62,893 bases of DNA from Paludibacteraceae bacterium. Its GTDB lineage: Bacteria > Bacteroidota > Bacteroidia > Bacteroidales > Paludibacteraceae. The stretch is from positions 1 to 62,893 of the forward strand of contig JAKSKV010000016.1 of assembly GCA_024401555.1 (NCBI GenBank). The letters run 5' to 3'. Under the pieces are notes generated by a model. It saw nothing but the letters and a program-made list of their open reading frames with translations. It was not told the DNA's origin and ran no database searches. Positions within the stretch are counted from its first letter, which is position 1; the number at the start of each line of letters is the position of its first letter. A program made the translations under genes and the position numbers. Below are positions 1 through 62,893 of this stretch, one piece after another.

Positions 1-1
1 T

Positions 2-181
2 ACTCTTGACAATGGAAATTCGGGAATACAATGTGTCCTCCTGGTTAACCCGAACGAATACAGGGAATTGGCTGTGGCCTTCGACGGCAATTGGAGTCGT
101 CCTAGACATCATTGGCAAAGAAGTGTAATAAGAAAACACCAGTCAGTCGGACCCGATCCTGTTATGGGCGAATCGCTTTGA
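2..181 (+). CDS. 3' end of an unassigned gene, cut by the window edge (frame uncertain)
   Basis: Two plus-strand frames are open from the window edge. Frame 2 runs to a TGA at 179-181 and gives about 59 residues including VNPNEYRELAVAFDGNW. Frame 3 runs to a TAA at 126-128 and gives about 42 residues ending in LDIIGKEV. The terminator at 165-195 follows the frame 3 stop by 37 nt but overlaps the frame 2 stop, so either frame could be real. I recognise no family. The minus strand was not convincing here. Confidence 0.3.
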   Translation, partial: TLDNGNSGIQCVLLVNPNEYRELAVAFDGNWSRPRHHWQRSVIRKHQSVGPDPVMGESL

Positions 182-195
182 TTTGCCCATTTTTT
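165..195 (+). terminator. Rho-independent terminator
   Basis: A 9-bp stem (TGGGCGAAT at 165-173 with ATTTGCCCA at 181-189, one G-U pair) and a 7-nt loop are followed by six T residues. It ends the partial gene at the left edge. Confidence 0.7.
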
Positions 196-442
196 GTTTT
201 GATTTAACATACAAGAATTTATATAACTTTAAAACGTAAATTCAAAAATTCAGGCAAACCACATCTTTAGGATAAAAAAATGCCAGGCGAGACAGAGGGC
301 GTCTACAGCAACCTGGCACTGCGAATATACAACAAAATTCATCAATCGCAACAATACGACCAAGAAAAGACATTCGGTGTTTTTGCTTTTATATACCTAA
401 GACGTTGGAGTAGGGATCTACTTCTTGGGATTGATAAAATTA
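196..442. other. Intergenic stretch with a short inverted repeat, no supported gene
   Basis: This AT-rich stretch holds an inverted repeat TGCCAGG (281-287) / CCTGGCA (312-318). A 71-codon open frame at 280-495 runs through it, but the frame continues into a terminator repeat that also occurs downstream of hipA, so I do not call it a gene. Positions 388-442 belong to the dispersed element shared with 50475-50530. Confidence 0.5.
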
Positions 443-480
443 GGCGAGCCCAGAGAGTATTTCTACTTTCCGGGCTCGCC
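388..480. repeat. Dispersed intergenic element with terminator hairpin (copy 1)
   Basis: The sequence TATATACCTAAGACGTTGG, followed by a conserved stretch ending in a GC-rich hairpin (GGCGAGCCC at 443-451 with GGGCTCGCC at 472-480), recurs nearly unchanged at 50475-50565. Here the hairpin lies just past the 3' end of the minus-strand repeat-protein gene and can act as its terminator. The right part of the hairpin also recurs at 60115-60150, again at the 3' end of a family member. Confidence 0.7.
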
Positions 481-505
481 AATTTCTATTGTTAATAAAG
501 CGTAG

Positions 506-943
506 TTAGATATCGATGCGGCCATACATTCCAGCAACAAATTGGATTCCCTTCTCTGCGCCGCTTGCAAGCCTAATGATAGATGTAAGACCACTTTGCT
601 TTTCTCCACACACACTGGTCTTTGCACCACCATCCATACGGCGTGCTACTTCCGCACCGCATGCATATCCAGACATAAGGCCACTTTGTTTTGCTCCACA
701 CACACTGGTCTCTGCACCCGCATCCATACGGCGTGCTACTTCCGCTCCGCATTCAAATCCAGACGTAAGACCACTAAATCTTGTTCCAAACACAGAGGTC
801 TCTACGCCTGCCCTGGCATCTACCTTTTCAACACTTGCAACCTCTACTCTTGGAGTGTTTCCACCTAACTTAAATGCTGCTGCGTTAGTTACTGTCGCGA
901 ATGCGATCATTGCTACTACTGGAAAAAAGAATCTTGTTTTCAT
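506..943 (-). CDS. Secreted Cys/Gly-rich repeat protein, family copy A
   Basis: Unrecognised 145-residue protein, one of four paralogues in the window. Residues 1-21 form a signal peptide (MKTR, then FFFPVVAMIAFATVTNA). Residues 1-47 are almost identical in all copies and residues from about 48 are built of modules. This copy carries a 30-residue repeat (90-bp DNA units at 591-680, 681-770 and a partial third from 771) with SVCGAKQSGL, ACGAE and ARRMD elements, and it ends in GMYGRIDI. It has its own promoter (944-1086) and a hairpin at the 3' end. The opposite strand is also open for 149 codons, but only the minus strand has signal peptide, promoter and terminator. Its function is unknown; it may be a surface or modified peptide substrate, which is inference. 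Confidence 0.7.
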   Translation of the reverse strand: MKTRFFFPVVAMIAFATVTNAAAFKLGGNTPRVEVASVEKVDARAGVETSVFGTRFSGLTSGFECGAEVARRMDAGAETSVCGAKQSGLMSGYACGAEVARRMDGGAKTSVCGEKQSGLTSIIRLASGAEKGIQFVAGMYGRIDI

Positions 944-1086
944 ATCTTTAAAATTTAATTGTTAATAATCTTTTTTGCTGTCACTGGAGTTGTTGTTTCT
1001 TCCCGTTGACGATGCAAAGGTAGGGCAAGCTTCAGGGGTGCGACGGACAGAAAAGGAAAAGCGTGCGGACAGTTTGTGAACTTCAC
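944..1086 (-). promoter_or_regulatory. Conserved promoter cassette, copy A
   Basis: Read on the minus strand this is GTGAAGTTCAC (1076-1086), 3 nt, CTGTCCG (1066-1072), 15 nt, CTGTCCG (1044-1050), 21 nt, TACCTTTG (1015-1022, matches the Bacteroidota -7 TAnnTTTG), then a leader of about 65 nt ending in the AT-rich TTAACAATTAAATTTT before the ATG. There is no TTTG 19 nt above the -7. The proximal CTGTCCG overlaps the -33 position, as expected for an activator-dependent promoter. The same geometry occurs at five other places. Confidence 0.75.
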
Positions 1087-1189
1087 ATTTTGTACGTTTT
1101 CACGAATTGCACGATTTTGTAAGTTGTTGTGTATTAGGAATGTAGGGGCGAATTGAATTCGCTACTTGAATCCCAATAGGGCTAACAGA

Positions 1190-1807
1190 TTAGATCTCTC
1201 TTTGCGAAAAAATACATCCGCAATAATTTTGCCTGTACAAGTTATACTCCTTGGAGAGTTGAATGGAGCGTTGATAACCTCCCCGCTTCTTGAAATCCGA
1301 CGGCAAAAATTTCACACCATACTTTTCCGCCAACTCCTCACCGATCTCATTTAGCTTATCCGCATTCTTCAATGGACTTATCGTAAGCGTTGTGGTAAAG
1401 TAATCAAAGCCATTTTCCTTCGATAGAATCGCAGATTTTTCCAATCGCAACCGAAAGCACTCAAAGCACCGCAAACCGCCCTCAGGCTCCTTCTCAAGCC
1501 CCTTGGCGACTGCATAGAACTCCTTCGGATCATAATAGCCCTCAATAAATGAGATAGGATACTTGGCAGGCAGCTCTCCGATCAGACGTTGCTGCTCCTC
1601 CACACGCTTGGCAAACTCCTCCGCAGGATAGATATTGGGGTTATAATAAAAAACAGTGATGCGGAAATATTGCGAGAGATACTCCAACGTATAACTGCTA
1701 CACGGCGCACAGCAGCTGTGCAACAAAAGTGTGGGAACCCTTCCTTCCCGTTCCAAATCGACTATAATCTGATCGAGCTGTTTCTGATAGGGAATACTAC
1801 TTTTCAT
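1190..1807 (-). CDS. queH: Epoxyqueuosine reductase QueH
   Basis: Reduces epoxyqueuosine to queuosine at position 34 of tRNAs with GUN anticodons; QueH is the cobalamin-independent alternative to QueG. The 205-residue product has the family's cysteine signature: CCAPC at 32-36, CFEC at 114-117 and CGC at 196-198, which serve as Fe-S/metal and catalytic ligands in this family. The length is normal. It is the last gene of a minus-strand operon and its first codons overlap the acyltransferase gene by 11 bp, suggesting translational coupling. No partner in queuosine synthesis lies nearby, so the link with the lipid/acyl genes is positional only. Confidence 0.9.
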   Translation of the reverse strand: MKSSIPYQKQLDQIIVDLEREGRVPTLLLHSCCAPCSSYTLEYLSQYFRITVFYYNPNIYPAEEFAKRVEEQQRLIGELPAKYPISFIEGYYDPKEFYAVAKGLEKEPEGGLRCFECFRLRLEKSAILSKENGFDYFTTTLTISPLKNADKLNEIGEELAEKYGVKFLPSDFKKRGGYQRSIQLSKEYNLYRQNYCGCIFSQREI

Positions 1808-2945
1808 CAGGCAAACAGTTAATCACCGGATTCGCATAGATACGCAAGAATATTTGCTCCAATTCACTACGATCCATCTCCTTACCCAATTGGTCCAAGC
1901 CACCATTCATATATGCGATGAAATCGGCCTTTTCATGCTCCGTATAACGATCCGAATAGCGTTGTCCAAACAATAGGTCATAGGCGATGAAATGGGTTTT
2001 AAAGAGCTTAAAATGGCGGTAGATGCGCTGATCGATCAGAGCGGCCAACGCCACAATCTTATCGTTCTTCTCCAAACGATCACATTGTTCCAACTCCTCA
2101 CGGGTAATAGGATCCGTAATGGCGAGGTGTACCCTACCCTTTGGCTGCTTAATACCCGTCAGGATACTATTCAAATCCTCATTTTCTCCCTTGATATACT
2201 TTTGGAACTTCGATATATAGAGCTCCGCAGTCTTCAAGAAATCGCAAGGCTCATATTCGTACGAAACAGAGACAGGGGTTATGCTCAATTCATCCAGGTT
2301 ATCGACAAATGGTTTGTCGCTACTAAGCGAGAACATCTTCAGCACACCCACCTCAGTCTTATCGTTTCCATCCTTGGTACGTCCGTTTCTTTGGGCAATC
2401 CAGACCGAATCATTCAATTCAGTAATGGCGTAACGCATATAGGCGGATACCTCCACCGAATTCTTATAGAAATCTTTGATATTGCCTCCGCGGATGATGC
2501 GGAACATCTTGTTCAGCTTTCCGATATTGACTACCAAATTTCCCTTCATCAGATTGCTGCCGAAGGTAATCTGACAAGTATCTATCCCCTTTTCGTAAAG
2601 AATCACATCAAGAAAGGCAGAATCGAGCACGATATCACGGTGGTTGGCGATAAACATGTGACGCTTGCTATTATCCAACTTCTCGACACCCTCGGAAGTC
2701 ACCCCATCCGTCGTTTTGCTCATCACAGAATGGATAGCGGGATGCATCACCTTCGCCTGGAACTCATTGACCGTCTTGATCTGCGAAAACATACGGATCA
2801 CCTCTTCGACATTAGCCTCAGGCATACAATACTTCACCACCATCGGAAAGAAGATATCCTTCGTGATGGCCTCAATAGCAGCGGGAACCTCAGCGTCATT
2901 GTAGGGACGCACTGGCTCAAAGTCGAATGTTTGCTCCATATACAC
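1797..2945 (-). CDS. Acyltransferase of the PlsC/lysophosphatidate type
   Basis: 382 residues. An NHRD motif at 101-104 matches the NHxxD-like catalytic box (block I) of glycerol-phosphate and lysophosphatidate acyltransferases. Further on, RNGRTKDGND resembles the substrate-binding block. No signal peptide or clear membrane span is visible, so a cytosolic or peripheral enzyme is likely. The gene overlaps the end of the AMP-ligase gene by 1 bp and queH by 11 bp. It may transfer an acyl group activated by the neighbouring ligase, but the acceptor (lipid, sugar or other) cannot be read from sequence. Confidence 0.75.
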   Translation of the reverse strand: MYMEQTFDFEPVRPYNDAEVPAAIEAITKDIFFPMVVKYCMPEANVEEVIRMFSQIKTVNEFQAKVMHPAIHSVMSKTTDGVTSEGVEKLDNSKRHMFIANHRDIVLDSAFLDVILYEKGIDTCQITFGSNLMKGNLVVNIGKLNKMFRIIRGGNIKDFYKNSVEVSAYMRYAITELNDSVWIAQRNGRTKDGNDKTEVGVLKMFSLSSDKPFVDNLDELSITPVSVSYEYEPCDFLKTAELYISKFQKYIKGENEDLNSILTGIKQPKGRVHLAITDPITREELEQCDRLEKNDKIVALAALIDQRIYRHFKLFKTHFIAYDLLFGQRYSDRYTEHEKADFIAYMNGGLDQLGKEMDRSELEQIFLRIYANPVINCLPDEK

Positions 2946-4240
2946 TATCTTTTATCGATAAACTTCGTAGGTTTTCTGTTCATCTCAGGGAACTGAATGG
3001 CATGAATCTCGTCAATAGGTTTGAACTTCACATCCGGTGCCACACGAAGCTTCGCCCTGAAATTATCCTTCAACTGCTTTATCATGTTTTCATCGGGGTT
3101 TTTCACTCCGACATAGACCGTCAAATGGTCCATTCCTATCTCATTTGAGGAGAGTTCCACCAAGTAATTCTCCACGTAATCCACATTGTCCAAAACATCA
3201 AAAATAGCTGCCGGATAAAGGGTGGTGCCTTTGAACTTAATCATCTGCTTCTTACGTCCGATAATTGGACTGATTCTCATGGAGGTACGACCGCATGAAC
3301 AAGGTTCATAATGGAAACGTGCCACATCACCCGTACGGAATCTGAGCAAAGGCATACCCTCTACGCCAAGTGTTGTCACCACCAACTCACCCGCTTCTCC
3401 TTCCTGCACAGGATTACCCTCTTCATCGATCAATTCGCAAATAATCAATTCAGGATGGTGGTGTCCACCCTTGCCAGCAGGACACTCGCAAAATGAGGTC
3501 GCCATCTCGGTGGAGGCATAAGTCGAATACAAATCGATATCCCATTTCTCCTTGATTTTAGAGCCAAGCAGATTGAGAGAGAAATCATCGTTACGAAGAT
3601 TTTCACCGATGCAAACGGCCTTTTTCACGCTGCTGTTCTTATAATCGATGCCATGTTCCTCGGCATAACGAATGATTCGCAAAATAAACGAAGGAACGCA
3701 AATGATCGTATCAGGCTTAATTCGTCGAATGGTGTCCCATTGCAACTGCGGAATACCATTTCCCACACGCACCAAACCGCCACCCAACATACGGATACCC
3801 ATACAATAGGCGTAACCCGCCATAAAGCGTTTATCGATGGTGGTCATCAATTGAAAAATATCGCCTGACTTGGCACCCGTTCCCGTAAATGAGATCGCCT
3901 CATTATAGGCTAAACGGACCAAATCCTTTTCTGTCATCGCAAAGGTGGTAGGATCACTTAATGTTCCGGAAGTCGTGATGTAATCGCGGATTTCGGAAGG
4001 CTCCACACAGAAGAAATCCTTATTTCTGGTTTGGAGATCCTCCTTACTGGTAAAGGGGATACAACGCAAATCCTCAAGACTCTTTATCTTGGTAACATCG
4101 ATATGGTTCGACTGGAACATATCCTGATAAAACTTCGATTTCGCCGATAAATAGGCCAAATCCTCACGCAACTTCTCCTCCTGGAAAGTCTTGATCACCG
4201 CACGTGGTTGAAACTCAATTTCTGGAACAAATTGATTCAT
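2945..4240 (-). CDS. PaaK-like AMP-dependent acyl-CoA ligase
   Basis: 431 residues from the chosen start, related to phenylacetate-CoA ligase and coenzyme F390 synthetase-like adenylating enzymes. TTSGTLSDPT is the family's P-loop-like motif, STYAST the adenine-binding region, RFRTGD the A8-like motif and RKKQMIKFKGTTLYP the hinge to the C-terminal domain. The frame is open to 4285, but that would overlap the esterase gene. An ATG at 4240 has GGGAGG a few bases upstream and is preferred. It probably activates a carboxylic acid for the adjacent acyltransferase; the substrate is unknown. Confidence 0.8.
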   Translation of the reverse strand: MNQFVPEIEFQPRAVIKTFQEEKLREDLAYLSAKSKFYQDMFQSNHIDVTKIKSLEDLRCIPFTSKEDLQTRNKDFFCVEPSEIRDYITTSGTLSDPTTFAMTEKDLVRLAYNEAISFTGTGAKSGDIFQLMTTIDKRFMAGYAYCMGIRMLGGGLVRVGNGIPQLQWDTIRRIKPDTIICVPSFILRIIRYAEEHGIDYKNSSVKKAVCIGENLRNDDFSLNLLGSKIKEKWDIDLYSTYASTEMATSFCECPAGKGGHHHPELIICELIDEEGNPVQEGEAGELVVTTLGVEGMPLLRFRTGDVARFHYEPCSCGRTSMRISPIIGRKKQMIKFKGTTLYPAAIFDVLDNVDYVENYLVELSSNEIGMDHLTVYVGVKNPDENMIKQLKDNFRAKLRVAPDVKFKPIDEIHAIQFPEMNRKPTKFIDKR

Positions 4241-4259
4241 TGACACATCCTCCCTTTTA

Positions 4260-5132
4260 TCATTTTTTGAAAAAACCGATTTCACCGAGCCACTCTCTCA
4301 ACATAGCGCACCAATTGTGCGTCTCCTCCGATCTCGTCCGAATGGCGCCAAAACCATGGCCACCCTTCTCAAACAACAAGTAACGAGTTGGAACACCCTT
4401 CATAATCAACGCCTCGGAGAGAACGACACTATTCCGATAGTCCACCACATCATCGTCCTTGCATGCCAGCAAGAACACTGGAGGCATATCGTTCGGAATC
4501 ACCTTCTCCATAGAGAAAGCATCCGCCATCTTGCGGGTCCAATTCTTTCCTAACAAATTATCCCTTGATTTCAAATGCGCGATACTATCCTGCATAGAGA
4601 CCACCGGATAAATCGGAGCCACAAAGGTAGGCTTTAAACTCACAGAGGTCTTCACACCACGATCAGCCAGATAATTGTGGGCAGAGAAAGCGCCGCCCAT
4701 GGTTACCAAGTGACCACCTGCCGAGAAACCGATACAACCGATCTTATCGGGATCAATCTTATACTTGTCCGCATTCTCACGCAAGAGCTGCATCGCACGT
4801 TGAAAATCCTCGATCATAGCTGGATGGTGATTTCCGCGCATAGCGACACGATAACGCAATACCACAGCAGTGACACCCCACTTGGTAAAGGTCTCAGCCA
4901 CCTCGGAACCCTCGTTGGTCAAACCAAGATGATGGTAACTTCCTCCCGGACAAATCAATATACAAGTACCGTTTCTGAGAGAGTCGGCAGGTTGGAAAAT
5001 TCTCAACTCCGGACGCTTTTCCTTATGAGTCGGATGATTATCCCAAAGCTTCACCACCTCATACTGAGCCGCTTGTACACAAAAGGAGAAAGAAAGCAAC
5101 CATAAAAGATATGCTATTCTTTTCATAGGCAT
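4260..5132 (-). CDS. Exported alpha/beta-hydrolase (esterase/lipase family)
   Basis: 290 residues with an N-terminal signal peptide (KRIAYLLWLLSFSFCVQA), so periplasmic or outer-membrane. The nucleophile elbow GFSAGG, acid region CKDDDVVDYRNS and catalytic His in GGHGFG form a complete Ser-Asp-His triad; the ICPGGSYHH segment is the oxyanion-hole region typical of carbohydrate-ester and xylan-esterase-like members. ATG at 5132 or 5126 can both start it. It follows the glycosyltransferase stop by 3 nt, so it is in the same operon. Substrate not deducible; an acetyl or acyl ester on a glycan is plausible. Confidence 0.8.
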   Translation of the reverse strand: MPMKRIAYLLWLLSFSFCVQAAQYEVVKLWDNHPTHKEKRPELRIFQPADSLRNGTCILICPGGSYHHLGLTNEGSEVAETFTKWGVTAVVLRYRVAMRGNHHPAMIEDFQRAMQLLRENADKYKIDPDKIGCIGFSAGGHLVTMGGAFSAHNYLADRGVKTSVSLKPTFVAPIYPVVSMQDSIAHLKSRDNLLGKNWTRKMADAFSMEKVIPNDMPPVFLLACKDDDVVDYRNSVVLSEALIMKGVPTRYLLFEKGGHGFGAIRTRSEETHNWCAMLREWLGEIGFFKK

Positions 5133-5135
5133 TAG

Positions 5136-6263
5136 TTAAATTAACGCTTTGTATTCTTTATCAATAATTGTCTTGATACGGGCCATCGTGAAGTTCTCCA
5201 CGATGCGGTTATGGGCATTTTCACCCAATTTCACACGGATATTATCCTCATTCAGCAACAATCGATCTATCGCCTCCGCAAAGGCGGTCGTATCACTATT
5301 CGCCACCTCAATTCCGGTCACGCCGTTCTGGTTCAGCCAATTCACACCCGATCCCTCAATGGTAAAGAGAACAGGAGGTGTAGCACAATACATCGCCTCA
5401 GCGAGCACAATGCCAAACGCTTCATTCTTGGTTATAGACGGGAACGCAAAAATAGAGGCCGCTCTCATATACAATCGAATCTCCTCATCACTGATTTTCC
5501 CGATAAAATGGATTCTATCAGAGGAGGAACTTGCTTTCAATTCGTTCGTTAGCACACCATCACCTGCAATCAGGATAACACAGTCAGACTTAATCTTCTT
5601 TTCGGCTTCGATCAAACGGTCAATACCCTTATAAGAGACATGCCTACCCATAAAAAAGATAATGTCCTTGCCTTGATACTTCTGACAGATCGCGTCAATC
5701 TTGGCTTGATCACCCTCCCTTTCACTGATCTTCTCTTCATTGATACCATTTGGCACGATTCTCACCTTCGAAGAGTAAGGCTTCAACGGCAACGAGTGTT
5801 CCGCATAATTGGGACTTGTGGCGAATATGGTATTCGCACGCTCCAACAAAGTACGCTCAAATGGTTGGTAAAGCTTATAAGTAAATTGTTGCTTGACAAT
5901 GTCGGAATGCCAATGCACCACCAACTTCACATCGTCCTTGATGTAATGGCATACAAGGAAAGAGGCAAATGGATTGGGTGTATGTAGATGAATGATGTCA
6001 GGTCGGAATGATTCAAGTTCTTTTTTCAAAGCCTTATGGTAAGAAAAGGCGATAGGTTGGCTGTATCGTTGAAATTGGACGCCAACACGATGCACAGGCA
6101 CACCATCATACTGCTCCTCGACGGTCTCCTTACCTGTGTTGAAACACAACACACGGTGCTCATATCCATCCATAGAGCTGACGATGCTATAACATACGTC
6201 CTCTATACCACCCTTGTAAGGTGGATAAAATTTCGATATATGTAATACTTTTCCTTTAGACAT
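5136..6263 (-). CDS. GT4-family glycosyltransferase
   Basis: 375 residues from the chosen ATG at 6263; the frame is open 18 nt further. The start MSKGKVLHISKFYPPYKGG is a typical GT4 N-terminus with the glycine-rich acceptor loop. The C-terminal half has FMGRHVSYKGIDRLIEA and the EAFGIVLAEAM donor-binding EX7E motif. It is a retaining, GT-B-fold, NDP-sugar-dependent enzyme, presumably cytosolic and acting on a lipid-linked glycan. First gene of a five-gene minus-strand operon, with a TATCTTTG -7 box at 6417-6424. Confidence 0.85.
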   Translation of the reverse strand: MSKGKVLHISKFYPPYKGGIEDVCYSIVSSMDGYEHRVLCFNTGKETVEEQYDGVPVHRVGVQFQRYSQPIAFSYHKALKKELESFRPDIIHLHTPNPFASFLVCHYIKDDVKLVVHWHSDIVKQQFTYKLYQPFERTLLERANTIFATSPNYAEHSLPLKPYSSKVRIVPNGINEEKISEREGDQAKIDAICQKYQGKDIIFFMGRHVSYKGIDRLIEAEKKIKSDCVILIAGDGVLTNELKASSSSDRIHFIGKISDEEIRLYMRAASIFAFPSITKNEAFGIVLAEAMYCATPPVLFTIEGSGVNWLNQNGVTGIEVANSDTTAFAEAIDRLLLNEDNIRVKLGENAHNRIVENFTMARIKTIIDKEYKALI

Positions 6264-6489
6264 CAGCCTCTCATCCAACAATTACCGCTCGATCATCAAT
6301 TTCGTTGTCACTTGACAAAATGACTTGCCTTTTCCATTTTGCACTTAAATACCTAAGAATAAACAAATTACATCTCAGATAAATATATCGGGAAACCAAT
6401 TGAGTGATTTCGCAGACAAAGATAAAAAAATTTAGTCAGTATTTAGAATTTGAGCTTAGAATATTTGCGATATGAATGGATTAAAACAA
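6264..6489 (-). promoter_or_regulatory. Intergenic region with -7 box for the GT4-queH operon
   Basis: Minus-strand TATCTTTG (6417-6424 on plus) matches TAnnTTTG, about 150 nt above the glycosyltransferase start. No TTTG lies 19 nt upstream. The rest is AT-rich and I see no gene in it. Confidence 0.5.
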
Positions 6490-6517
6490 AAAGGGGAGAT
6501 GCGCACATCTCCCCTTT
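6490..6517 (-). terminator. Terminator of carB
   Basis: A 12-bp perfect stem (AAAGGGGAGATG / CATCTCCCCTTT) with a 4-nt loop is followed, on the minus strand, by TT and GTTTT. It lies 18 nt beyond the carB stop. Confidence 0.85.
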
Positions 6518-6535
6518 CCACTATAATCGAATCGA

Positions 6536-9500
6536 TTAATACTCTTGCCAAGTCTTGATCTCGATATCCGTGTCCTTCATGCTGCAGAACGCCTTGATGA
6601 AGGCACTTGCCAAACGGGCGTTGGTGATCAACGGAATGTTGTGGTCGATCGCCGAACGACGGATCTTATAACCATTGGTCAACTCACGCTTGGTCTGATC
6701 CTTAGGGATGTTGACAACCAAATCCACTTGGTGATCTTGAAGCAATGAGATGATATTGGTGTTGTTGTTTTGCTCATCCGGCCAACTTACAGTAGTAGCC
6801 TCAACGCCGTTTTCACCGAGGAATTTTTGTGTTCCAGCGGTAGCGTAAATCTTGTAGCCACCAGCGGCGAGCAACTTGCATGCATCCAACAAATCCACCT
6901 TACCGCGGATGTCACCTGAAGAGACCAAAATACCCTTCTTAGGAACATTGTAACCTACGGAAAGAAGAGAAGTCATAATGGCACTATCGAAATCCTTACC
7001 GATACATCCGACCTCACCAGTAGATGACATATCCACGCCTAAGACTGGATCTGCGCGGTGCAAGCGGGCGAACGAGAACTGAGATGCCTTCACACCTACA
7101 TAGTCAATGTCGAAAGTTGATGAGTCCGGCTTCTCAACTGGCACATCCAACATAATCTTGGTGGCAGTCTCGATGAAGTTTCTCTTCAACACCTTGGATA
7201 CGAATGGGAAACTTCTGGAAGAACGCAAGTTACACTCAATTACCTTCACCGCATTGTCTTTTGCGAGGAATTGGATATTGAATGGGCCACTAATGTTCAA
7301 CTCCTTTGCGATCTTCTTGCTGACCTTCTTGATTTGGCGTACAGTCGCCAAATAGATTTTCTGCGCAGGGAAGACGAGGGTAGCGTCACCTGAGTGAACA
7401 CCCGCGAACTCAACGTGCTCGGAAATAGCGTACTCGATGATCTCACCGTTCTTTGCCACCGCATCGAACTCGATCTCCTTAGCGCCTTGCAAGAAGGATG
7501 ACACAACAACTGGGAACTCCTTAGAAACCTTAGCGGCCATCTTCAAGAATGTCTCCATTTGCTCTCTGTTGTAGCAAACGTTCATAGCCGCACCAGACAA
7601 CACGTAAGATGGACGGATCAACACAGGGAAGCCAACCTCCTTGATGAAATTGTCGATATCCTCTGAACTGGTCAACTCGCCCCAACGTGGTTGGTCGATA
7701 CCCAATTGATCCAACATAGCGGAGAACTTGTGACGGTTCTCAGCGCGGTCGATAGAGACTGGCGAGGTACCCAAGATAGGCACATTTTGGCGATGCAACT
7801 TCATAGCCAAGTTGTTCGGAATCTGACCACCCACAGAGACAATCACACCCTTAGGAATCTCCAAGTCGATCACATCCAACACACGCTCGTAGCTCAACTC
7901 ATCAAAGTAGAGTCGGTCGCACATATCGTAGTCGGTGGATACGGTCTCAGGATTGTAGTTGATCATGATAGACTTGTAACCCAATTGACGGGCAGTCTTC
8001 ACAGCGTTCACTGAACACCAGTCGAACTCAACAGATGAACCGATACGGTAAGCACCAGAACCCAAAACCACGATGCTCTTATCGTTTCTGTATGTGTAAT
8101 CGATGCTATGCTCTGTCGCGCCATAGGTCATATACAAGTAGTTGGTCAACTCTGGATGTTCAGAGGCAACGGTGTTGATACGACGAACAGCAGGCAAAAT
8201 ATTTTGTTTCTTACGAAGTGCACGTACACGAAGGATCTCCTTCTCCATATTGCCAAAAGGATTCTCGGTGAAACGGGCGATTTGGAAATCCGAGAAACCG
8301 AGTCTCTTAGCCTCCTTCATCACGTCGGCTGGAATATCCTCGATCTTCTTGTATTGTGCCAAAACCTTGGTGTAATCAACAATGTTCTTCAACTTGCCGA
8401 TGAACCACTTATCGATCTTGGTCAAATCAACGATCTTCTCAATTGAGTAACCCTTCTCCAAAGCGGCTGCAATGGCGAAGATACGCAAGTCAGTAGGGTG
8501 AGACAACTCCTGGTCCAAATCACCGAACTCGATATCGTGGTTACCCACGAAACCGTGCATACCCTGACCAATCATACGAAGACCCTTTTGCATGATCTCC
8601 TCGAAAGACTTACCGATGGACATGATCTCACCGACAGACTTCATGGATGAGTTGATCTCACGGTCAACGCCTACGAACTTAGACAAGTCCCAACGAGGGA
8701 TCTTCACGATGATGTAATCAACGGATGGTGCCACATAAGCGGAGTTTGGAGTTCCCATCTCACCGATTTGATCCAAAGAGTAACCCAAAGCCAACTTAGC
8801 TGCCACGAATGCCAATGGATAACCAGAAGCCTTAGAAGCCAAAGCGGATGAGCGGCTCAAACGAGCGTTGATCTCGATGATACGGTAATCGTTTGTCTCT
8901 GCGTTGAAAGCGTATTGGATGTTGCACTCGCCGACGATACCGATGTGGCGAACCACTTGCTTGGCGATCTCTTGCAACATATTGATTTGATCCTGATTCA
9001 AAGAGATAATTGGAGCGACCACGATACTCTCACCCGTGTGAATACCAAGTGGGTCGAAGTTTTCCATCGGAACTACTGTGAAGCAGTGGTCGTTCTTGTC
9101 ACGGATTACCTCAAACTCGATCTCCTTCCAACCCTTCAAAGACTCCTCCACCAAGATTTGCTTGGAGTGAGCCAAAGCGCTATCGCAAAGCTCAATGAAC
9201 TCTTGCTCGTTGGCGCAGATACCAGATCCTAGACCACCCAATGCATATGCGGAACGAACCATCACTGGATAACCGATGCGGCGAGCGACTGTCAATGCAT
9301 CCTCCATATTCTCCACAGCCTGTGAAACTGGTGTCTTCGCCTCGATCTCGTTCAACTTCTTCACGAAGAGGTCACGGTCCTCCGTGATCATAATGGCATC
9401 TACGGAAGTACCAAGTACCTCAACACCATACTTCTTCAAAGTACCGGAAGTGTACAACTCAGTACCACAGTTCAATGCGGTTTGACCACCGAACGCCAAC

Positions 9501-9754
9501 AAGATTCCATCTGGTTGCTCCTTCTTGATGATCTCCTCCACGAAGTAAGGCGTGATTGGCAAGAAGTAAACCTTATCCGCAACACCCTCAGATGTTTGGA
9601 TGGTAGCGATATTAGGGTTGATCAACACTGTTGAAATACCCTCCTCACGCATCGCCTTCAAGGCTTGCGAACCGGAGTAATCGAACTCTCCCGCTTGTCC
9701 GATCTTCAAGGCGCCCGAACCAAGCAGGATCACCTTCTTGAATTTTTTCTCCAT
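6536..9754 (-). CDS. carB: Carbamoyl-phosphate synthase large subunit
   Basis: Makes carbamoyl phosphate from glutamine-derived ammonia, bicarbonate and two ATP, feeding pyrimidine and arginine synthesis. The 1072 residues are full length: two ATP-grasp halves, the first beginning VILLGSGALKIGQAGEFDYSG and the second beginning at about residue 560 with VVLGSGAYRIGSSVEFDW, then a C-terminal MGS-like allosteric domain (ISLLQDHQVDLVVNIP). A GAGGAG ribosome-binding site precedes the ATG. The small subunit carA is not adjacent on either side, unlike many bacterial carAB operons. The leader carries a possible attenuator. Confidence 0.97.
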   Translation of the reverse strand: MEKKFKKVILLGSGALKIGQAGEFDYSGSQALKAMREEGISTVLINPNIATIQTSEGVADKVYFLPITPYFVEEIIKKEQPDGILLAFGGQTALNCGTELYTSGTLKKYGVEVLGTSVDAIMITEDRDLFVKKLNEIEAKTPVSQAVENMEDALTVARRIGYPVMVRSAYALGGLGSGICANEQEFIELCDSALAHSKQILVEESLKGWKEIEFEVIRDKNDHCFTVVPMENFDPLGIHTGESIVVAPIISLNQDQINMLQEIAKQVVRHIGIVGECNIQYAFNAETNDYRIIEINARLSRSSALASKASGYPLAFVAAKLALGYSLDQIGEMGTPNSAYVAPSVDYIIVKIPRWDLSKFVGVDREINSSMKSVGEIMSIGKSFEEIMQKGLRMIGQGMHGFVGNHDIEFGDLDQELSHPTDLRIFAIAAALEKGYSIEKIVDLTKIDKWFIGKLKNIVDYTKVLAQYKKIEDIPADVMKEAKRLGFSDFQIARFTENPFGNMEKEILRVRALRKKQNILPAVRRINTVASEHPELTNYLYMTYGATEHSIDYTYRNDKSIVVLGSGAYRIGSSVEFDWCSVNAVKTARQLGYKSIMINYNPETVSTDYDMCDRLYFDELSYERVLDVIDLEIPKGVIVSVGGQIPNNLAMKLHRQNVPILGTSPVSIDRAENRHKFSAMLDQLGIDQPRWGELTSSEDIDNFIKEVGFPVLIRPSYVLSGAAMNVCYNREQMETFLKMAAKVSKEFPVVVSSFLQGAKEIEFDAVAKNGEIIEYAISEHVEFAGVHSGDATLVFPAQKIYLATVRQIKKVSKKIAKELNISGPFNIQFLAKDNAVKVIECNLRSSRSFPFVSKVLKRNFIETATKIMLDVPVEKPDSSTFDIDYVGVKASQFSFARLHRADPVLGVDMSSTGEVGCIGKDFDSAIMTSLLSVGYNVPKKGILVSSGDIRGKVDLLDACKLLAAGGYKIYATAGTQKFLGENGVEATTVSWPDEQNNNTNIISLLQDHQVDLVVNIPKDQTKRELTNGYKIRRSAIDHNIPLITNARLASAFIKAFCSMKDTDIEIKTWQEY

Positions 9755-9793
9755 AATCTCCTCTTTTAAATATTTTATTGTTTACTAGATAGC

Positions 9794-9824
9794 AAAAAAA
9801 ATGCGCTGAATAAAAATTCAACGC
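9794..9824 (-). terminator. Terminator-like hairpin inside the carB leader (possible attenuator)
   Basis: On the minus strand a 9-bp stem (GCGTTGAAT, loop TTTT, ATTCAGCGC, one G-U pair) is followed by A and eight T residues, 40 nt before the carB ATG. I find no minus-strand gene above it and no TAnnTTTG between it and carB, so transcription of carB must pass it. Confidence 0.6.
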
Positions 9825-9941
9825 AATAACAAAAAACGAAGCGAATCGGCAGTTTTCACTGTCACTCCGAAATCGATGTTTATGTCTTTTCTAACGATAT
9901 TCACCTCGCCCTTTATTAAAATTCAAATTTCGGCAAAGTTA
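9825..9941 (-). promoter_or_regulatory. carB promoter and structured leader
   Basis: Minus-strand TAACTTTG (9934-9941) is a good -7 box, which would start a leader of about 170 nt. Within the leader, CAGTGAAAACTG forms a GAAA tetraloop stem flanked by CGG/CCG, upstream of the terminator-like hairpin. This looks like an attenuation device; the ligand is not identifiable, and I do not see a PyrR-type binding loop. Confidence 0.5.
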
Positions 9942-9959
9942 GCGTTTTTTCGTGAAAGC

Positions 9960-10310
9960 GGAAAAAAAGCACCAACAATTTCTTTGCGGAATTGCAATAC
10001 CCCCATGATTTGACCCTTCGTCCGTAGGACGATACCTCTGTAACCATGTACGTCGTAGCGACAGCGGAGACGTGCGTGGTGGGAAAGAGCACACCAGGCA
10101 CACATAGATCGTGAGGTCAGTCTCCATCCGCCCCACTCACCCAGTCATCCATCTGACCGATTGTTCCACTTCGCACCTCCCCCGCACATCTCGCTTCGCT
10201 CTGATGTACGGGGTTATGATAAAGTAACGTCCTACGGACGTAGAGGGATGGTACATGGTAGGTTGGGAAACGACTAAAACCCAATTATAGGGGAAGAGCA
10301 TACTCATTAT
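9960..10310. repeat. Non-coding region with palindromic intergenic repeat
   Basis: Two copies of CGTCCNTNGGACG-like palindromes, GTCCGTAGGAC near 10020-10031 and CGTCCTACGGACG near 10228-10240, bracket about 200 bp containing TACGTCGTAGCGACAGC. Short overlapping open frames in three phases on the minus strand have no common start or protein-like features, so I call no gene. It resembles a REP/MITE-type intergenic repeat remnant. Confidence 0.5.
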
Positions 10311-10323
10311 TTGGAAAAAGAAT

Positions 10324-10331
10324 TATCTTTG
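10324..10331 (+). promoter_or_regulatory. -7 box of the GT32 gene
   Basis: TATCTTTG matches TAnnTTTG, 62 nt before the ATG at 10393. The -33 region lacks TTTG at 19 nt. Confidence 0.5.
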
Positions 10332-10392
10332 TTGTCAATTATGGCGTTATTTTTCGCAACACTTATCACGAGGGTCTAATACTATTGGAGAT

Positions 10393-11145
10393 ATGATTCC
10401 AAAAAAATTACATTATTGCTGGTTCGGTAGGGGGGAGATGCCCTCCTTGGAGAAGAAATGCCTTGAATCTTGGAAGAGCGTAATGCCAGACTACGAGATA
10501 AAAGTATGGAACGAAGAGAATTTCGACGTGAATTGCCTTCCATACGTGAAGGAGGCTTACGAGAATAAAAAATATGCCTTTGTCTCCGACTACGCCAGGC
10601 TATACGCGCTCTATACGGAAGGAGGCATCTATATGGACACCGACGTTGAGGTTTTGAAAAATTTTGATTCACTTCTTTCAAACATCGCCATTTTTGGTTT
10701 TGAGAGCAACGGCCCTGTCCAATCCTGTATGATCGCCAGTGAAAAAGGTGGAATTTGTGTAAAGGAGTTGTTGGAAGAGTACAGCGACCGCAGATTCATC
10801 AAAGAAGATAAAACCTTTGATTTGACGCCCAATACCACCTTCATCTCGAATTACATGACAAGAAAAGGAGCATTGTTGAACAATAGCTACCAGGAGATTG
10901 AAGGCATCGCAACCATATATCCCTCAGAATACTTTTGTCCGGTCAACCAAAATACCGGAGAGATTCGCACAACCGAAAACAGTTACTGCATCCACCATTT
11001 TGCTGGTTCCTGGATGCCGACCAATATGAAATTCGCCTCCCGACTGAAAAAGATATTATCCCGCCTCATCGGAGCGGATAGGATTAACTGCCTCATCGAC
11101 AAACTGGGATTGCGCACATGGAAGGATAATCATATGAATAAATAA
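10393..11145 (+). CDS. GT32-family glycosyltransferase
   Basis: 250 residues. Begins IPKKLHYCWFGRGEMP, the standard N-terminus of capsular/LPS glycosyltransferases with the Gly_transf_sug (DXD) domain. The metal-binding DTD occurs in GGIYMDTDVEVLKN near residue 80, preceded by SDYARLYALYTEGG. Cytosolic, uses a nucleotide sugar. Its stop is 2 nt before the start of the phosphoethanolamine-transferase-like gene, so the two are co-transcribed and may decorate the same glycan. Confidence 0.9.
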   Translation: MIPKKLHYCWFGRGEMPSLEKKCLESWKSVMPDYEIKVWNEENFDVNCLPYVKEAYENKKYAFVSDYARLYALYTEGGIYMDTDVEVLKNFDSLLSNIAIFGFESNGPVQSCMIASEKGGICVKELLEEYSDRRFIKEDKTFDLTPNTTFISNYMTRKGALLNNSYQEIEGIATIYPSEYFCPVNQNTGEIRTTENSYCIHHFAGSWMPTNMKFASRLKKILSRLIGADRINCLIDKLGLRTWKDNHMNK

Positions 11146-11147
11146 CG

Positions 11148-12830
11148 ATGGAAACGATAAAAAATCTGTTGAATAAAATCGGCTTACTACTGTATCAGCA
11201 TAGAGCGACCACTATGTTACTCACCATGATCGGATGGTTGGGAAGCGTCGATATCTACCACAAACTTTTACAAGATGGCCACTCGATGCCCCTACAGACC
11301 ATCAAATGGGCTTCCATCGCACTACTGTTCGCTCTACTCCTAACGCTCTTGATTGGGTGTAAAAACAAGGTCATTAAGGTAATAGGCATTCTTGTTTCAA
11401 TCCTATATGCCTCACTCGCCATCATCAACGCTATTTCCTACCAATTCTGGGGATTCGGCATCAGTTGCAGAATGTTCACCATCATAATGGAGAGCAACGA
11501 GAGAGAGAGCGGCGAATTTATTAATCACACCATCGGAAACTTTGCCTCCATCGATTTCATCACCAATTTGGCGATCTTTTTAGCGATTGCGGCACTCCTT
11601 ATCTGGAGCGTGAAGAAACTGTGTAAGGAGAAACCTTATCTCATTTTGGTGGGCATAATCGGTCTCATCGGCGTTGTCGCTTCAGGACTACAACTGCAAA
11701 ACACCACAGAGAAAAAGAATGTCAACATCCTTCTCAGAAGCCTCATCGACTACAGACGGACCCATCAAAACTTGAATAGCACATCCGACAATAACTGGGG
11801 AGTGGATGAGAACAAATTATTGGAAAGTCTAAACGGGGATTACGTCATCGACAATGTGGTAATCGTCATTGGCGAATCGGCCTCAAGAAACCACCATTCC
11901 ATCTATGGATATGACTTGAACACCACCCCAAAATTACAGGAAAAAAGCGATGAACTCGTGATTTTTAACGATGCGATATCCTCCTACTCCACCACCAGCG
12001 AATCCATGAAGATGTTCTTTTCGTACAAAAACTACTCCACTCATAAGGGGGAGTGGTACGAATACCCATCGGTCCCTTCCATCTTCTCCCATTTAGGCTT
12101 CAAAACCTATTGGATTTCCAACCAAGAGAAGATGGGCCATTTCGGTGGATGCGAGGATTACTTCTCCAGCAAATGCGATAGCAGCGCTTTTGTGGGAATG
12201 CTCTTCTCGGGAGATAATCTGCAAGAGAAATATGATGAGGCATTGCTGCCTGAATTGTCCAAAATCATGAAAAATCCGGGAAAGAAACTGGTTGTGCTTC
12301 ACTTGATGGGATCACACGGTGAATATTACAGAAGATACCCGAAGGAATTCGCCCGGTTCACCGAGAAAGAGATAGCAGACAGGGGAAGAGACTACTTAAC
12401 CCGTTCCAAGAAGAAAACGATTGCGGAGTATGAAAATTCCATCCTATACAGCGATTACATCGTCTCCAATATCATTGATACGATTAAACAGTACAATCAA
12501 CAAAAGACCATGATGATCTACTTCTCCGACCATGGAGAGGAGTTGTACGAGAAGAGAGATTTCGCAGGCCATTCCAACGGGTACGTGGACATTCCTTTTA
12601 TCATATGGACCAACGAGGCGACTCGCCTTCAATTAGGGGAGAAATACAAAGAAATCACCCAATCCATCGATGATCCCATCTCAATCGAGAACCTTCCGGA
12701 CTTCCTCTTGGGTATCTCGGATATCAAGTATCAGATGTATGATCCGACATTGGACTTCACCTCCCCATCCTACCGACTGGAGAAAAGGTTCGCAGATGAC
12801 GCTGTTTACATAAAGGGGCAATGCGACTAA
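11148..12830 (+). CDS. Phosphoethanolamine transferase-like membrane sulfatase-fold enzyme (1)
   Basis: 560 residues: five hydrophobic spans in the first about 190, then a periplasmic alkaline-phosphatase/sulfatase-fold domain. Metal and catalytic motifs are present: VIVIGESASRNHHSIYGY, the nucleophile region SSYSTTSES, HLMGSHGEYYRRYP, FSDHGEELYE and the downstream GHSNG. Family members (EptA, EptC, CptA) move phosphoethanolamine from phosphatidylethanolamine onto lipid A or LPS core sugars. It lies in an LPS/O-antigen cluster, which fits that role. A second protein of the same length lies at 15265-16947. The acceptor is unknown. Confidence 0.85.
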   Translation: METIKNLLNKIGLLLYQHRATTMLLTMIGWLGSVDIYHKLLQDGHSMPLQTIKWASIALLFALLLTLLIGCKNKVIKVIGILVSILYASLAIINAISYQFWGFGISCRMFTIIMESNERESGEFINHTIGNFASIDFITNLAIFLAIAALLIWSVKKLCKEKPYLILVGIIGLIGVVASGLQLQNTTEKKNVNILLRSLIDYRRTHQNLNSTSDNNWGVDENKLLESLNGDYVIDNVVIVIGESASRNHHSIYGYDLNTTPKLQEKSDELVIFNDAISSYSTTSESMKMFFSYKNYSTHKGEWYEYPSVPSIFSHLGFKTYWISNQEKMGHFGGCEDYFSSKCDSSAFVGMLFSGDNLQEKYDEALLPELSKIMKNPGKKLVVLHLMGSHGEYYRRYPKEFARFTEKEIADRGRDYLTRSKKKTIAEYENSILYSDYIVSNIIDTIKQYNQQKTMMIYFSDHGEELYEKRDFAGHSNGYVDIPFIIWTNEATRLQLGEKYKEITQSIDDPISIENLPDFLLGISDIKYQMYDPTLDFTSPSYRLEKRFADDAVYIKGQCD

Positions 12831-12831
12831 C

Positions 12832-14274
12832 CTAATCACTCACCACCAATACCCTCTTTTGATTCATTATGTAAAGGCCTGGTTTCAGATAGACAAACCG
12901 ACGCGCCCTGCTTCTGTTGTATTGAATCAACTCTCCCTTCACGGTATAAACGGAAGCCTCTGGAGACAACCATACACCACCCGCCGACAGTTCAAATTGG
13001 CTTTCCGTAACGACATCCTCCACCTCCGTTGGCAGTATATGAACCTCTCCGAATGAAAGGACGGAATCCGCCAATACCCATGAATAGACAGGATAGAGAT
13101 CGCTAGCATCAACCCACTTGTTCAACAAAGTGATGACACTGTCTAAAGCCTCCAAGTAGGTACTATCTTGCGGATTCAACTTCACTTCACGCAAATGGTC
13201 CGCTTGGCCCTCATTTTGGAAGATAAGCAAGGCAGATAACGTATCTATCGTAGATGTTGAATCTAAAGGCTCCACAGATGTCAGTTTTGCCAAATTGAAG
13301 ACATTGTCAATCGTACCGTGTGCCGTATTTACCGCACATATCGCACCCGCAACACTATCCTCGGCACTGACGCTTCCCTCATTGAAAGAGTTATAGATAT
13401 ATCCATCGGCATTGACCAAACTGCCATTTACACCAGCGATTCCTCCGCCCAACGTGATGCTCTTCACTTCACCACCATTCTTACAATTGGAAATATATCC
13501 ATCATTTCTTCCACAAATACCACCCGTGTAAGAGTCGCCCTCCACCAATCCGAGATTTACACATCTATCCACAAAAGCCTGTTCATGGCCATACTGCTCA
13601 CAAGGGATATGATTATATCCGCCATTATACCCGACAATTCCACCGTTACCTTTCTCTCCATCCGAATTCGCGGTATTGGTGCAGTTCACCACCTCTCCAT
13701 AATTGAAGCCCACAATTCCGCCTGTCGCGGCGCAACTGGATACCAAAGCGTTATTCGAGCAATCCTTCACAATTCCCATATTCACACCCGCTATACCACC
13801 CACGATGATATAACACCTCAATGCGCCATCCCCAATGTGACAATTCAACACTTGACCCTCATTCATTCCACAGATGGCACCTAGATAGTAATTGGTCCGT
13901 GCAGAAACTGTGGTTATGGATAAATTCTCGACTACCGCCTCTGGGCTTAGGCATCCAAAAAGTCCCGCAAAGTTTCCTCCATCCAATGCTAAATTGTTCA
14001 GACAATGATTCGCACCATCAAAATGGCCAGCAAACGGATGCATAAAATCACCTATCGGCGTCCATTTCTTGGAGGGCATCTTTAAATCTTGATCCAACAC
14101 GAAATAAAGACCTTCGCAACTATTCCCTTTATTTACCCACTGAGCCACCTCGGATAAATGTGAACTAGAGGATATGAGATAAGGATTGTCCAAAGTTCCA
14201 TCTCCCTTCATAGACGATGCTATCGCACTAAAAGGTAGTACAACAAGCGATAATATATATATCAACTTCTTCAT
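12832..14274 (-). CDS. Exported GLUG-repeat protein with C-terminal sorting-type tail
   Basis: 480 residues with a signal peptide (KKLIYILSLVVLPFSAIA). Residues 25-300 are beta-solenoid-like repeats of the GLUG type (GGIAGVN, GGIVGFN, GGICGRN), a fold of bacterial surface proteins. The last about 60 residues (AGGVWLSPEASVYTVKGELI, then LKPGLYIMNQKRVLVV) resemble the C-terminal tail used by Bacteroidota secretion/sorting. Its start is 7 nt after the GDPD stop, so both are one operon. It ends next to the convergent phosphoethanolamine-transferase-like gene. Function unknown, probably a surface protein. Confidence 0.75.
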   Translation of the reverse strand: MKKLIYILSLVVLPFSAIASSMKGDGTLDNPYLISSSSHLSEVAQWVNKGNSCEGLYFVLDQDLKMPSKKWTPIGDFMHPFAGHFDGANHCLNNLALDGGNFAGLFGCLSPEAVVENLSITTVSARTNYYLGAICGMNEGQVLNCHIGDGALRCYIIVGGIAGVNMGIVKDCSNNALVSSCAATGGIVGFNYGEVVNCTNTANSDGEKGNGGIVGYNGGYNHIPCEQYGHEQAFVDRCVNLGLVEGDSYTGGICGRNDGYISNCKNGGEVKSITLGGGIAGVNGSLVNADGYIYNSFNEGSVSAEDSVAGAICAVNTAHGTIDNVFNLAKLTSVEPLDSTSTIDTLSALLIFQNEGQADHLREVKLNPQDSTYLEALDSVITLLNKWVDASDLYPVYSWVLADSVLSFGEVHILPTEVEDVVTESQFELSAGGVWLSPEASVYTVKGELIQYNRSRARRFVYLKPGLYIMNQKRVLVVSD

Positions 14275-14281
14275 GGTGCCT

Positions 14282-15043
14282 CTACTTTAAAAAATCGGTA
14301 TATATCAGTACAAACTCCTTGCCTAAGTGTTCGGCGACAAAGTCCTCTTCGTTTACCGTATAAGCGGCAACATTGAGGGGGAAAAGGCATTGAAATCTTC
14401 CAATTTCCTCTGTATCGGCAGCATAGTAAATGGTAATAAAATCGATAGGAGCTTTACCCATTATCATTGATTCCACACTCTTGCCAATAAGTGTTTGCAA
14501 CTCACTTTCTTTGGAGGACAACATAGCATTAAATCCATGCTCGATCAAACTATAAAAGGCATCCAGGGAAAACGCCTCAACAATGATCCTATCCTTGTAC
14601 GAAGAGAAAATCTTATCTAAGATCGAAACATCATCCAATTTGTCTGTCACCAACACCCAATCAGGATATTTCTCCAAATATTCGACAATAGTTTTATAGG
14701 TGATAGGAGTATATTTGGAAAAAAGTCTTCTACTCTCAAACTCCGCCTGCGTTAATACAGAACTACCCAACTCCGGGAAGCCCGTATAATCATTGAACAA
14801 CTGCCAATCATGCACAGCTACCAGGCAACTATCCGAAGTCAACGAAAGGTCAAGCTCCACATAGACATATCCCGACTGTAACGATGATTCCAATGCCTCA
14901 ACACTATTGGTATATACCTCCCCATCATATCCGCCCGCACCATGGGCTATGAGAGCTGGTAGGTTCTCATAAGCCCTTTGCGATGATAGATTGAAGGAGA
15001 TCATCAACATCAACAATATACCCCAAAATCCTTTCATTTTCAC
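14282..15043 (-). CDS. Periplasmic glycerophosphodiester phosphodiesterase-like protein
   Basis: 253 residues with an N-terminal hydrophobic signal (FWGILLMLMISFNLSSQ). LIAHGAGGYDGEVYTNSVEAL, VELDLSLTSD and VAVHD match the conserved His, Glu-Asp and His of the GDPD TIM-barrel family; the usual AHRG is AHGAG here, so a key arginine position is altered, and ELD replaces EFD/ELD-type metal ligands. The family cleaves glycerophosphodiesters. Between two phosphoethanolamine-transferase-like genes it might act on phosphorylated glycans or lipids. Upstream gene of a two-gene operon with the GLUG protein. Confidence 0.75.
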   Translation of the reverse strand: MKMKGFWGILLMLMISFNLSSQRAYENLPALIAHGAGGYDGEVYTNSVEALESSLQSGYVYVELDLSLTSDSCLVAVHDWQLFNDYTGFPELGSSVLTQAEFESRRLFSKYTPITYKTIVEYLEKYPDWVLVTDKLDDVSILDKIFSSYKDRIIVEAFSLDAFYSLIEHGFNAMLSSKESELQTLIGKSVESMIMGKAPIDFITIYYAADTEEIGRFQCLFPLNVAAYTVNEEDFVAEHLGKEFVLIYTDFLK

Positions 15044-15264
15044 TTTCCCTTAATTCAGTTGTCGGCGCAACTTATGAATACTCATTTAATTTATGGCGGA
15101 AAGATAATAATTAATAATTAATTCTCTTCTATTAAGAGAAGAGTTTTGAACCCCAATAGTTCACACTTGCCGCTCAAAATTGATTAGTGAATATTTAATA
15201 TCAAAAAATATTAACTTTGCAATCACATTAGACACTAGTAACCATTTAGAACCATATCTCCACC
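15044..15264. promoter_or_regulatory. Divergent promoter region
   Basis: Plus strand: TAACTTTG at 15212-15219, 46 nt before the ATG at 15265. Minus strand: TATCTTTC, one base off the -7 consensus, near 15100. A TCTCTT / AAGAGA hairpin lies between them near 15124-15141. Confidence 0.5.
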
Positions 15265-16947
15265 ATGGAAAAAGAGACAATCATAAATCGAATAGGAAAA
15301 TTACTGACCACTCCTATCCGTTCTCACTTTTTTATTCTTGCATTTCTCTTGAATATCATTTCCAATCTATCCTCCCTGAGATATCAAAACGGATTGGTCT
15401 ATACCATAGAAATCATCTCCCTTTCCGCCTTAATAGCCTACGCTGAGAGCGTTATATACAGCCTGATTCCCACTAACGCGCTGAAAAAGATATACGGAGG
15501 ATTTATCATACTGTTACACACGGCATTAGCAGTTATCGAATATTTCATTTTAATAAATTTCCGTAAGAATATAAACCAGGATGTCATCGACATTGTAGGA
15601 GAAACCAATCCCGAAGAATCTTCGGAGTTCCTGCAAACCTACTTCTCCTTCTCATCAATTTTAGCTTATATCATCATTACCATCCTAGTTTTAGCGCTCT
15701 TATACTTCGTTACAAAAAACATTTACAAGAGAGTTAAGTATACACCTATCGCACTATTGCTTGTCTTGGGTGGAGTGATGACATTGGGATACAGCGCATA
15801 TAGTTTTATCCTATTTCGAGATGGTAAAAGCATACCTCAGCTCACCTCTCTGACGAGAAGCGCACATGCGCTCTTTACAATGCGTAACAACATGAAACAG
15901 ATAGACCGCGTCTACGCCGCATGCAAAGAGCTCACTGTCACTCAAGATATACAAAAGAAACCAACCATCATCGTGATTGTGGGAGAGTCTCACTCCTTGC
16001 AACACTCGTCACTATACGGATACGCCAAATCCACCAATCCACTTCTAGGAGAACTACAAAAAGAGGGTTCCCTTCTCGCATACGACAATGCGACCTGTGT
16101 GGAAACATTCACAACCGCATCGTTGAAGGCAGACTACTCCTTGGATTCACTGGGCGTTAATTACGACGAAATAGTTCTTTTCCCCGCTTGTTTCAAAAAG
16201 GCGGGATACCACACAGAACTATTTGACAACCAATACTTCGTAGGACAAGGCGTAAACATCATATCCAATAAGGAATTATCGGAGGAGTTGTTTGACGTAA
16301 GAAACAAGGATTCATACAAATACGATGGAGATATGGTGAACGACATTAAAGTCGAGAATGGACCCTCCTTGTATATGATTCACCTATATGGTCAACACTA
16401 TACCTATACGGACAGATATCCCGCCTCTTTCGAGAAATTCGAGGCTTCCCAATACAACAACAAATACACGGAAGCAGAGAGACAAACAATGGCGGAATAT
16501 GACAACGCCTGCCTATACAACGACTATGTTATCCACTCCATCATAGAGAAATTCAAGGATCAGTATTGTTGCCTTTTCTATTTTTCAGATCACGGAGAAG
16601 AGGTATATGAATTGCGCAACTTTATGGGACATGGCGATGGCGAAACCTCTCCGGACATTCGATATCAAACGAATGTTCCGCTATTGGTATGGATGTCGGA
16701 GGAATTCAGCAAAGATTACAAAGAGAAATTTGAACGGGCCATTCACTATCCGATATCCATGGATGATATAGGACACACTATTATCGACGCGGCAGGTATT
16801 AGATGCAAGGATTTTGTCGAATCAAGAAGCTTTATCAGCGAACAGTACAACACGAATCGTAAAAGAATTGTCATGCACTCGATAGACTATGATGCGTATG
16901 TGAAAGAACACTCACACATTGTCTTCGATAGTGAATCGAATAAATAA
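15265..16947 (+). CDS. Phosphoethanolamine transferase-like membrane sulfatase-fold enzyme (2)
   Basis: 560 residues with N-terminal membrane spans up to about residue 190 and a periplasmic sulfatase-fold domain. Motifs: IVIVGESHSLQHSSLYGY, the nucleophile region CVETFTTASLK, MIHLYGQHYTYTDRYP, YFSDHGEEVYE and FMGHGDGE. Same architecture and length as the protein at 11148-12830 but clearly divergent in sequence, so an old paralogue rather than a recent duplicate. The two may act on different acceptor sugars or on lipid A and core. It has its own promoter. Confidence 0.85.
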   Translation: MEKETIINRIGKLLTTPIRSHFFILAFLLNIISNLSSLRYQNGLVYTIEIISLSALIAYAESVIYSLIPTNALKKIYGGFIILLHTALAVIEYFILINFRKNINQDVIDIVGETNPEESSEFLQTYFSFSSILAYIIITILVLALLYFVTKNIYKRVKYTPIALLLVLGGVMTLGYSAYSFILFRDGKSIPQLTSLTRSAHALFTMRNNMKQIDRVYAACKELTVTQDIQKKPTIIVIVGESHSLQHSSLYGYAKSTNPLLGELQKEGSLLAYDNATCVETFTTASLKADYSLDSLGVNYDEIVLFPACFKKAGYHTELFDNQYFVGQGVNIISNKELSEELFDVRNKDSYKYDGDMVNDIKVENGPSLYMIHLYGQHYTYTDRYPASFEKFEASQYNNKYTEAERQTMAEYDNACLYNDYVIHSIIEKFKDQYCCLFYFSDHGEEVYELRNFMGHGDGETSPDIRYQTNVPLLVWMSEEFSKDYKEKFERAIHYPISMDDIGHTIIDAAGIRCKDFVESRSFISEQYNTNRKRIVMHSIDYDAYVKEHSHIVFDSESNK

Positions 16948-16985
16948 CTAAGAAAGGGGAAATCGTCAGGAACGACCCGTAAATG

Positions 16986-18782
16986 TCATTTTTGGATCAA
17001 TATTTCCGGTTTAGTAAAGATCGCAAAGCCCTTCATATTCGAGAAATCCTTTGAGTCCTTTTTTCTGCAATATATCAGAAACATTATATTCCCATACAAT
17101 CCCCTTTGGGAGATGGTCAACTTCTGCCATGTTCCCTTTTTATCGAAATCGTAATAAACTTCACGGGAATTCTGTTTTCTCTCCTCTATTCGGATCGAGA
17201 GTTCGTCCGCGTCAAAATCCTCAGAGGCATAAAAATAGAGGGAATAAGAGAGACTATCACTCTCCTCCATCTGTTTTTGATCAATACGATGATACATCAT
17301 GGCCCAAGTCCGCCAGGTATCACTCATAGTTGTGCTATCAATTTTAAGTCCGTGACAACCGACTATCTCATCAGGTAATGTGCCGGGCAGATCATCCACT
17401 CGCTCAAAACCTCGTTGGAATCCACTGAACAACTCTCTCTTATCCTTGCCGTTATAGACAATGGAGGTGATCAAAATCACAATACCGACAATCACTAACA
17501 AGATTATCTTCCTAAATGGCAAAAAACAACGTTCCCGCGCCTTTTCATCGACAATTCCAGCCAAAATCCAAATGGTGGTGATGGGATAAGTGCCGATGGA
17601 ACGCGACATCATGGATTCGAAAAATAGGTTCACGCACAATGTGGGAATCCAGATCAAATAGAAGAGTCGCAATGGACTCTTTATGAAAAGAGGTGACACC
17701 AACGCCGCCACAAAGAGCAACAGACCGATGACACCATTCTCCAACAATATCTCCAAAAACTGATTATGCATTCCCCAGCGGGATTCACTCGCATGCATAT
17801 AATCTATTCGTTGATACTCAGCCGTCAGAAGATCGACAGAACCGCCCGCTCCTACGCCAATCCACGGATGAGAGGAGGCGTTATAGCAATTTAAACCGCA
17901 GTCCCAAATAACAAAACGGGGATCCAGATCCTTTAGTGAAACTGAATCTCGAAAAAGGGAAAGAAGAAGATTGTTGATTCTATCATTCTGATATATGGCA
18001 AAAACAAAGAGTGCGAAAACCAGACCGACGAGTAAAAGAAATATGTGTCGTTTCAGATGTCGTTTCATTTCTCTAGAAATGATAAAGAACATCACCATTA
18101 AAAGGGATATCAAAGATATTCGGGCATCTGACAAAAAGACGACGGACGATACAAGAAGGGTTATCATAAGAAAACAAAGGATCTTTCTCTTAGTCCACCC
18201 TTCGGAATAGATGTAATAGAATACGATGAGCGCCGTGATAAGATTGAAACAAAAGTAGGTGCGATGTGAAACCAACGACACTACGCCCATGAAACACAAT
18301 TGTAGGTTAAGAAACGAATAGGAGATATTGTCGAAGGCGGTAAACAGCGAGATAATAAAGATGATAGAGATGACCGTTGCCGCAGCAAAGGCTCCCAAGG
18401 CGAATGCCCTCAATATACGTTTCGATTGAAGAGGAACAACATCACGGAAGATAAACGCGATTGCCAGCAACAACATAGGCAACCGGATTTCGAGTACCAA
18501 TCGAACAAACGGTCGCATCTCCTGGACAACAAAAAGGGAGGAAATGATAGTATAGAGCATATAGGCTAAAATCAATAGAGATACAGGATTGAACTGCACT
18601 CCATTCAAAGCCTTGCTCTTATAGAAATGGGTAAGGATGGAAATAAGGGATATTAATACTATGACTCCCGAGGCGACAGGAGAAAACTTCAGAAACGGAA
18701 TGAAGAAAAAGGCCAGAACCAATAATTCATCCGTAATGTCCCTAAGGGTAATATTTGTACCACAATTTACCATAACAGCCAC
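16986..18782 (-). CDS. O-antigen ligase-like membrane protein
   Basis: 598 residues with about a dozen hydrophobic spans over residues 20-440 and a soluble tail of about 150 residues. The periplasmic loop with GVGAGGSVDLL and HNQFLEILLENGVIGLLLF is the Wzy_C/WaaL signature, where the HNxxLE-type His is essential in WaaL. It would join undecaprenyl-linked O-antigen to lipid A-core. The start overlaps the EpsG gene by 16 bp (7 bp if the internal ATG at 18773 is used). The soluble C-terminal extension is longer than in typical WaaL. Confidence 0.8.
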   Translation of the reverse strand: MAVMVNCGTNITLRDITDELLVLAFFFIPFLKFSPVASGVIVLISLISILTHFYKSKALNGVQFNPVSLLILAYMLYTIISSLFVVQEMRPFVRLVLEIRLPMLLLAIAFIFRDVVPLQSKRILRAFALGAFAAATVISIIFIISLFTAFDNISYSFLNLQLCFMGVVSLVSHRTYFCFNLITALIVFYYIYSEGWTKRKILCFLMITLLVSSVVFLSDARISLISLLMVMFFIISREMKRHLKRHIFLLLVGLVFALFVFAIYQNDRINNLLLSLFRDSVSLKDLDPRFVIWDCGLNCYNASSHPWIGVGAGGSVDLLTAEYQRIDYMHASESRWGMHNQFLEILLENGVIGLLLFVAALVSPLFIKSPLRLFYLIWIPTLCVNLFFESMMSRSIGTYPITTIWILAGIVDEKARERCFLPFRKIILLVIVGIVILITSIVYNGKDKRELFSGFQRGFERVDDLPGTLPDEIVGCHGLKIDSTTMSDTWRTWAMMYHRIDQKQMEESDSLSYSLYFYASEDFDADELSIRIEERKQNSREVYYDFDKKGTWQKLTISQRGLYGNIMFLIYCRKKDSKDFSNMKGFAIFTKPEILIQK

Positions 18783-19849
18783 TTATATGGAATCTCCCTG
18801 AAGTAAACCAGATAACGGAAATAACCGATCATCACATATATAGACAAGAACGCAAAGACCACCCATCGGTTCCTATTTCTCTCTATATGTCCAACCATAT
18901 AGGATATCAGAATCATATAAGCAACCACAAAGAACTCCTTAAATCGAGCAAAAATCTCAAATGACGAGAATGCGATAAGTATTAAGGAAGATATGATAAA
19001 GAGATTCAGGAAAATATTAAAATATGGTTCCTTCTTCTCATAGTAGTTACGATAGAATAATGCGACAAACAGAATCACAAATATCTCAAAGAAGTTAAGT
19101 GGGTTAATGGTTCCCTTATCCGAGATATAACTAGCAAAACGACTGCCCATACCGAATGTCGAGGCAATTTGCACACATATATCTCGCAAGAGCGGGCCGG
19201 ATAGACACAGTACAAAAGCGACAGAAAACATTATCAAAATCGTTTTTATACTCAACTTATAATTCAGTATAAAACATAATGGGATTAAGATAACGGCCGC
19301 ATGATGTAGAGAGAAGGCTATCAGATTAAATAGAATATACTTCCAATACTCCTTTGACTTAACATACCGTATCGAAAATACAAAAAAGGCAATCGAAACC
19401 GCCTGTCGAATTAATGTAAAGTTATGCCAAAAGTATCCTTTGTACAGATAAAAAAGAATAGCGATAAAGACATACGGCGTATACTCCTTTAATGATGGTA
19501 TAAATATGCCAAATGTTACTAACGCCATCATGAAAAAGAAGAAGTAAGGGCCATTCGTAAAGTCAATGGTGCGAATAAGCGAAGAGAGGAATACGAAACC
19601 CTCCTCAAAAGTTTTGGAACGATAATACGGCTCATATAAACCCCTAAAATAATCTACGATATTCACAATACGACCATAGTAGGCTGCGTACATATCATAG
19701 TCATAACCACCCATATGATCCCGGAAAGCCGACATTGAAAACAGCAGCAATATGAAAGGTAAAGTGACGACAATGCGATTTTTTACGGGCTTCACATCAG
19801 TAGAAGCACATAGCAATGCCAATAGGATCAAGAGAATATAGAGTGCCAT
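18767..19849 (-). CDS. EpsG-family polysaccharide polymerase
   Basis: 360 residues, almost wholly hydrophobic with about ten spans. RDHMGGYDYDMYAAYY near residue 45 and the SLHHAAVILIPL segment near residue 180 are EpsG/Wzy-like motifs. Such proteins polymerise repeat units of exopolysaccharide or O-antigen at the periplasmic face. It sits directly between an O-antigen ligase and a GT2 enzyme, matching the Wzy role of the cluster. Confidence 0.8.
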   Translation of the reverse strand: MALYILLILLALLCASTDVKPVKNRIVVTLPFILLLFSMSAFRDHMGGYDYDMYAAYYGRIVNIVDYFRGLYEPYYRSKTFEEGFVFLSSLIRTIDFTNGPYFFFFMMALVTFGIFIPSLKEYTPYVFIAILFYLYKGYFWHNFTLIRQAVSIAFFVFSIRYVKSKEYWKYILFNLIAFSLHHAAVILIPLCFILNYKLSIKTILIMFSVAFVLCLSGPLLRDICVQIASTFGMGSRFASYISDKGTINPLNFFEIFVILFVALFYRNYYEKKEPYFNIFLNLFIISSLILIAFSSFEIFARFKEFFVVAYMILISYMVGHIERNRNRWVVFAFLSIYVMIGYFRYLVYFREIPYKWLLW

Positions 19850-19892
19850 GAATCTTAATTATTATTCATTCTGTTTGACAAAAATAACAATA

Positions 19893-20768
19893 TTACTTCA
19901 CCTTCCAACCATCAATCACATTCAGCATATAGCCTGGCACCAGTCCAAAGAACGTTGCGAAAAACGGCACTGTCTTCATGTTCTCGCATATCCCTTTTCC
20001 ATTCAAAAAGGCATATCGCCAAAATGATATGGAATTTTTCAAATAATATGGTAAACGAGTTTTATGGTGAAAAATCTCAGCAAAATAGGTGGATGCGCCA
20101 TTGGCGTTACGTCTCAAATTACTGCGCACATGTTTGGTCATACCATCTTCGATGTATTCGAAGAGATAAATCGCCTGGGGAATATAGACCGCATCATAAT
20201 CTAAAGCCATTCTATTCCACATAACCCCTTCCGGACAAAACTTCTCATTACCGAATTTAGGCAATTTATACTTTCTAAAAACCTCTGTTTTTATCACCTC
20301 GGCCATATCTCCATATCCACCATAAACATTATGATAATCGAAGAAATTGGTCCTAAAATTCTCGGTGAAAGGGCAGAAAGGTGATTGACTGGCAACTAAC
20401 GCCTCTCTTAAAAAGACGAGACCACACAACTTATCATCCGCCTCAACAATATGCCAGTTCTTATAAATGGTCTCTACCGCATCCTTGGTGGCGTAGTCAT
20501 CACTGTCTATTCTAAAAATTATGTTGCCGTTGGCCAACTCCGCACCTTGGTTGATCGTTTGGGAGAGACCCCAATTTTCACGTTTCACATAATTGATTGA
20601 GACCTTTCCTTCCGCTATATATGAACGAACTATCTCTTCGGTATTGTCTGTGCTACCATCATCGATAAGCAGCCATTCGAAACGTTTATCGGTCTGATCT
20701 ACCAACGATTGATAAAGACGGGGTAAGGTTTTGGATCGATTATATGTGGGTGTGAATACTGTAATCAT
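19893..20768 (-). CDS. GT2-family glycosyltransferase
   Basis: 291 residues. The GT-A fold signatures ITVFTPTYNRSKTLPRLYQSL, LIDDGSTDNT and FRIDSDDYA (DXD-type SDD) are all present, followed by the GT2 C-terminal region. Inverting, cytosolic, uses a nucleotide sugar. It lies between the flippase (24-nt gap) and the EpsG polymerase (43-nt gap) in one minus-strand operon for surface glycan assembly. Confidence 0.9.
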   Translation of the reverse strand: MITVFTPTYNRSKTLPRLYQSLVDQTDKRFEWLLIDDGSTDNTEEIVRSYIAEGKVSINYVKRENWGLSQTINQGAELANGNIIFRIDSDDYATKDAVETIYKNWHIVEADDKLCGLVFLREALVASQSPFCPFTENFRTNFFDYHNVYGGYGDMAEVIKTEVFRKYKLPKFGNEKFCPEGVMWNRMALDYDAVYIPQAIYLFEYIEDGMTKHVRSNLRRNANGASTYFAEIFHHKTRLPYYLKNSISFWRYAFLNGKGICENMKTVPFFATFFGLVPGYMLNVIDGWKVK

Positions 20769-20793
20769 AGCATATTAGAATACTTAAATGGTT

Positions 20794-22320
20794 TTACTTC
20801 TTTCTCAACTTAGAAATGAAATTAATAATCATTTTTCTCTCTTCGCCTCCAAAAAGCATCAACGATGACAAAATTACAAAAATTAAGACAAGAGAACATA
20901 AAACCAGATCTAAAGTGGCTGATATTTTATCAGCAGACATGAGTGACGTATCCGATAATGCGGTCTGAACCAGATAAACGACTCCATAAGCAAGGAAGGC
21001 AGTCATCAAAATCAATAAGAGATCTTTCAGTAATAATCCCTTTCGCACCAACTCAATCTTGAAAAGAAGAATGAAGGAGGAGATAGCCTGGCCTATGAGG
21101 TAAAACAGCGAAAGCATCTCCAGCGGAACACGACGGGAGAAGAGGAAACATAACACGATGGAAACGGCATTTCCGATGATAACGGCACCCACATACGAGG
21201 TAACTTTTCCCCTTGCGATCAGTGACTGACCACATATCATGGAAAAGACAAGACAAAATACCGCCAAGCCCAAATAGGCAAGAATATGGATAAAATCCGT
21301 ATTCGCATCAGAGAAGAGCAGATAGGATATTTGCGTTCCGTTCAATAGGAAAAGAATGACGATGAAAAGGGTAAAATAAAGGAGAAGCCTGATAAAACGC
21401 CGCATTTCATCGGAAAATGAATTCTCATCTCCCGCCACGAAACACTTGGACAACAGCGGTGTCATCACAATGGGCACAATCGAGGAAAAGACAATGTGGG
21501 GCAAATTGGTGATCTGACGCGCATAATCATAGATGGAAACGGCGCCCTCTCCAAAATTGGTACATGTGGATTTCTCTACAAAAAGATATAACTGGACGCA
21601 AAAGGCACTAAGATACATGGGAAGAGAGAAGATGACAAACGATTTGGAACGTTCCAGTTTTTCCAATGAAATCAGCCTAAACGAGGGAACCCGCTTGCGC
21701 AACATATGGGACAAAACGGATACAAGAATAAAACCATTCAAGGTGGTGGCCACCACCAACGAATAGATACCAATATGCTCGGAGAGGAACAAAATCGAGA
21801 GGATATTGATCAGACTGGCTAGCAGAGAGACCAATTCGGGATAAAAATAGGAATCATAGGTATTTAAGAGCGCAACCAATATATTTCCCTGCTGCTGGAA
21901 AATAAAATAGGGAATCAATGAAAAGATCATAAGGGAGAGAAACTCCCTTTTGGCTGGATCAAATCCAGGAGCCAAAACCTGCGTGATGGGAGATACGGCG
22001 ACAAATAGTATCAAAGCGATGGCGAGATAGGTAAGGTTGAAGAAGTTCATCAACGAATTCACCGATTTCATCGCATATTCTTCCCCCTTATCCTCTTTCA
22101 AGAAAATATACTTGGTTCTGAACGTCTCATTAATGGGATTGTAGAGAAAACAGACGATTACGCCATACAAGGCAATGGATAACACCCAGGAATCACGTTC
22201 GAATGATGTGCCGAAATACTTAACAGATAGATACAAAACAACCAAACCCAGAAACATCTTCACGAAGCGGGAAAAAGCCAGCACCAGTGAAATCATCCGT
22301 GGAGAGGAGAAAAGATTCAT
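20794..22320 (-). CDS. Polysaccharide flippase (MurJ/Wzx, MOP superfamily)
   Basis: 508 residues with about 14 membrane spans and no soluble domain. The pattern of PGFDPAKREF, LVSLLASLINILSILFL and the segment with YDYARQITNLP fits MviN/MurJ-like lipid-linked oligosaccharide flippases, distant from the housekeeping MurJ. Starts 6 nt after the GT4 stop. Role by context: export of the lipid-linked O-antigen or exopolysaccharide unit to the periplasmic polymerase. Confidence 0.8.
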   Translation of the reverse strand: MNLFSSPRMISLVLAFSRFVKMFLGLVVLYLSVKYFGTSFERDSWVLSIALYGVIVCFLYNPINETFRTKYIFLKEDKGEEYAMKSVNSLMNFFNLTYLAIALILFVAVSPITQVLAPGFDPAKREFLSLMIFSLIPYFIFQQQGNILVALLNTYDSYFYPELVSLLASLINILSILFLSEHIGIYSLVVATTLNGFILVSVLSHMLRKRVPSFRLISLEKLERSKSFVIFSLPMYLSAFCVQLYLFVEKSTCTNFGEGAVSIYDYARQITNLPHIVFSSIVPIVMTPLLSKCFVAGDENSFSDEMRRFIRLLLYFTLFIVILFLLNGTQISYLLFSDANTDFIHILAYLGLAVFCLVFSMICGQSLIARGKVTSYVGAVIIGNAVSIVLCFLFSRRVPLEMLSLFYLIGQAISSFILLFKIELVRKGLLLKDLLLILMTAFLAYGVVYLVQTALSDTSLMSADKISATLDLVLCSLVLIFVILSSLMLFGGEERKMIINFISKLRKK

Positions 22321-22326
22321 GCGAAC

Positions 22327-23445
22327 TTAGATGTACTTCGAAATTCTCTCCTCGTATTTGGCAATGATGATCTTTTCATCAAATTTCTCTTTTATGATGT
22401 TGCGACCAGCCTTACCCATAGCCAACCGATCCTCCTCGCTCAACAGATACAAACGTTCCATCTTATCCCTCAGATTATCGGCCGATCTTGGTTCACACAT
22501 ATATCCGTTGACACCATCTTCGATCAACTCGACACATCCCACATTGTTGGTAGTGACAATCGGTTTCTCCATACTCATCGCCTCCATCAGACAACGAGGA
22601 ACTCCCTCACGATAGTAAGAAGGAAGTACGACACAATCAGAATCAGCGATGAATTGGCGAACCTCTATGGAATAACCCATATGTTCTATGACTCCTTCGT
22701 TGACCCAACCTTCGATCTCCTCAGTGGTAATATCGCTACCGGTACCCTTATCGCATTTTCCCAATAGGGTGAAGAGCATATCTGGATATTTACGCTTCAA
22801 TTCTCTTGCCGCACTTACAAATTCACGGACACCCTTCTCGCCAAATAGACGGGAGCACAAAAGGTATCGGAACTTACCATCTTTTTTAGACGATTCCATC
22901 GGACAATAATAGTCCGTATTTACACCTTCGCTCGGAATGATACAGGTCTTCTCCTTCGGAACAATCTTTCCATCCACGAAAAGGCTCCAATCATCGTGGT
23001 TCAAGAACCACACCTCACAGACACCGCGGAGAGCGGTTTTGTACATCAACTTCACAATTTTACTGCGTAGGTTATCGTTCATAAAAACAATACCCAACCC
23101 TGTTGTAAAGGCGATGCTTTTAATTTTCTTGATGGAACATATCAAAGATCCATAGATGAGGATCTTAATGGTGAAATGGAAAATAAGGTCGAACTTTTCT
23201 GCCTTATAAATCTGATAGAGTGTCTTGATCAAACGTAAATCGTTGAATACGTTTGTCCCTTTGCTATCAATAGTAATGGGAATATGGCCGATGCCCTCCT
23301 GTTTAAGGAGCTCGGAATACTCGTCCTCAGGAGCAATCACGACCACATCATGTTTCTCCGCCAACTTTCGCAGTACACCTAAGCGAAAATTATACATCGA
23401 AAACGATGTGTTTCCCACAAATGCTATCTTTTTCTTATCAGACAT
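22327..23445 (-). CDS. GT4-family glycosyltransferase
   Basis: 372 residues. N-terminal KKIAFVGNTSFSMYNFRLGVL, C-terminal CSRLFGEKGVREFV and the donor-site EX7E motif in YYREGVPRCLMEAMSMEKP. Resembles the glycosyltransferases that transfer N-acetylhexosamines in capsular and O-antigen clusters. First gene of the minus-strand surface-glycan operon that runs to the O-antigen ligase. Confidence 0.88.
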   Translation of the reverse strand: MSDKKKIAFVGNTSFSMYNFRLGVLRKLAEKHDVVVIAPEDEYSELLKQEGIGHIPITIDSKGTNVFNDLRLIKTLYQIYKAEKFDLIFHFTIKILIYGSLICSIKKIKSIAFTTGLGIVFMNDNLRSKIVKLMYKTALRGVCEVWFLNHDDWSLFVDGKIVPKEKTCIIPSEGVNTDYYCPMESSKKDGKFRYLLCSRLFGEKGVREFVSAARELKRKYPDMLFTLLGKCDKGTGSDITTEEIEGWVNEGVIEHMGYSIEVRQFIADSDCVVLPSYYREGVPRCLMEAMSMEKPIVTTNNVGCVELIEDGVNGYMCEPRSADNLRDKMERLYLLSEEDRLAMGKAGRNIIKEKFDEKIIIAKYEERISKYI

Positions 23446-23659
23446 AATTCAACTGAATTATTTCGACATCAACGATTACTAATCCAAAGGACGCAAAAAC
23501 GCCCGTTATACAATGTTTTTCATTGGCAAATTTAAAACTAATTAATCATATTTCCAAATAGAAGAAAAAACCAACTTTATAGAAAATAGTGTCAAAAACT
23601 AACGGATATCAAGATTTTTTCATCTTCGTCGAACTGTGAGCAGCAAAAGCCAATGGCTT
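23446..23659. other. Short AT-rich intergenic region
   Basis: Holds the upstream region of the glycan operon and the 3' end of the helicase-nuclease gene. I see no clear TAnnTTTG box or hairpin. Confidence 0.3.
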
Positions 23660-26600
23660 TTATTTTGGAAAGTATTCATCCAAATACCACAAATGCCCCT
23701 CTGCCTCATATCCCATTTGTTTCAACAACTGGACATACAAGTTGATTTGTTTAATGTAGTTATCCGACGGTTTTCCAAATTTAAAATCGATGACCGTCAT
23801 GTGGTTGCCCTCCTTGATGACCCTATCCGGACGCTTCGTTACAATTTTCCCTTCATTACGGAAGATAATGGAACACTCATTATAGAGCTGAAGTCCGGGA
23901 GCGAACCATTTTTTCCCTTTCTCGGAAGCCAATACACGCTGAATACCTGACATCAAGGCAGCTTTTTCAGCTGATTGAATCACGCCATCAAACTCCAACT
24001 GATTGATGATACGTTCCACATCCTTGCCAGAACCGATTTGAGAAAAGATGTAGTGTAACTTATTGCCACGCTTGATGAACTCACTCTCTTTATTGGCTCC
24101 TTCACCACTCATTTCTCCGATAAAATCGTTAGATTTATTAGATTGACGGAACCTTCCCTTTTGTGTATAGACTTTTACCTGAAATTCCTCTTTCTCAGGA
24201 ATTTGACTGAATGGGTTTATCTCTTGTTTCTTTTCTATCTGCTCCTCATTTTGCTGTTTTTTCTCCTCGTCACTTTTCTCATTCTCATTTTCCAAACAGC
24301 CAAATTCATAAGAGATACGCTCCGAATCCTCCTCCAAGTGCTCCCACTCGGACATCTCTTCCCATAGAGATCTTTTTGTGTCTTCCGCAGAGAAAGTGTG
24401 ATAATCAGTTTGGAACATCTCCTGCAATAAATGACTGACTGAATCCAAATTGGCGTTTTCATCCATTCTTTTTCCAAAAATGAACATATTCTTCTCCGCA
24501 CGCGTCAGGGCGACATAAAGTACATTTAAGTTGTCCATATAGGTCTCCACCAACTCTTTCATATATGCTTGCCTAAAATGGGAATTCAGCATTGTATTCA
24601 CACATTTTACCGCCGTGAAAGGGAGAGAATTGAACTCTGGCGGTAAATCCTCCATACTTTCCCACAAATGCTTAGGTTTGTTAGAATCAATACCTATTTC
24701 CCAATCACAGAATGGAATGAAGACGGTATGAAACTCCAAACCTTTCGACTTATGGATAGTCATCACCTTGATACCGTTGGACTCGCCACTTGGTATGGTC
24801 ATATTGTGGAGCTTTTCATCCCAATAACGGAGAAAAAGACGAAGGTTAGATGATTTTTTGGTAAGAAAATCGTTCAATCGATCTAAAAAGAAACAGTAAT
24901 AATTCTCTTGACCAGTGATTAACTCCAACGACATGATCCTGTAAATTTCCTCTACCATTTCATAGAGAGGTAAAAGGCGTAATTCTTCGATGGAATCTAC
25001 GAGTTTTTGCTGATCCACATCCAAATGATCGGGATTAGGCGGAAGGATATTTTGTTCGTCTCTCCGCGTCACTTTTTGAAAGGCATGAAGCAACTGAACC
25101 TTTGCCATACGATTCACTTCGCCACGGTGTTTTCCATTTTGATCTAAATTGAGCACCGAAATATATCGAAGCGTACTGATAATAGCTTGAACCACCTCTG
25201 AGGACTCCAACATATAGGCCTCCTCGGAGATGATGTCAAAAGTGAGATTCAATCCTTGATTCTCCTCGCGCTCTTTATATTCGGAAAAGTAATTGGCAAT
25301 ATCAGTCACCATGCCATTGCTACGAATCAAAATAGCGATCTGTTCGGCCTGCACACCTTGGAGTTGTACCTCCTTCACCGCATTGGCCAACTCCTCCAGA
25401 GTTCTCTCTTTATATATATTCGAATCCTTTTCATCGAATAAATTAACCCTAACAAATCCCTCCCTTTTTGAGGCCTTATTACACTTTTGCGGTGCGTCCT
25501 CATAGGCCTCCACCATACTTTTCAACAGAGGGTAATCCGTATCCACCACACCGAACTGACTGTACTTTTGCGGTAAAAAGGAAAAAACTTTGTTATTGAA
25601 TCGAACAATATTCAGTTCACTTCGCCAATTCGTATCCAACGAAACCTCCTTCGTTTCCCCCGCGGAAAATTCATTTTTCAGATTACCCAACAACTCCCAC
25701 TTACCATTTCTGAAACGGTAAATGGACTGTTTAGGGTCTCCCACCACCAAACTTCCCATACTACGGGAGAGACATTCCGAGATAAGCGGTTTGAAATTAC
25801 GCCATTGCGTTTCACTGGTATCTTGGAATTCGTCGATCATTATATGGTCCAAATAGGTGCCGATCTTCTCATAGATGAACGGGGTATCGCTATCTTGTAT
25901 CATCGCATTCAGCAACGCCTGCGTGTCGGAAAGAATAAATTGGTTTTTCTCCGCATTGATCGTCTTCAGCTTTTTATCCAAATAGTGGAGCAAACCTACA
26001 TTAAACAAATTTTTGTTTACGATATCCACCGTATTGATTTCGAATAGATACTTCTGTCGTTTTTTTTCGGTTTCATCGAGAATACTGAAAATATCATCTC
26101 GACAAGACCTTACCGATTTATCTTTGGATAATTTGTTATCATCGCCTTCATAGAAACCAGTGACATAAGAATTCATCGCCTTGGAGAAATCATCATTCAT
26201 AATACTGGTGAAATATCCCCAGACGCCACTTTTCTTATGGTAATACTGTTCTACCGTAAATCCATTTTTGGCATTGAGGTCAAAAAAATGTTGTGCCGAA
26301 CCTTTTAAATCTGCGATACACCGCTTTTTATAATCTTCCAATGATTGTTTATACTGGCTCAATGCATTATCTCTCTCCAAAAATTCGAACAACACATTTG
26401 CATGCTTTTTAAAATCCTCTGTGAAGATAATTTTTCCAAAATTGGCGATTTCACCTGCAATGTTCCAACTACTGTCGCTATCCAACTTATCTTTTAGATA
26501 TTGTCGGATCCAAAACTCTAACCTTTTATCATTGGGGATATCGTCCATCAACGCCTCCGCCGATTCACTCAAGATCGAATTGCCGTCCAACTCAATGTTC

Positions 26601-27007
26601 AAATGAGTGCCCAAACCCAACTCCTTCTCCAAAGTTCTCAATACCGTTTGAAAAAACGAATCGATGGTTTCGATATGGAAATGGCTGTAATTGTGCAACA
26701 TCAAGGATAGCGCCTTCCGTGCCTGTGAAACAATATAGGAGTGGGAAGAATAGATTGTGTCTAAGGGAGTTAACTCACGGATTAACGCCTCAATATCATT
26801 TTGTGATCCCTGAAAATCCTTTGCTACACCATACAAAGTAGTGATAATTCGAGTCTTCATCTCAGATGTGGCCTTGTTGGTAAAGGTAACAGCCAGAATT
26901 CTCTCAAAACTGGTAGGATCCTGGATCACATATTTTAGGAACTCCAACGACAATCTGTATGTCTTGCCTGATCCCGCCGACGCTTTATAAACGTGAAGTA
27001 TACTCAT
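23660..27007 (-). CDS. UvrD/RecB-type helicase with C-terminal nuclease domain (AddA-like)
   Basis: 1115 residues. Walker A KASAGSGKTYRL near residue 10, Walker B region IDEFQDTSETQW, GDPKQSIYRFR, VMTIHKSKGLEF and YVALTRAEKNM are SF1A helicase motifs. The C-terminus has a PD-(D/E)XK nuclease core: KRPDRVIKEG, VIDFKFGK and the following Q-x6-Y helix. Such proteins process double-strand ends for recombination as AddA or RecB. The usual partner (AddB or RecC) is not adjacent. An acidic, low-complexity insertion rich in Glu lies near residues 900-940. Divergent from mnmG. Confidence 0.85.
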   Translation of the reverse strand: MSILHVYKASAGSGKTYRLSLEFLKYVIQDPTSFERILAVTFTNKATSEMKTRIITTLYGVAKDFQGSQNDIEALIRELTPLDTIYSSHSYIVSQARKALSLMLHNYSHFHIETIDSFFQTVLRTLEKELGLGTHLNIELDGNSILSESAEALMDDIPNDKRLEFWIRQYLKDKLDSDSSWNIAGEIANFGKIIFTEDFKKHANVLFEFLERDNALSQYKQSLEDYKKRCIADLKGSAQHFFDLNAKNGFTVEQYYHKKSGVWGYFTSIMNDDFSKAMNSYVTGFYEGDDNKLSKDKSVRSCRDDIFSILDETEKKRQKYLFEINTVDIVNKNLFNVGLLHYLDKKLKTINAEKNQFILSDTQALLNAMIQDSDTPFIYEKIGTYLDHIMIDEFQDTSETQWRNFKPLISECLSRSMGSLVVGDPKQSIYRFRNGKWELLGNLKNEFSAGETKEVSLDTNWRSELNIVRFNNKVFSFLPQKYSQFGVVDTDYPLLKSMVEAYEDAPQKCNKASKREGFVRVNLFDEKDSNIYKERTLEELANAVKEVQLQGVQAEQIAILIRSNGMVTDIANYFSEYKEREENQGLNLTFDIISEEAYMLESSEVVQAIISTLRYISVLNLDQNGKHRGEVNRMAKVQLLHAFQKVTRRDEQNILPPNPDHLDVDQQKLVDSIEELRLLPLYEMVEEIYRIMSLELITGQENYYCFFLDRLNDFLTKKSSNLRLFLRYWDEKLHNMTIPSGESNGIKVMTIHKSKGLEFHTVFIPFCDWEIGIDSNKPKHLWESMEDLPPEFNSLPFTAVKCVNTMLNSHFRQAYMKELVETYMDNLNVLYVALTRAEKNMFIFGKRMDENANLDSVSHLLQEMFQTDYHTFSAEDTKRSLWEEMSEWEHLEEDSERISYEFGCLENENEKSDEEKKQQNEEQIEKKQEINPFSQIPEKEEFQVKVYTQKGRFRQSNKSNDFIGEMSGEGANKESEFIKRGNKLHYIFSQIGSGKDVERIINQLEFDGVIQSAEKAALMSGIQRVLASEKGKKWFAPGLQLYNECSIIFRNEGKIVTKRPDRVIKEGNHMTVIDFKFGKPSDNYIKQINLYVQLLKQMGYEAEGHLWYLDEYFPK

Positions 27008-27196
27008 ATAAACACAAATGGTAATTCATCCGCAATTTCGGAAAAAAATAGGGAACTTTCACCTCTTCGCGTGATAAAAATCTATACAGAGAGAATATAT
27101 CGAGCCCAAATACGCCTTTTTCATAAAATTGTTAGCCTAATAATAAGGCTCTTAACCAAAAAAATGCGTACTTTGCATTCCAAATAGATTGGAAAA

Positions 27197-29071
27197 ATGG
27201 AATTTCACTACGAAGTAATTGTCATTGGTGCCGGTCACGCCGGTTGTGAAGCCGCGGCCGCAGCCGCTAATCTCGGTTCAAAAACGTTGCTTATCACGAT
27301 GGATATGCATAAAATCGCTCAGATGAGTTGCAATCCTGCCGTGGGTGGTATCGCCAAAGGCCAAATCGTCAGAGAGATCGATGCCTTAGGCGGACAGATG
27401 GGTATCGTCACCGACCTTACCGCGATCCAATACAGATTACTCAACCAATCCAAGGGACCTGCCATGTGGAGCCCCCGCTCGCAAGCGGATCGACAGAAAT
27501 TTAGCGAGAAATGGAGAAATATTCTCGAAAACTGCGAAAACCTACACATCTGGCAAGATTCCGCCATCCAATTCATCATTGAAAACAACGAAATCCAAGG
27601 AGTCGTCACCAGCATGGGCGCTACTTTCCGCGCGAAGAGTGTCGTCCTCACCGCCGGTACCTTCCTCACTGGATTGATCCACTGCGGTAGAACACAGATC
27701 GCCGCCGGTAGAATCTCCGAACCCGCTTCCTACGGACTGACCGAACAATTGAGATCGCTCGGCATCCGTACCGACAGAATGAAGACGGGAACGCCTGTCC
27801 GAATCGACGGACGAACCATCGATTTCTCAGTTATGAGCGTTCAGGGTGGAGAGGATGATTTTCACAAATTCTCCTTCTTGGATTTCAAACCAAGACCATT
27901 GAAGCAACGAGACTGCTTCATTACCCACACCAACGAACAGACACACGAGATTCTTCGCGCAGGATTACCTGATTCTCCCCTTTTCAACGGACAAATCAAG
28001 AGTATCGGTCCACGTTATTGTCCAAGTATCGAGACCAAAATCGTTACCTTCGCCGACAAGACGCAACACCAACTCTTCCTTGAACCAGAGGGCGAGACAA
28101 CCCAAGAGTACTACCTCAACGGATTCTCATCATCGTTGCCACTTGACATTCAATTGAATGCCTTGAAAACAATTCGTGGTTTGGAAAATGCCGTCGTTTA
28201 CCGTCCAGGTTACGCCATTGAATACGACTACTTCGATCCTACCCAACTCCACCATACTTTGGAATCCAAAGTGGTGAAGAATCTCTTCTTCGCCGGACAA
28301 GTGAACGGAACGACAGGATATGAGGAGGCAGCCGGACAAGGAATCATCGCCGGTATCAACGCACACATCAACTGTCACGGTGGCAAGCCATTCACACTCA
28401 GCAGAAATGAGGCATACATCGGCGTATTGATCGACGATTTGGTAACCAAGGGCGTAGATGAACCTTACCGTATGTTCACCTCCCGCGCTGAATACAGAAT
28501 CTTGCTTCGTCAAGATGACGCCGACGCAAGATTGACTCCAAAAGCATACGAATTAGGTTTAGCAACCAAGGAGCGCTATGATCTCTACTTAGAGAAAAAG
28601 AAAGAGGTGGATAGAATTGTTGATTTCATCGATAATTTCTCTATTAAAGCCAACCTCATCAACGACTTCTTGGAACAACACGGCACGAGTGCATTGAAGA
28701 ATGGCTGCAAGTTGGTTGACTTAGTGAATCGTCCTCAACTGACCATTAATATGTTGGCAGAAGGCATCGCACCTTTGAAAGCCGCATTGGATAAGATTCC
28801 AAATAGAAAAGAGGAGATCATTGAAGCTGCCGAAATCCAGATTAAATATAAAGGCTACATCGAAAGAGAGACCATGATTGCCGACAAACTGAAACGCTTG
28901 GAGAATATCAACATCAAGGGTAAGTTCGACTACTCCACCCTTCAATCACTCTCTACGGAGGCTCGTCAAAAATTGGAAAGAATCAATCCGGAAACCATCG
29001 GCCAAGCCAGCCGCATTCCTGGTATCTCTCCTAGCGACATCAATATTCTACTAATTCTGATGGGAAGATAA
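27197..29071 (+). CDS. mnmG: tRNA uridine 5-carboxymethylaminomethyl modification enzyme MnmG
   Basis: 624 residues, normal length. FAD-binding [16 protein letters not shown] at the N-terminus, the family motifs [12 protein letters not shown] and GPRYCPSIE (active-site cysteines) and the C-terminal helical MnmE-binding region. With MnmE it adds carboxymethylaminomethyl to U34 of tRNAs. mnmG (gidA) is often near the replication origin, in line with the parS sites 4 kb downstream. The uvrC start follows its stop by 1 nt, so the two genes are co-transcribed. Confidence 0.97.
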
Positions 29072-29072
29072 A

Positions 29073-30902
29073 ATGGAGCAGGAGGTTTCACACGTAAAGC
29101 AGATCGTTTTGTCGTTGCCCGAAAGTCCGGGCATCTATCAATACTTAAACGATAAAAACGAGATTATTTACGTTGGAAAGGCCAAAAATCTAAAAAGAAG
29201 AGTCTCCTCCTACTTCAACAAAGAGCAGCAAAGCGTCAAGACAAAAGTCTTGGTCAAACAGATTGCGGACATCAAATACATCGTGGTAGGCAGCGAACAA
29301 GATGCGCTACTTTTAGAAAATAGCCTGATTAAAAAGCATCAACCACGCTACAACATTTTGTTGAAGGATGGCAAAACCTATCCGTGGATTGTCGTTAAAA
29401 ACGAATATTTTCCACGCATTTACAAGACAAGAAATATGGTGAAGGATGGATCCACCTACTATGGTCCCTACACCTATCTTCCCGCAGTCTACACCATGCT
29501 CGACCTCATTTCGGAACTTTATCCTATCCGAAACTGTAAGCTGAACCTTACCCCCGACAGCATACGAGAAGGCAAGCACAAGGTATGTCTCCAATACCAC
29601 ATCAAGAAATGCAAAGGATGTTGCGAAGGGTTGCAAACACTGGAAGAATACAACAAAAATATCGGTGAAATCAAACTTTTATTGAAGGGCGATTTAGGCG
29701 AATTAGAAAAAATGTTGGAGGAGAAGATGATGCTTTTGGCGGAAGAACTCAAATTCGAAGAGGCACAGACCATCAAAGAAAAATTGGACGCCTTGGCACG
29801 CTACAAAGCAAAATCAACCATTGTCAATCCATCGCTCACCAACATCGACACATTCGCCATAGAAATCGATGAAAACGATGCTTTTGTGAATTTCTTAAAG
29901 GTAACAAACGGTACCATTTCGCAAGCCTACACGCTTGAATACAAAATTCGCACAGACGAGGAAAAAGAGGAGATTTTGGCAACCGCCATTACTGAAATGC
30001 GGGAACGTTTCAAGAGTTACTCCCGCGAAATCATTGTTCCTTTCGAAATCGGCTACGAATTTAAAAACGCCGTCGTCACCGTTCCGCAAAAGGGTGATAA
30101 GCGAAAACTACTCGATCTCTCCATCCAAAATGTGAAGCAATACCGGTTTGACCGTATGAAGCAGATGGAGAAATTCAATCCAGAACAGCGGGCGACCAAG
30201 TTGATGAAATCAATTCAAAACTTGCTGCAACTGGATAAATTACCCGTTCAAATCGAGTGTTTTGATAACTCCAACATCCAAGGAAGCGATGCGGTAGCAG
30301 CTTGCGTCGTATATAAAATGGCGAAACCATCGAAGAACGATTATCGCAAATACAACATCAAAACGGTGGTCGGCCCAGATGATTACGCCTCTATGAAAGA
30401 GGTGGTCAGAAGAAGATATACCCGATTGATGGAGGAGGAACAACCCCTACCCCAACTGATCATCGCCGATGGTGGCATCGGACAGATGGAGGTGATTCGT
30501 GAAGTGGTAGAAGATGAGCTCCACCTGGATATTCCGATAGCAGGTTTGGCCAAGAACGAAAAACACCGTACAAAAGAGTTACTTTTCGGCTTTCCACCGA
30601 GAATTGTTAACCTTGATCCGACCGATGAAACCTTCCGTTTCTTCGCTTCGATTCAGGATGAAGTACACCGTTTCGCCATCAAATTCCACCGAGAGAAAAG
30701 AAGCAAAAATATGACCAAAACCGAATTGGACATCAAAGGAATCGGAGAGAAGACGCAAGAGGCATTGATCAAAAAATTCAAGAGTGTCAAACGGATTAAA
30801 GAGGCTTCACTGGAAGATTTATCAGCCGAAATAGGTATAAAAAAGGCAATGATTATTGTAGATTATTTCAATAATAATTCAAAAGATAAATCATCTAATT
30901 AA
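29073..30902 (+). CDS. uvrC: Excinuclease ABC subunit C
   Basis: 609 residues with all UvrC parts: GIY-YIG endonuclease at the N-terminus (SPGIYQYLNDK, IYVGKAKNLKRR), the UVR motif near residue 215 (LAEELKFEEAQTIKEKLDAL), the RNase H-like second nuclease (ECFDNSNIQGSDAVA, IIADGGIGQM) and C-terminal HhH (DIKGIGEKTQEALIKKF). Makes the dual incisions in nucleotide excision repair after UvrA and UvrB. Second gene of the mnmG operon. Confidence 0.97.
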   Translation: MEQEVSHVKQIVLSLPESPGIYQYLNDKNEIIYVGKAKNLKRRVSSYFNKEQQSVKTKVLVKQIADIKYIVVGSEQDALLLENSLIKKHQPRYNILLKDGKTYPWIVVKNEYFPRIYKTRNMVKDGSTYYGPYTYLPAVYTMLDLISELYPIRNCKLNLTPDSIREGKHKVCLQYHIKKCKGCCEGLQTLEEYNKNIGEIKLLLKGDLGELEKMLEEKMMLLAEELKFEEAQTIKEKLDALARYKAKSTIVNPSLTNIDTFAIEIDENDAFVNFLKVTNGTISQAYTLEYKIRTDEEKEEILATAITEMRERFKSYSREIIVPFEIGYEFKNAVVTVPQKGDKRKLLDLSIQNVKQYRFDRMKQMEKFNPEQRATKLMKSIQNLLQLDKLPVQIECFDNSNIQGSDAVAACVVYKMAKPSKNDYRKYNIKTVVGPDDYASMKEVVRRRYTRLMEEEQPLPQLIIADGGIGQMEVIREVVEDELHLDIPIAGLAKNEKHRTKELLFGFPPRIVNLDPTDETFRFFASIQDEVHRFAIKFHREKRSKNMTKTELDIKGIGEKTQEALIKKFKSVKRIKEASLEDLSAEIGIKKAMIIVDYFNNNSKDKSSN

Positions 30903-30930
30903 AATTTTGATTTAAAAAGATATTAACAAT

Positions 30931-31383
30931 ATGAGAGTATTAATTCAAAGAGTCACTCACGCTTCGGTTACTATTGAAGGCAAAATCAAGTCTAAAATAG
31001 GAGAAGGATTACTGGTTTTGGTAGGCATTGAAGATCGTGACACAGATGAAGATATAGAATGGCTGAGCGGTAAGATCGCCAACATCAGAATATTCAATGA
31101 TGAGAATGGCGTGATGAATAAATCTGTAAAAGATATCGATGGCGAGATATTGGTGGTCAGCCAATTCACGCTTCAAGCTTTGACGAAAAAGGGAAATAGA
31201 CCTTCATATATTAGAGCAAGTAAAGCTGATTTTGCCGTTCCGATGTATGAAAAATTCTGCGCAAGCGTAGAAAAAGAGATAGGAAAACCGATCGGAACAG
31301 GTGAATTTGGTGCGGATATGAAAGTAGAACTACTGAACGACGGACCAACCACCATTTGGATTGACTCACAAAATAGAGAATAA
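30931..31383 (+). CDS. dtd: D-aminoacyl-tRNA deacylase
   Basis: 150 residues, full family length. MRVLIQRVTHASVTI at the start, the active-site SQFTLQA motif and the GTGEFGADMKVELLNDGPTTIWID C-terminus with the Gly-cisPro-type region are diagnostic (broken here: NDGP near residue 138). Hydrolyses D-amino acids and glycine from mischarged tRNA. It lies 28 nt after uvrC and 12 nt before the U32 peptidase gene. Confidence 0.96.
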   Translation: MRVLIQRVTHASVTIEGKIKSKIGEGLLVLVGIEDRDTDEDIEWLSGKIANIRIFNDENGVMNKSVKDIDGEILVVSQFTLQALTKKGNRPSYIRASKADFAVPMYEKFCASVEKEIGKPIGTGEFGADMKVELLNDGPTTIWIDSQNRE

Positions 31384-31395
31384 AGGATAAGAAAT

Positions 31396-32667
31396 ATGGC
31401 ACTAAAAAGAGAAGATTTTGAAATTATGGCACCTGTAGGTTCTTACGAAAGCCTACAAGCAGCCATTCAATCAGGCGCAAATTCAGTCTATTTTGGCATT
31501 GATAAACTTAATATGCGTTCAAGATCCGCTAGCAACTTTAGCACCGAAGATCTTCGCAACATCGTCAAAATATGCAAGGAAAATAAGATCAAAAGTTACT
31601 TGACCGTCAATACTGTCATCTACAACAACGATCTAGATTTGATGCGTGAAATCGTTGATACGGCGAAAGAGGTGGAAGTTTCTGCCATAATCGCAGCCGA
31701 TGTTGCTGTTATGATGTACGCATATAGCAAAGGTGTGGAGGTACACCTCTCCACCCAATTGAATATCGCAAATGTAGAAGCGTTGAAATTTTATGCTAAA
31801 TATGCGGACGTTGTGGTCTTGGCTCGTGAATGCAATATGGATCAAGTACGGACCATTTTCGAAGCGATTCAAAATGAAGAAATCAGAGGTCCTAAGGGTG
31901 ATTTGATAAAAATAGAGATGTTCTGCCACGGTGCCCTTTGTATGGCTGTCTCCGGAAAATGTTACATGAGTCTTCACGAACTGAATGCATCGGCTAATCG
32001 AGGCGCATGTTACCAAGTTTGCAGACACGGATACAGATTGGTGGACGATGAAAGAGATATCGAAATCAAAGTGGAGAATCAGTATTTAATGTCTCCAAAA
32101 GATTTGAAGACCATTCACTTCTTGAATAAATTGATTGACTCAGGTGTTCGGGTAATGAAAATCGAAGGACGTGCAAGAGGCCCTGAATATGTAAAGACAG
32201 TGGTTTCTTGTTACAACGAGGCTATCAATTCATACTTGGATGGCAGTTACAGTGAGGAGAAAATCGCTGGCTGGGATGAGAGATTGAAGACTGTATTCAA
32301 CAGAGGCTTTTGGAATGGTTACTACCTGGGGCAAAGATTGGGTGAATGGAGCTCCACTTATGGATCTGAAGCGACGAAGAAAAAAGTTTACATTGGAAAG
32401 GGTATGAAATATTACTCAAAATTGGGCGTTGCTGAATTCCTAGTAGAAACCAAATATGGCATCAAAAAAGGAGATGAAGTAATCATTACAGGTCCAACCA
32501 CTGGCGTGATAGAATTAAAAATTGATGAACTACACGTAGATTGTGCTACAGCAGAGAAGTGTGAAAGAGGTGAATTGTTTTCAATTGCCGTTCCTTCTAA
32601 AGTAAGACCTTCAGATAAACTTTACAAAATGGTAGATGCCTCGGAGGTTCCAGACACACAAAACTAA
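31396..32667 (+). CDS. U32-family peptidase-like protein (tRNA hydroxylation type)
   Basis: 423 residues. MAPVGSYESLQAAIQSGANSVY near the start, the segment GALCMAVSGKC and the cluster GACYQVCRHGY, with the RARGPEYVKTV motif, are characteristic of U32 proteins of the YegQ/TrhP group. Members of this group are linked to prephenate-dependent 5-hydroxyuridine formation in tRNA (established for TrhP). The placement among tRNA-modification and quality genes (mnmG, dtd, dus) agrees. Cys positions probably bind an Fe-S cluster. Confidence 0.88.
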   Translation: MALKREDFEIMAPVGSYESLQAAIQSGANSVYFGIDKLNMRSRSASNFSTEDLRNIVKICKENKIKSYLTVNTVIYNNDLDLMREIVDTAKEVEVSAIIAADVAVMMYAYSKGVEVHLSTQLNIANVEALKFYAKYADVVVLARECNMDQVRTIFEAIQNEEIRGPKGDLIKIEMFCHGALCMAVSGKCYMSLHELNASANRGACYQVCRHGYRLVDDERDIEIKVENQYLMSPKDLKTIHFLNKLIDSGVRVMKIEGRARGPEYVKTVVSCYNEAINSYLDGSYSEEKIAGWDERLKTVFNRGFWNGYYLGQRLGEWSSTYGSEATKKKVYIGKGMKYYSKLGVAEFLVETKYGIKKGDEVIITGPTTGVIELKIDELHVDCATAEKCERGELFSIAVPSKVRPSDKLYKMVDASEVPDTQN

Positions 32668-32680
32668 TCAAAAACAAAAA

Positions 32681-32696
32681 TGTTCCACGTGGAACA
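32681..32696. promoter_or_regulatory. parS-type palindrome 1
   Basis: TGTTCCACGTGGAACA, a perfect 16-bp palindrome with the CACGTG core of the ParB (Spo0J) binding site, in the 52-nt gap before the dus gene. Two identical copies follow about 1.0 kb downstream. Confidence 0.85.
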
Positions 32697-32719
32697 TTCG
32701 ATAAAGACGATGAAATGAT

Positions 32720-33703
32720 ATGAAAATAGGTAATATAGAATTCGGAGAATACCCACTATTTTTGGCGCCAATGGAGGACGTAACAGATCCTACATTCAGA
32801 ATGATGTGTAAAAGATTTGGTGCGGATATGGTCTATTCGGAATTCATTTCAGCGGATGCACTAATTCGTAGTATAGAAAGCACCGAGAGAAAACTGGATA
32901 TTAACGATGAAGAGAGACCAGTTGTCATTCAACTTTACGGAAGGGATCCAGAACCTATTGCAGAGGCTGCAAAAATTGCCGAAGAAGCAAAGCCCGATAT
33001 CATTGACTTAAATTTCGGTTGTCCAGTAAAAAAAGTAGCTGGTAAAGGTGGTGGTGCAGGATTACTGAAGGACATTCCTAAAATGCTTGAAATCATCAAA
33101 GCGGTAGTGAAAGCTGTAAATACACCAGTAACAGTAAAGACTAGATTAGGTTGGGATAACGATAACAAAATCATCACAACGCTTGCGGAACAGATTCAAG
33201 ATTGCGGTGCACAAGCATTGGCCATCCACGGCAGAACAAGAGCCCAAATGTACACTGGTAACGCAGACTGGACACTTATAGGAGAGGTAAAAAACAATCC
33301 AAGAATTAAAATACCTATCATTGGCAATGGTGATGTCACCTCTCCTCAAATTGCAAAGGAGAATTTTGATAAGTATGGTGTAGATGCCATTATGATCGGT
33401 AGAGCAACATTTGGTAAGCCATGGTTATTTGAAGAAATCAAATACTACTTAAAAAATGGCGAAGAAATGGAGAAAAAGCCTTTTGAATATTATCTAAATA
33501 TTTTAAAAGAATATATTGATAAAAACATTGAATGGCTGGATGAAATGAGAGGAATCACGCACTCAAGAAGACATCTAGCCTCTTCCCCACTCTTCAAAGG
33601 AATTGACAATTTCAAGCAAACAAGAATTGCAATGTTGCGCGCAAACACCAGAGAAGAGTTGTTTTCTATTTTGGATGAAATACCTAAAAAGTTTAATTTA
33701 TAA
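32720..33703 (+). CDS. dusB: tRNA dihydrouridine synthase
   Basis: 327 residues. FMN-dependent TIM barrel: LFLAPMEDVTDPTFR at the N-terminus, DLNFGCPVKKVAGKGGGAGLL with the catalytic Cys, IHGRTRAQMYTGNADW and IGNGDVTSP, then the helical C-terminal domain. Reduces uridine to dihydrouridine in tRNA D-loops. The closest group is DusB by motif pattern, though the assignment to a particular Dus paralogue is less certain. Flanked on both sides by parS-type sites. Confidence 0.9.
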   Translation: MKIGNIEFGEYPLFLAPMEDVTDPTFRMMCKRFGADMVYSEFISADALIRSIESTERKLDINDEERPVVIQLYGRDPEPIAEAAKIAEEAKPDIIDLNFGCPVKKVAGKGGGAGLLKDIPKMLEIIKAVVKAVNTPVTVKTRLGWDNDNKIITTLAEQIQDCGAQALAIHGRTRAQMYTGNADWTLIGEVKNNPRIKIPIIGNGDVTSPQIAKENFDKYGVDAIMIGRATFGKPWLFEEIKYYLKNGEEMEKKPFEYYLNILKEYIDKNIEWLDEMRGITHSRRHLASSPLFKGIDNFKQTRIAMLRANTREELFSILDEIPKKFNL

Positions 33704-33707
33704 TAGA

Positions 33708-33723
33708 TGTTCCACGTGGAACA
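33708..33723. promoter_or_regulatory. parS-type palindrome 2
   Basis: TGTTCCACGTGGAACA again, 4 nt after the dus stop, followed by five T residues. It might also act as a terminator for dus. Confidence 0.85.
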
Positions 33724-33739
33724 TTTTTAAGAATTTTCG

Positions 33740-33754
33740 ACTCACTTCGTGAGT
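33740..33754. other. Short hairpin between parS sites
   Basis: ACTCAC (33740-33745) and GTGAGT (33749-33754) with a 3-nt loop, directly between parS-type palindromes 2 and 3. Confidence 0.5.
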
Positions 33755-33770
33755 TGTTCCACGTGGAACA
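33755..33770. promoter_or_regulatory. parS-type palindrome 3
   Basis: Third identical TGTTCCACGTGGAACA, followed by seven T residues, 5 nt from the end of polA. Palindromes 2 and 3 start 47 nt apart. Confidence 0.85.
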
Positions 33771-33775
33771 TTTTT

Positions 33776-36547
33776 TTAATGTGCTTCCAACCAATTATCA
33801 CCTATACCAAATTCTGCAATTAAAGGAACCTGTAATTTTATTGCATTTTGCATTTCTTCTAACACAATTTGTTTTACCTGTTCCAACTCATCTTTATAAA
33901 CATTAAAGTTCAACTCGTCATGTACCTGAAGAATCATTTTTGATTTTAATTGTGCTTCGTTGAACCTACGAAATATATTGATCATCGCTATTTTTATGAT
34001 ATCGGCTGCCGTACCTTGAATTGGTGCATTAACAGCATTTCGTTCAGCATATCCACGAACAACACTATTATGAGAATTAATATCAGACAAATACCTACGT
34101 CTACCTAAAAGCGTTTCCACGTAACCATTTTCTCTTGCACTCTGAATCACATTTTCAGTATAAGATTTAATAGCCGGATAAGATTCAAAGTAGTCATCAA
34201 TCAACTGTTTTGCTTCGCCTCTTGAAATATCCAATCGTTCAGCTAAGCCAAAGGCTGAGATACCATAAATGATACCAAAGTTGGCAGTCTTTGCTTTTCG
34301 TCTCATATCCTTATCAACCTCGTCAATATTCTTTTTAAATACCTTTGCCGCAGTTGCAGTATGAATATCATAACCATTATTGAATGCTTCAATCAAATTC
34401 TCATCACCACTCAAATGAGCCATTAATCGTAATTCGATTTGAGAATAATCGGCTGAAAAGAAAACACAATTCTGATCTGGAACAAAAGCTTTACGAATCT
34501 CTTTTCCATCTTCATCGCGAATAGGAATATTCTGTAAGTTTGGATTACTTGAACTTAAACGACCAGTTGCCGCAACCGTTTGATTATAGGAAGAGTGAAT
34601 CTTTCCTGTCTTCTTGTTTATGAGTTCTGGTAAAGTATCGACATAAGTTGACAATAATTTCTTTAAACCACGATGTTCCAATATTAGATTGATTACATCA
34701 TGCTTACCCTTCAAAGATACAAGAACTTCTTCAGATGTGGAATACAAACCTGTCTTTGTCTTTCGTGGTTTTTCTACGATTTTTAAACGATCATAAATCA
34801 ATTCGCCCACCTGACGTGGTGATGATATATTAAATTCATAACCTGCAAGGGTGTAAATTTGTTTCTCCTTTTCAGCAATACGTTCATTCAAAGTCTTAGA
34901 AAAAGCCTTCAAATCATCAACATTGATGGAGACTCCAGTATACTCCATATCAGCTAAGACTGGCATCAAAGGCATTTCTATATCATAAAACAAATTTTCT
35001 AACTTATTGTCTTTCAATTCTTTCTCAAAGATATTCTTCAAACGAAGGGTGACATCAGCGTCTTCAGCGGCATAATCACATAACCTATTGATATTCAGCG
35101 TTCTAATATCGGTAGTCTTCGTATTTTTTCCCTCACATAACTCTTCGTAGGTAATGGTTTTGTAGTTCAAATAAACTTCAGCCAAATAATCCATGCCATG
35201 TCGAAGATCCGGTTGCAAAAGATAATGAGCAATCATCGTATCAAACATCTTACCTTTCAACTGAACACCATATTGGCGCAACATCAAAAGATCAAACTTG
35301 ATATTCTGTCCAATCTTCATGACAGACTCATTTTCGAAAATAGCCTTGAAACGATGAACAAATTTTTCAGCCTCTCCCCTATCCTTCGGCACAGGTACAT
35401 AAAATGCCTCAAATTCTTTCCATGAAAAGGAGAAACCAACCAAATCATCAGAAATAACGTTGGTTCCAGTTGTTTCCGTGTCAAAACAGAAAAAATCCTG
35501 TTCAGACAATTTAGCCAAAAATTCTACAATAAGTTCTTCATTATCAATAAGTTGATAGGTATGAGGAGTTGAAGTTAAGTCGCTGAGATTTGAATATTTA
35601 ATTTTGCCTGTACTCTCATCAACATATTCTTCAAAGAGAGAGAGTTGAACAGCAGCTTGTTTTGAAGATTTTTTTGTTTCAACTGGATCTAACTTCGTAA
35701 GTAAGTTTTTAAACTCAAGATCAGTATAGAGAACTTTTAATTTTTCAACATCGGGTTCTTGATAAACTAAATTAGTTTCATTTAAAACAATTGGTACGTC
35801 CAAACGAATAGTAGCCAAAAATTGAGAGAACTTAATTTGATCAACATTCTCTTCCACCTTCTTTTTAAGCGCACCTTTCAATTGATCGGTTTTTTGTAAT
35901 AAATTTTCGATGGATCCAAATTCCTGCAAAATTTTTACAGCAGTCTTCTCACCTACTCCCGGACAACCAGGAATATTATCAGAACTATCACCCATCAAAC
36001 CAAGATAATCAATGATCTGATTGGTAGAAGTAAGTTGCCACTTTTCACAAGCCTCCTTCTCTCCAAGTGTCTCATATCCACCACCGTGACGAGGGCGGTA
36101 CAAAAAGATATGATCTGAAACTAACTGAGCATAATCTTTATCAGGTGTTAACATAAAAACAGTAAAACCTTCTTTTTCAGCCAGTTTAGATACTGTTCCA
36201 ATTACATCATCCGCTTCAAAACCAGGCACCTCCAAAATAGGAATATTAAAAGCTGAAATAATTTCCTTAATGACTGGTACTGAAAGTTTTATATCCTCAG
36301 GAGTAGCTTCACGTTGCGCTTTATATTCAGGATAAGCCTCATGTCGAAAAGTAGGTCCAGCAGGGTCAAATGCTACCGCAATATGCGTAGGATGCTCAGT
36401 TTTGATCACATCATTCAACACATTGATGAAACCTAAAATCGCAGAGGTATTGAAACCTTTTGAATTGATACGTGGATTCTTAATAAAAGCATAATAAGAA
36501 CGATATATCAACGCATAAGCATCAATAAGAAAAAGTTTTTTCTCCAT
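33776..36547 (-). CDS. polA: DNA polymerase I
   Basis: 923 residues with three domains: 5'-3' exonuclease (residues 1-290, KLFLIDAYALIYRSYYAF, SDNIPGCPGVGEKTA), 3'-5' proofreading exonuclease with an intact FDTETTGTN motif near residue 356, and the polymerase (motif A SADYSQIELRLMAHLS near 700, KTANFGIIYGISAFGL, motif C VHDELNF near 875). Excises RNA primers and fills repair gaps. It has a TAACTTTG -7 box (36570-36577, minus) and is divergent from the polyprenyl synthase gene. Confidence 0.98.
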   Translation of the reverse strand: MEKKLFLIDAYALIYRSYYAFIKNPRINSKGFNTSAILGFINVLNDVIKTEHPTHIAVAFDPAGPTFRHEAYPEYKAQREATPEDIKLSVPVIKEIISAFNIPILEVPGFEADDVIGTVSKLAEKEGFTVFMLTPDKDYAQLVSDHIFLYRPRHGGGYETLGEKEACEKWQLTSTNQIIDYLGLMGDSSDNIPGCPGVGEKTAVKILQEFGSIENLLQKTDQLKGALKKKVEENVDQIKFSQFLATIRLDVPIVLNETNLVYQEPDVEKLKVLYTDLEFKNLLTKLDPVETKKSSKQAAVQLSLFEEYVDESTGKIKYSNLSDLTSTPHTYQLIDNEELIVEFLAKLSEQDFFCFDTETTGTNVISDDLVGFSFSWKEFEAFYVPVPKDRGEAEKFVHRFKAIFENESVMKIGQNIKFDLLMLRQYGVQLKGKMFDTMIAHYLLQPDLRHGMDYLAEVYLNYKTITYEELCEGKNTKTTDIRTLNINRLCDYAAEDADVTLRLKNIFEKELKDNKLENLFYDIEMPLMPVLADMEYTGVSINVDDLKAFSKTLNERIAEKEKQIYTLAGYEFNISSPRQVGELIYDRLKIVEKPRKTKTGLYSTSEEVLVSLKGKHDVINLILEHRGLKKLLSTYVDTLPELINKKTGKIHSSYNQTVAATGRLSSSNPNLQNIPIRDEDGKEIRKAFVPDQNCVFFSADYSQIELRLMAHLSGDENLIEAFNNGYDIHTATAAKVFKKNIDEVDKDMRRKAKTANFGIIYGISAFGLAERLDISRGEAKQLIDDYFESYPAIKSYTENVIQSARENGYVETLLGRRRYLSDINSHNSVVRGYAERNAVNAPIQGTAADIIKIAMINIFRRFNEAQLKSKMILQVHDELNFNVYKDELEQVKQIVLEEMQNAIKLQVPLIAEFGIGDNWLEAH

Positions 36548-36569
36548 AAATTAGAATATAATGAACAAA

Positions 36570-36577
36570 CAAAGTTA
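36570..36577 (-). promoter_or_regulatory. -7 box of polA
   Basis: Minus-strand TAACTTTG, 23 nt above the polA ATG. Confidence 0.55.
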
Positions 36578-36665
36578 CAAAATGGACTTAAAATAAACTA
36601 ATGTCTATCGAAATCGAAAAGAATTAACGATGTTTTTACTAAATTCGCGTGTAATTAAAATTAAT

Positions 36666-37643
36666 ATGATAACGTTAGAGCAAATAAAACAACCCATCCA
36701 GGAAGAATTTGCAAAATTCGTCGAAGAATATGAAAAAAGATTCGAGACAGATAATATCATATTAAAACAAGTCCACCAACACATATTACAGAAAAAAGGA
36801 AAGCAGATCAGACCCATTCTGACACTGTTGTCCGCAAAAGCTTGCGGTGAAATCAACCTCAATACTATCCGTGCCGCAATAGCCATGGAGATGCTGCATA
36901 CAGCCAGTTTGGTACACGACGATGTGGTGGATGAAGCTATGGAGAGAAGAGGTCAAAAATCTGTTAATGCACTGTGGAACAACAAGATATCAGTATTAGC
37001 AGGCGATTATATTCTCTCAGAATCTTTGCATACCGCAAACGAAACAAAAGACATCGATATCATAGGGGAGATCACGCAATTGGGAAAAATTATCTCAAAA
37101 GGTGAAATTCTCCAACTAAGCAATATGCAGAGCAGTTCATACGATGAAAACAAATATTTGCAAGTAATCAAAATGAAAACGGCTGCCCTACTCTCTGCTT
37201 GTACAGTGACTGGCGCAATATCAGTGAAGGCGGAAAATGATTTGAAAGAGAAAATGAGACAATACGGTGAAATATACGGCATCTGCTTTCAAATCAAAGA
37301 TGATATTTTCGACTACGTCAGCTCTCACGACGAAATAGGAAAACCTGTCGGAAACGATATAAAGGAAGGTAAAATCACACTGCCGCTCATTTATGCTCTA
37401 AATAATTGTGATCCAGCGGAAAAAAACACAATTTTAGAGATAATCAGAACCAAGAATACGACTGACGAGAACATCAAAAGAATTGCAGAATTCGCTATCG
37501 AGAAAGGTGGAATTTCGTATGCCGAAAGAAAAATGGAAGCATACAAAAACGAGGCCACAAAAGTGATAGAAAATATCAAAAATAAAGAGGTAGCGGATTC
37601 ACTTTACAATTTGTTGGAACATACCATTCAAAGAAAAAAATAG
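36666..37643 (+). CDS. trans-Polyprenyl diphosphate synthase
   Basis: 325 residues from the ATG at 36666; the frame is open from 36630 but the first 12 codons are not family-like. First aspartate-rich motif DDVVDEA near residue 80 and second DDIFD near residue 212 mark an all-trans isoprenyl chain elongase such as octaprenyl or solanesyl diphosphate synthase. Likely makes the side chain of menaquinone, which the frd complex 2 kb away uses; chain length cannot be read here. Confidence 0.9.
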   Translation: MITLEQIKQPIQEEFAKFVEEYEKRFETDNIILKQVHQHILQKKGKQIRPILTLLSAKACGEINLNTIRAAIAMEMLHTASLVHDDVVDEAMERRGQKSVNALWNNKISVLAGDYILSESLHTANETKDIDIIGEITQLGKIISKGEILQLSNMQSSSYDENKYLQVIKMKTAALLSACTVTGAISVKAENDLKEKMRQYGEIYGICFQIKDDIFDYVSSHDEIGKPVGNDIKEGKITLPLIYALNNCDPAEKNTILEIIRTKNTTDENIKRIAEFAIEKGGISYAERKMEAYKNEATKVIENIKNKEVADSLYNLLEHTIQRKK

Positions 37644-37675
37644 TCTGATCTTCAAATATTTAGATCAGACTATTT
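37638..37675. terminator. Bidirectional terminator
   Basis: A stem of at least 13 bp (AAATAGTCTGATCT / AGATCAGACTATTT) between the convergent polyprenyl synthase and deoC genes, with A and T runs on both sides. Confidence 0.8.
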
Positions 37676-37689
37676 TACTATAATTTCTA

Positions 37690-38568
37690 TTAGAAATATT
37701 TCACCTCACTACCAGAAAGAGAAGAGATCAACGCATTGACCAAACGGCTTGCACCAAATCTAAACAAATTTGGATTCAACCACTCATCTCCCAAAATTGA
37801 AGCGACGATAGCATAGTATGAAACGGCTTGCTCAGTAGTCGATACACCACCAGCTACTTTAATTCCCACCTTTGCATTATTCAAAACGTTATATTCAGCA
37901 GCGGCTTTCGCCATCACATATACAGCTTCGTAAGTAGCACCGATGGAAACCTTGCCCGTAGAGGTCTTAATGAAATCTGCACCTGCATTCATCGCTACCA
38001 AAGCTGCTTTCTTTATCAACACTGGATCCATTAAAACACCAGTTTCCAGGATAACCTTTAATTTAGCATCACGACAAGCTGCCTTAATCTCCTGCAAATC
38101 CTCATAAATCTCCTCGTATTCGCCTGAAATAACCATTCCGGAAGGAATCACCACATCAATTTCAGTTGCGCCTTCCATCACAGCCATAGCCACTTCGGCA
38201 ACTTTGACCTCGATAAAAGTATTGGCATCAGGAAATCCACCTGCAACTGAGGCAATTTCCATATCCTCCATCAAATTGTCCTTTACAGTTTGAACAAACT
38301 TAGGATAAATGCAAATAGCGGCTGGATGTGGCAGGATCTCGAATTTTGTATCAAATTTATTAATCTTTTCGACAAAATCGGTGATACTCTTCACTGAATC
38401 GGTAGGATTCAAAGAGGTAATATCAACCATACTGAGGATCTGGCTATAAATTGCCTTTTGATTGTACTTGTCATATTGATCCAACAAAATTTTCTTCACA
38501 TCCTCCTGAATCTGGCACGCATCCAAATTCATATCATACTTTTCAAACAAAGCGTCAAAACGATCCAT
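37690..38568 (-). CDS. deoC: Deoxyribose-phosphate aldolase
   Basis: 292 residues, the longer DeoC subtype. Class I aldolase barrel with EIDVVIPSGM, VILETGVL, the Schiff-base lysine in DFIKTSTGK and the second lysine in KVGIKVAGGVST. Cleaves 2-deoxyribose 5-phosphate to glyceraldehyde 3-phosphate and acetaldehyde in deoxynucleoside catabolism. It follows the MazG-like gene by 4 nt, so they form an operon of nucleotide metabolism. Confidence 0.95.
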   Translation of the reverse strand: MDRFDALFEKYDMNLDACQIQEDVKKILLDQYDKYNQKAIYSQILSMVDITSLNPTDSVKSITDFVEKINKFDTKFEILPHPAAICIYPKFVQTVKDNLMEDMEIASVAGGFPDANTFIEVKVAEVAMAVMEGATEIDVVIPSGMVISGEYEEIYEDLQEIKAACRDAKLKVILETGVLMDPVLIKKAALVAMNAGADFIKTSTGKVSIGATYEAVYVMAKAAAEYNVLNNAKVGIKVAGGVSTTEQAVSYYAIVASILGDEWLNPNLFRFGASRLVNALISSLSGSEVKYF

Positions 38569-38572
38569 ACTA

Positions 38573-38911
38573 TTATTTAAGTTTTAAATTATTCTTATGT
38601 CTTTCAGCATCTCTTTTCGTCTTTTTCTCGAAACTTTTCTGAATGGCCTCTGTTAAATTCACGCCAGTTTGGTTGGCCATACAAACCAATACCCAAAGGA
38701 CATCGGCCATCTCCTCCTCCAAAGAGGCATCCAAATCAGAAATTTTGGATGATTGTTCTCCAAACTTACGCGCGACGACTCTTGCCAACTCCCCTACCTC
38801 TTCGGTAAGCAACGTCATATTCGTCAACTCATTGAAATATCTCACGCCAAATGTCTTGATCCATTCATCGACCGAATTTTGCAATTCTTGAAGAGTCATT
38901 TCATCTTTCAT
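38573..38911 (-). CDS. MazG-like nucleotide pyrophosphohydrolase
   Basis: 112 residues. The metal-binding pattern LLTEEVGELARVVAR (EExxE) and EEEMADVLWVLVCMA (ExxD) are those of all-alpha NTP pyrophosphatases. Such small enzymes remove non-canonical NTPs. Upstream gene of the deoC operon, next to the AT-rich gap at 38912-39546. Confidence 0.9.
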   Translation of the reverse strand: MKDEMTLQELQNSVDEWIKTFGVRYFNELTNMTLLTEEVGELARVVARKFGEQSSKISDLDASLEEEMADVLWVLVCMANQTGVNLTEAIQKSFEKKTKRDAERHKNNLKLK

Positions 38912-39484
38912 AAAAATTTTCTATTTTTGAAAAAACGAACTTTCAAAATTTACTTTTTGCCATTAGATTCTATCATCATTATATTTTTCCTTTAAATAAA
39001 TTTTAAAGTAATGATTATGATAGCTTGTTAATATGGTTAAAACTTTTTTGAAATAGTTCTTGTAAAATACGATATTAAAAAAGCATCACCTATTTGATTC
39101 TATTATTGTTCAAATTAAAACCCTGATAATAAATCAAATCGCAACTTTATTAACCATCTTAACATTTGCACAAATCTACAAATTTTTAGTGGCAGAAATA
39201 TCAACTTTCTAAACAAAATTGGTGTCAGTAAGTAGATCAATATTTTGGGTTAACTAATTTGGAGCGGAAATAGAAGCCATTGTATAGACAGATTTTTGAA
39301 ATATGAAAATTTATTTTTCAATTTTTATGGCAAAATATAATGATGTTTTCAACAGTTATTAACAATGCTTATTAACATATTTTGGGCTGGGCAAATTTGA
39401 GATAAAAGATATTCTGTTTGCATAAATATAAAAAATTGGCTAGAATTTTAAATGGAGTTATTGTTTATTCTAGGTTTTTCCCTT
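38912..39484. other. AT-rich gene-free gap, candidate replication origin region
   Basis: About 570 nt of very AT-rich sequence without a convincing gene. TTATTAAC occurs at 39147-39154, 39356-39363 and 39369-39376 (the last two as TTATTAACA 13 nt apart), and one ATTTGCACA at 39164-39172 differs from TTWTNCACA by one base. There are no canonical TTATCCACA boxes. The frd operon to the right is strongly G-biased, while mnmG and uvrC to the left are C-biased on the same strand. Confidence 0.35.
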
Positions 39485-39492
39485 ACTTTTGC
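39485..39492 (+). promoter_or_regulatory. -7 box of the frd operon
   Basis: TACTTTTG matches TAnnTTTG, 54 nt above the ATG, with TTG 20 nt upstream of it. Confidence 0.6.
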
Positions 39493-39546
39493 GTGAATTA
39501 TCGTAAAATTTCATTAACAAAAATAACTAATTAAAATTTCAAACTT

Positions 39547-40197
39547 ATGTGGCTAATTGATTCGTCAATCGGAAGAAAACTGGTTATGAGTATCACCGGT
39601 CTTTTTCTAATTTTGTTTCTCATTTTTCACATGTCAATGAACCTTGTGGCTATTATTAGCTCAGAGGCTTATGATGCGATTTGTGAATTTTTAGGTGCTA
39701 ACTGGTATGCTTTGGTCGGTACTGCTGTATTGGCTGGTGGTTTTATCTTGCACATCGTTTTCGCAATGATTCTTACATTGCGTAACCAAAAAGCTCGCCC
39801 TATCGCTTACTCTAAGCAAGTTAACCAACCTAAGGTTGAGAAATCTTCTCTTAACATGATGGTTTTGGGTATTGTTGTTTTGGGATTGTTGATCATGCAC
39901 TTGACTCATTTCTGGGCAAAGATGCAGTTGCCTGAGGTGATGGGTAGTGAACCTGCCAGCGGATCAGAATTGATTAGAGTTACTTTCTCTTCATTGCCTA
40001 TTTGTTTGGCTTATATCGCTTGGTTCTGCGCTTTGTGGTTCCACTTGACTCACGGTTTCTGGAGCGCATTCCAAACCATGGGATTGAATGGCAAGACTTG
40101 GTTCCCACGTTTGAAGTGTATCGCTAACATCTTCGCTACTGTTATTTTCCTTGGATTCACTGCGGTAGTAGTTGCTGGATACATTCAAAGTCTTTAA
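39547..40197 (+). CDS. frdC: Succinate dehydrogenase/fumarate reductase cytochrome b subunit
   Basis: 216 residues with five hydrophobic spans, the single-subunit b558 anchor seen in Bacteroidota and epsilonproteobacteria. Histidines in spans (IFHMSMNLVA, LHIVFAM, MHLTHFWAK, WFHLTHGFWSAF) are candidate haem ligands. Anchors FrdAB in the inner membrane and exchanges electrons with menaquinone. First gene of the operon; codon usage (GGT, CGT, GCT) indicates high expression. Confidence 0.93.
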   Translation: MWLIDSSIGRKLVMSITGLFLILFLIFHMSMNLVAIISSEAYDAICEFLGANWYALVGTAVLAGGFILHIVFAMILTLRNQKARPIAYSKQVNQPKVEKSSLNMMVLGIVVLGLLIMHLTHFWAKMQLPEVMGSEPASGSELIRVTFSSLPICLAYIAWFCALWFHLTHGFWSAFQTMGLNGKTWFPRLKCIANIFATVIFLGFTAVVVAGYIQSL

Positions 40198-40230
40198 TCA
40201 GTAAATAAATAAAAAGAAATACTAAATATT

Positions 40231-42213
40231 ATGGCTGAAATTAATTCAAAAATTCCTGAGGGCCCAGTGTCCGAAAAGTGGACCAATTATAAGGCTCATC
40301 AAAAACTCGTGAACCCTGCTAACAAGCGTAAGTTGGATATCATCGTAGTTGGAACAGGTTTGGCAGGTGCATCTGCAGCATCTACTTTGGCTGAGATGGG
40401 ATTCAATGTTCTTAACTTCTGTATCCAAGACTCTCCACGTCGTGCGCACTCTATCGCCGCTCAAGGTGGTATCAACGCTGCTAAGAACTATCAAAACGAC
40501 GGTGACTCTGTTTACCGTTTGTTCTACGATACTGTAAAGGGAGGTGACTATCGTGCTCGTGAGGCTAACGTTTATCGTTTGGCTGAGGTTTCCGCTAATA
40601 TCATCGACCAATGTGTCGCTCAAGGTGTTCCTTTCGCTCGTGAATACGGAGGTACTTTGGCAAACCGTTCATTCGGTGGTGCGCAAGTTTCCCGTACATT
40701 CTACGCTAAGGGTCAAACCGGACAACAATTGTTGTTGGGCGCATACTCTTCATTGAACCGTCAAATCAAGGCTGGTAAAGTAAAGAGCTACAACCGTTAT
40801 GAGATGCATGATATCGTTATGGTCGATGGCCGCGCTCGTGGTATCATCGCAAAGAACTTGGTAACTGGTAAGTTCGAGCGTTTCGCTGCTCACGCAGTTG
40901 TTTTGGCAACTGGTGGTTACGGAAACACTTACTTCCTTTCTACTAACGCAATGGGTTGTAACTGTTCAGCTGCAATCGCCGCATATCGTAAGGGTGCTTA
41001 CTTCGCTAACCCTTCATACGTTCAAATCCACCCTACTTGTATTCCAGTTCACGGTGACAAGCAATCAAAGTTGACTTTGATGTCTGAGTCATTGCGTAAT
41101 GATGGTCGTATCTGGGTTCCTAAGAAGATTGAGGATGCAAAGGCTCTTCAAGCTGGAACTAAGAAGGGATCTGATATTCCTGAGGAGGATCGTGATTACT
41201 ACTTGGAGCGTCGTTACCCTGCATTCGGTAACTTGGTACCACGTGACGTTGCGTCTCGTGCCGCTAAGGAGCGTTGCGATAATGGATATGGTGTAAACAA
41301 CACTGGTTTGGCTGTATTCTTGGATTTCTCTGAGGCTATCAATCGTTTGGGTATTGATGTGGTTCGTCAACGTTATGGTAACTTGTTCGATATGTACGAG
41401 GAGATCACTGACGTGAACCCAGGTGAGTTCGCTAAGGAGATCGACGGTGTTAAATACTACAACCCAATGATGATCTTCCCTGCTATCCACTACACAATGG
41501 GTGGTCTTTGGGTAGATTACGAGTTGCAAACTTCCGTTCCAGGTTTGTTCGCTATCGGTGAGTGTAACTTCTCTGACCATGGTGCTAACCGTTTGGGTGC
41601 ATCCGCATTGATGCAAGGTTTGGCAGACGGATACTTCGTATTGCCTTACACCATCCAAAACTATTTGTCAGACCAAATCACTGTCGCTCGTTTCAATCCA
41701 GACAGCAAGGAGTTCATGGATGCACAAGCTAAGTGCGAGAAGGAGCAAGAGGCTCTCTTGAAGATTGGTGGTAAGGCTACTGTTGATTCTATCCATAAGA
41801 AGTTAGGCCACATTATGTGGGAGTACGTCGGAATGGGACGTAACAAAGCAAACCTTGAGAAGGCGCTTGTTGAGTTGAAAGCTATCCGTAAGGAGTTTGA
41901 GACCAACTTGTTCGTACCAGGATCTGCGGATGAGTGCATGAACGTTGAGCTTGATAAGGCATTCCGTTTGAGAGATTTCATCACCATGGGTGAGTTGATT
42001 GCTCGTGATGCTTTACACCGTAACGAGTCTTGTGGTGGTCACTTCCGTGAGGAGTACGCTACAGAAGAGGGTGAGGCTAAGCGTGACGACGAGAACTTCT
42101 TCTATGTAGGTTGCTGGAACTACGCTGGCGACGACAACAAGGAGCCTGAGTTGATCAAGGAACCTCTTCAATATGAGGCTATCAAGGTTCAAACTCGTAA
42201 CTATAAATCATAA
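40231..42213 (+). CDS. frdA: Succinate dehydrogenase/fumarate reductase flavoprotein subunit
   Basis: 660 residues. FAD-binding [19 protein letters not shown], the covalent-FAD His region [17 protein letters not shown], substrate-site HPTCIP and the C-terminal [11 protein letters not shown]. In anaerobic Bacteroidales the enzyme mainly reduces fumarate to succinate as the terminal respiratory step. Strong preference for T-ending codons for Gly, Arg and Ala marks an abundant protein. It lies 33 nt after frdC. Confidence 0.97.
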
Positions 42214-42234
42214 TCAACTAAAAAAGTTAAAGCA

Positions 42235-42993
42235 ATGGCATTAGATAATATGAAAGTCAACTTGAAGGTATGGCGTCAAGCTGGCCCTAATGAGAAGGGT
42301 GATTTTGTTACTTACGAGAACGTTGAGACAACACCTGATACCTCATTTTTGGAAACTTTGGATATCTTGAACGAGACATTGGTTGAGAAGGGTGAGGAGC
42401 CTATCGTATTCGATCATGACTGTCGTGAGGGTATCTGCGGTATGTGTTCTTTGTTCATTAATGGTCACCCACACGGACCTGCTACTGGCGCTACTACTTG
42501 CCAGTTGTATATGCGTCGTTTCAAGGATGGCGAGACTATCACCGTTGAGCCTTGGCGTTCAGCTGCGTTCCCTGTAATCAAGGACTTGATGGTTGATCGT
42601 AACGCATTCGACAAGATCCAACAAGCTGGTGGTTATGTATCATTCAACTGTGGTGGAGCACAAGACGCAAATGCGCTTCCTATCTCGAAGGTTGACGCTG
42701 ACGAGGCTATGGACTCTGCAACTTGTATCGGTTGTGGTGCTTGTGTAGCAGCTTGTAAGAATGGTTCAGCTATGTTGTTCGTTTCTGCGAAGGTTTCTCA
42801 ATTCGCGCTTCTTCCACAAGGACGCGTAGAGGCTACCGCTCGTGTGAAGGCTATGGTTGCAAAGATGGATGAGCTCGGTTTCGGTAACTGTACCAACACC
42901 CGCGCTTGCGAGGCAGAGTGTCCTAAGTGCATCTCTATCAGCAACATCGCTCGTATGAACCGTGAGTTCATCTGCGCAAAATTGAAAGACTAA
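42235..42993 (+). CDS. frdB: Succinate dehydrogenase/fumarate reductase iron-sulfur subunit
   Basis: 252 residues. 2Fe-2S ligands in CREGICGMC with a fourth Cys in GATTC, then [11 protein letters not shown] and a later [11 protein letters not shown] supply the 4Fe-4S and 3Fe-4S sites. Transfers electrons between the flavin and the membrane quinone. Last gene of frdCAB, with a strong terminator 21 nt after the stop. Confidence 0.97.
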
Positions 42994-43013
42994 TATTAGT
43001 TCTTCATAGTAAG

Positions 43014-43046
43014 AAAGCCCGATCTTTATGGTCGGGCTTTTTTTGT
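43014..43046 (+). terminator. Terminator of frdCAB
   Basis: AAAGCCCGA (43014-43022), 9-nt loop, TCGGGCTTT (43032-43040), then a run of T residues. Confidence 0.9.
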
Positions 43047-43140
43047 TTCTATCTGTTTGAAAATCATTCACATAATAAAATAATCTATTATAATAATGTA
43101 AAAAATACACAAAATATTTTTATATTTCGCAAATAGTTTA

Positions 43141-43148
43141 TATATTTG
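43141..43148 (+). promoter_or_regulatory. -7 box of the 43187 gene pair
   Basis: TATATTTG matches TAnnTTTG, 39 nt before the ATG. The position 19 nt upstream reads TTTT rather than TTTG. Confidence 0.5.
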
Positions 43149-43186
43149 CATATATCAATAATATTAATTTAAAATTTAATTAGAAT

Positions 43187-43738
43187 ATGATAGATTTAAA
43201 GACAGGTCGATTTGTCATCGATGCGGAGAAGGGTTGGGAAGTACATCCCTTCATGACAAGGGAAGAGTTTATGCAGTCAGATATGTTTAAGACGGTACTA
43301 AACAAGAAGGAATTCACAGAGGAGGATGAGGTTTTCAGTTTTCTAGTCAACATTGATGGTTATGAGATGTATATGCGCATTATCACTGGCGGAAGACACA
43401 ATTGCGTGGAGAATATTAGTTTAATATCCAAACGTTTCGATGAAATCAATAATTACAAGTGTATGCCTGATAATTGGGAAGAGATCGCCTATGAGATTAA
43501 GCATATTCACGATGATTTTCTGTTGAAGGAGACTACGTTGAATCAAACATGCCTTGAAAGAGAGAAGGAGAATTGGTTCGATGTCTCTTGGGGTTCAATC
43601 CGTTCTAGTTTTGATTTAAGGTATGATGATCCGTATGCGGAGATTGTGATAGATTATAGAAATCGAACTCAAGAAGAGGATGAGGAATTGGGTAGGGAGA
43701 TTGAGGAGTTAGGAGATGCTTTTTTTGATGTAATTTAG
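43187..43738 (+). CDS. Uncharacterised acidic protein
   Basis: 183 residues, no recognised family, no signal peptide or membrane span, so cytosolic. Acidic, with a Glu-rich C-terminus (EEDEELGREIEELGDA). Starts MIDLKTGRFVIDAEKGW. The following gene starts 10 nt after its stop, so the two are probably one unit. Small acidic cytosolic proteins of accessory regions are often immunity proteins of polymorphic toxin systems; that is only an inference from size and charge. Confidence 0.6.
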   Translation: MIDLKTGRFVIDAEKGWEVHPFMTREEFMQSDMFKTVLNKKEFTEEDEVFSFLVNIDGYEMYMRIITGGRHNCVENISLISKRFDEINNYKCMPDNWEEIAYEIKHIHDDFLLKETTLNQTCLEREKENWFDVSWGSIRSSFDLRYDDPYAEIVIDYRNRTQEEDEELGREIEELGDAFFDVI

Positions 43739-43748
43739 TTTGCGACTT

Positions 43749-45251
43749 ATGAAAAAAGATGCCGAAAAGATAAAGAGCGCTGCCGAGTGGCAGGGCACAG
43801 ATAGATATGCGGGAATAGATTCTTATGAGAAGATTGAATTAAAGGCAGGTACACAAGTATGTGCGCTTATTTCATACGATAAGGAAGGGAAAATGAAACC
43901 ATGCGAATACCTATTCCCTAAAGAACAGTTGGATCAGGTTGGTAACGATGCTACTCAACTGAGTGAGAAGTTGCAAGTTAGGCCTTTCATTGATTCAATG
44001 CTGAAAAGTGGTTCTTATCGTAGTGAGGTAGCCATGTTTGAGTTAAAGAGAGATTTGGTGGTAGAGGGAGGTAAAATAGCTGAAAATACTTCCTATGGTG
44101 AAGGTGGTCTCACGCAGTATTATATCCCTGCTACAAAATTTTCCAACTATTTGGAGAATGGTACTTTAAAACATGCTAAGTTTGGTAAATCTTCCGAAGT
44201 ATTACTGTTGGATCATCTATCTCTTTCCGAAAAACAATGTAAGGAGATTGTCTCTAAACAGAATCAACTCCTGATGCGTCGTAACCTCTTTTGCCATCAA
44301 AAGGCCAAGTTAGATGCCATAGATATTATCCAAAATTCCCCGAATTCGACTGATGTGGTGAAAGCAGTAGAGAACCTGGAGAAATTGAATGGTCATATTT
44401 TTCAAATCAAAAAAGATTTGAGTGATTCTGTAAAGGCCATCGGTCCTGTTCGATCTCCGCTCTATGATTCCCTTAATAAGCAGTTGGCTGTTGAGATTAA
44501 GTACCGTGAAATGCATCCTGATACGTTGGTGTTAAGCAATGTGAAGTTGAAGGGTGAGGAGTCTCGTACTACCCAGGAGATTTTTGATAAAAGCAATCTC
44601 AATGTGGTGGTAATTGACCATGGACAGAGCAAAGTGGAAGAGATTTCCGAGAATCTTTTCAATAAGATGGATGGTTACAAACCTGAGAAAGAGTGGAATG
44701 ACATTGATGTAAAAGCACAGGGATTGGGGGAGGTGATGAACATCAACCAAATTAACCAACAAAGTAAGACATTGATGCAAGCCACGGAGCTGAGAATCCG
44801 TGATTTCTCCCAGGTGGAAACCATCGCGCTCCAAGGTTCGGATGGTAAAATGATGGAGTGTGCGCTCGCCTCCCATTTCACGGAAGCCTCTGTCCAGAAA
44901 ATTCAACAAGGCACGAATGGCGAGTTGACGGAGGCATTGGAGATGAAGGATGGTAGAGTGGCCAAACTCTATATGGAGGGCAACAGGGCACAGCTCTTTT
45001 TGTCCAAGGATAGGGTAGAGATGGAGCAACAGGTGAACCATCTTCCGATTGAGCAATCCGATAAAAAGTTGCTCCTCGCCGGTGGGGCCGTTATGTGTAA
45101 TAATATGCTGATGAAGATCGATGGTGAACTGAATGCGATTGTTCCGGCACCACGTGGTCCTATGGCGGGATGCGCGGCCAATATGTGTGTGGCGCCTACT
45201 GTCGTGAAGCATCATACGAAACCTAAAAAACGCAAAGGAATGTCGGTGTAG
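43749..45251 (+). CDS. Uncharacterised protein, possibly mobile-element-related
   Basis: 500 residues from the ATG at 43749. No signal peptide. The C-terminal portion (DKKLLLAGGAVMCNNMLMKIDGELNAIVP) weakly recalls the repeated domains of DUF3945-type proteins found on Bacteroidota mobile elements, but I cannot establish homology. It ends in a Cys-containing then basic tail (AGCAANMCVAP, KPKKRKGM). Second gene of a pair with the acidic protein upstream. Confidence 0.6.
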   Translation: MKKDAEKIKSAAEWQGTDRYAGIDSYEKIELKAGTQVCALISYDKEGKMKPCEYLFPKEQLDQVGNDATQLSEKLQVRPFIDSMLKSGSYRSEVAMFELKRDLVVEGGKIAENTSYGEGGLTQYYIPATKFSNYLENGTLKHAKFGKSSEVLLLDHLSLSEKQCKEIVSKQNQLLMRRNLFCHQKAKLDAIDIIQNSPNSTDVVKAVENLEKLNGHIFQIKKDLSDSVKAIGPVRSPLYDSLNKQLAVEIKYREMHPDTLVLSNVKLKGEESRTTQEIFDKSNLNVVVIDHGQSKVEEISENLFNKMDGYKPEKEWNDIDVKAQGLGEVMNINQINQQSKTLMQATELRIRDFSQVETIALQGSDGKMMECALASHFTEASVQKIQQGTNGELTEALEMKDGRVAKLYMEGNRAQLFLSKDRVEMEQQVNHLPIEQSDKKLLLAGGAVMCNNMLMKIDGELNAIVPAPRGPMAGCAANMCVAPTVVKHHTKPKKRKGMSV

Positions 45252-45381
45252 ATAATGGTTAGTGAGTAAGGATGATTCATCATCGAAGGAGGAGAGGGTA
45301 TCGATATGACAATTGATGCCCTCCCTTTTATTGTATATCCCCTTCATCTTTTGTAATTTCGCGTTGATAGAACAGAAGTAT

Positions 45382-45828
45382 ATGATGAGAAAGCAATATT
45401 TACTATTTATCCTCTTATTGGTATTCACAGGATGTAAGACCACCCAAAAGACGTCCCAGAAGGTGGTGGAGCGGACCTATGAGAATCCAGCGCTGTTGGA
45501 TAAGATGTGGGCGGTGACACAAATCAATGGCTCGGAATTGCAATATTCCAACCAAGCGGATGTCGCTTATCTTCTTTTTGACAAGAATTTGACAGTGAAG
45601 GGCTGCGGTGGGTGCAACAATTACAGCGGCAGGTACGATGTGAAGGGAGATAGTATTGTGATGGAAAGGGTAGGAGCGACCATGCGTCTTTGTCCTGACC
45701 AGGAGATTGAGGATGCTTTTTTCAAGGCAATGAATGAGGTTGTCACCTTCAAAGTGACCAAAGATAATCTGAAATTGTACGACAAGCGTAAAAAAGAGGT
45801 CATCAATGCGATGATCATCAAGGAGTGA
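45382..45828 (+). CDS. META-domain (HslJ-like) lipoprotein 1
   Basis: 148 residues from the ATG at 45382 (a second ATG follows directly). A lipoprotein signal ends LLLVFTGC, so the mature protein is lipid-anchored. The META domain has WAVTQINGSEL, GCGGCNNYSGRYDV and TMRLCPDQEIEDAFFKAM. The frame extends to 45313, but the extra residues are not family-like and the signal peptide sets the start. Members of the family are linked to heat-shock and envelope stress. It precedes a second META-domain gene by 49 nt. Confidence 0.85.
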   Translation: MMRKQYLLFILLLVFTGCKTTQKTSQKVVERTYENPALLDKMWAVTQINGSELQYSNQADVAYLLFDKNLTVKGCGGCNNYSGRYDVKGDSIVMERVGATMRLCPDQEIEDAFFKAMNEVVTFKVTKDNLKLYDKRKKEVINAMIIKE

Positions 45829-45877
45829 TGAGGGTGAGATTTTTTTGTATATTTGTGAAACTTAAATATTTATAAAA

Positions 45878-46339
45878 ATGAAGAAGTTATTTTACTCTAT
45901 GATGGTTTTGGGAGCTATGATGAGTTGTACTGCTCCTAAGAGTGACGCACCTGCATGCAATGCTGAGGCTGAGGCTGCCGATAGCGCTCAAGTGAATGTT
46001 TCATTGGTAGGTGGTGAATGGACAGTTGTTTCTGTTTTAGGAAACGAGGTGAAGGTGAATACGGACGCTATGCCGCTCTTCATGTTCAACGCTAACGACA
46101 CTGTAAACGGTGGAACTGGATGCAACAGATTCTTTGGTGCTTACAAGTTGGCAGGTGATAGCTTGTCATTCGGTGATGTAGCGTCAACCAAGATGATGTG
46201 CCCTGATATGGCTGTTGAGGATTCTTTGTTGAAGGCAATCCAACAAGTTGTTACCTATTCGATTGCTGACAGCACGCTTAGCATGAAGAATGCCGACAAC
46301 CAAGAGGTGATTGTTTGTACCCAAAAGGCCATCAAGTAA
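45878..46339 (+). CDS. META-domain (HslJ-like) lipoprotein 2
   Basis: 153 residues. Lipobox in VLGAMMSC at residues 9-16, then an Ala/Glu-rich linker and a META domain (GEWTVVSVLGNEV, GGTGCNRFFGAYKL, TKMMCPDMAVEDSLLKAI). Paralogous to the preceding protein. TATATTTG about 30 nt above the ATG suggests a separate promoter. T-rich codon use, as in frd, suggests good expression. Confidence 0.87.
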   Translation: MKKLFYSMMVLGAMMSCTAPKSDAPACNAEAEAADSAQVNVSLVGGEWTVVSVLGNEVKVNTDAMPLFMFNANDTVNGGTGCNRFFGAYKLAGDSLSFGDVASTKMMCPDMAVEDSLLKAIQQVVTYSIADSTLSMKNADNQEVIVCTQKAIK

Positions 46340-46472
46340 TTACTAAATCAAAATAAGCCCCTATTTCGATTTTCCAACGGTTAGACGGTAGAGAATATCA
46401 ACGAAAGGAGAAAGTCCGAAATTTCGCCTCTAAATAGGCTCATCGGGCGCTTTAATGTAATACTGACAAGAA

Positions 46473-46505
46473 AGCGAGATTACCCATTGGATAATCTCGC
46501 TTTTT
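46473..46505. terminator. Terminator between convergent genes
   Basis: Perfect 10-bp stem AGCGAGATTA / TAATCTCGCT with a 9-nt loop, followed by TTTT, between META lipoprotein 2 and repeat-protein copy B. Confidence 0.8.
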
Positions 46506-46547
46506 ATGTGTTATAACTATCTCTCAAACTGGTGTCAAAAAGCGTGG

Positions 46548-46889
46548 TTAGATAGCAGCACGGCCATCCATTCCCGCAGTCACATGGATGCTTGTCTCCG
46601 CGCCGCATGCTAATCCAGATGTAAGACCTTTCAGTCCTGCGCCACACACACTGGTCTTTGCACCCGCATCCATGCGCATAGCCACTTCCGCACCGCATTC
46701 AAATCCAGACGTAAGACCACTTAGTCCTGCTCCACACACACTGGTCTCTACGCCTGCCCTGGCATCTACCTTTTCAACACTTGCAACCTCTACTCTTGGA
46801 GTGTTTCCACCTAACTTAAATGCTGCTGCGTTAGTTACTGTCGCGAATGCGATCATTGCTACTACTGGAAAAAAGAATCTTGTTTTCAT
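46548..46889 (-). CDS. Secreted Cys/Gly-rich repeat protein, family copy B
   Basis: 113 residues. The first 51 residues are identical to copies A and C (signal peptide plus AAFKLGGNTPRVEVASVEKV). Then two module units with SVCGAGLSGL, ECGAEVAMRMD and ACGAE, and an end reading TAGMDGRAAI that matches copy F's end better than A's. This mixture suggests module exchange between copies. Own promoter cassette, terminator at its 3' side. Function unknown. Confidence 0.7.
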   Translation of the reverse strand: MKTRFFFPVVAMIAFATVTNAAAFKLGGNTPRVEVASVEKVDARAGVETSVCGAGLSGLTSGFECGAEVAMRMDAGAKTSVCGAGLKGLTSGLACGAETSIHVTAGMDGRAAI

Positions 46890-47095
46890 ATCTTTAAAAT
46901 TTAATTGTTAATAATCTTTTTTGCTGTCGTCGGGGTTGTTGTTCGTTCCCGTTGACAATGCAAAGGTAGGGCAAGCTCCGGGGGGAATACGGACAGAAAA
47001 GGAAAAGCGTGCGGACAGTTTGTGAACTTCACATTTTGTACGTTTTCATGAATTGTACATTGGGTTAAATCTTTGGGTATAAGGTAGATATGAAA
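46890..47095 (-). promoter_or_regulatory. Conserved promoter cassette, copy B
   Basis: Minus strand: GTGAAGTTCAC (47022-47032), CTGTCCG (47012-47018 and 46990-46996), TACCTTTG (46961-46968), then the shared AT-rich leader to the ATG at 46889. Similarity to copies E and F extends outward to about 47090 (GGGTTAAATCTTTGGGTATA). Confidence 0.75.
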
Positions 47096-47172
47096 AATAT
47101 TGCAGATCGGTTCTTTGTCTATGGTTGCGGTTGTTTTGCATAGTTTGTAATTTTAACAATAAATAGCAAAGT

Positions 47173-47203
47173 TTTGTGAATGAGGCTCTATTGCCTATAT
47201 TTG
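47173..47203 (+). promoter_or_regulatory. Consensus promoter of the 47230 gene
   Basis: TTTG (47173-47176), exactly 19 nt, then TATATTTG (47196-47203): a full match to the Bacteroidota consensus, 26 nt before the ATG. Confidence 0.8.
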
Positions 47204-47229
47204 CCGTATAACAAAAAATACAGAAAGGT

Positions 47230-48000
47230 ATGGGATGGGATGTCGTACAAATCGGGTTAAGGCATAATCTGCCAGTCAAGGATCCGTTCGCCACTGCGGA
47301 GGAGTGCTCCAAGCGGCTGAAGCGTAATATTATGCTAGTGGCGGATGACCTCTATCGGTATGACGAGAGGGACAATACGGTGAGCAGGACACATTCTAAC
47401 GGGGAAGTGGTATTGTCAAGGGTTAAATATGATGAGACGGACAATTACCTGAAACTGATAGCCGAGGATTACCAACAACGCCAGATTATCGAAAGGGTAG
47501 GCCTTGAGCAACTCAAGTTGGCTAACTTCCCGGATGGTTCGTACGAACAGTTCCTTGACCGCGATCACTACGCTCTTTACGAGTTTCTGGATGATGAATT
47601 TGATGTGATGATCTTTGAGGAAAACATAGACATCTCCGTTATCAGGGGAAGATGGTACCATTTTTACAGCTCGTTCGCCGAGGAAAATAAGGAAAGGCAT
47701 CCGGAATTGTTGAAGAAGAGGGAGGCCGTCCTGGAAAGGGCAAGGTTGTTCGGATGCGACCAAGTGATATATTGCGCTGACCAGGGGCCGACGGAGATGA
47801 TCCTTGATGCTATGGATAAGAAGGCCGATGAACTATTGGCCTATGTGAAGGAACGGAGGTACATTGACGATTGCAGTGAATCGGAAGAGGAGAAAGAGGT
47901 GTCCAGAGAGGGCCTTCACATCGATTTCTCGGAATTCGTCGACGGAGGATGGCGTTTAGGGGACGAAGAGTATATCAACGTGGTATTCGATAAGGTGTAA
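47230..48000 (+). CDS. Uncharacterised acidic cytosolic protein
   Basis: 256 residues, no signal peptide or membrane span, no recognised family. Acidic overall with a Glu-rich stretch (CSESEEEKEVS) near residue 215. Begins MGWDVVQIGLRHNLPVKDP, which has an enzyme- or effector-like look but no motif I can name. It has a strong consensus promoter and a terminator hairpin 54 nt after its stop. It uses more AGG and CGG codons than neighbouring housekeeping genes. It sits between two copies of the repeat-protein family, convergent with one. Confidence 0.65.
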   Translation: MGWDVVQIGLRHNLPVKDPFATAEECSKRLKRNIMLVADDLYRYDERDNTVSRTHSNGEVVLSRVKYDETDNYLKLIAEDYQQRQIIERVGLEQLKLANFPDGSYEQFLDRDHYALYEFLDDEFDVMIFEENIDISVIRGRWYHFYSSFAEENKERHPELLKKREAVLERARLFGCDQVIYCADQGPTEMILDAMDKKADELLAYVKERRYIDDCSESEEEKEVSREGLHIDFSEFVDGGWRLGDEEYINVVFDKV

Positions 48001-48054
48001 TAAAGGAAAGACCGTATCCCCAACGGGTAAATCATTTAACTCCCAAACAAACGA

Positions 48055-48091
48055 AGCGGACCTCGAAAGGATTTATCTTTCGGGGTCCGCT
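48055..48091. terminator. Terminator hairpin between convergent genes
   Basis: AGCGGACC and CGAAAG pair with CTTTCG and GGTCCGCT (one bulge) around a 7-nt loop. It is equivalent in place to the hairpins after copies A and F but different in sequence. Confidence 0.7.
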
Positions 48092-48119
48092 ATTTCTAAG
48101 TTGGTGTTATAAAGCGTAG

Positions 48120-48461
48120 TTAGATATCGATGCGGCTATCCACTCCAGCAACCACTTGGATTCCCTTCTCTGCGCCGCATTCAAATCCAGCCATAATACC
48201 CTTTTGTCCTGCTCCACACACACTGGTCTCTGCACCCGCATCCATACGGCGTGCCACTTCCGCACCGCATGCTAATCCAGACGTAAGACCACTTAGACTT
48301 GTTCCCAACACAGAGGTCTCTACGCCTGCCCTGGCATCTACCTTTTCAACACTTGCAACCTCTACTCTTGGAGTGTTTCCACCTAACTTAAATGCTGCTG
48401 CGTTAGTTACTGTCGCGAATGCGATCATTGCTACTACTGGAAAAAAGAATCTTGTTTTCAT
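48120..48461 (-). CDS. Secreted Cys/Gly-rich repeat protein, family copy C
   Basis: 113 residues. Constant N-terminal 51 residues, then TSVLGTSLSGL, ACGAEVARRMD, SVCGAGQKGIM and ECGAEKGIQ modules and the end VAGVDSRIDI, close to copy A's end. Upstream lie its promoter cassette and, divergently, hipBA. The whole block from here into hipB is duplicated at 60177-61318. Function unknown. Confidence 0.7.
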   Translation of the reverse strand: MKTRFFFPVVAMIAFATVTNAAAFKLGGNTPRVEVASVEKVDARAGVETSVLGTSLSGLTSGLACGAEVARRMDAGAETSVCGAGQKGIMAGFECGAEKGIQVVAGVDSRIDI

Positions 48462-48680
48462 ATCTTTAAAATTTAATTGTTAATAATCTTTTTTGCTGTC
48501 GCTGGGGTTGTTGTTCGTTCCCGTTGACAATGCAAAGGTAGGGTAAGCTTCGGGGGGAATACGGACAGAAAAGGAAAAGCGTGCGGACAGTTTGTGAACT
48601 TCACATTTTGTACGTTTTCACAGATTGTACATTATGTTAAATTACTGGTTATGAGGTAGATATAAAAATATCAATGATAC
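48462..48680 (-). promoter_or_regulatory. Conserved promoter cassette, copy C
   Basis: Minus strand: GTGAAGTTCAC (48594-48604), CTGTCCG (48584-48590 and 48562-48568), TACCTTTG (48533-48540). Same spacings as the other five copies. Sequence beyond about 48650 is shared only with copy F and leads into the hipB promoter. Confidence 0.75.
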
Positions 48681-48751
48681 AGAACTTGTCCCATCGCCTT
48701 TATCAGGCAGAGTCAAACCCTACATGATTCTATAAATAAAATCATCTTGAG

Positions 48752-48809
48752 ATGTCAGATTTGATATTTTATTCTTATTTTTGTGCGGTAGAATGTCAAT
48801 TTTGATATT
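48752..48809 (+). promoter_or_regulatory. Putative HipB operators and hipBA promoter (copy 1)
   Basis: Two direct repeats of ATGTCA-n3-TTGATATT, at 48752-48768 and 48793-48809, 41 bp apart. Each holds the imperfect palindrome TGTCA-N4-TGATA. The second directly precedes the hipB ATG. TATTTTTG between them (about 48777-48784) can serve as -7 box. The arrangement suits autorepression by HipB. Confidence 0.6.
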
Positions 48810-49163
48810 ATGGAGAACATCTATATGCTTTCAGATACGGAAATAACTAATAGGATTTCCGCAAAACTTAAAGAACTCAGGCTAAAGCAAAACATAACCC
48901 GTCAAGATATGGCTGTGAGTTCGGGACTTTCACTCTCTTCCATAGTACGAATGGAGGATGGCGATATAAAGTCATTCGACTCGTTCATCAGGATTTTAAG
49001 GACATTGGGCAAAATTGACGTGCTGTTGCCGCTGATAGAGGAAGAGCAGATAAGCCCGAATGAGTATTTCAAAATGGTGCAAGGCAATACGAAAAAGAAA
49101 CGTAAGCGAGCATCAAAGAGTAACCATATCAACATTAACGAGCAGGAGGATTCTGAATGGTAG
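48810..49163 (+). CDS. hipB: HipB-type antitoxin, XRE-family regulator
   Basis: 117 residues. Helix-turn-helix at residues 12-70 (LKELRLKQNITRQDMAVSSG, LSSIVRMEDG), then a basic linker (KKKRKRASKS) and an acidic tail. Overlaps hipA by 7 bp, the usual antitoxin-toxin coupling. HipB neutralises HipA and represses the operon. An identical copy lies at 60947-61300. Confidence 0.9.
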   Translation: MENIYMLSDTEITNRISAKLKELRLKQNITRQDMAVSSGLSLSSIVRMEDGDIKSFDSFIRILRTLGKIDVLLPLIEEEQISPNEYFKMVQGNTKKKRKRASKSNHININEQEDSEW

Positions 49164-50437
49164 ATGTAGCACGGGTAAAGATGTTTGGCAAGACCGTTGG
49201 GTATGTCAATTGGGACCCACAATATGGTGTGGCCAGATTTGAATATGATTCGGAGTTCGTAAGGAGTGGCATTCAGCCGTCGCCAATCCTTATGCCTGCG
49301 AGAGATGGTAGAATTTACAGTTTTAGAGATCTCAACCAAGACACTTTTAAGGGTCTTCCAGGTATGCTTGCAGACTCTTTGCCAGACACATATGGACGGG
49401 CTTTGTTCGACAAGTGGCTTTCATTGACAGGCAGGACGAGCGGAAACACCATAGAATCGCTTTGCTATATGGGCAAACGCTGTATGGGTGCTCTCGAATT
49501 CGAGCCAGCCATAGAAGGAGCTAACCAACCCGAACAGAAAATAGAGCTGGACAGCCTTGTTTCTGTAGCAAGAGAGGCACTTTCCGAGAAAGAGAGTTTT
49601 CAGACAAATATAAGTGACGACCAGAAATCCGCTATCGCAGAAATCCTCCGTTTAGGAACCTCTGCCGGAGGTCAGAGAGCCAAAGCAATTATAGCCTACA
49701 ATCAGGAGACGGGAGATGTCAGGTCTGGTCAGGTAGATGCCCCCAAAGGTTACGATTACTACCTGATCAAACTTGATGGAGTTTCTGCCACCGCTGGACT
49801 TAAGGAAACAGATAATTACGGAAGGCTTGAGTACTCTTTCGCCAAGTTGGTGCGAGCATGCGGAATAGATATGACCGAATGCTCGCTTATTGAGGAAAAT
49901 GGGAGGGCACACTTTCTTACCAAGCGCTTTGACCGAGTGGCGGGAGAGAAGGTTCATATGCAAACCCTTTGTGGTATTGCCCACTACGATTATCGGGTGT
50001 TGAGGGGCTATTCCTACGAACAGGCGTTCAATGTTATGCGCGGATTGAGATTGTCATACCAAGAAGCGCAGGAGATGTTTCGAAGAGTTGTATTCAATGT
50101 AATTGTCAGAAACCAAGATGACCACACAAAAAACATATCGTTTCTGATGGACAAGCAAGGGAGGTGGAGACTATCTCCTGCCTATGACATGGGGTATGCA
50201 TACAATCCTGCTGGAGCATGGACTTCTGCGCACCAAATGTCTGTGAATGGCAAATATGACGACATTACTCGAACTGATTTAATGGAACTTGCTGCTCGCA
50301 ATAACATCCGCAATGCCGGTCAAATCATCAATGAAATAGGTGACACATGCGCAGGATGGGCTCAAATTGCCAAGGAATGCGATGTTCCTCAAAAAATGAT
50401 CGACAAAATCTTACCCAATATGCTTCTGTCGATATAA
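49157..50437 (+). CDS. hipA: HipA-type serine/threonine kinase toxin
   Basis: 426 residues. N-terminal couple_HipA region (VGYVNWDPQYGVARFEYD, GLPGMLADSLPDTYGRAL), glycine-rich loop TSAGGQRAKAI, and kinase motifs NQDDHTKN (catalytic Asp near residue 318) and SPAYDMG (metal Asp). In Escherichia coli HipA phosphorylates glutamyl-tRNA synthetase and induces dormancy. All key residues are intact, so this copy should be active and must be balanced by HipB. Confidence 0.92.
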   Translation: MVDVARVKMFGKTVGYVNWDPQYGVARFEYDSEFVRSGIQPSPILMPARDGRIYSFRDLNQDTFKGLPGMLADSLPDTYGRALFDKWLSLTGRTSGNTIESLCYMGKRCMGALEFEPAIEGANQPEQKIELDSLVSVAREALSEKESFQTNISDDQKSAIAEILRLGTSAGGQRAKAIIAYNQETGDVRSGQVDAPKGYDYYLIKLDGVSATAGLKETDNYGRLEYSFAKLVRACGIDMTECSLIEENGRAHFLTKRFDRVAGEKVHMQTLCGIAHYDYRVLRGYSYEQAFNVMRGLRLSYQEAQEMFRRVVFNVIVRNQDDHTKNISFLMDKQGRWRLSPAYDMGYAYNPAGAWTSAHQMSVNGKYDDITRTDLMELAARNNIRNAGQIINEIGDTCAGWAQIAKECDVPQKMIDKILPNMLLSI

Positions 50438-50444
50438 GAGCGAT

Positions 50445-50480
50445 ATAAAAACGGTAATTAATATTTATTGCCGTTTTTAT
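50445..50480 (+). terminator. Terminator of hipBA
   Basis: ATAAAAACGG ... CCGTTTTTAT: an inverted repeat of about 10 bp with an AT-rich loop, 10 nt after the hipA stop, with T residues on its 3' side. Confidence 0.75.
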
Positions 50481-50565
50481 ATACCTAAGACGTTGGAGTA
50501 GGGATCCACTTTTTGGGATTGATAAAATTAGGCGAGCCCCGAAAGTAGAAATACTTTCGGGGCTC
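50475..50565. repeat. Dispersed intergenic element with terminator hairpin (copy 2)
   Basis: Near-identical to 388-480, including TATATACCTAAGACGTTGG. It ends in a perfect stem GAGCCCCGAAAGT (50534-50546) / ACTTTCGGGGCTC (50553-50565) followed by TTTTA. It lies between convergent hipA and the FISUMP lipoprotein gene. Confidence 0.75.
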
Positions 50566-50604
50566 TTTTATTAGATTAAAAACCTCTCTTAATGCGCTTT
50601 GTTA

Positions 50605-51357
50605 TTACTTAACAGGACAAACGGCACGAACACAGTTACCATAGGTTCTTGGATAAGGGTCGGTGATATTACATTTATTTTCGTTTTCAGCGATGTCTAA
50701 AGCATAAGCACCATTGCCTGATTCATTGCACGTACTTGCCCAGTAGATACCATTCACGCCATTGCTCAAGCTTTTTTCGTCCCATCCTGCGGGCAAGAAG
50801 ATAGACTTTCCGTTCTTTGCTGTGATCTTACAGCCTCCTACGCCTTCGTAGGTAACCCACTCACTTGTGCAATTGGCGATCAACTCTTCATAATCACATC
50901 TTGTTGGAATTCTCCATGAACCGCCCAATTGAACGTGTGCCACATCATCCACCAAATCCAACACGTACTTACCGTCCGAGAAACCTTCGAATCCTACGTT
51001 ATTATTTTCATCGCTTGGCACATACTTGGTATATCCATCTGCTGATTCAGTTTCCTTGTAGTATGAGTAATCGCAACCAATAAAATTCTCTCTGGGCGAA
51101 GTCTCACCCCACGCATAAAGGTTACCGCGTGCCTCAATCTTATCGGCACCGACATTCATCGTTGCCCATAGGTTTCCACTTGGCAAACCAAGATCTACAT
51201 ACTCGACACCATTGGTTTCTCCAAATGTCGTGCACATTTCCATGCAAGTTTTATCTGTTTGCACTTGATCATCCTTGTTATCATCCTCCTTTTCACATGA
51301 CACAAATGATAACGATGCCACTAATGGCAACATAAAAAGTAAGAATCTCTTTTTCAT
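50605..51357 (-). CDS. FISUMP-domain lipoprotein
   Basis: 250 residues. Lipoprotein signal with Cys after SLSFVS (residue about 21), Asp/Lys-rich linker, then a Fibrobacter-succinogenes-major-paralogous (FISUMP) domain: YVDLGLPSGNLWATMNVGA, NLYAWGE, GSWRIPTRCDYEEL, GIYWAST and GNCVRAV. Surface lipoprotein of unknown role. It lies 92 nt downstream of a 48-residue membrane protein with a cassette promoter, and TACCTTTG recurs in the gap (about 51442-51449), so it may have its own start as well. Confidence 0.85.
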   Translation of the reverse strand: MKKRFLLFMLPLVASLSFVSCEKEDDNKDDQVQTDKTCMEMCTTFGETNGVEYVDLGLPSGNLWATMNVGADKIEARGNLYAWGETSPRENFIGCDYSYYKETESADGYTKYVPSDENNNVGFEGFSDGKYVLDLVDDVAHVQLGGSWRIPTRCDYEELIANCTSEWVTYEGVGGCKITAKNGKSIFLPAGWDEKSLSNGVNGIYWASTCNESGNGAYALDIAENENKCNITDPYPRTYGNCVRAVCPVK

Positions 51358-51449
51358 TTTTGTTTGTTATTAAAAGTTAATAATATACACCTATAATTGA
51401 CAATCTCCCAATGATATTCGTTAACTGAGCGAAAAACGCTGCAAAGGTA

Positions 51450-51596
51450 CTAAAATAAGAGACATAGTAACAAGATAACCACCATATAAAAGGCTCCTAT
51501 GGCCAACATACATTTACGCATCTTAGGATCTGCGAAATCTTTTTGAGGGACATCCGTTGAATAGAATAATGTGTTATAAACTTGATTCGTCTTCAT
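51450..51596 (-). CDS. 48-residue single-span membrane protein (copy D)
   Basis: MKTNQVYNTLFYSTDV at the start, DPKMRKCML near residues 23-31, and a C-terminal hydrophobic span (AIGAFYMVVILLLCLLF). A paralogue of 47 residues lies at 57278-57421; the two differ by one in-frame codon deletion and mostly amino-acid-changing substitutions while the frame stays open, which supports real coding. Preceded by cassette promoter D. Probably an inner-membrane small protein; function unknown. Confidence 0.7.
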   Translation of the reverse strand: MKTNQVYNTLFYSTDVPQKDFADPKMRKCMLAIGAFYMVVILLLCLLF

Positions 51597-51775
51597 AACC
51601 TTAAAAATTTTAATTGTTAATATTCATATTTCATTATCGCCGGGGTTGTTGTTTCTTCCCGTTGACGATGCAAAGGTAGGGTAAGCTCCGGGGGTGCGAC
51701 GGACAGATGAGGAAAAGCGTGCGGACAGTTTGTGAACTTCACATTTTGTACGTTTTCACGGATTGTACATGCCTT
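51597..51775 (-). promoter_or_regulatory. Conserved promoter cassette, copy D
   Basis: Minus strand: GTGAAGTTCAC (51732-51742), CTGTCCG (51722-51728 and 51700-51706), TACCTTTG (51671-51678), all with the standard spacings. The leader carries TATTAACAATTAAAATTT before the 48-codon gene. Here the cassette drives a different gene family from copies A, B, C and F. Confidence 0.75.
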
Positions 51776-51868
51776 TTCGGTAGACAAGAAGAGACTCGAT
51801 AACAGCCTAATGCGCAATAACTTACACTAAATTTTATTGATGTGCATCCGAATTAATAAGATTGTAAT

Positions 51869-51876
51869 TAAATTTG
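51869..51876 (+). promoter_or_regulatory. -7 box of the 51933 lipoprotein gene
   Basis: TAAATTTG matches TAnnTTTG, 56 nt before the ATG. Confidence 0.5.
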
Positions 51877-51932
51877 CGCCCAAATCTATGACACGAAAAT
51901 TTCAGTTATACTCATGTAATTTTAATTCAGAT

Positions 51933-52445
51933 ATGAAACGAACGATCTCTTTACTTGCAATTTTATGCTTTACCATCTGTTCATTTTTAGTTTCCTGTTC
52001 AGATGACGACACCAATGACACTCCGGTCATTGAAGCGTGTGAATACACCACTATTGAATTTGATGAGGCTTCTATCGCCATGCTGAAAGAGTATGCCCAA
52101 GCGCATAACCCTTGGAATGCGTCGGATAGCATCACTTACAGTTGCGACCACATGACTGTATATCACTGGAAAGAGGTAGACAATGTGGGCAGTTGGGATT
52201 GGAGTGTAAAACACAATGGTAAGACTTTCGAAATGACAGCAACCACAGTTGGATTTAGCGACCATTGTTTTGCCATGGAAATTGCAACGGACATTCCTGT
52301 TATCACTGGCGTTCCTCATACAACCCTAATCGTAAACAATACCAATGGAGGACAAGCATGGGAAAGCAGACTTATTGAAAACTGGAAGCCGCTTGAGAAA
52401 GAGATAAAACTTAGGGGTGTAGTTACATTCCACATGAAAAAGTAA
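51933..52445 (+). CDS. Uncharacterised lipoprotein
   Basis: 170 residues from the ATG at 51933; the open frame begins earlier but the signal peptide (KRTISLLAILCFTICSFLVSC) sets the start. Lipid-anchored Cys followed by SDDDTND, an Asp-rich start of a kind often found in surface-exposed Bacteroidota lipoproteins. The rest is a small beta-rich-looking domain with no family I recognise (WDWSVKHNGKTFEM). Divergent from cassette D. Confidence 0.75.
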   Translation: MKRTISLLAILCFTICSFLVSCSDDDTNDTPVIEACEYTTIEFDEASIAMLKEYAQAHNPWNASDSITYSCDHMTVYHWKEVDNVGSWDWSVKHNGKTFEMTATTVGFSDHCFAMEIATDIPVITGVPHTTLIVNNTNGGQAWESRLIENWKPLEKEIKLRGVVTFHMKK

Positions 52446-52468
52446 TATAGGCAAAGGCTTACTGAAGA

Positions 52469-52497
52469 GGGTGTGTCAAAATTGACATGCCCTTTTT
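52469..52497 (+). terminator. Terminator of the 51933 lipoprotein gene
   Basis: GGGTGTGTCA / TGACATGCCC stem of 10 bp with two G-U pairs, AAAT loop, then TTTTT. Confidence 0.8.
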
Positions 52498-52552
52498 CGT
52501 GTTTTTAAGTGATGAAGGGCAAGACAAACGAGGCGTCACTCAAAGATGAGAA

Positions 52553-52595
52553 AATCGGTCTAAAGCGGAGGATATAAACCCGTTTTAGACCGATT
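52553..52595. other. Strong intergenic hairpin
   Basis: AATCGGTCTAAAGCGG pairs with CCGTTTTAGACCGATT (one mismatch) around an 11-nt loop. It has no long T-run, so it is probably an RNA end or structural element rather than a classic terminator. The rest of the gap 52498-52696 holds no gene. Confidence 0.6.
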
Positions 52596-52691
52596 CTTAC
52601 TTTTATGAAATTTTCAACTCGTGAGAATCGAATATTTACGACAGTCCTGAATTTTTCACTTGAAAAAATTTCATTCAAGGCTCATGGTATT

Positions 52692-52736
52692 AAAAAGAGA
52701 GTGTATCGCAAACTTCATTCGTTTTGATACACCCTC
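52692..52736 (-). terminator. Terminator of the PI-PLC gene
   Basis: On the minus strand GAGGGTGTATC pairs with GATACACTCTC across an 18-nt loop and is followed by TTTTT. Confidence 0.75.
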
Positions 52737-52764
52737 CTTCTAAGAGGCTCGACCTCTGATTTTT

Positions 52765-55700
52765 TTATTTGACTATTATGACTTTCTTGCCATTTACGAC
52801 GTAAACGCCAGGCTTCAAGCCATTAGTGCAGTCATCTACCTCCACATTCAAGCGAAGTGTACGACCTATCACATCATAGACGTTAACTTTGCCTGTCATT
52901 GTCTGCTCTACGTCGATGGTGCTCGTAACACCCTCATCGCCCAAGACGATGTCAAGCGTGGACGGGTTAACTGACTCGCTCTTACTTAATTTTACAGCAG
53001 AAGAGAACGACGCCACTTTGACATTATCATCCATCTTCACCAACTGGCCGCCATTGAAGATGTAGTAATCGTATTCGCTGCCTGCCAAGAGAGTCGTCTC
53101 GTAAACACCTTGGTGTACAGCCTTGCCGTTTTTGTCAACGACCTCTATTGGGTTGGAAGCCTTGATGGTGACATTTTCCAATCCAGTCGTGATGATTGGC
53201 TCGCCCATTTGCAGGCCAGACACTACGCAAGGTATGTTTGCCTTGATGCTATCAACTGTTTCGAAGTAGAGATTCTTGCCATCGAACGAAGCAAGCTTGT
53301 AAACTGTACCGTTCAAGTCCTCTTCTGTCACATCGAATGGCAAGATGATGGTCATTGTATCATTCGCTGCGATGCGGCTGTCGTTGACTTTTTTTGCAGT
53401 GAAGTCAACTGGAGAGTAGAACATTTCAGCGTCTGTCAAATCCAATTCTTCGACATAGTATCCTGAATCACTGGCTTTCAACTCCAAGTCGTGGCTTCCA
53501 TCATAGTTCTTGATCACTTTGTCGTCTGACAAGTGGTCGTGGTCGAACTTGCAGACATACGAGTGAAGACCGTCGATGGCATTTTCAGAAAGAACCTTCT
53601 CAGAGAAGTCGTGAACACCAGTCACGCCATCCATTTCAGAGTCGTTCGTGTAAATATCATCATCGACACAGTTGCTGTATTGATAAAGGGTTTTTCCTCT
53701 GAACACTGGCACCGTATCTTTACCTAATTCTTGTCCCCACAAAACCAAAGTGGTGTCGCCACTTGCTTTTATAGAGTCGTTCAGCATTTGGCAGACATAT
53801 CCATTAGCGAACAATGAGGCTGGGACAATGGTAGGTTTTGGATCATGGGTATCCTTTTCAAAAGGAGAGTAAATATTTGAGACAGAGGGATAAGTAGGAT
53901 AACATGGTCCCAATACCCAGTTATTTTTCGTTTCCCCCATATAGAAGCCATATTTTATAGTGCCTCCAACAACCTCGCCAAATAATCCACCACAATATGG
54001 TCCACCTGTGACAAATGTGCTCGCCGTGCTGAATACATTTTCAATTACAGCATTCTTTAGTTCTCCAGCTATAGAGCCGACATAGTCATCTCCAGAGAAT
54101 GAGGAATTGATGATGCCTACGTTTCGTATTGTACCAATTTCAACATATCCAAACAAACCTACTCTGGAAATTTTAGGTTCGATACTGCCATCACACTCTA
54201 TTCCTGATATGACGTGACCTTGACCATCGAAGAAACCCAAAAATGGATTATTAATGCTATCACCAACACCATTGCTACCGATAGGCACCCATGGCTTTTC
54301 ATTGAAATCGATACCTGCAAAATCGATGTCGTTTGCCAAAACAGCTCTATGATATTCATCTTCCTCATTCGCCTCCTTCGCGAACCAGTATAGCTGACCA
54401 GGATTTGAAATTATTAATACAGAGTCTTTGCTGATGGCTGGTATCTCATCGCAATCGGTATGGCAGGTTGAGCATACGCCAAATCCTTGTGCTGAATATG
54501 ACTCCGCTTTGCACGCCTCACGTACCCAATGGTTGCAATTAGGGTCAGCGCATTTATAGTAATGGTAATTGTTAGCGGCACTGTCAGTGAGTTCCATTGT
54601 ATGTTTCTCTATATTATACTGTGCAAAACAAACTTGGCAGACTGACCAGTGATTCTCACTATCAGAATGTTTCCCATTTTCGGAGTCCTTATGTTGATGC
54701 CTCTTTACATACATTCGAAGCGGTTTCGCTTTCTCTGCTCCGCTATTAAGATTTGCATCTTCTCCGTTACTCCATTGGTAATTATCGTTGGTCTTAGTGA
54801 GTGTGTACATCTGTACCAATTCCCCTTCTGGTTTTTCGTCATTATCAAAAACCAAACTAATGCTATCGATGCCTACTTGTCCGAGAGCTTTTGTTGCATA
54901 GAGATAAAGCCAATCACCGCCAGTGTCGACATTCAAATCACCCTTCCATTCGTCGGTTATATTCTCAAAGTATGATATTAATTGATAATTTTTTCCGTCA
55001 GGACCTACAACGGTAGCTTCAGGAGCTGCATTAGTAGCAGATTTTAAAACGAAAAGACCTGTGATTGCCTCATTAATCTCGTTCGTGGTTTTACGTCCAA
55101 GATACAAAGCGCTATGGGGACTATGACATTCAGCACATGTTCCATCATTAGTTTGACGATCATAATAAACATAGCCTTGTTTAGCCAACAATTCTTTAGA
55201 GTCCTCAGCATCTCTGGCTCTTGAAATAGCCAAATCCTGAATGTAAGTTTTATCTTTCAAATGTCTCATGTTATTCATAAGAACCAAGTCAAGCAACTTG
55301 TCGCCATAAATAGGATCCCAATCGTGTTCCTCTTCTCCGATAAAGTCGAATCTGACAAAACCGTATGGAAGAGTGTACTTCTTTAATAGGTCGTATGTGT
55401 GATGATTACAACCTATATAATAATTACCGTTCCAATGTGTATCATCACCTGCAATTTCTGATCCATTATGGATGACGGTGGAATTAATCAAAGAAATAGG
55501 GATGCCCGTAGGGTTGCCTATGCCAATAATACTCCCGATGAGAAACGAACTCCAAGAGAAATCTATATAATAAGAATTTATTTGCGCTTTATGGAATACG
55601 CAATCTTTATTGCCCACATTTGATTTCAAGTAAGGGAACCATCCCTCAATATGTTCATTTCCCTCAAAATCGTAGGTTATCGATTTCTTTTTGATATCAC

Positions 55701-56520
55701 CATCCACATCATAATTGTTTTGCTCGAACAATCTTGCACCATTTTCATCGCCATCTTTCGATTTGATTTTTTCATTGTAACGGCCATAACCGAGGATTTT
55801 GGAATCTCTACGAAAACCCTCATAATCCTTTCCCAAATGATCTAATTTGAGTTTGACATCAGTTTGTATAGCAATAGGAACGTAGTTTTTGGAGTCCCAA
55901 ATATTGTCTGGAGTATAGATTGCGTCACCAGCAACCAAAATGATTCTTCCTTGAACATTTGCTATCGTCAAATCCTTTCTGAAGCCGACAAAATTGTCTT
56001 GTCCATATTTTTCCACCAATAATTCAATGAATCTATTGAACGCCGATAGCTTTTGCTCATTTGGTGCTTTACTATCGCCTTCCCACTGAAAGAATAGGAA
56101 CATGAATTCACCCTCAAGATCTTTAGGATCCGGAAAATGGTTTTCTATCTCATCCTCCATGGTTTTCAAGTCATTCATGCCGCCAAGATTATACGCAAAA
56201 TCACCTCCATGACTGAAACATGGCACCTGATCGTTCCCTTCCTTCACATACAATCGCATATCAAAGGAACGAACGCCTTGTGAAAACAATGTCTTCTCAT
56301 CATACTCCTGGTCTTGCTGATAATCAGTTATGACAGACCAAGTAGCCGCATCATGCGCTTCAGGTATTGACAAATCACATAATCGAGTTGTGGTATCCAA
56401 TTTAGATACCCAATGAGCCGTGAAATCAGGACTCAACTTTGACTTAGCCCAAGCATTTCCCGAGCAGAAAAGGACTGTCAGCAATAGCAGCAGTCGAAAT
56501 TTTTGGAATGTAAGATTCAT
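52765..56520 (-). CDS. Exported PI-PLC-domain modular protein with GLUG region and sorting-type tail
   Basis: 1251 residues from the ATG at 56520. Signal peptide (LLLLLTVLFCSGNAWA). Phosphatidylinositol-specific phospholipase C X-type domain from about 30 to 450, with catalytic His56 (IPEAHDAAT) and His104 (CFSHGGDF). Next come CXXC/CXXCH elements (CAECH near 461, VCQVC, CADPNC, CSTCH near 680), a GLUG-like segment (LANDIDFAGIDF, 750-900) and a C-terminal domain shared with the M6 protease: ILPFDV, FDGKNLYF, KVNVYDVIGR and LKPGVYVVNGKKV. Bacteroidota sorting tails have this form. It likely acts on inositol lipids or glycans outside the cell. Confidence 0.85.
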   Translation of the reverse strand: MNLTFQKFRLLLLLTVLFCSGNAWAKSKLSPDFTAHWVSKLDTTTRLCDLSIPEAHDAATWSVITDYQQDQEYDEKTLFSQGVRSFDMRLYVKEGNDQVPCFSHGGDFAYNLGGMNDLKTMEDEIENHFPDPKDLEGEFMFLFFQWEGDSKAPNEQKLSAFNRFIELLVEKYGQDNFVGFRKDLTIANVQGRIILVAGDAIYTPDNIWDSKNYVPIAIQTDVKLKLDHLGKDYEGFRRDSKILGYGRYNEKIKSKDGDENGARLFEQNNYDVDGDIKKKSITYDFEGNEHIEGWFPYLKSNVGNKDCVFHKAQINSYYIDFSWSSFLIGSIIGIGNPTGIPISLINSTVIHNGSEIAGDDTHWNGNYYIGCNHHTYDLLKKYTLPYGFVRFDFIGEEEHDWDPIYGDKLLDLVLMNNMRHLKDKTYIQDLAISRARDAEDSKELLAKQGYVYYDRQTNDGTCAECHSPHSALYLGRKTTNEINEAITGLFVLKSATNAAPEATVVGPDGKNYQLISYFENITDEWKGDLNVDTGGDWLYLYATKALGQVGIDSISLVFDNDEKPEGELVQMYTLTKTNDNYQWSNGEDANLNSGAEKAKPLRMYVKRHQHKDSENGKHSDSENHWSVCQVCFAQYNIEKHTMELTDSAANNYHYYKCADPNCNHWVREACKAESYSAQGFGVCSTCHTDCDEIPAISKDSVLIISNPGQLYWFAKEANEEDEYHRAVLANDIDFAGIDFNEKPWVPIGSNGVGDSINNPFLGFFDGQGHVISGIECDGSIEPKISRVGLFGYVEIGTIRNVGIINSSFSGDDYVGSIAGELKNAVIENVFSTASTFVTGGPYCGGLFGEVVGGTIKYGFYMGETKNNWVLGPCYPTYPSVSNIYSPFEKDTHDPKPTIVPASLFANGYVCQMLNDSIKASGDTTLVLWGQELGKDTVPVFRGKTLYQYSNCVDDDIYTNDSEMDGVTGVHDFSEKVLSENAIDGLHSYVCKFDHDHLSDDKVIKNYDGSHDLELKASDSGYYVEELDLTDAEMFYSPVDFTAKKVNDSRIAANDTMTIILPFDVTEEDLNGTVYKLASFDGKNLYFETVDSIKANIPCVVSGLQMGEPIITTGLENVTIKASNPIEVVDKNGKAVHQGVYETTLLAGSEYDYYIFNGGQLVKMDDNVKVASFSSAVKLSKSESVNPSTLDIVLGDEGVTSTIDVEQTMTGKVNVYDVIGRTLRLNVEVDDCTNGLKPGVYVVNGKKVIIVK

Positions 56521-56754
56521 TTGTATAATACTAATAGTTGCTCTTTTATACTGAATTTGTTTGTCTTGCTTGTAAGCACACCCCCGCACAAACTATTTGT
56601 TGATCATATTAGTTCGTTTTCAATCAGTTTCCCCCAGTGCTTGTCTTACATCAATACATACACAATACATAGTCGAAATCCAATTCGCTATAATTCGGCC
56701 GCGAAATTAGTGATAATTTTTCTTTTATGAAAACTGGAGGAATTTATTTTGACG
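56521..56754 (-). promoter_or_regulatory. Upstream region of the PI-PLC gene
   Basis: Minus strand TAATTTCG (about 56704-56711) is one base off TAnnTTTG. No cassette promoter is present here and I see no further gene. Confidence 0.4.
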
Positions 56755-57213
56755 TTACTGCAAGAAAAACTTATATCCCTTTCCGTTGATATCCAGGACA
56801 TATACGCCTCTTTTTAAGTTTGAAATCTCAATAGGAGCGGTTGTCGCATGAGCCACGACCTTTCCAGCGAGGTCATAGACTTCGAAAATAGCGTCCTCCA
56901 CGCAATTTCCGACATAAAGCATATCGCCATCGTTGTAGATGTACGGATGACCATTTTTTTCAAGCATACTATTACCTACACGTAAGGCTGACGTCTCGAT
57001 TGGCTCTTCTGCCTCCTCGGTGAAGTTCTCTTCATCGGTTTCTTCCTCCTCGATCTCTTCGATGTCGCCCTCTTCCATATCTACGCTGTATTCTTCTTCA
57101 GCAATTAACTCCATGTCAGCTGGTTGATCGTAAGTTTGTGCCAAAACTTTGGTTGGACAAAGAAGTGTTGCCATCAAAATAAAGCTTCCTAAAACGTTGG
57201 TAATAGTCTTCAT
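56755..57213 (-). CDS. Small exported protein: acidic segment plus sorting-type tail
   Basis: 152 residues. Signal peptide (ITNVLGSFILMATLLCPTKVLA), then a strongly acidic region (MEEGDIEEIEEEETDEENF) and a C-terminal domain of about 70 residues (EVYDLAGKVVAHATTAPIEI, then LKRGVYVLDINGKGYKFFL) resembling the sorting tails of the PI-PLC and M6 proteins. The tail makes up half the protein, which is unusual: little cargo remains. It lies 64 nt downstream of the 47-residue membrane protein and may be co-transcribed. Confidence 0.75.
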   Translation of the reverse strand: MKTITNVLGSFILMATLLCPTKVLAQTYDQPADMELIAEEEYSVDMEEGDIEEIEEEETDEENFTEEAEEPIETSALRVGNSMLEKNGHPYIYNDGDMLYVGNCVEDAIFEVYDLAGKVVAHATTAPIEISNLKRGVYVLDINGKGYKFFLQ

Positions 57214-57277
57214 ATCATTTAATTTTTATTGTTAATATTCATTTCTTCTCGTTTTCAGCGAAAAAGCCGCAAGGTTA

Positions 57278-57421
57278 CTAAAATAAAAGACATAGTAACA
57301 AGATAACCACCATATAAAAAGCTCCTATGGTCAACATACATTTACGCATCTTAGGATCTTCGATTTCTTGTTGAGGGACATCCGCTGAATAGAATGTGTA
57401 ATAAACTTGATTCGTCTGCAT
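57278..57421 (-). CDS. 47-residue single-span membrane protein (copy E)
   Basis: MQTNQVYYTFYSADV, DPKMRKCML and C-terminal span TIGAFYMVVILLLCLLF; paralogue of 51450-51596. DNA differences include one in-frame codon deletion and only two clearly synonymous changes, so the N-terminal part has diversified while DPKMRKCML and the span are kept. Driven by cassette promoter E and followed by the small exported acidic protein. Function unknown. Confidence 0.7.
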   Translation of the reverse strand: MQTNQVYYTFYSADVPQQEIEDPKMRKCMLTIGAFYMVVILLLCLLF

Positions 57422-57630
57422 AACCTTTAAATTTTTATTGTTAATATTCATATTTCATTATCGTCGGGGTTGTTGTTCGTTCCCGTTGACAATGCAAAGG
57501 TAGGGTGCGAATCAGGGGGATTACGGACAGGTTATGAAAAGCGTGCGGACAGTCTGTGAACTTCACATTTTGTACGTTTTCACGAATTGTACATTGGGTT
57601 AAATCGTTGGGTATAAGGTAGATAGTGTGT
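57422..57630 (-). promoter_or_regulatory. Conserved promoter cassette, copy E
   Basis: Minus strand: GTGAAGTTCAC (57556-57566), CTGTCCG (57546-57552 and 57524-57530), TACCTTTG (57495-57502). The sequence between and below the repeats is the most diverged of the six copies, yet every spacing is unchanged. Confidence 0.75.
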
Positions 57631-57657
57631 CTATGACTGTATAAAATTTGACTGGAG

Positions 57658-57701
57658 TATCAAATTGATATTTGCCAAAACTAGGAAAAGCAGTAATTTT
57701 G
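57658..57701 (+). promoter_or_regulatory. Consensus promoter of the M6 protease with upstream palindrome
   Basis: TTTG (57671-57674), 19 nt, TAATTTTG (57694-57701): a full consensus. Directly upstream lies the palindrome TATCAAATTGATA (57658-57670), a possible operator. It resembles half-sites seen before hipB. Confidence 0.75.
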
Positions 57702-57743
57702 CAACTTCAAATGGAAATACAATTCAAAAACGAGCAGCATATT

Positions 57744-60044
57744 ATGAAAAAAAGCATTCTTCTCATTATTACGATGATGGCATCAATGGCCACCTTTGCA
57801 CAGTTATTACCTTACCGACCTATACACATCGGGAAAGTGAACACATCGGGCACTGAACTTCGAGCAGCATCTATAGAGACCGCCCCTATTCCGAACGTAG
57901 GTTCACCCAAGGTGCCTGTGATATTGGTGCAGTTTCCCGACAGCAAATTTAGTTGCGACACATTGATAGACAAGACCATCGAACATTCAGATGAGAATGT
58001 GCACAGATATTTTGACAAGCTTTACAATGGCACAGGCAATCCCAATGAAGATTATATGGCCACGATAGGCAATGCAGGTTCGGTAAGAGATTATTTTGAA
58101 AAGCAATCGAGCGGAAAGTTCTCGCCCGAATTTGTCGTCATAGGTCCCGTCTCTTTACCGGAGAGTTATAGATACTATGGAGAGGATGAAAATTACGCCA
58201 ATCAAGACATTCGTATAGATGAATTTTTTGAGACCTCACTTCGCCTTTCCATTGAGACAGGCATAGACATGAATCAATTTGACAACAATAATGACGGAAT
58301 AATAGATTTCGCATTTTTCATTTATGCAGGAGAAGGACAGCATGAATATGGTCCTAAACCTGAGGACGAAGAACATAGTTATTTGATTTGGCCGAAGGAG
58401 ATCCCCACAAAAATGACCATCACAGTCAATGACGATAAAGGCAATTCTGAAAATTATATAATTGCGGCATTAGGATGCTCAAACGAGAGAAATCATGGGA
58501 AACTCCCAACTATGGGCACGATGTGTCACGAACTTTCTCATGGTCTTGGACTGCCAGATTTTTATAGCACTGATTTTTCTCTATTTGGGACCGGGTTCGG
58601 ACTTGACTATTGGGGACTAATGGATTCTGGGGATAAGTGTTTTGATGGGAAATGTCCAGTGGGATACAGCACTTACGAACTTGATTTCATGAAGTGGCGC
58701 GAGTTGAAGACCCTTCCACTTACAGGGAAACAAACCATCACCCTGGAACCCGTATCAAAAGGCGGTGTGGGTTACAAACTCGTGAATCCTGACAACGAAA
58801 ATGAATATTATATCCTTGAAAATAGGCAATGTGATGGCTATGACCAGTATTTAGGTTGGGCTAGAGACTCTTTGAGGACAAAATATGGGGCAAACACCGG
58901 ATTGCTAATTACGCATGTTGACTATGATAAAACTGCATGGGAAAGTAATACAGTAGACACGGAGATTAAGCACCAAAGGTTCACCATCCTACCTGCCGAC
59001 GAGGATTTGTCTTCTATTTTTGATTATGGTATCTCAGATAAATATTGCACATCAATGCGTGGCGATTTGTATCCTGGCATAAACAATGTCACCAGTGTTC
59101 CATCCAAAAGATTCGAACTCTATACTAGAGGATATCTCCCGATAGAAATCACGAATATTGTGGAAAATGAAGACCACACCATAACCGTAGAACTTCAGGA
59201 GGTAGAGCCAGAGGAATACCCGAAAGACTACGATTACGTTATTCAAAATTTCCAAAATGGTCAAGATATCCTTCTAACCTACAATGGTACGAAATATCAA
59301 TACGAGCATTTATTAACGATACGAGATGGTGAAGATTTAAATATCACCAAGGAATTTACAAGCACAATGGTATTATATCAAACGCAGATTGCTCAAACAG
59401 AGATATTTTCCGCCATATTGCCTTACGATGTACCTTTCCGCCAAGTGAATGCCGACATCTATAGTTTCTCTGGATTTGATGGCAAAGGCCTTCATTTCAG
59501 CAAGCAAAACACTGACGACAACAGCGAGGGCGTCATGAAAGCAAACACGCCATATTTGCTAAAGAGTCGTGGAGAAGGAAACCCATTCAACTGGATGTTA
59601 TACATAGATATGAAGACCACCACATCTCCGGAAGATTACGTCGTGAACGTGGGCGATGCCACTCTTTTCGGCACCTATAAGACATTGCACTATTACAGTG
59701 GAGAAGAAGCAGAGGATGGTGAGTCTTATTACGATTATTATGAATACACTGACGGCAAGTTCAGCCGCATGACAGACCTTACCGTGTCAGCAATGCATGC
59801 GGGCATCCGTGTTAAGAGGAGCAAAGAAGAATCCGCCACTGATGAAAGTTACGGATTGGTACTTCACGATGGCGATTACACCAACCTGATTTATTCGGAA
59901 AGTGAAAAAGCTTCCAATGGCAAAGTGAATGTGTATGATGTAACAGGTCGTGCCATCCGTCTTAATGTCGAAGAAGGGAAGAGCCTTGAAGGATTGAAAG
60001 AAGGCATTTATTTTGTGAACGACGAGAAAGTGATTGTAAGATAA
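57744..60044 (+). CDS. Exported M6-family metalloprotease with sorting-type tail
   Basis: 766 residues from the ATG at 57744, where a signal peptide begins (KKSILLIITMMASMATFAQ); an in-frame ATG at 57711 would add 11 residues. The zinc site HELSHGLGLPD near residue 262 matches HExxHxxGxxD of M6 (immune inhibitor A type) peptidases; the start of the catalytic domain (VPVILVQFPDSKF) is also typical. The C-terminal about 200 residues (ILPYDV, FDGKGLHF, KVNVYDVTGRAIRLNV, LKEGIYFVNDEKV) are homologous to those of the PI-PLC protein. Secreted or surface-attached protease. Confidence 0.9.
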   Translation: MKKSILLIITMMASMATFAQLLPYRPIHIGKVNTSGTELRAASIETAPIPNVGSPKVPVILVQFPDSKFSCDTLIDKTIEHSDENVHRYFDKLYNGTGNPNEDYMATIGNAGSVRDYFEKQSSGKFSPEFVVIGPVSLPESYRYYGEDENYANQDIRIDEFFETSLRLSIETGIDMNQFDNNNDGIIDFAFFIYAGEGQHEYGPKPEDEEHSYLIWPKEIPTKMTITVNDDKGNSENYIIAALGCSNERNHGKLPTMGTMCHELSHGLGLPDFYSTDFSLFGTGFGLDYWGLMDSGDKCFDGKCPVGYSTYELDFMKWRELKTLPLTGKQTITLEPVSKGGVGYKLVNPDNENEYYILENRQCDGYDQYLGWARDSLRTKYGANTGLLITHVDYDKTAWESNTVDTEIKHQRFTILPADEDLSSIFDYGISDKYCTSMRGDLYPGINNVTSVPSKRFELYTRGYLPIEITNIVENEDHTITVELQEVEPEEYPKDYDYVIQNFQNGQDILLTYNGTKYQYEHLLTIRDGEDLNITKEFTSTMVLYQTQIAQTEIFSAILPYDVPFRQVNADIYSFSGFDGKGLHFSKQNTDDNSEGVMKANTPYLLKSRGEGNPFNWMLYIDMKTTTSPEDYVVNVGDATLFGTYKTLHYYSGEEAEDGESYYDYYEYTDGKFSRMTDLTVSAMHAGIRVKRSKEESATDESYGLVLHDGDYTNLIYSESEKASNGKVNVYDVTGRAIRLNVEEGKSLEGLKEGIYFVNDEKVIVR

Positions 60045-60114
60045 GCATACGGGAAACGATAAATACGCCCTGTCTTGATTCGTACAATAATTTGTATCGC
60101 TAAGCATGAATAAA

Positions 60115-60150
60115 GCGAGCCCCGAAAGTATTTCTACTCTCGGGGCTCGC
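60115..60150. terminator. Bidirectional terminator hairpin
   Basis: GCGAGCCCCGA / TCGGGGCTCGC, 11-bp perfect stem with a 14-nt loop, between the convergent M6 gene and copy F. It is related to the hairpin at 443-480. Confidence 0.8.
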
Positions 60151-60176
60151 CAATTTCTATTGTTTGTAAAGCGTTG

Positions 60177-60596
60177 TTAGATTTCGATGCGGCCATCCAT
60201 TCCCGCAGTCACTTGGATGCTTGTCTCCGCACCGCATTCAAATCCAGACGTAAGACCCTTTTGTCCTGCTCCACACACACTGGCCTTTGTGCCTGCCTTG
60301 GCATCCACATCCATACGACGAGCTAATTCTGCGCCTGCTTTGGCATCCACGTCCATACGGAAATCTACTCTTTTATCTACTTTGATATCCATCTCCGCAC
60401 CGCTTGTAAACACAGATGCAAGGCCACTTAGTCTTGCCCCCAACACAGAGGTCTCTACGCCTGCTCTGGCATCTACTTTTTCAACACTTGCAACCTCTAC
60501 TCCTGATTCGTTTACACCTAACTTAAATGCTGCTGCGTTAGTTACTGTCGCGAATGCGATCATTGCTACTACTGGAAAAAAGAATCTTGTTTTCAT
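60177..60596 (-). CDS. Secreted Cys/Gly-rich repeat protein, family copy F
   Basis: 139 residues. Constant signal peptide, but after AAFKLG it reads VNESGVEVASVEKV instead of GNTPRVEVASVEKV. The module region differs most: a tandem RMDVDAKAG element (twice, with LARRMDVDAKAG) replaces a Cys unit, followed by SVCGAGQKGL, ECGAE and the end TAGMDGRIEI. It shows that modules can be swapped and expanded while the N-terminus is fixed. Its promoter and adjacent hipB are nearly identical to those of copy C. Confidence 0.7.
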   Translation of the reverse strand: MKTRFFFPVVAMIAFATVTNAAAFKLGVNESGVEVASVEKVDARAGVETSVLGARLSGLASVFTSGAEMDIKVDKRVDFRMDVDAKAGAELARRMDVDAKAGTKASVCGAGQKGLTSGFECGAETSIQVTAGMDGRIEI

Positions 60597-60810
60597 ATCT
60601 TTAAAATTTAATTGTTAATAATCTTTTTTGTTATCGTCGGGGTTGTTGTTTGTTCCCGTTGACAATGCAAAGGTAGGGCAAGCTTCAGGGGTGCGACGGA
60701 CAGAAAAGGAAAAGCGTGCGGACAGTTTGTGAACTTCACATTTTGTACGTTTTCATGAATTGTACATTGGGTTAAATCTTTGGGTATAAGGTAGATATGA
60801 AAATATAACA
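60597..60810 (-). promoter_or_regulatory. Conserved promoter cassette, copy F
   Basis: Minus strand: GTGAAGTTCAC (60729-60739), CTGTCCG (60719-60725 and 60697-60703), TACCTTTG (60668-60675). The outward flank continues into the hipB upstream region, as in copy C. Confidence 0.75.
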
Positions 60811-60888
60811 ATGATACAGAACTTGTCCCATCGCCTTTATCAGGCAGAGTCAAAACCTACATGATTCTATAAATAAAACCATCTTGAG

Positions 60889-60946
60889 ATGTCAGATTTG
60901 ATATTTTATTCTTATTTTTGTGCGGTAGAATGTCAATTTTGATATT
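60889..60946 (+). promoter_or_regulatory. Putative HipB operators (copy 2)
   Basis: The two ATGTCA-n3-TTGATATT direct repeats upstream of hipB are conserved in this copy, 41 bp apart, the second ending at the ATG. Confidence 0.55.
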
Positions 60947-61300
60947 ATGGAGAACATCTATATGCTTTCAGATACGGAAATAACTAATAGGATTTCCGCA
61001 AAACTTAAAGAACTCAGGCTAAAGCAAAACATAACCCGTCAAGATATGGCTGTGAGTTCGGGACTTTCACTCTCTTCCATAGTACGAATGGAGGATGGCG
61101 ATATAAAGTCATTCGACTCGTTCATCAGGATTTTAAGGACATTGGGCAAAATTGACGTGCTGTTGCCGCTGATAGAGGAAGAGCAGATAAGCCCGAATGA
61201 GTATTTCAAAATGGTGCAAGGCAATACGAAAAAGAAACGTAAGCGAGCATCAAAGAGTAACCATATCAACATTAACGAGCAGGAGGATTCTGAATGGTAG
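60947..61300 (+). CDS. hipB: HipB-type antitoxin, second copy without toxin
   Basis: 117 residues, the same protein sequence as the copy at 48810-49163, with the same upstream operators. The overlapping hipA is destroyed, so this is an orphan antitoxin. It should still repress both promoters and neutralise the intact HipA, raising antitoxin dosage. Confidence 0.88.
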   Translation: MENIYMLSDTEITNRISAKLKELRLKQNITRQDMAVSSGLSLSSIVRMEDGDIKSFDSFIRILRTLGKIDVLLPLIEEEQISPNEYFKMVQGNTKKKRKRASKSNHININEQEDSEW

Positions 61301-61417
61301 ATGTAGCACAGGTAAAGAGGTGACACATGCGCAGGATGGTCTCAAATTGCCAAAGAATGCGATGTTCCTCTAAAAATGATTGACAAAATCTTACCCAATA
61401 TGCTTCTGTCGATATAA
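61294..61417 (+). pseudogene. hipA: hipA remnant with internal deletion
   Basis: The first about 24 nt of hipA are followed directly by its last about 100 nt; about 1.16 kb is missing, with the junction near 61317. The join also shifts the frame, so translation ends after nine codons (TGA at 61321-61323). The tail encodes, in the original frame, AGWSQIAKECDVPLKMIDK and the normal end. It differs from the intact gene at several positions per 100 nt although hipB is identical. Confidence 0.9.
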
Positions 61418-61520
61418 ACGCCAACAATTTCATCGAATGCGAGAATCGTGCTGGAGCAATGGAATCGTAAGAATCTAGTTATGCCTCTCTAATAGAGCAT
61501 ACTCAATAAACAAAAAGGAA

Positions 61521-62144
61521 ATGAATAATATAAAGGATCTTTTGTCAAGTAAGAAAACAACAGATGTAAGAAAGGCTGCCCGTCTCTTACAAAAAGATTT
61601 GATGCCAGAATTGGAAGACTTGGTTTTGGAATCATTTAAAAATCAATTGAATAAAGGTCAAAAATCCTGGGAAACTATATGCGTATTGATTAAATGTATC
61701 GGTCTTAATCAATATAAGGCGGCTCTTCCTTTGATAGAGGGTATAGCAGACGCAAATGAAGAACATGATGCAATTACCTTTGAGGCTGGGCTTGCTTTAA
61801 TTAGGCTAAAAAGGAAAGATCTTTCCGACGTATCTGAGATTCTTACAAGACTAAACTCTGCCAGATTTTCATTGGTATATGGTATGTTTAATGCTTTAGG
61901 CTATGATAAGATGCAGCCTTGTGCTTCGGATATTAAAACCATAATTGATTTTGCCTGGAATTTTGGCATTAATGAAGAAAAAGGATATGGTGATCCACGG
62001 TATGGCTTGATTGCTGCTTGTGCAGGTTGGGATAAAAGTCTTGTCAGTGAATTTCTAAATCATATTTTAGCGACAACCGAGTTTAGCAATATAAAATATA
62101 TTGCCGAGAATTCATTAATTGGAAAATATGTAAGATTAGCATAG
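61521..62144 (+). CDS. Uncharacterised alpha-helical, HEAT-like protein
   Basis: 207 residues, cytosolic, predicted mostly helical. Repeating amphipathic segments (VRKAARLLQKDLMPELEDLV, AALPLIEGIADANEEHDAI, EAGLALIRLKRKDLSDV) suggest a HEAT/ARM-like solenoid. AAAGGAA lies just before the ATG. Helical proteins of this size are frequent as immunity proteins in accessory regions; no toxin gene is visible next to it, so the role is open. Confidence 0.65.
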   Translation: MNNIKDLLSSKKTTDVRKAARLLQKDLMPELEDLVLESFKNQLNKGQKSWETICVLIKCIGLNQYKAALPLIEGIADANEEHDAITFEAGLALIRLKRKDLSDVSEILTRLNSARFSLVYGMFNALGYDKMQPCASDIKTIIDFAWNFGINEEKGYGDPRYGLIAACAGWDKSLVSEFLNHILATTEFSNIKYIAENSLIGKYVRLA

Positions 62145-62493
62145 GATTTAACATATAGGAAAGATAGGACTTTAAAACACCTCTACCCATCTGACTTCTT
62201 CGTTTTTGCCCCTTCAGGGCGAAATGATGGAATGACACAGAGCATATCAATAAGGATGAAAAGCTACGCACTGAAAGGGCAAAATCACATAGCCAATGGC
62301 AAGCGCAGCGTCGCCTTGGGAAAATGATAGCGAACAAAACAAACGATAGGTTCGCAAAACCAATAGGCTGATGATGTTTTGTATTATATTTGTTGGTAAC
62401 AAGCAGAACGGGTATTCGTACCACCATCTGTTTTGCAAAACACATGTAAAGATTTAATGCAAACCGATTAAAAAGAAATAAAACGCTGAAATC
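62145..62493. repeat. Gene-free stretch with an imperfect inverted repeat
   Basis: GCACTGAAAGGGCAAAATC (about 62268-62286) on plus and a related GCCCTGAAGGGGCAAAAAC on minus (about 62201-62219) face each other, so both strands show a short ALKGQ-like coding echo. The 120-codon minus frame here is not protein-like. This looks like a common intergenic repeat or an old insertion remnant. Confidence 0.4.
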
Positions 62494-62893
62494 ATGGCAA
62501 GTAAAAAATACATAGAAGCACGTGATAACCTGTTAAAAGCTATTGATATAGCTATTGAGGCAATATCAAGGTATCCCAATGGTAGGGATAAATGGGAAAT
62601 GCCTAGTGAGATTGAAGGTCACAGATTTAATGGAAGTGAAATAGAAAAATTTACAATGAAGATAGATAATAAGGATAGTGACGGAAATACTTATACAGGG
62701 CTTACATGGGATTTAAAATGTTATAACGAAAGAAAGGAAAGGCGCATAGCCTGTGAGAAGAAATTCGAAACGTTGCAAAGCTTAAAATATGATATTGAAG
62801 ATGTATTCTCTTATTTTCAGGAAGGAGCAGGCCTCGACGTAGATGAATTTTGGCGACTCATCAAGGAAGCCAACCTACCATACGAGCGAGAAA
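62494..62893 (+). CDS. Uncharacterised gene, 5' part, cut by the window end
   Basis: At least 133 codons from the ATG at 62494 with no stop before the edge. Begins MASKKYIEARDNLLKAIDIA and later has GLTWDLKCYNERKERRIACE. No signal peptide; probably cytosolic. I do not recognise a family. Confidence 0.6.
   Translation, partial: MASKKYIEARDNLLKAIDIAIEAISRYPNGRDKWEMPSEIEGHRFNGSEIEKFTMKIDNKDSDGNTYTGLTWDLKCYNERKERRIACEKKFETLQSLKYDIEDVFSYFQEGAGLDVDEFWRLIKEANLPYERE

Follow-up and report, generated by a model that had tools for sequence, protein, structure and literature searches.

Six repeated blocks on the minus strand of the window, by which we mean the whole stretch of 62,893 nucleotides that was analysed, are, judging from genome comparison, promoters of a real regulon that serves mostly small exported or membrane proteins in Bacteroidales known here as metagenome assemblies. 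The initial annotation had suspected an unrecognised regulon, and this was borne out by 57 strong elements in 19 of 300 genomes and four genera, by a spacing that is kept in 50 of 55 elements and by an enrichment of N-terminal hydrophobic stretches in the proteins encoded downstream. The regulator is probably a membrane-embedded protein of the AraC type. AraC proteins with several transmembrane (TM) segments are more widespread in these genomes; for one of them, sequence comparison alone now gives an exact operator, the class of promoter and the genes that it would control in four genera, which makes its role as the regulator directly testable. AraC-type activation is itself known; what would be new here is such activation by a membrane-embedded regulator, together with a 5' leader common to most target mRNAs. 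In the literature within reach, to which subscription journals mostly did not belong, we found no multi-TM AraC regulator with an assigned DNA site or target set.

The six elements of the window

The order GTGAAGTTCAC, 3 nt, CTGTCCG, 15 nt, CTGTCCG, 21 nt, TACCTTTG, first described in the initial annotation, was recovered at the same positions in six of six minus-strand copies, including copy E, whose spacer bases differ and whose spacing is identical to that of the other five. The palindrome GTGAAGTTCAC is the centre of an inverted repeat, formed by the junction of two 15-bp half-sites (HS2 and HS3), and there are two further half-sites upstream, TGTACAATTCGTGAA and CGTACAAAATGTGAA. In reading order the element consists of HS1 and HS2 (both oriented away), one base, HS3, 7 nt, HS4, 21 nt and the −7 box TAnnTTTG.

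All features given in this paragraph lie on the minus strand, and each element is measured from HS1 to the −7 box. Element A (1015..1113) comprises a degenerate HS1 (1099-1113), HS2 (1082-1096), HS3 (1066-1080), HS4 (1044-1058) and the −7 box TACCTTTG (1015-1022). At the predicted mRNA start there is a likely 5' leader hairpin that begins with GTCAACGGGAA (980..1010), and target A (506..943) is a 145-aa exported protein with the N-terminus MKTRFFFPVVAMIAFATVTNAA and an internal tandem repeat of 90-bp units (586-803). Element B (46961..47059; HS1 47045-47059, HS2 47028-47042, HS3 47012-47026, HS4 46990-47004, −7 box 46961-46968) and element C (48533..48631; HS1 48617-48631, HS2 48600-48614, HS3 48584-48598, HS4 48562-48576, −7 box 48533-48540) come with likely leader hairpins at 46926..46956 and 48498..48528, respectively, and with two 113-aa exported proteins of the family of target A, target B (46548..46889) and target C (48120..48461). 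No Pfam family scored above the cut-off in targets A and B. Element D (51671..51769; HS1 51755-51769, HS2 51738-51752, HS3 51722-51736, HS4 51700-51714, −7 box 51671-51678; likely leader hairpin 51636..51666) serves target D (51450..51596), a 48-aa protein with a single C-terminal hydrophobic, TM-like stretch. The gene found 3' of target D (50605..51357), possibly the second gene of the same transcript, encodes a 250-aa lipoprotein-like protein with a weak Lcl_C match below the Pfam cut-off. Element E (57495..57593; HS1 57579-57593, HS2 57562-57576, HS3 57546-57560, HS4 57524-57538, −7 box 57495-57502; likely leader hairpin 57460..57490) serves target E (57278..57451), a small TM protein of 57 aa from the first ATG, or of 47 aa if it starts, in line with its paralogues, at an internal ATG. 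Element F (60668..60766; HS1 60752-60766, HS2 60735-60749, HS3 60719-60733, HS4 60697-60711, −7 box 60668-60675; likely leader hairpin 60633..60663) serves a 139-aa exported protein, again of the family of target A (target F, 60177..60596). The view that the promoters serve two unrelated gene families held within the window, with four exported proteins of one family and two small TM proteins, but not genome-wide, where at least five kinds of target were found.

Several other genes adjoin the elements. A HipB/HipA-like pair lies next to element C (48810-50437, plus strand), and a second gene for its 117-aa HipB-like protein adjoins element F (60947-61300, plus strand), this time with no HipA gene following. 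A gene for an M6 peptidase of the immune inhibitor A type (57672-60044, plus strand) is divergent from element E, and downstream of target E we observed a 152-aa protein (56755-57213, minus strand) with a weak, below-cut-off match to a secretion tail.

We compared the elements with the Bacteroides promoter consensus, given as TAnnTTTG at −7 and TTTG at about −33 (PMC7366714). The elements resemble these primary-sigma promoters in the TAnnTTTG at −7 and differ from them in having HS4 instead of the −33 TTTG: as had already been noticed, the TTTG is missing and the proximal repeat sits over its place, CTGTCCG being found there in all six window copies. The end of HS4 is 21 nt away from TAnnTTTG, so that HS4 covers the −33 region and would abut or overlap the upstream polymerase contact.

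Distribution, spacing and targets of the element

A genome-wide scan for the spaced motif, the check proposed by the initial annotation, found GTGAAGTTCAC-N3-CTGTCCG at 10 places in the 3.52 Mb host genome (compare with 0 for the reversed control pattern), all 10 with TACCTTTG at the same distance. When CTGTCCG-N15-CTGTCCG was allowed up to 2 mismatches, the same 10 exact sites were accompanied by 15 inexact ones, which is the chance level (12 for the reversed control). R1, a sequence-only profile built from 26 elements, also picked up a diverged element on contig C116 (E=7e-12), which brings the host total to 11. In the window R1 gave the same six elements as strong matches, plus weak reverse-strand matches to five of the six that result from the array being nearly palindromic. 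Among the 300 genomes of the family, the exact spaced pattern followed by a TAnnTTTG box was present in 8, belonging to 4 of 33 genera, and R1 detected 57 strong elements (E<=1e-9, counted from the table) in 19 genomes of the same four genera. Eight further family genomes matched R1 only at E values of 0.0028-0.0079, which we took as chance, and in an order-level sample of 344 genomes an R1 element at E<=1e-5 was found only in the window's own genome. A flexible pattern, CTGTCCGN{10,20}CTGTCCG, was tried and rejected: it matched 110 of the 300 genomes, and outside the element genomes the matches listed had, by eye, the look of scattered chance spacings. In one relative (G080, locus L186, 3584-3856) two elements, one of them decayed, stand back to back, one on each strand and separated by about 100 bp.

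Subsets of the host-genome copies have tens to about 100 bp of flank in common (by eye), meaning that these copies are partly recent duplicates and that the independent evidence is the comparison between genera. Such long near-identical stretches, which include flank and signal-peptide sequence, would fit a block that has spread through the genome as a passive or mobile repeat and regulates nothing by itself, and the initial annotation had named a passive repeat with no conserved spacing elsewhere as the outcome that would speak against a regulon. We examined 55 of the 57 strong elements, leaving out G085 C13:28402 and G106 C20:8503 (in the latter the R1 match ends short of the −7 box). A TAnnTTT box was found at 63–65 nt from the palindrome in 54 of the 55, namely at 64 nt in 50, at 63 nt in 2 and at 65 nt in 2; the one element devoid of the box is a decayed copy. 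The 26 training elements had been selected for a distance of 64 nt, but this distance was also found in 24 of the 29 elements outside the training set. As this distance is kept in 50 of 55 elements across four genera, we consider the blocks to be a regulon and a passive repeat to be extremely improbable.

The conservation of individual positions argues in the same direction. With genera weighted equally, over 49 elements chosen for having palindrome and box at distance 64, HS2, HS3, HS4 and the −7 box reached 1.3–1.5 bits per position in the four genera, against 0.5–0.9 for the main spacers and the far flank (0.86 for the HS3-HS4 gap, 0.72 for the 21-nt spacer and 0.52 far upstream); this choice of elements partly raises the values of the box, while HS4 is unaffected by it and still stands out. 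Conservation drops to 0.89 bits in HS1; the 2-nt gap that separates it from HS2 gave 1.23 bits and the 5' part of the leader 1.28 bits. We read this profile as selection on the boxes and on their spacing. The consensus over 54 elements was TTCACatTTTGtaC. for rcHS2, TTCACAAccTGTcCg for HS3 and TTCcT.ttcTGTCCg for HS4, and within an element rcHS2, HS3 and HS4 are identical to one another at 9.6–10.5 of 15 bases, compared with 4.2–4.7 after column permutation (0/2000 each). HS3 and HS4 are direct repeats with a period of 22 bp; the two elements that immediately precede the AraC gene in G106 and G063 have a period of 23 bp and keep the 21 nt to the −7 box. The distance between HS1 and HS2 is variable, from 17 to 20 bp.

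We then looked at the genes served by the elements. In 50 of 55 cases the start of an ORF of 28 aa or more lies within 260 nt, which is a further argument against a passive repeat. A strongly hydrophobic N-terminal stretch was present in 43 of the 50 first ORFs found after the 55 elements, compared with 53 of 113 background ORFs (p=2e-6, paralogues not being collapsed in this count). The median length was 92 aa for first ORFs and 293 aa for the background, two values that are not strictly comparable, the background being ORFs of at least 90 aa in nine loci, some targets included. More copies in front of small secreted or membrane proteins had been named as support for a regulon, and short exported or membrane proteins do make up most of the targets. 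They include exported repeat proteins (in the window and, by eye, in the other three genera too), TM proteins of 45-57 aa, lipoprotein-like proteins and, in the host genome, a tyrosine-phosphatase-like protein. In genome G117, an element is followed by three successive near-identical ORFs for 28-aa TM peptides (L060, 7737-8250), which adjoin the AraC gene, and in seven genomes the sole element found is followed by a 90-92-aa exported protein. In relatives the element also precedes a CsgG-like gene and a gene for a YitT-type membrane protein (L178 and L176, respectively), and one relative's target has a weak beta-barrel match. Only 3 of the 21 first targets scanned passed the Pfam cut-off (Y_phosphatase3, CsgG and YitT), so that the regulon consists mostly of uncharacterised small exported proteins. 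The predicted structure of the 92-aa exported target had a mean pLDDT of 51, too low to be used. A weak RelA/SpoT-like match also follows an element in the relatives, and in one relative two exported targets (L059, 2482-2967 and 3868-4232) are built from 39-bp (13-aa) units repeated 12.5 and 9.4 times, with a recurring dibasic RR.

A membrane-embedded AraC-type protein as candidate regulator

The candidate regulator, a protein of 422 aa encoded outside the window on host contig C100:22845-24110, was found among the genes that lie beside elements on other contigs, and it has orthologues in two other genera. Its membrane part contains six hydrophobic segments according to a simple hydropathy cut and a seventh by eye. 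The AraC domain is C-terminal and scored above the curated cut-offs (67.5 bits for HTH_18, cut-off 33.6, and 39.1 bits for HTH_AraC, cut-off 26.6); SoxS, ToxT, Rob and MarA sequences match this C-terminus. Other proteins of 375-394 aa with 6-7 hydrophobic stretches and a C-terminal AraC domain are encoded at loci L161, L162, L167 and L170; those of L161 and L170 are similar to the candidate over the AraC domain only. The membrane-AraC gene was present in 15 of the 300 family genomes (E<=1e-40) and, in the order-level sample, in 1 of 344 genomes, the window's own. The relatives that carry it are metagenome assemblies labelled Paludibacteraceae or Bacteroidales, three of them marked Horse_feces and one from goat omasum, and include Candidatus Physcocola equi, which is placed in Paludibacteraceae. 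A 16th match, in Pseudoflavonifractor, covers the AraC domain only.

The gene and the element occur together. Of the 8 genomes picked out by the exact-pattern scan, which was made before the gene was known, 6 carry the AraC gene, against 9 of the 292 others (p=1e-7). With R1, all 15 AraC genomes had strong elements, 4 element genomes were devoid of the AraC gene and 281 genomes had neither (p=5e-22, a value that is partly circular because some of the elements used to train R1 had been picked up next to AraC genes). When the 13 training genomes were left out, the counts became 4/2/0/281 (p=5e-8); they were 15/0/4/16 for the four genera alone (p=1e-6) and 4/0/2/10 for the window's own genus alone (p=0.008), and since the species are related all these Fisher values overstate independence. 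The two are also linked: in 14 of the 15 genomes an element lies on the same contig and strand as the AraC gene, the fifteenth (G139) not being assessable as its gene is cut by a contig end. The distance is within 0.5 kb in 10 of the 15 (G000, G117, G106, G080, G068, G085, G063, G019, G048 and G110) and amounts to 2.8 kb in G004, 3.5 kb in G081, 12.2 kb in G151 and 13.5 kb in G103. In the host genome, elements stand on both sides of the gene. A search of the 700 bp in front of the AraC gene detected no element in 12 of the 15 genomes, meaning that this gene is not simply another target; in the other 3 an upstream element, compatible with autoregulation, is recognisable.

Co-occurrence would also be compatible with another gene of the same distribution, in which case a different transcription factor or an alternative sigma factor would read the element and the membrane-AraC gene would be a fellow traveller or a modulator. 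The four element genomes (of 19) that are devoid of the AraC gene bear on this point, and a more sensitive search of them found only other AraC proteins. Two of them, G147 (88% complete) and G095 (71%), may simply be incomplete. G054 (100%) and G036 (98%) are near-complete. In the sister genome of G054, G103, the AraC gene sits on one side of the element, and on this side just 757 bp of contig are left in G054. In G036 the contig continues for 372 bp downstream of the element, but upstream of it 6.2 kb were assembled and contain no AraC gene; assembly loss thus explains this genome poorly, and it stands as an exception. Against this reading are the linkage of gene and element, the AraC-like geometry of the half-sites, the scarcity of elements upstream of the AraC gene itself and the −7 box, an ordinary TAnnTTTG. 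We hold this reading to be rather unlikely and retain the membrane-AraC protein as the probable regulator, with the half-sites, direct repeats about 22 bp apart that are linked to its gene, as its predicted sites.

The initial annotation had proposed an unlinked LytTR-family activator, and the 22-bp period indeed falls within the LytTR range and the host genome has two LytTR genes. These genes are on contigs C35 and C2, neither of which holds an element, and LytTR genes occur whether elements are present or not: of 38 genomes chosen for comparison, 35 have PF04397 (17 of the 19 that carry elements and 18 of the 19 that do not), and the two element-bearing genomes in which it was not found are G106 (9 elements, 76% complete) and G110 (87%). 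LytTR repeats are described as 9 bp long, separated mostly by 12 and in a minority by 11 or 13 bp, and biased to 10 bp upstream of the −35 sequence (PMC6193735), and the proximal repeat of AgrA is centred near −60 (PMC4227749). In contrast, the half-sites described here are about 15 bp long and include an inverted pair, and the proximal one covers the −33 position. The period alone does not decide, but the position and the length of the half-sites speak against LytTR, an assignment that now appears very unlikely.

The geometry resembles instead that of an AraC/XylS promoter. The site of MtlR, an activator of this family, contains two similar 15-bp blocks at −72..−58 and −50..−36, upstream of the −35 sequence (PMC4514859); PmtlE and the present promoters have in common two similar 15-bp blocks in direct order with a 22-bp period. 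The two systems also share the AraC-type DNA-binding domain.

Among activator promoters of the AraC/XylS type are AraC I1-I2 and XylS/Pm. The present system differs from them by the 6-7 predicted membrane helices of the regulator, by four half-sites with an inverted centre, by the Bacteroidota −7 box, by the common 5' leader and by its targets, which are small exported proteins and not functions of sugar catabolism. As in ToxR and TcpP, a membrane segment and a DNA-binding domain are found in one polypeptide. CadC is another one-component membrane regulator of this kind, and ToxR, TcpP and CadC each have one TM helix and a winged-helix domain, unlike the several TM helices and AraC domain found here. 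The LytTR systems HdrRM and BrsRM are alike in having direct repeats upstream of the regulated promoters (those of bacteriocin genes), a membrane partner and feedback, and are different in having a LytTR domain, a separate membrane protein and 9-bp repeats located mostly 10 bp upstream of the −35 sequence.

From these data we infer how the promoters would work. The regulator would be a one-component membrane protein whose 6-7 predicted TM helices lead into an AraC-type domain on the cytoplasmic side, and it would bind the 15-bp half-sites TTCACAA-N2-TGTcCg, with HS3 and HS4 pointing at the promoter and HS2 and HS1 pointing away from it. As HS4 lies where the −33 box would otherwise be, the regulator bound there would take over the −33 contact and bring in the usual primary-sigma polymerase of Bacteroidota at the −7 box TAnnTTTG. 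The promoters would be activator-dependent and their transcripts would encode mostly small exported or membrane proteins.

The 5' leader of the transcripts

The mRNA leader begins with GTCAACGGGAA (at most 1 mismatch) exactly 4 nt past the −7 box in 40 of 54 elements, and in the host genome the leader pattern occurs only at elements (10 of 11; control 0). Further downstream follows a second arm, CCCG..GAC, with which this one can base-pair; the loop between the two varies in length. For 46 distinct leaders, one further leader having been dropped as too short (L173), the fold was stronger than that of dinucleotide shuffles (mean z −1.95, 25 of 46 below −2), and in an arm-swap test a leader's own arms paired better than swapped ones (0/20000 for the 46 leaders and 3/20000 for 20 distinct 5' arms). 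Column-wise covariation was not above shuffles (159/500 for paired cells and 245/500 for the score) in a set of 26 of the 47 distinct leaders that omits the most diverged and the AraC-preceding ones; RNAalifold found 5 weak pairs in the leader alignment. No match to Rfam was obtained in the window at the gathering score, and the hairpin is clearly absent at two elements directly before AraC and at one before the YitT gene (L176). Since the shuffle and arm-swap tests were positive and the covariation test was null, we consider a short 5'-terminal hairpin, GTC..CGGG - loop - CCCG..GAC, to be likely at the start of most transcripts.

One conceivable arrangement is a single-protein circuit for cell-cell or self-sensing, in which the membrane part would sense the exported or membrane products of the regulon (tandem-repeat proteins and TM peptides of 28-57 aa) and the fused AraC domain would activate the same promoters, the hairpin on most target mRNAs adding a second, RNA-level control; taken as a whole, we regard this arrangement as speculative and quite unlikely. 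The hairpin itself may protect the mRNA or take part in its regulation, and its presence in a leader common to the targets suggests two levels of control.
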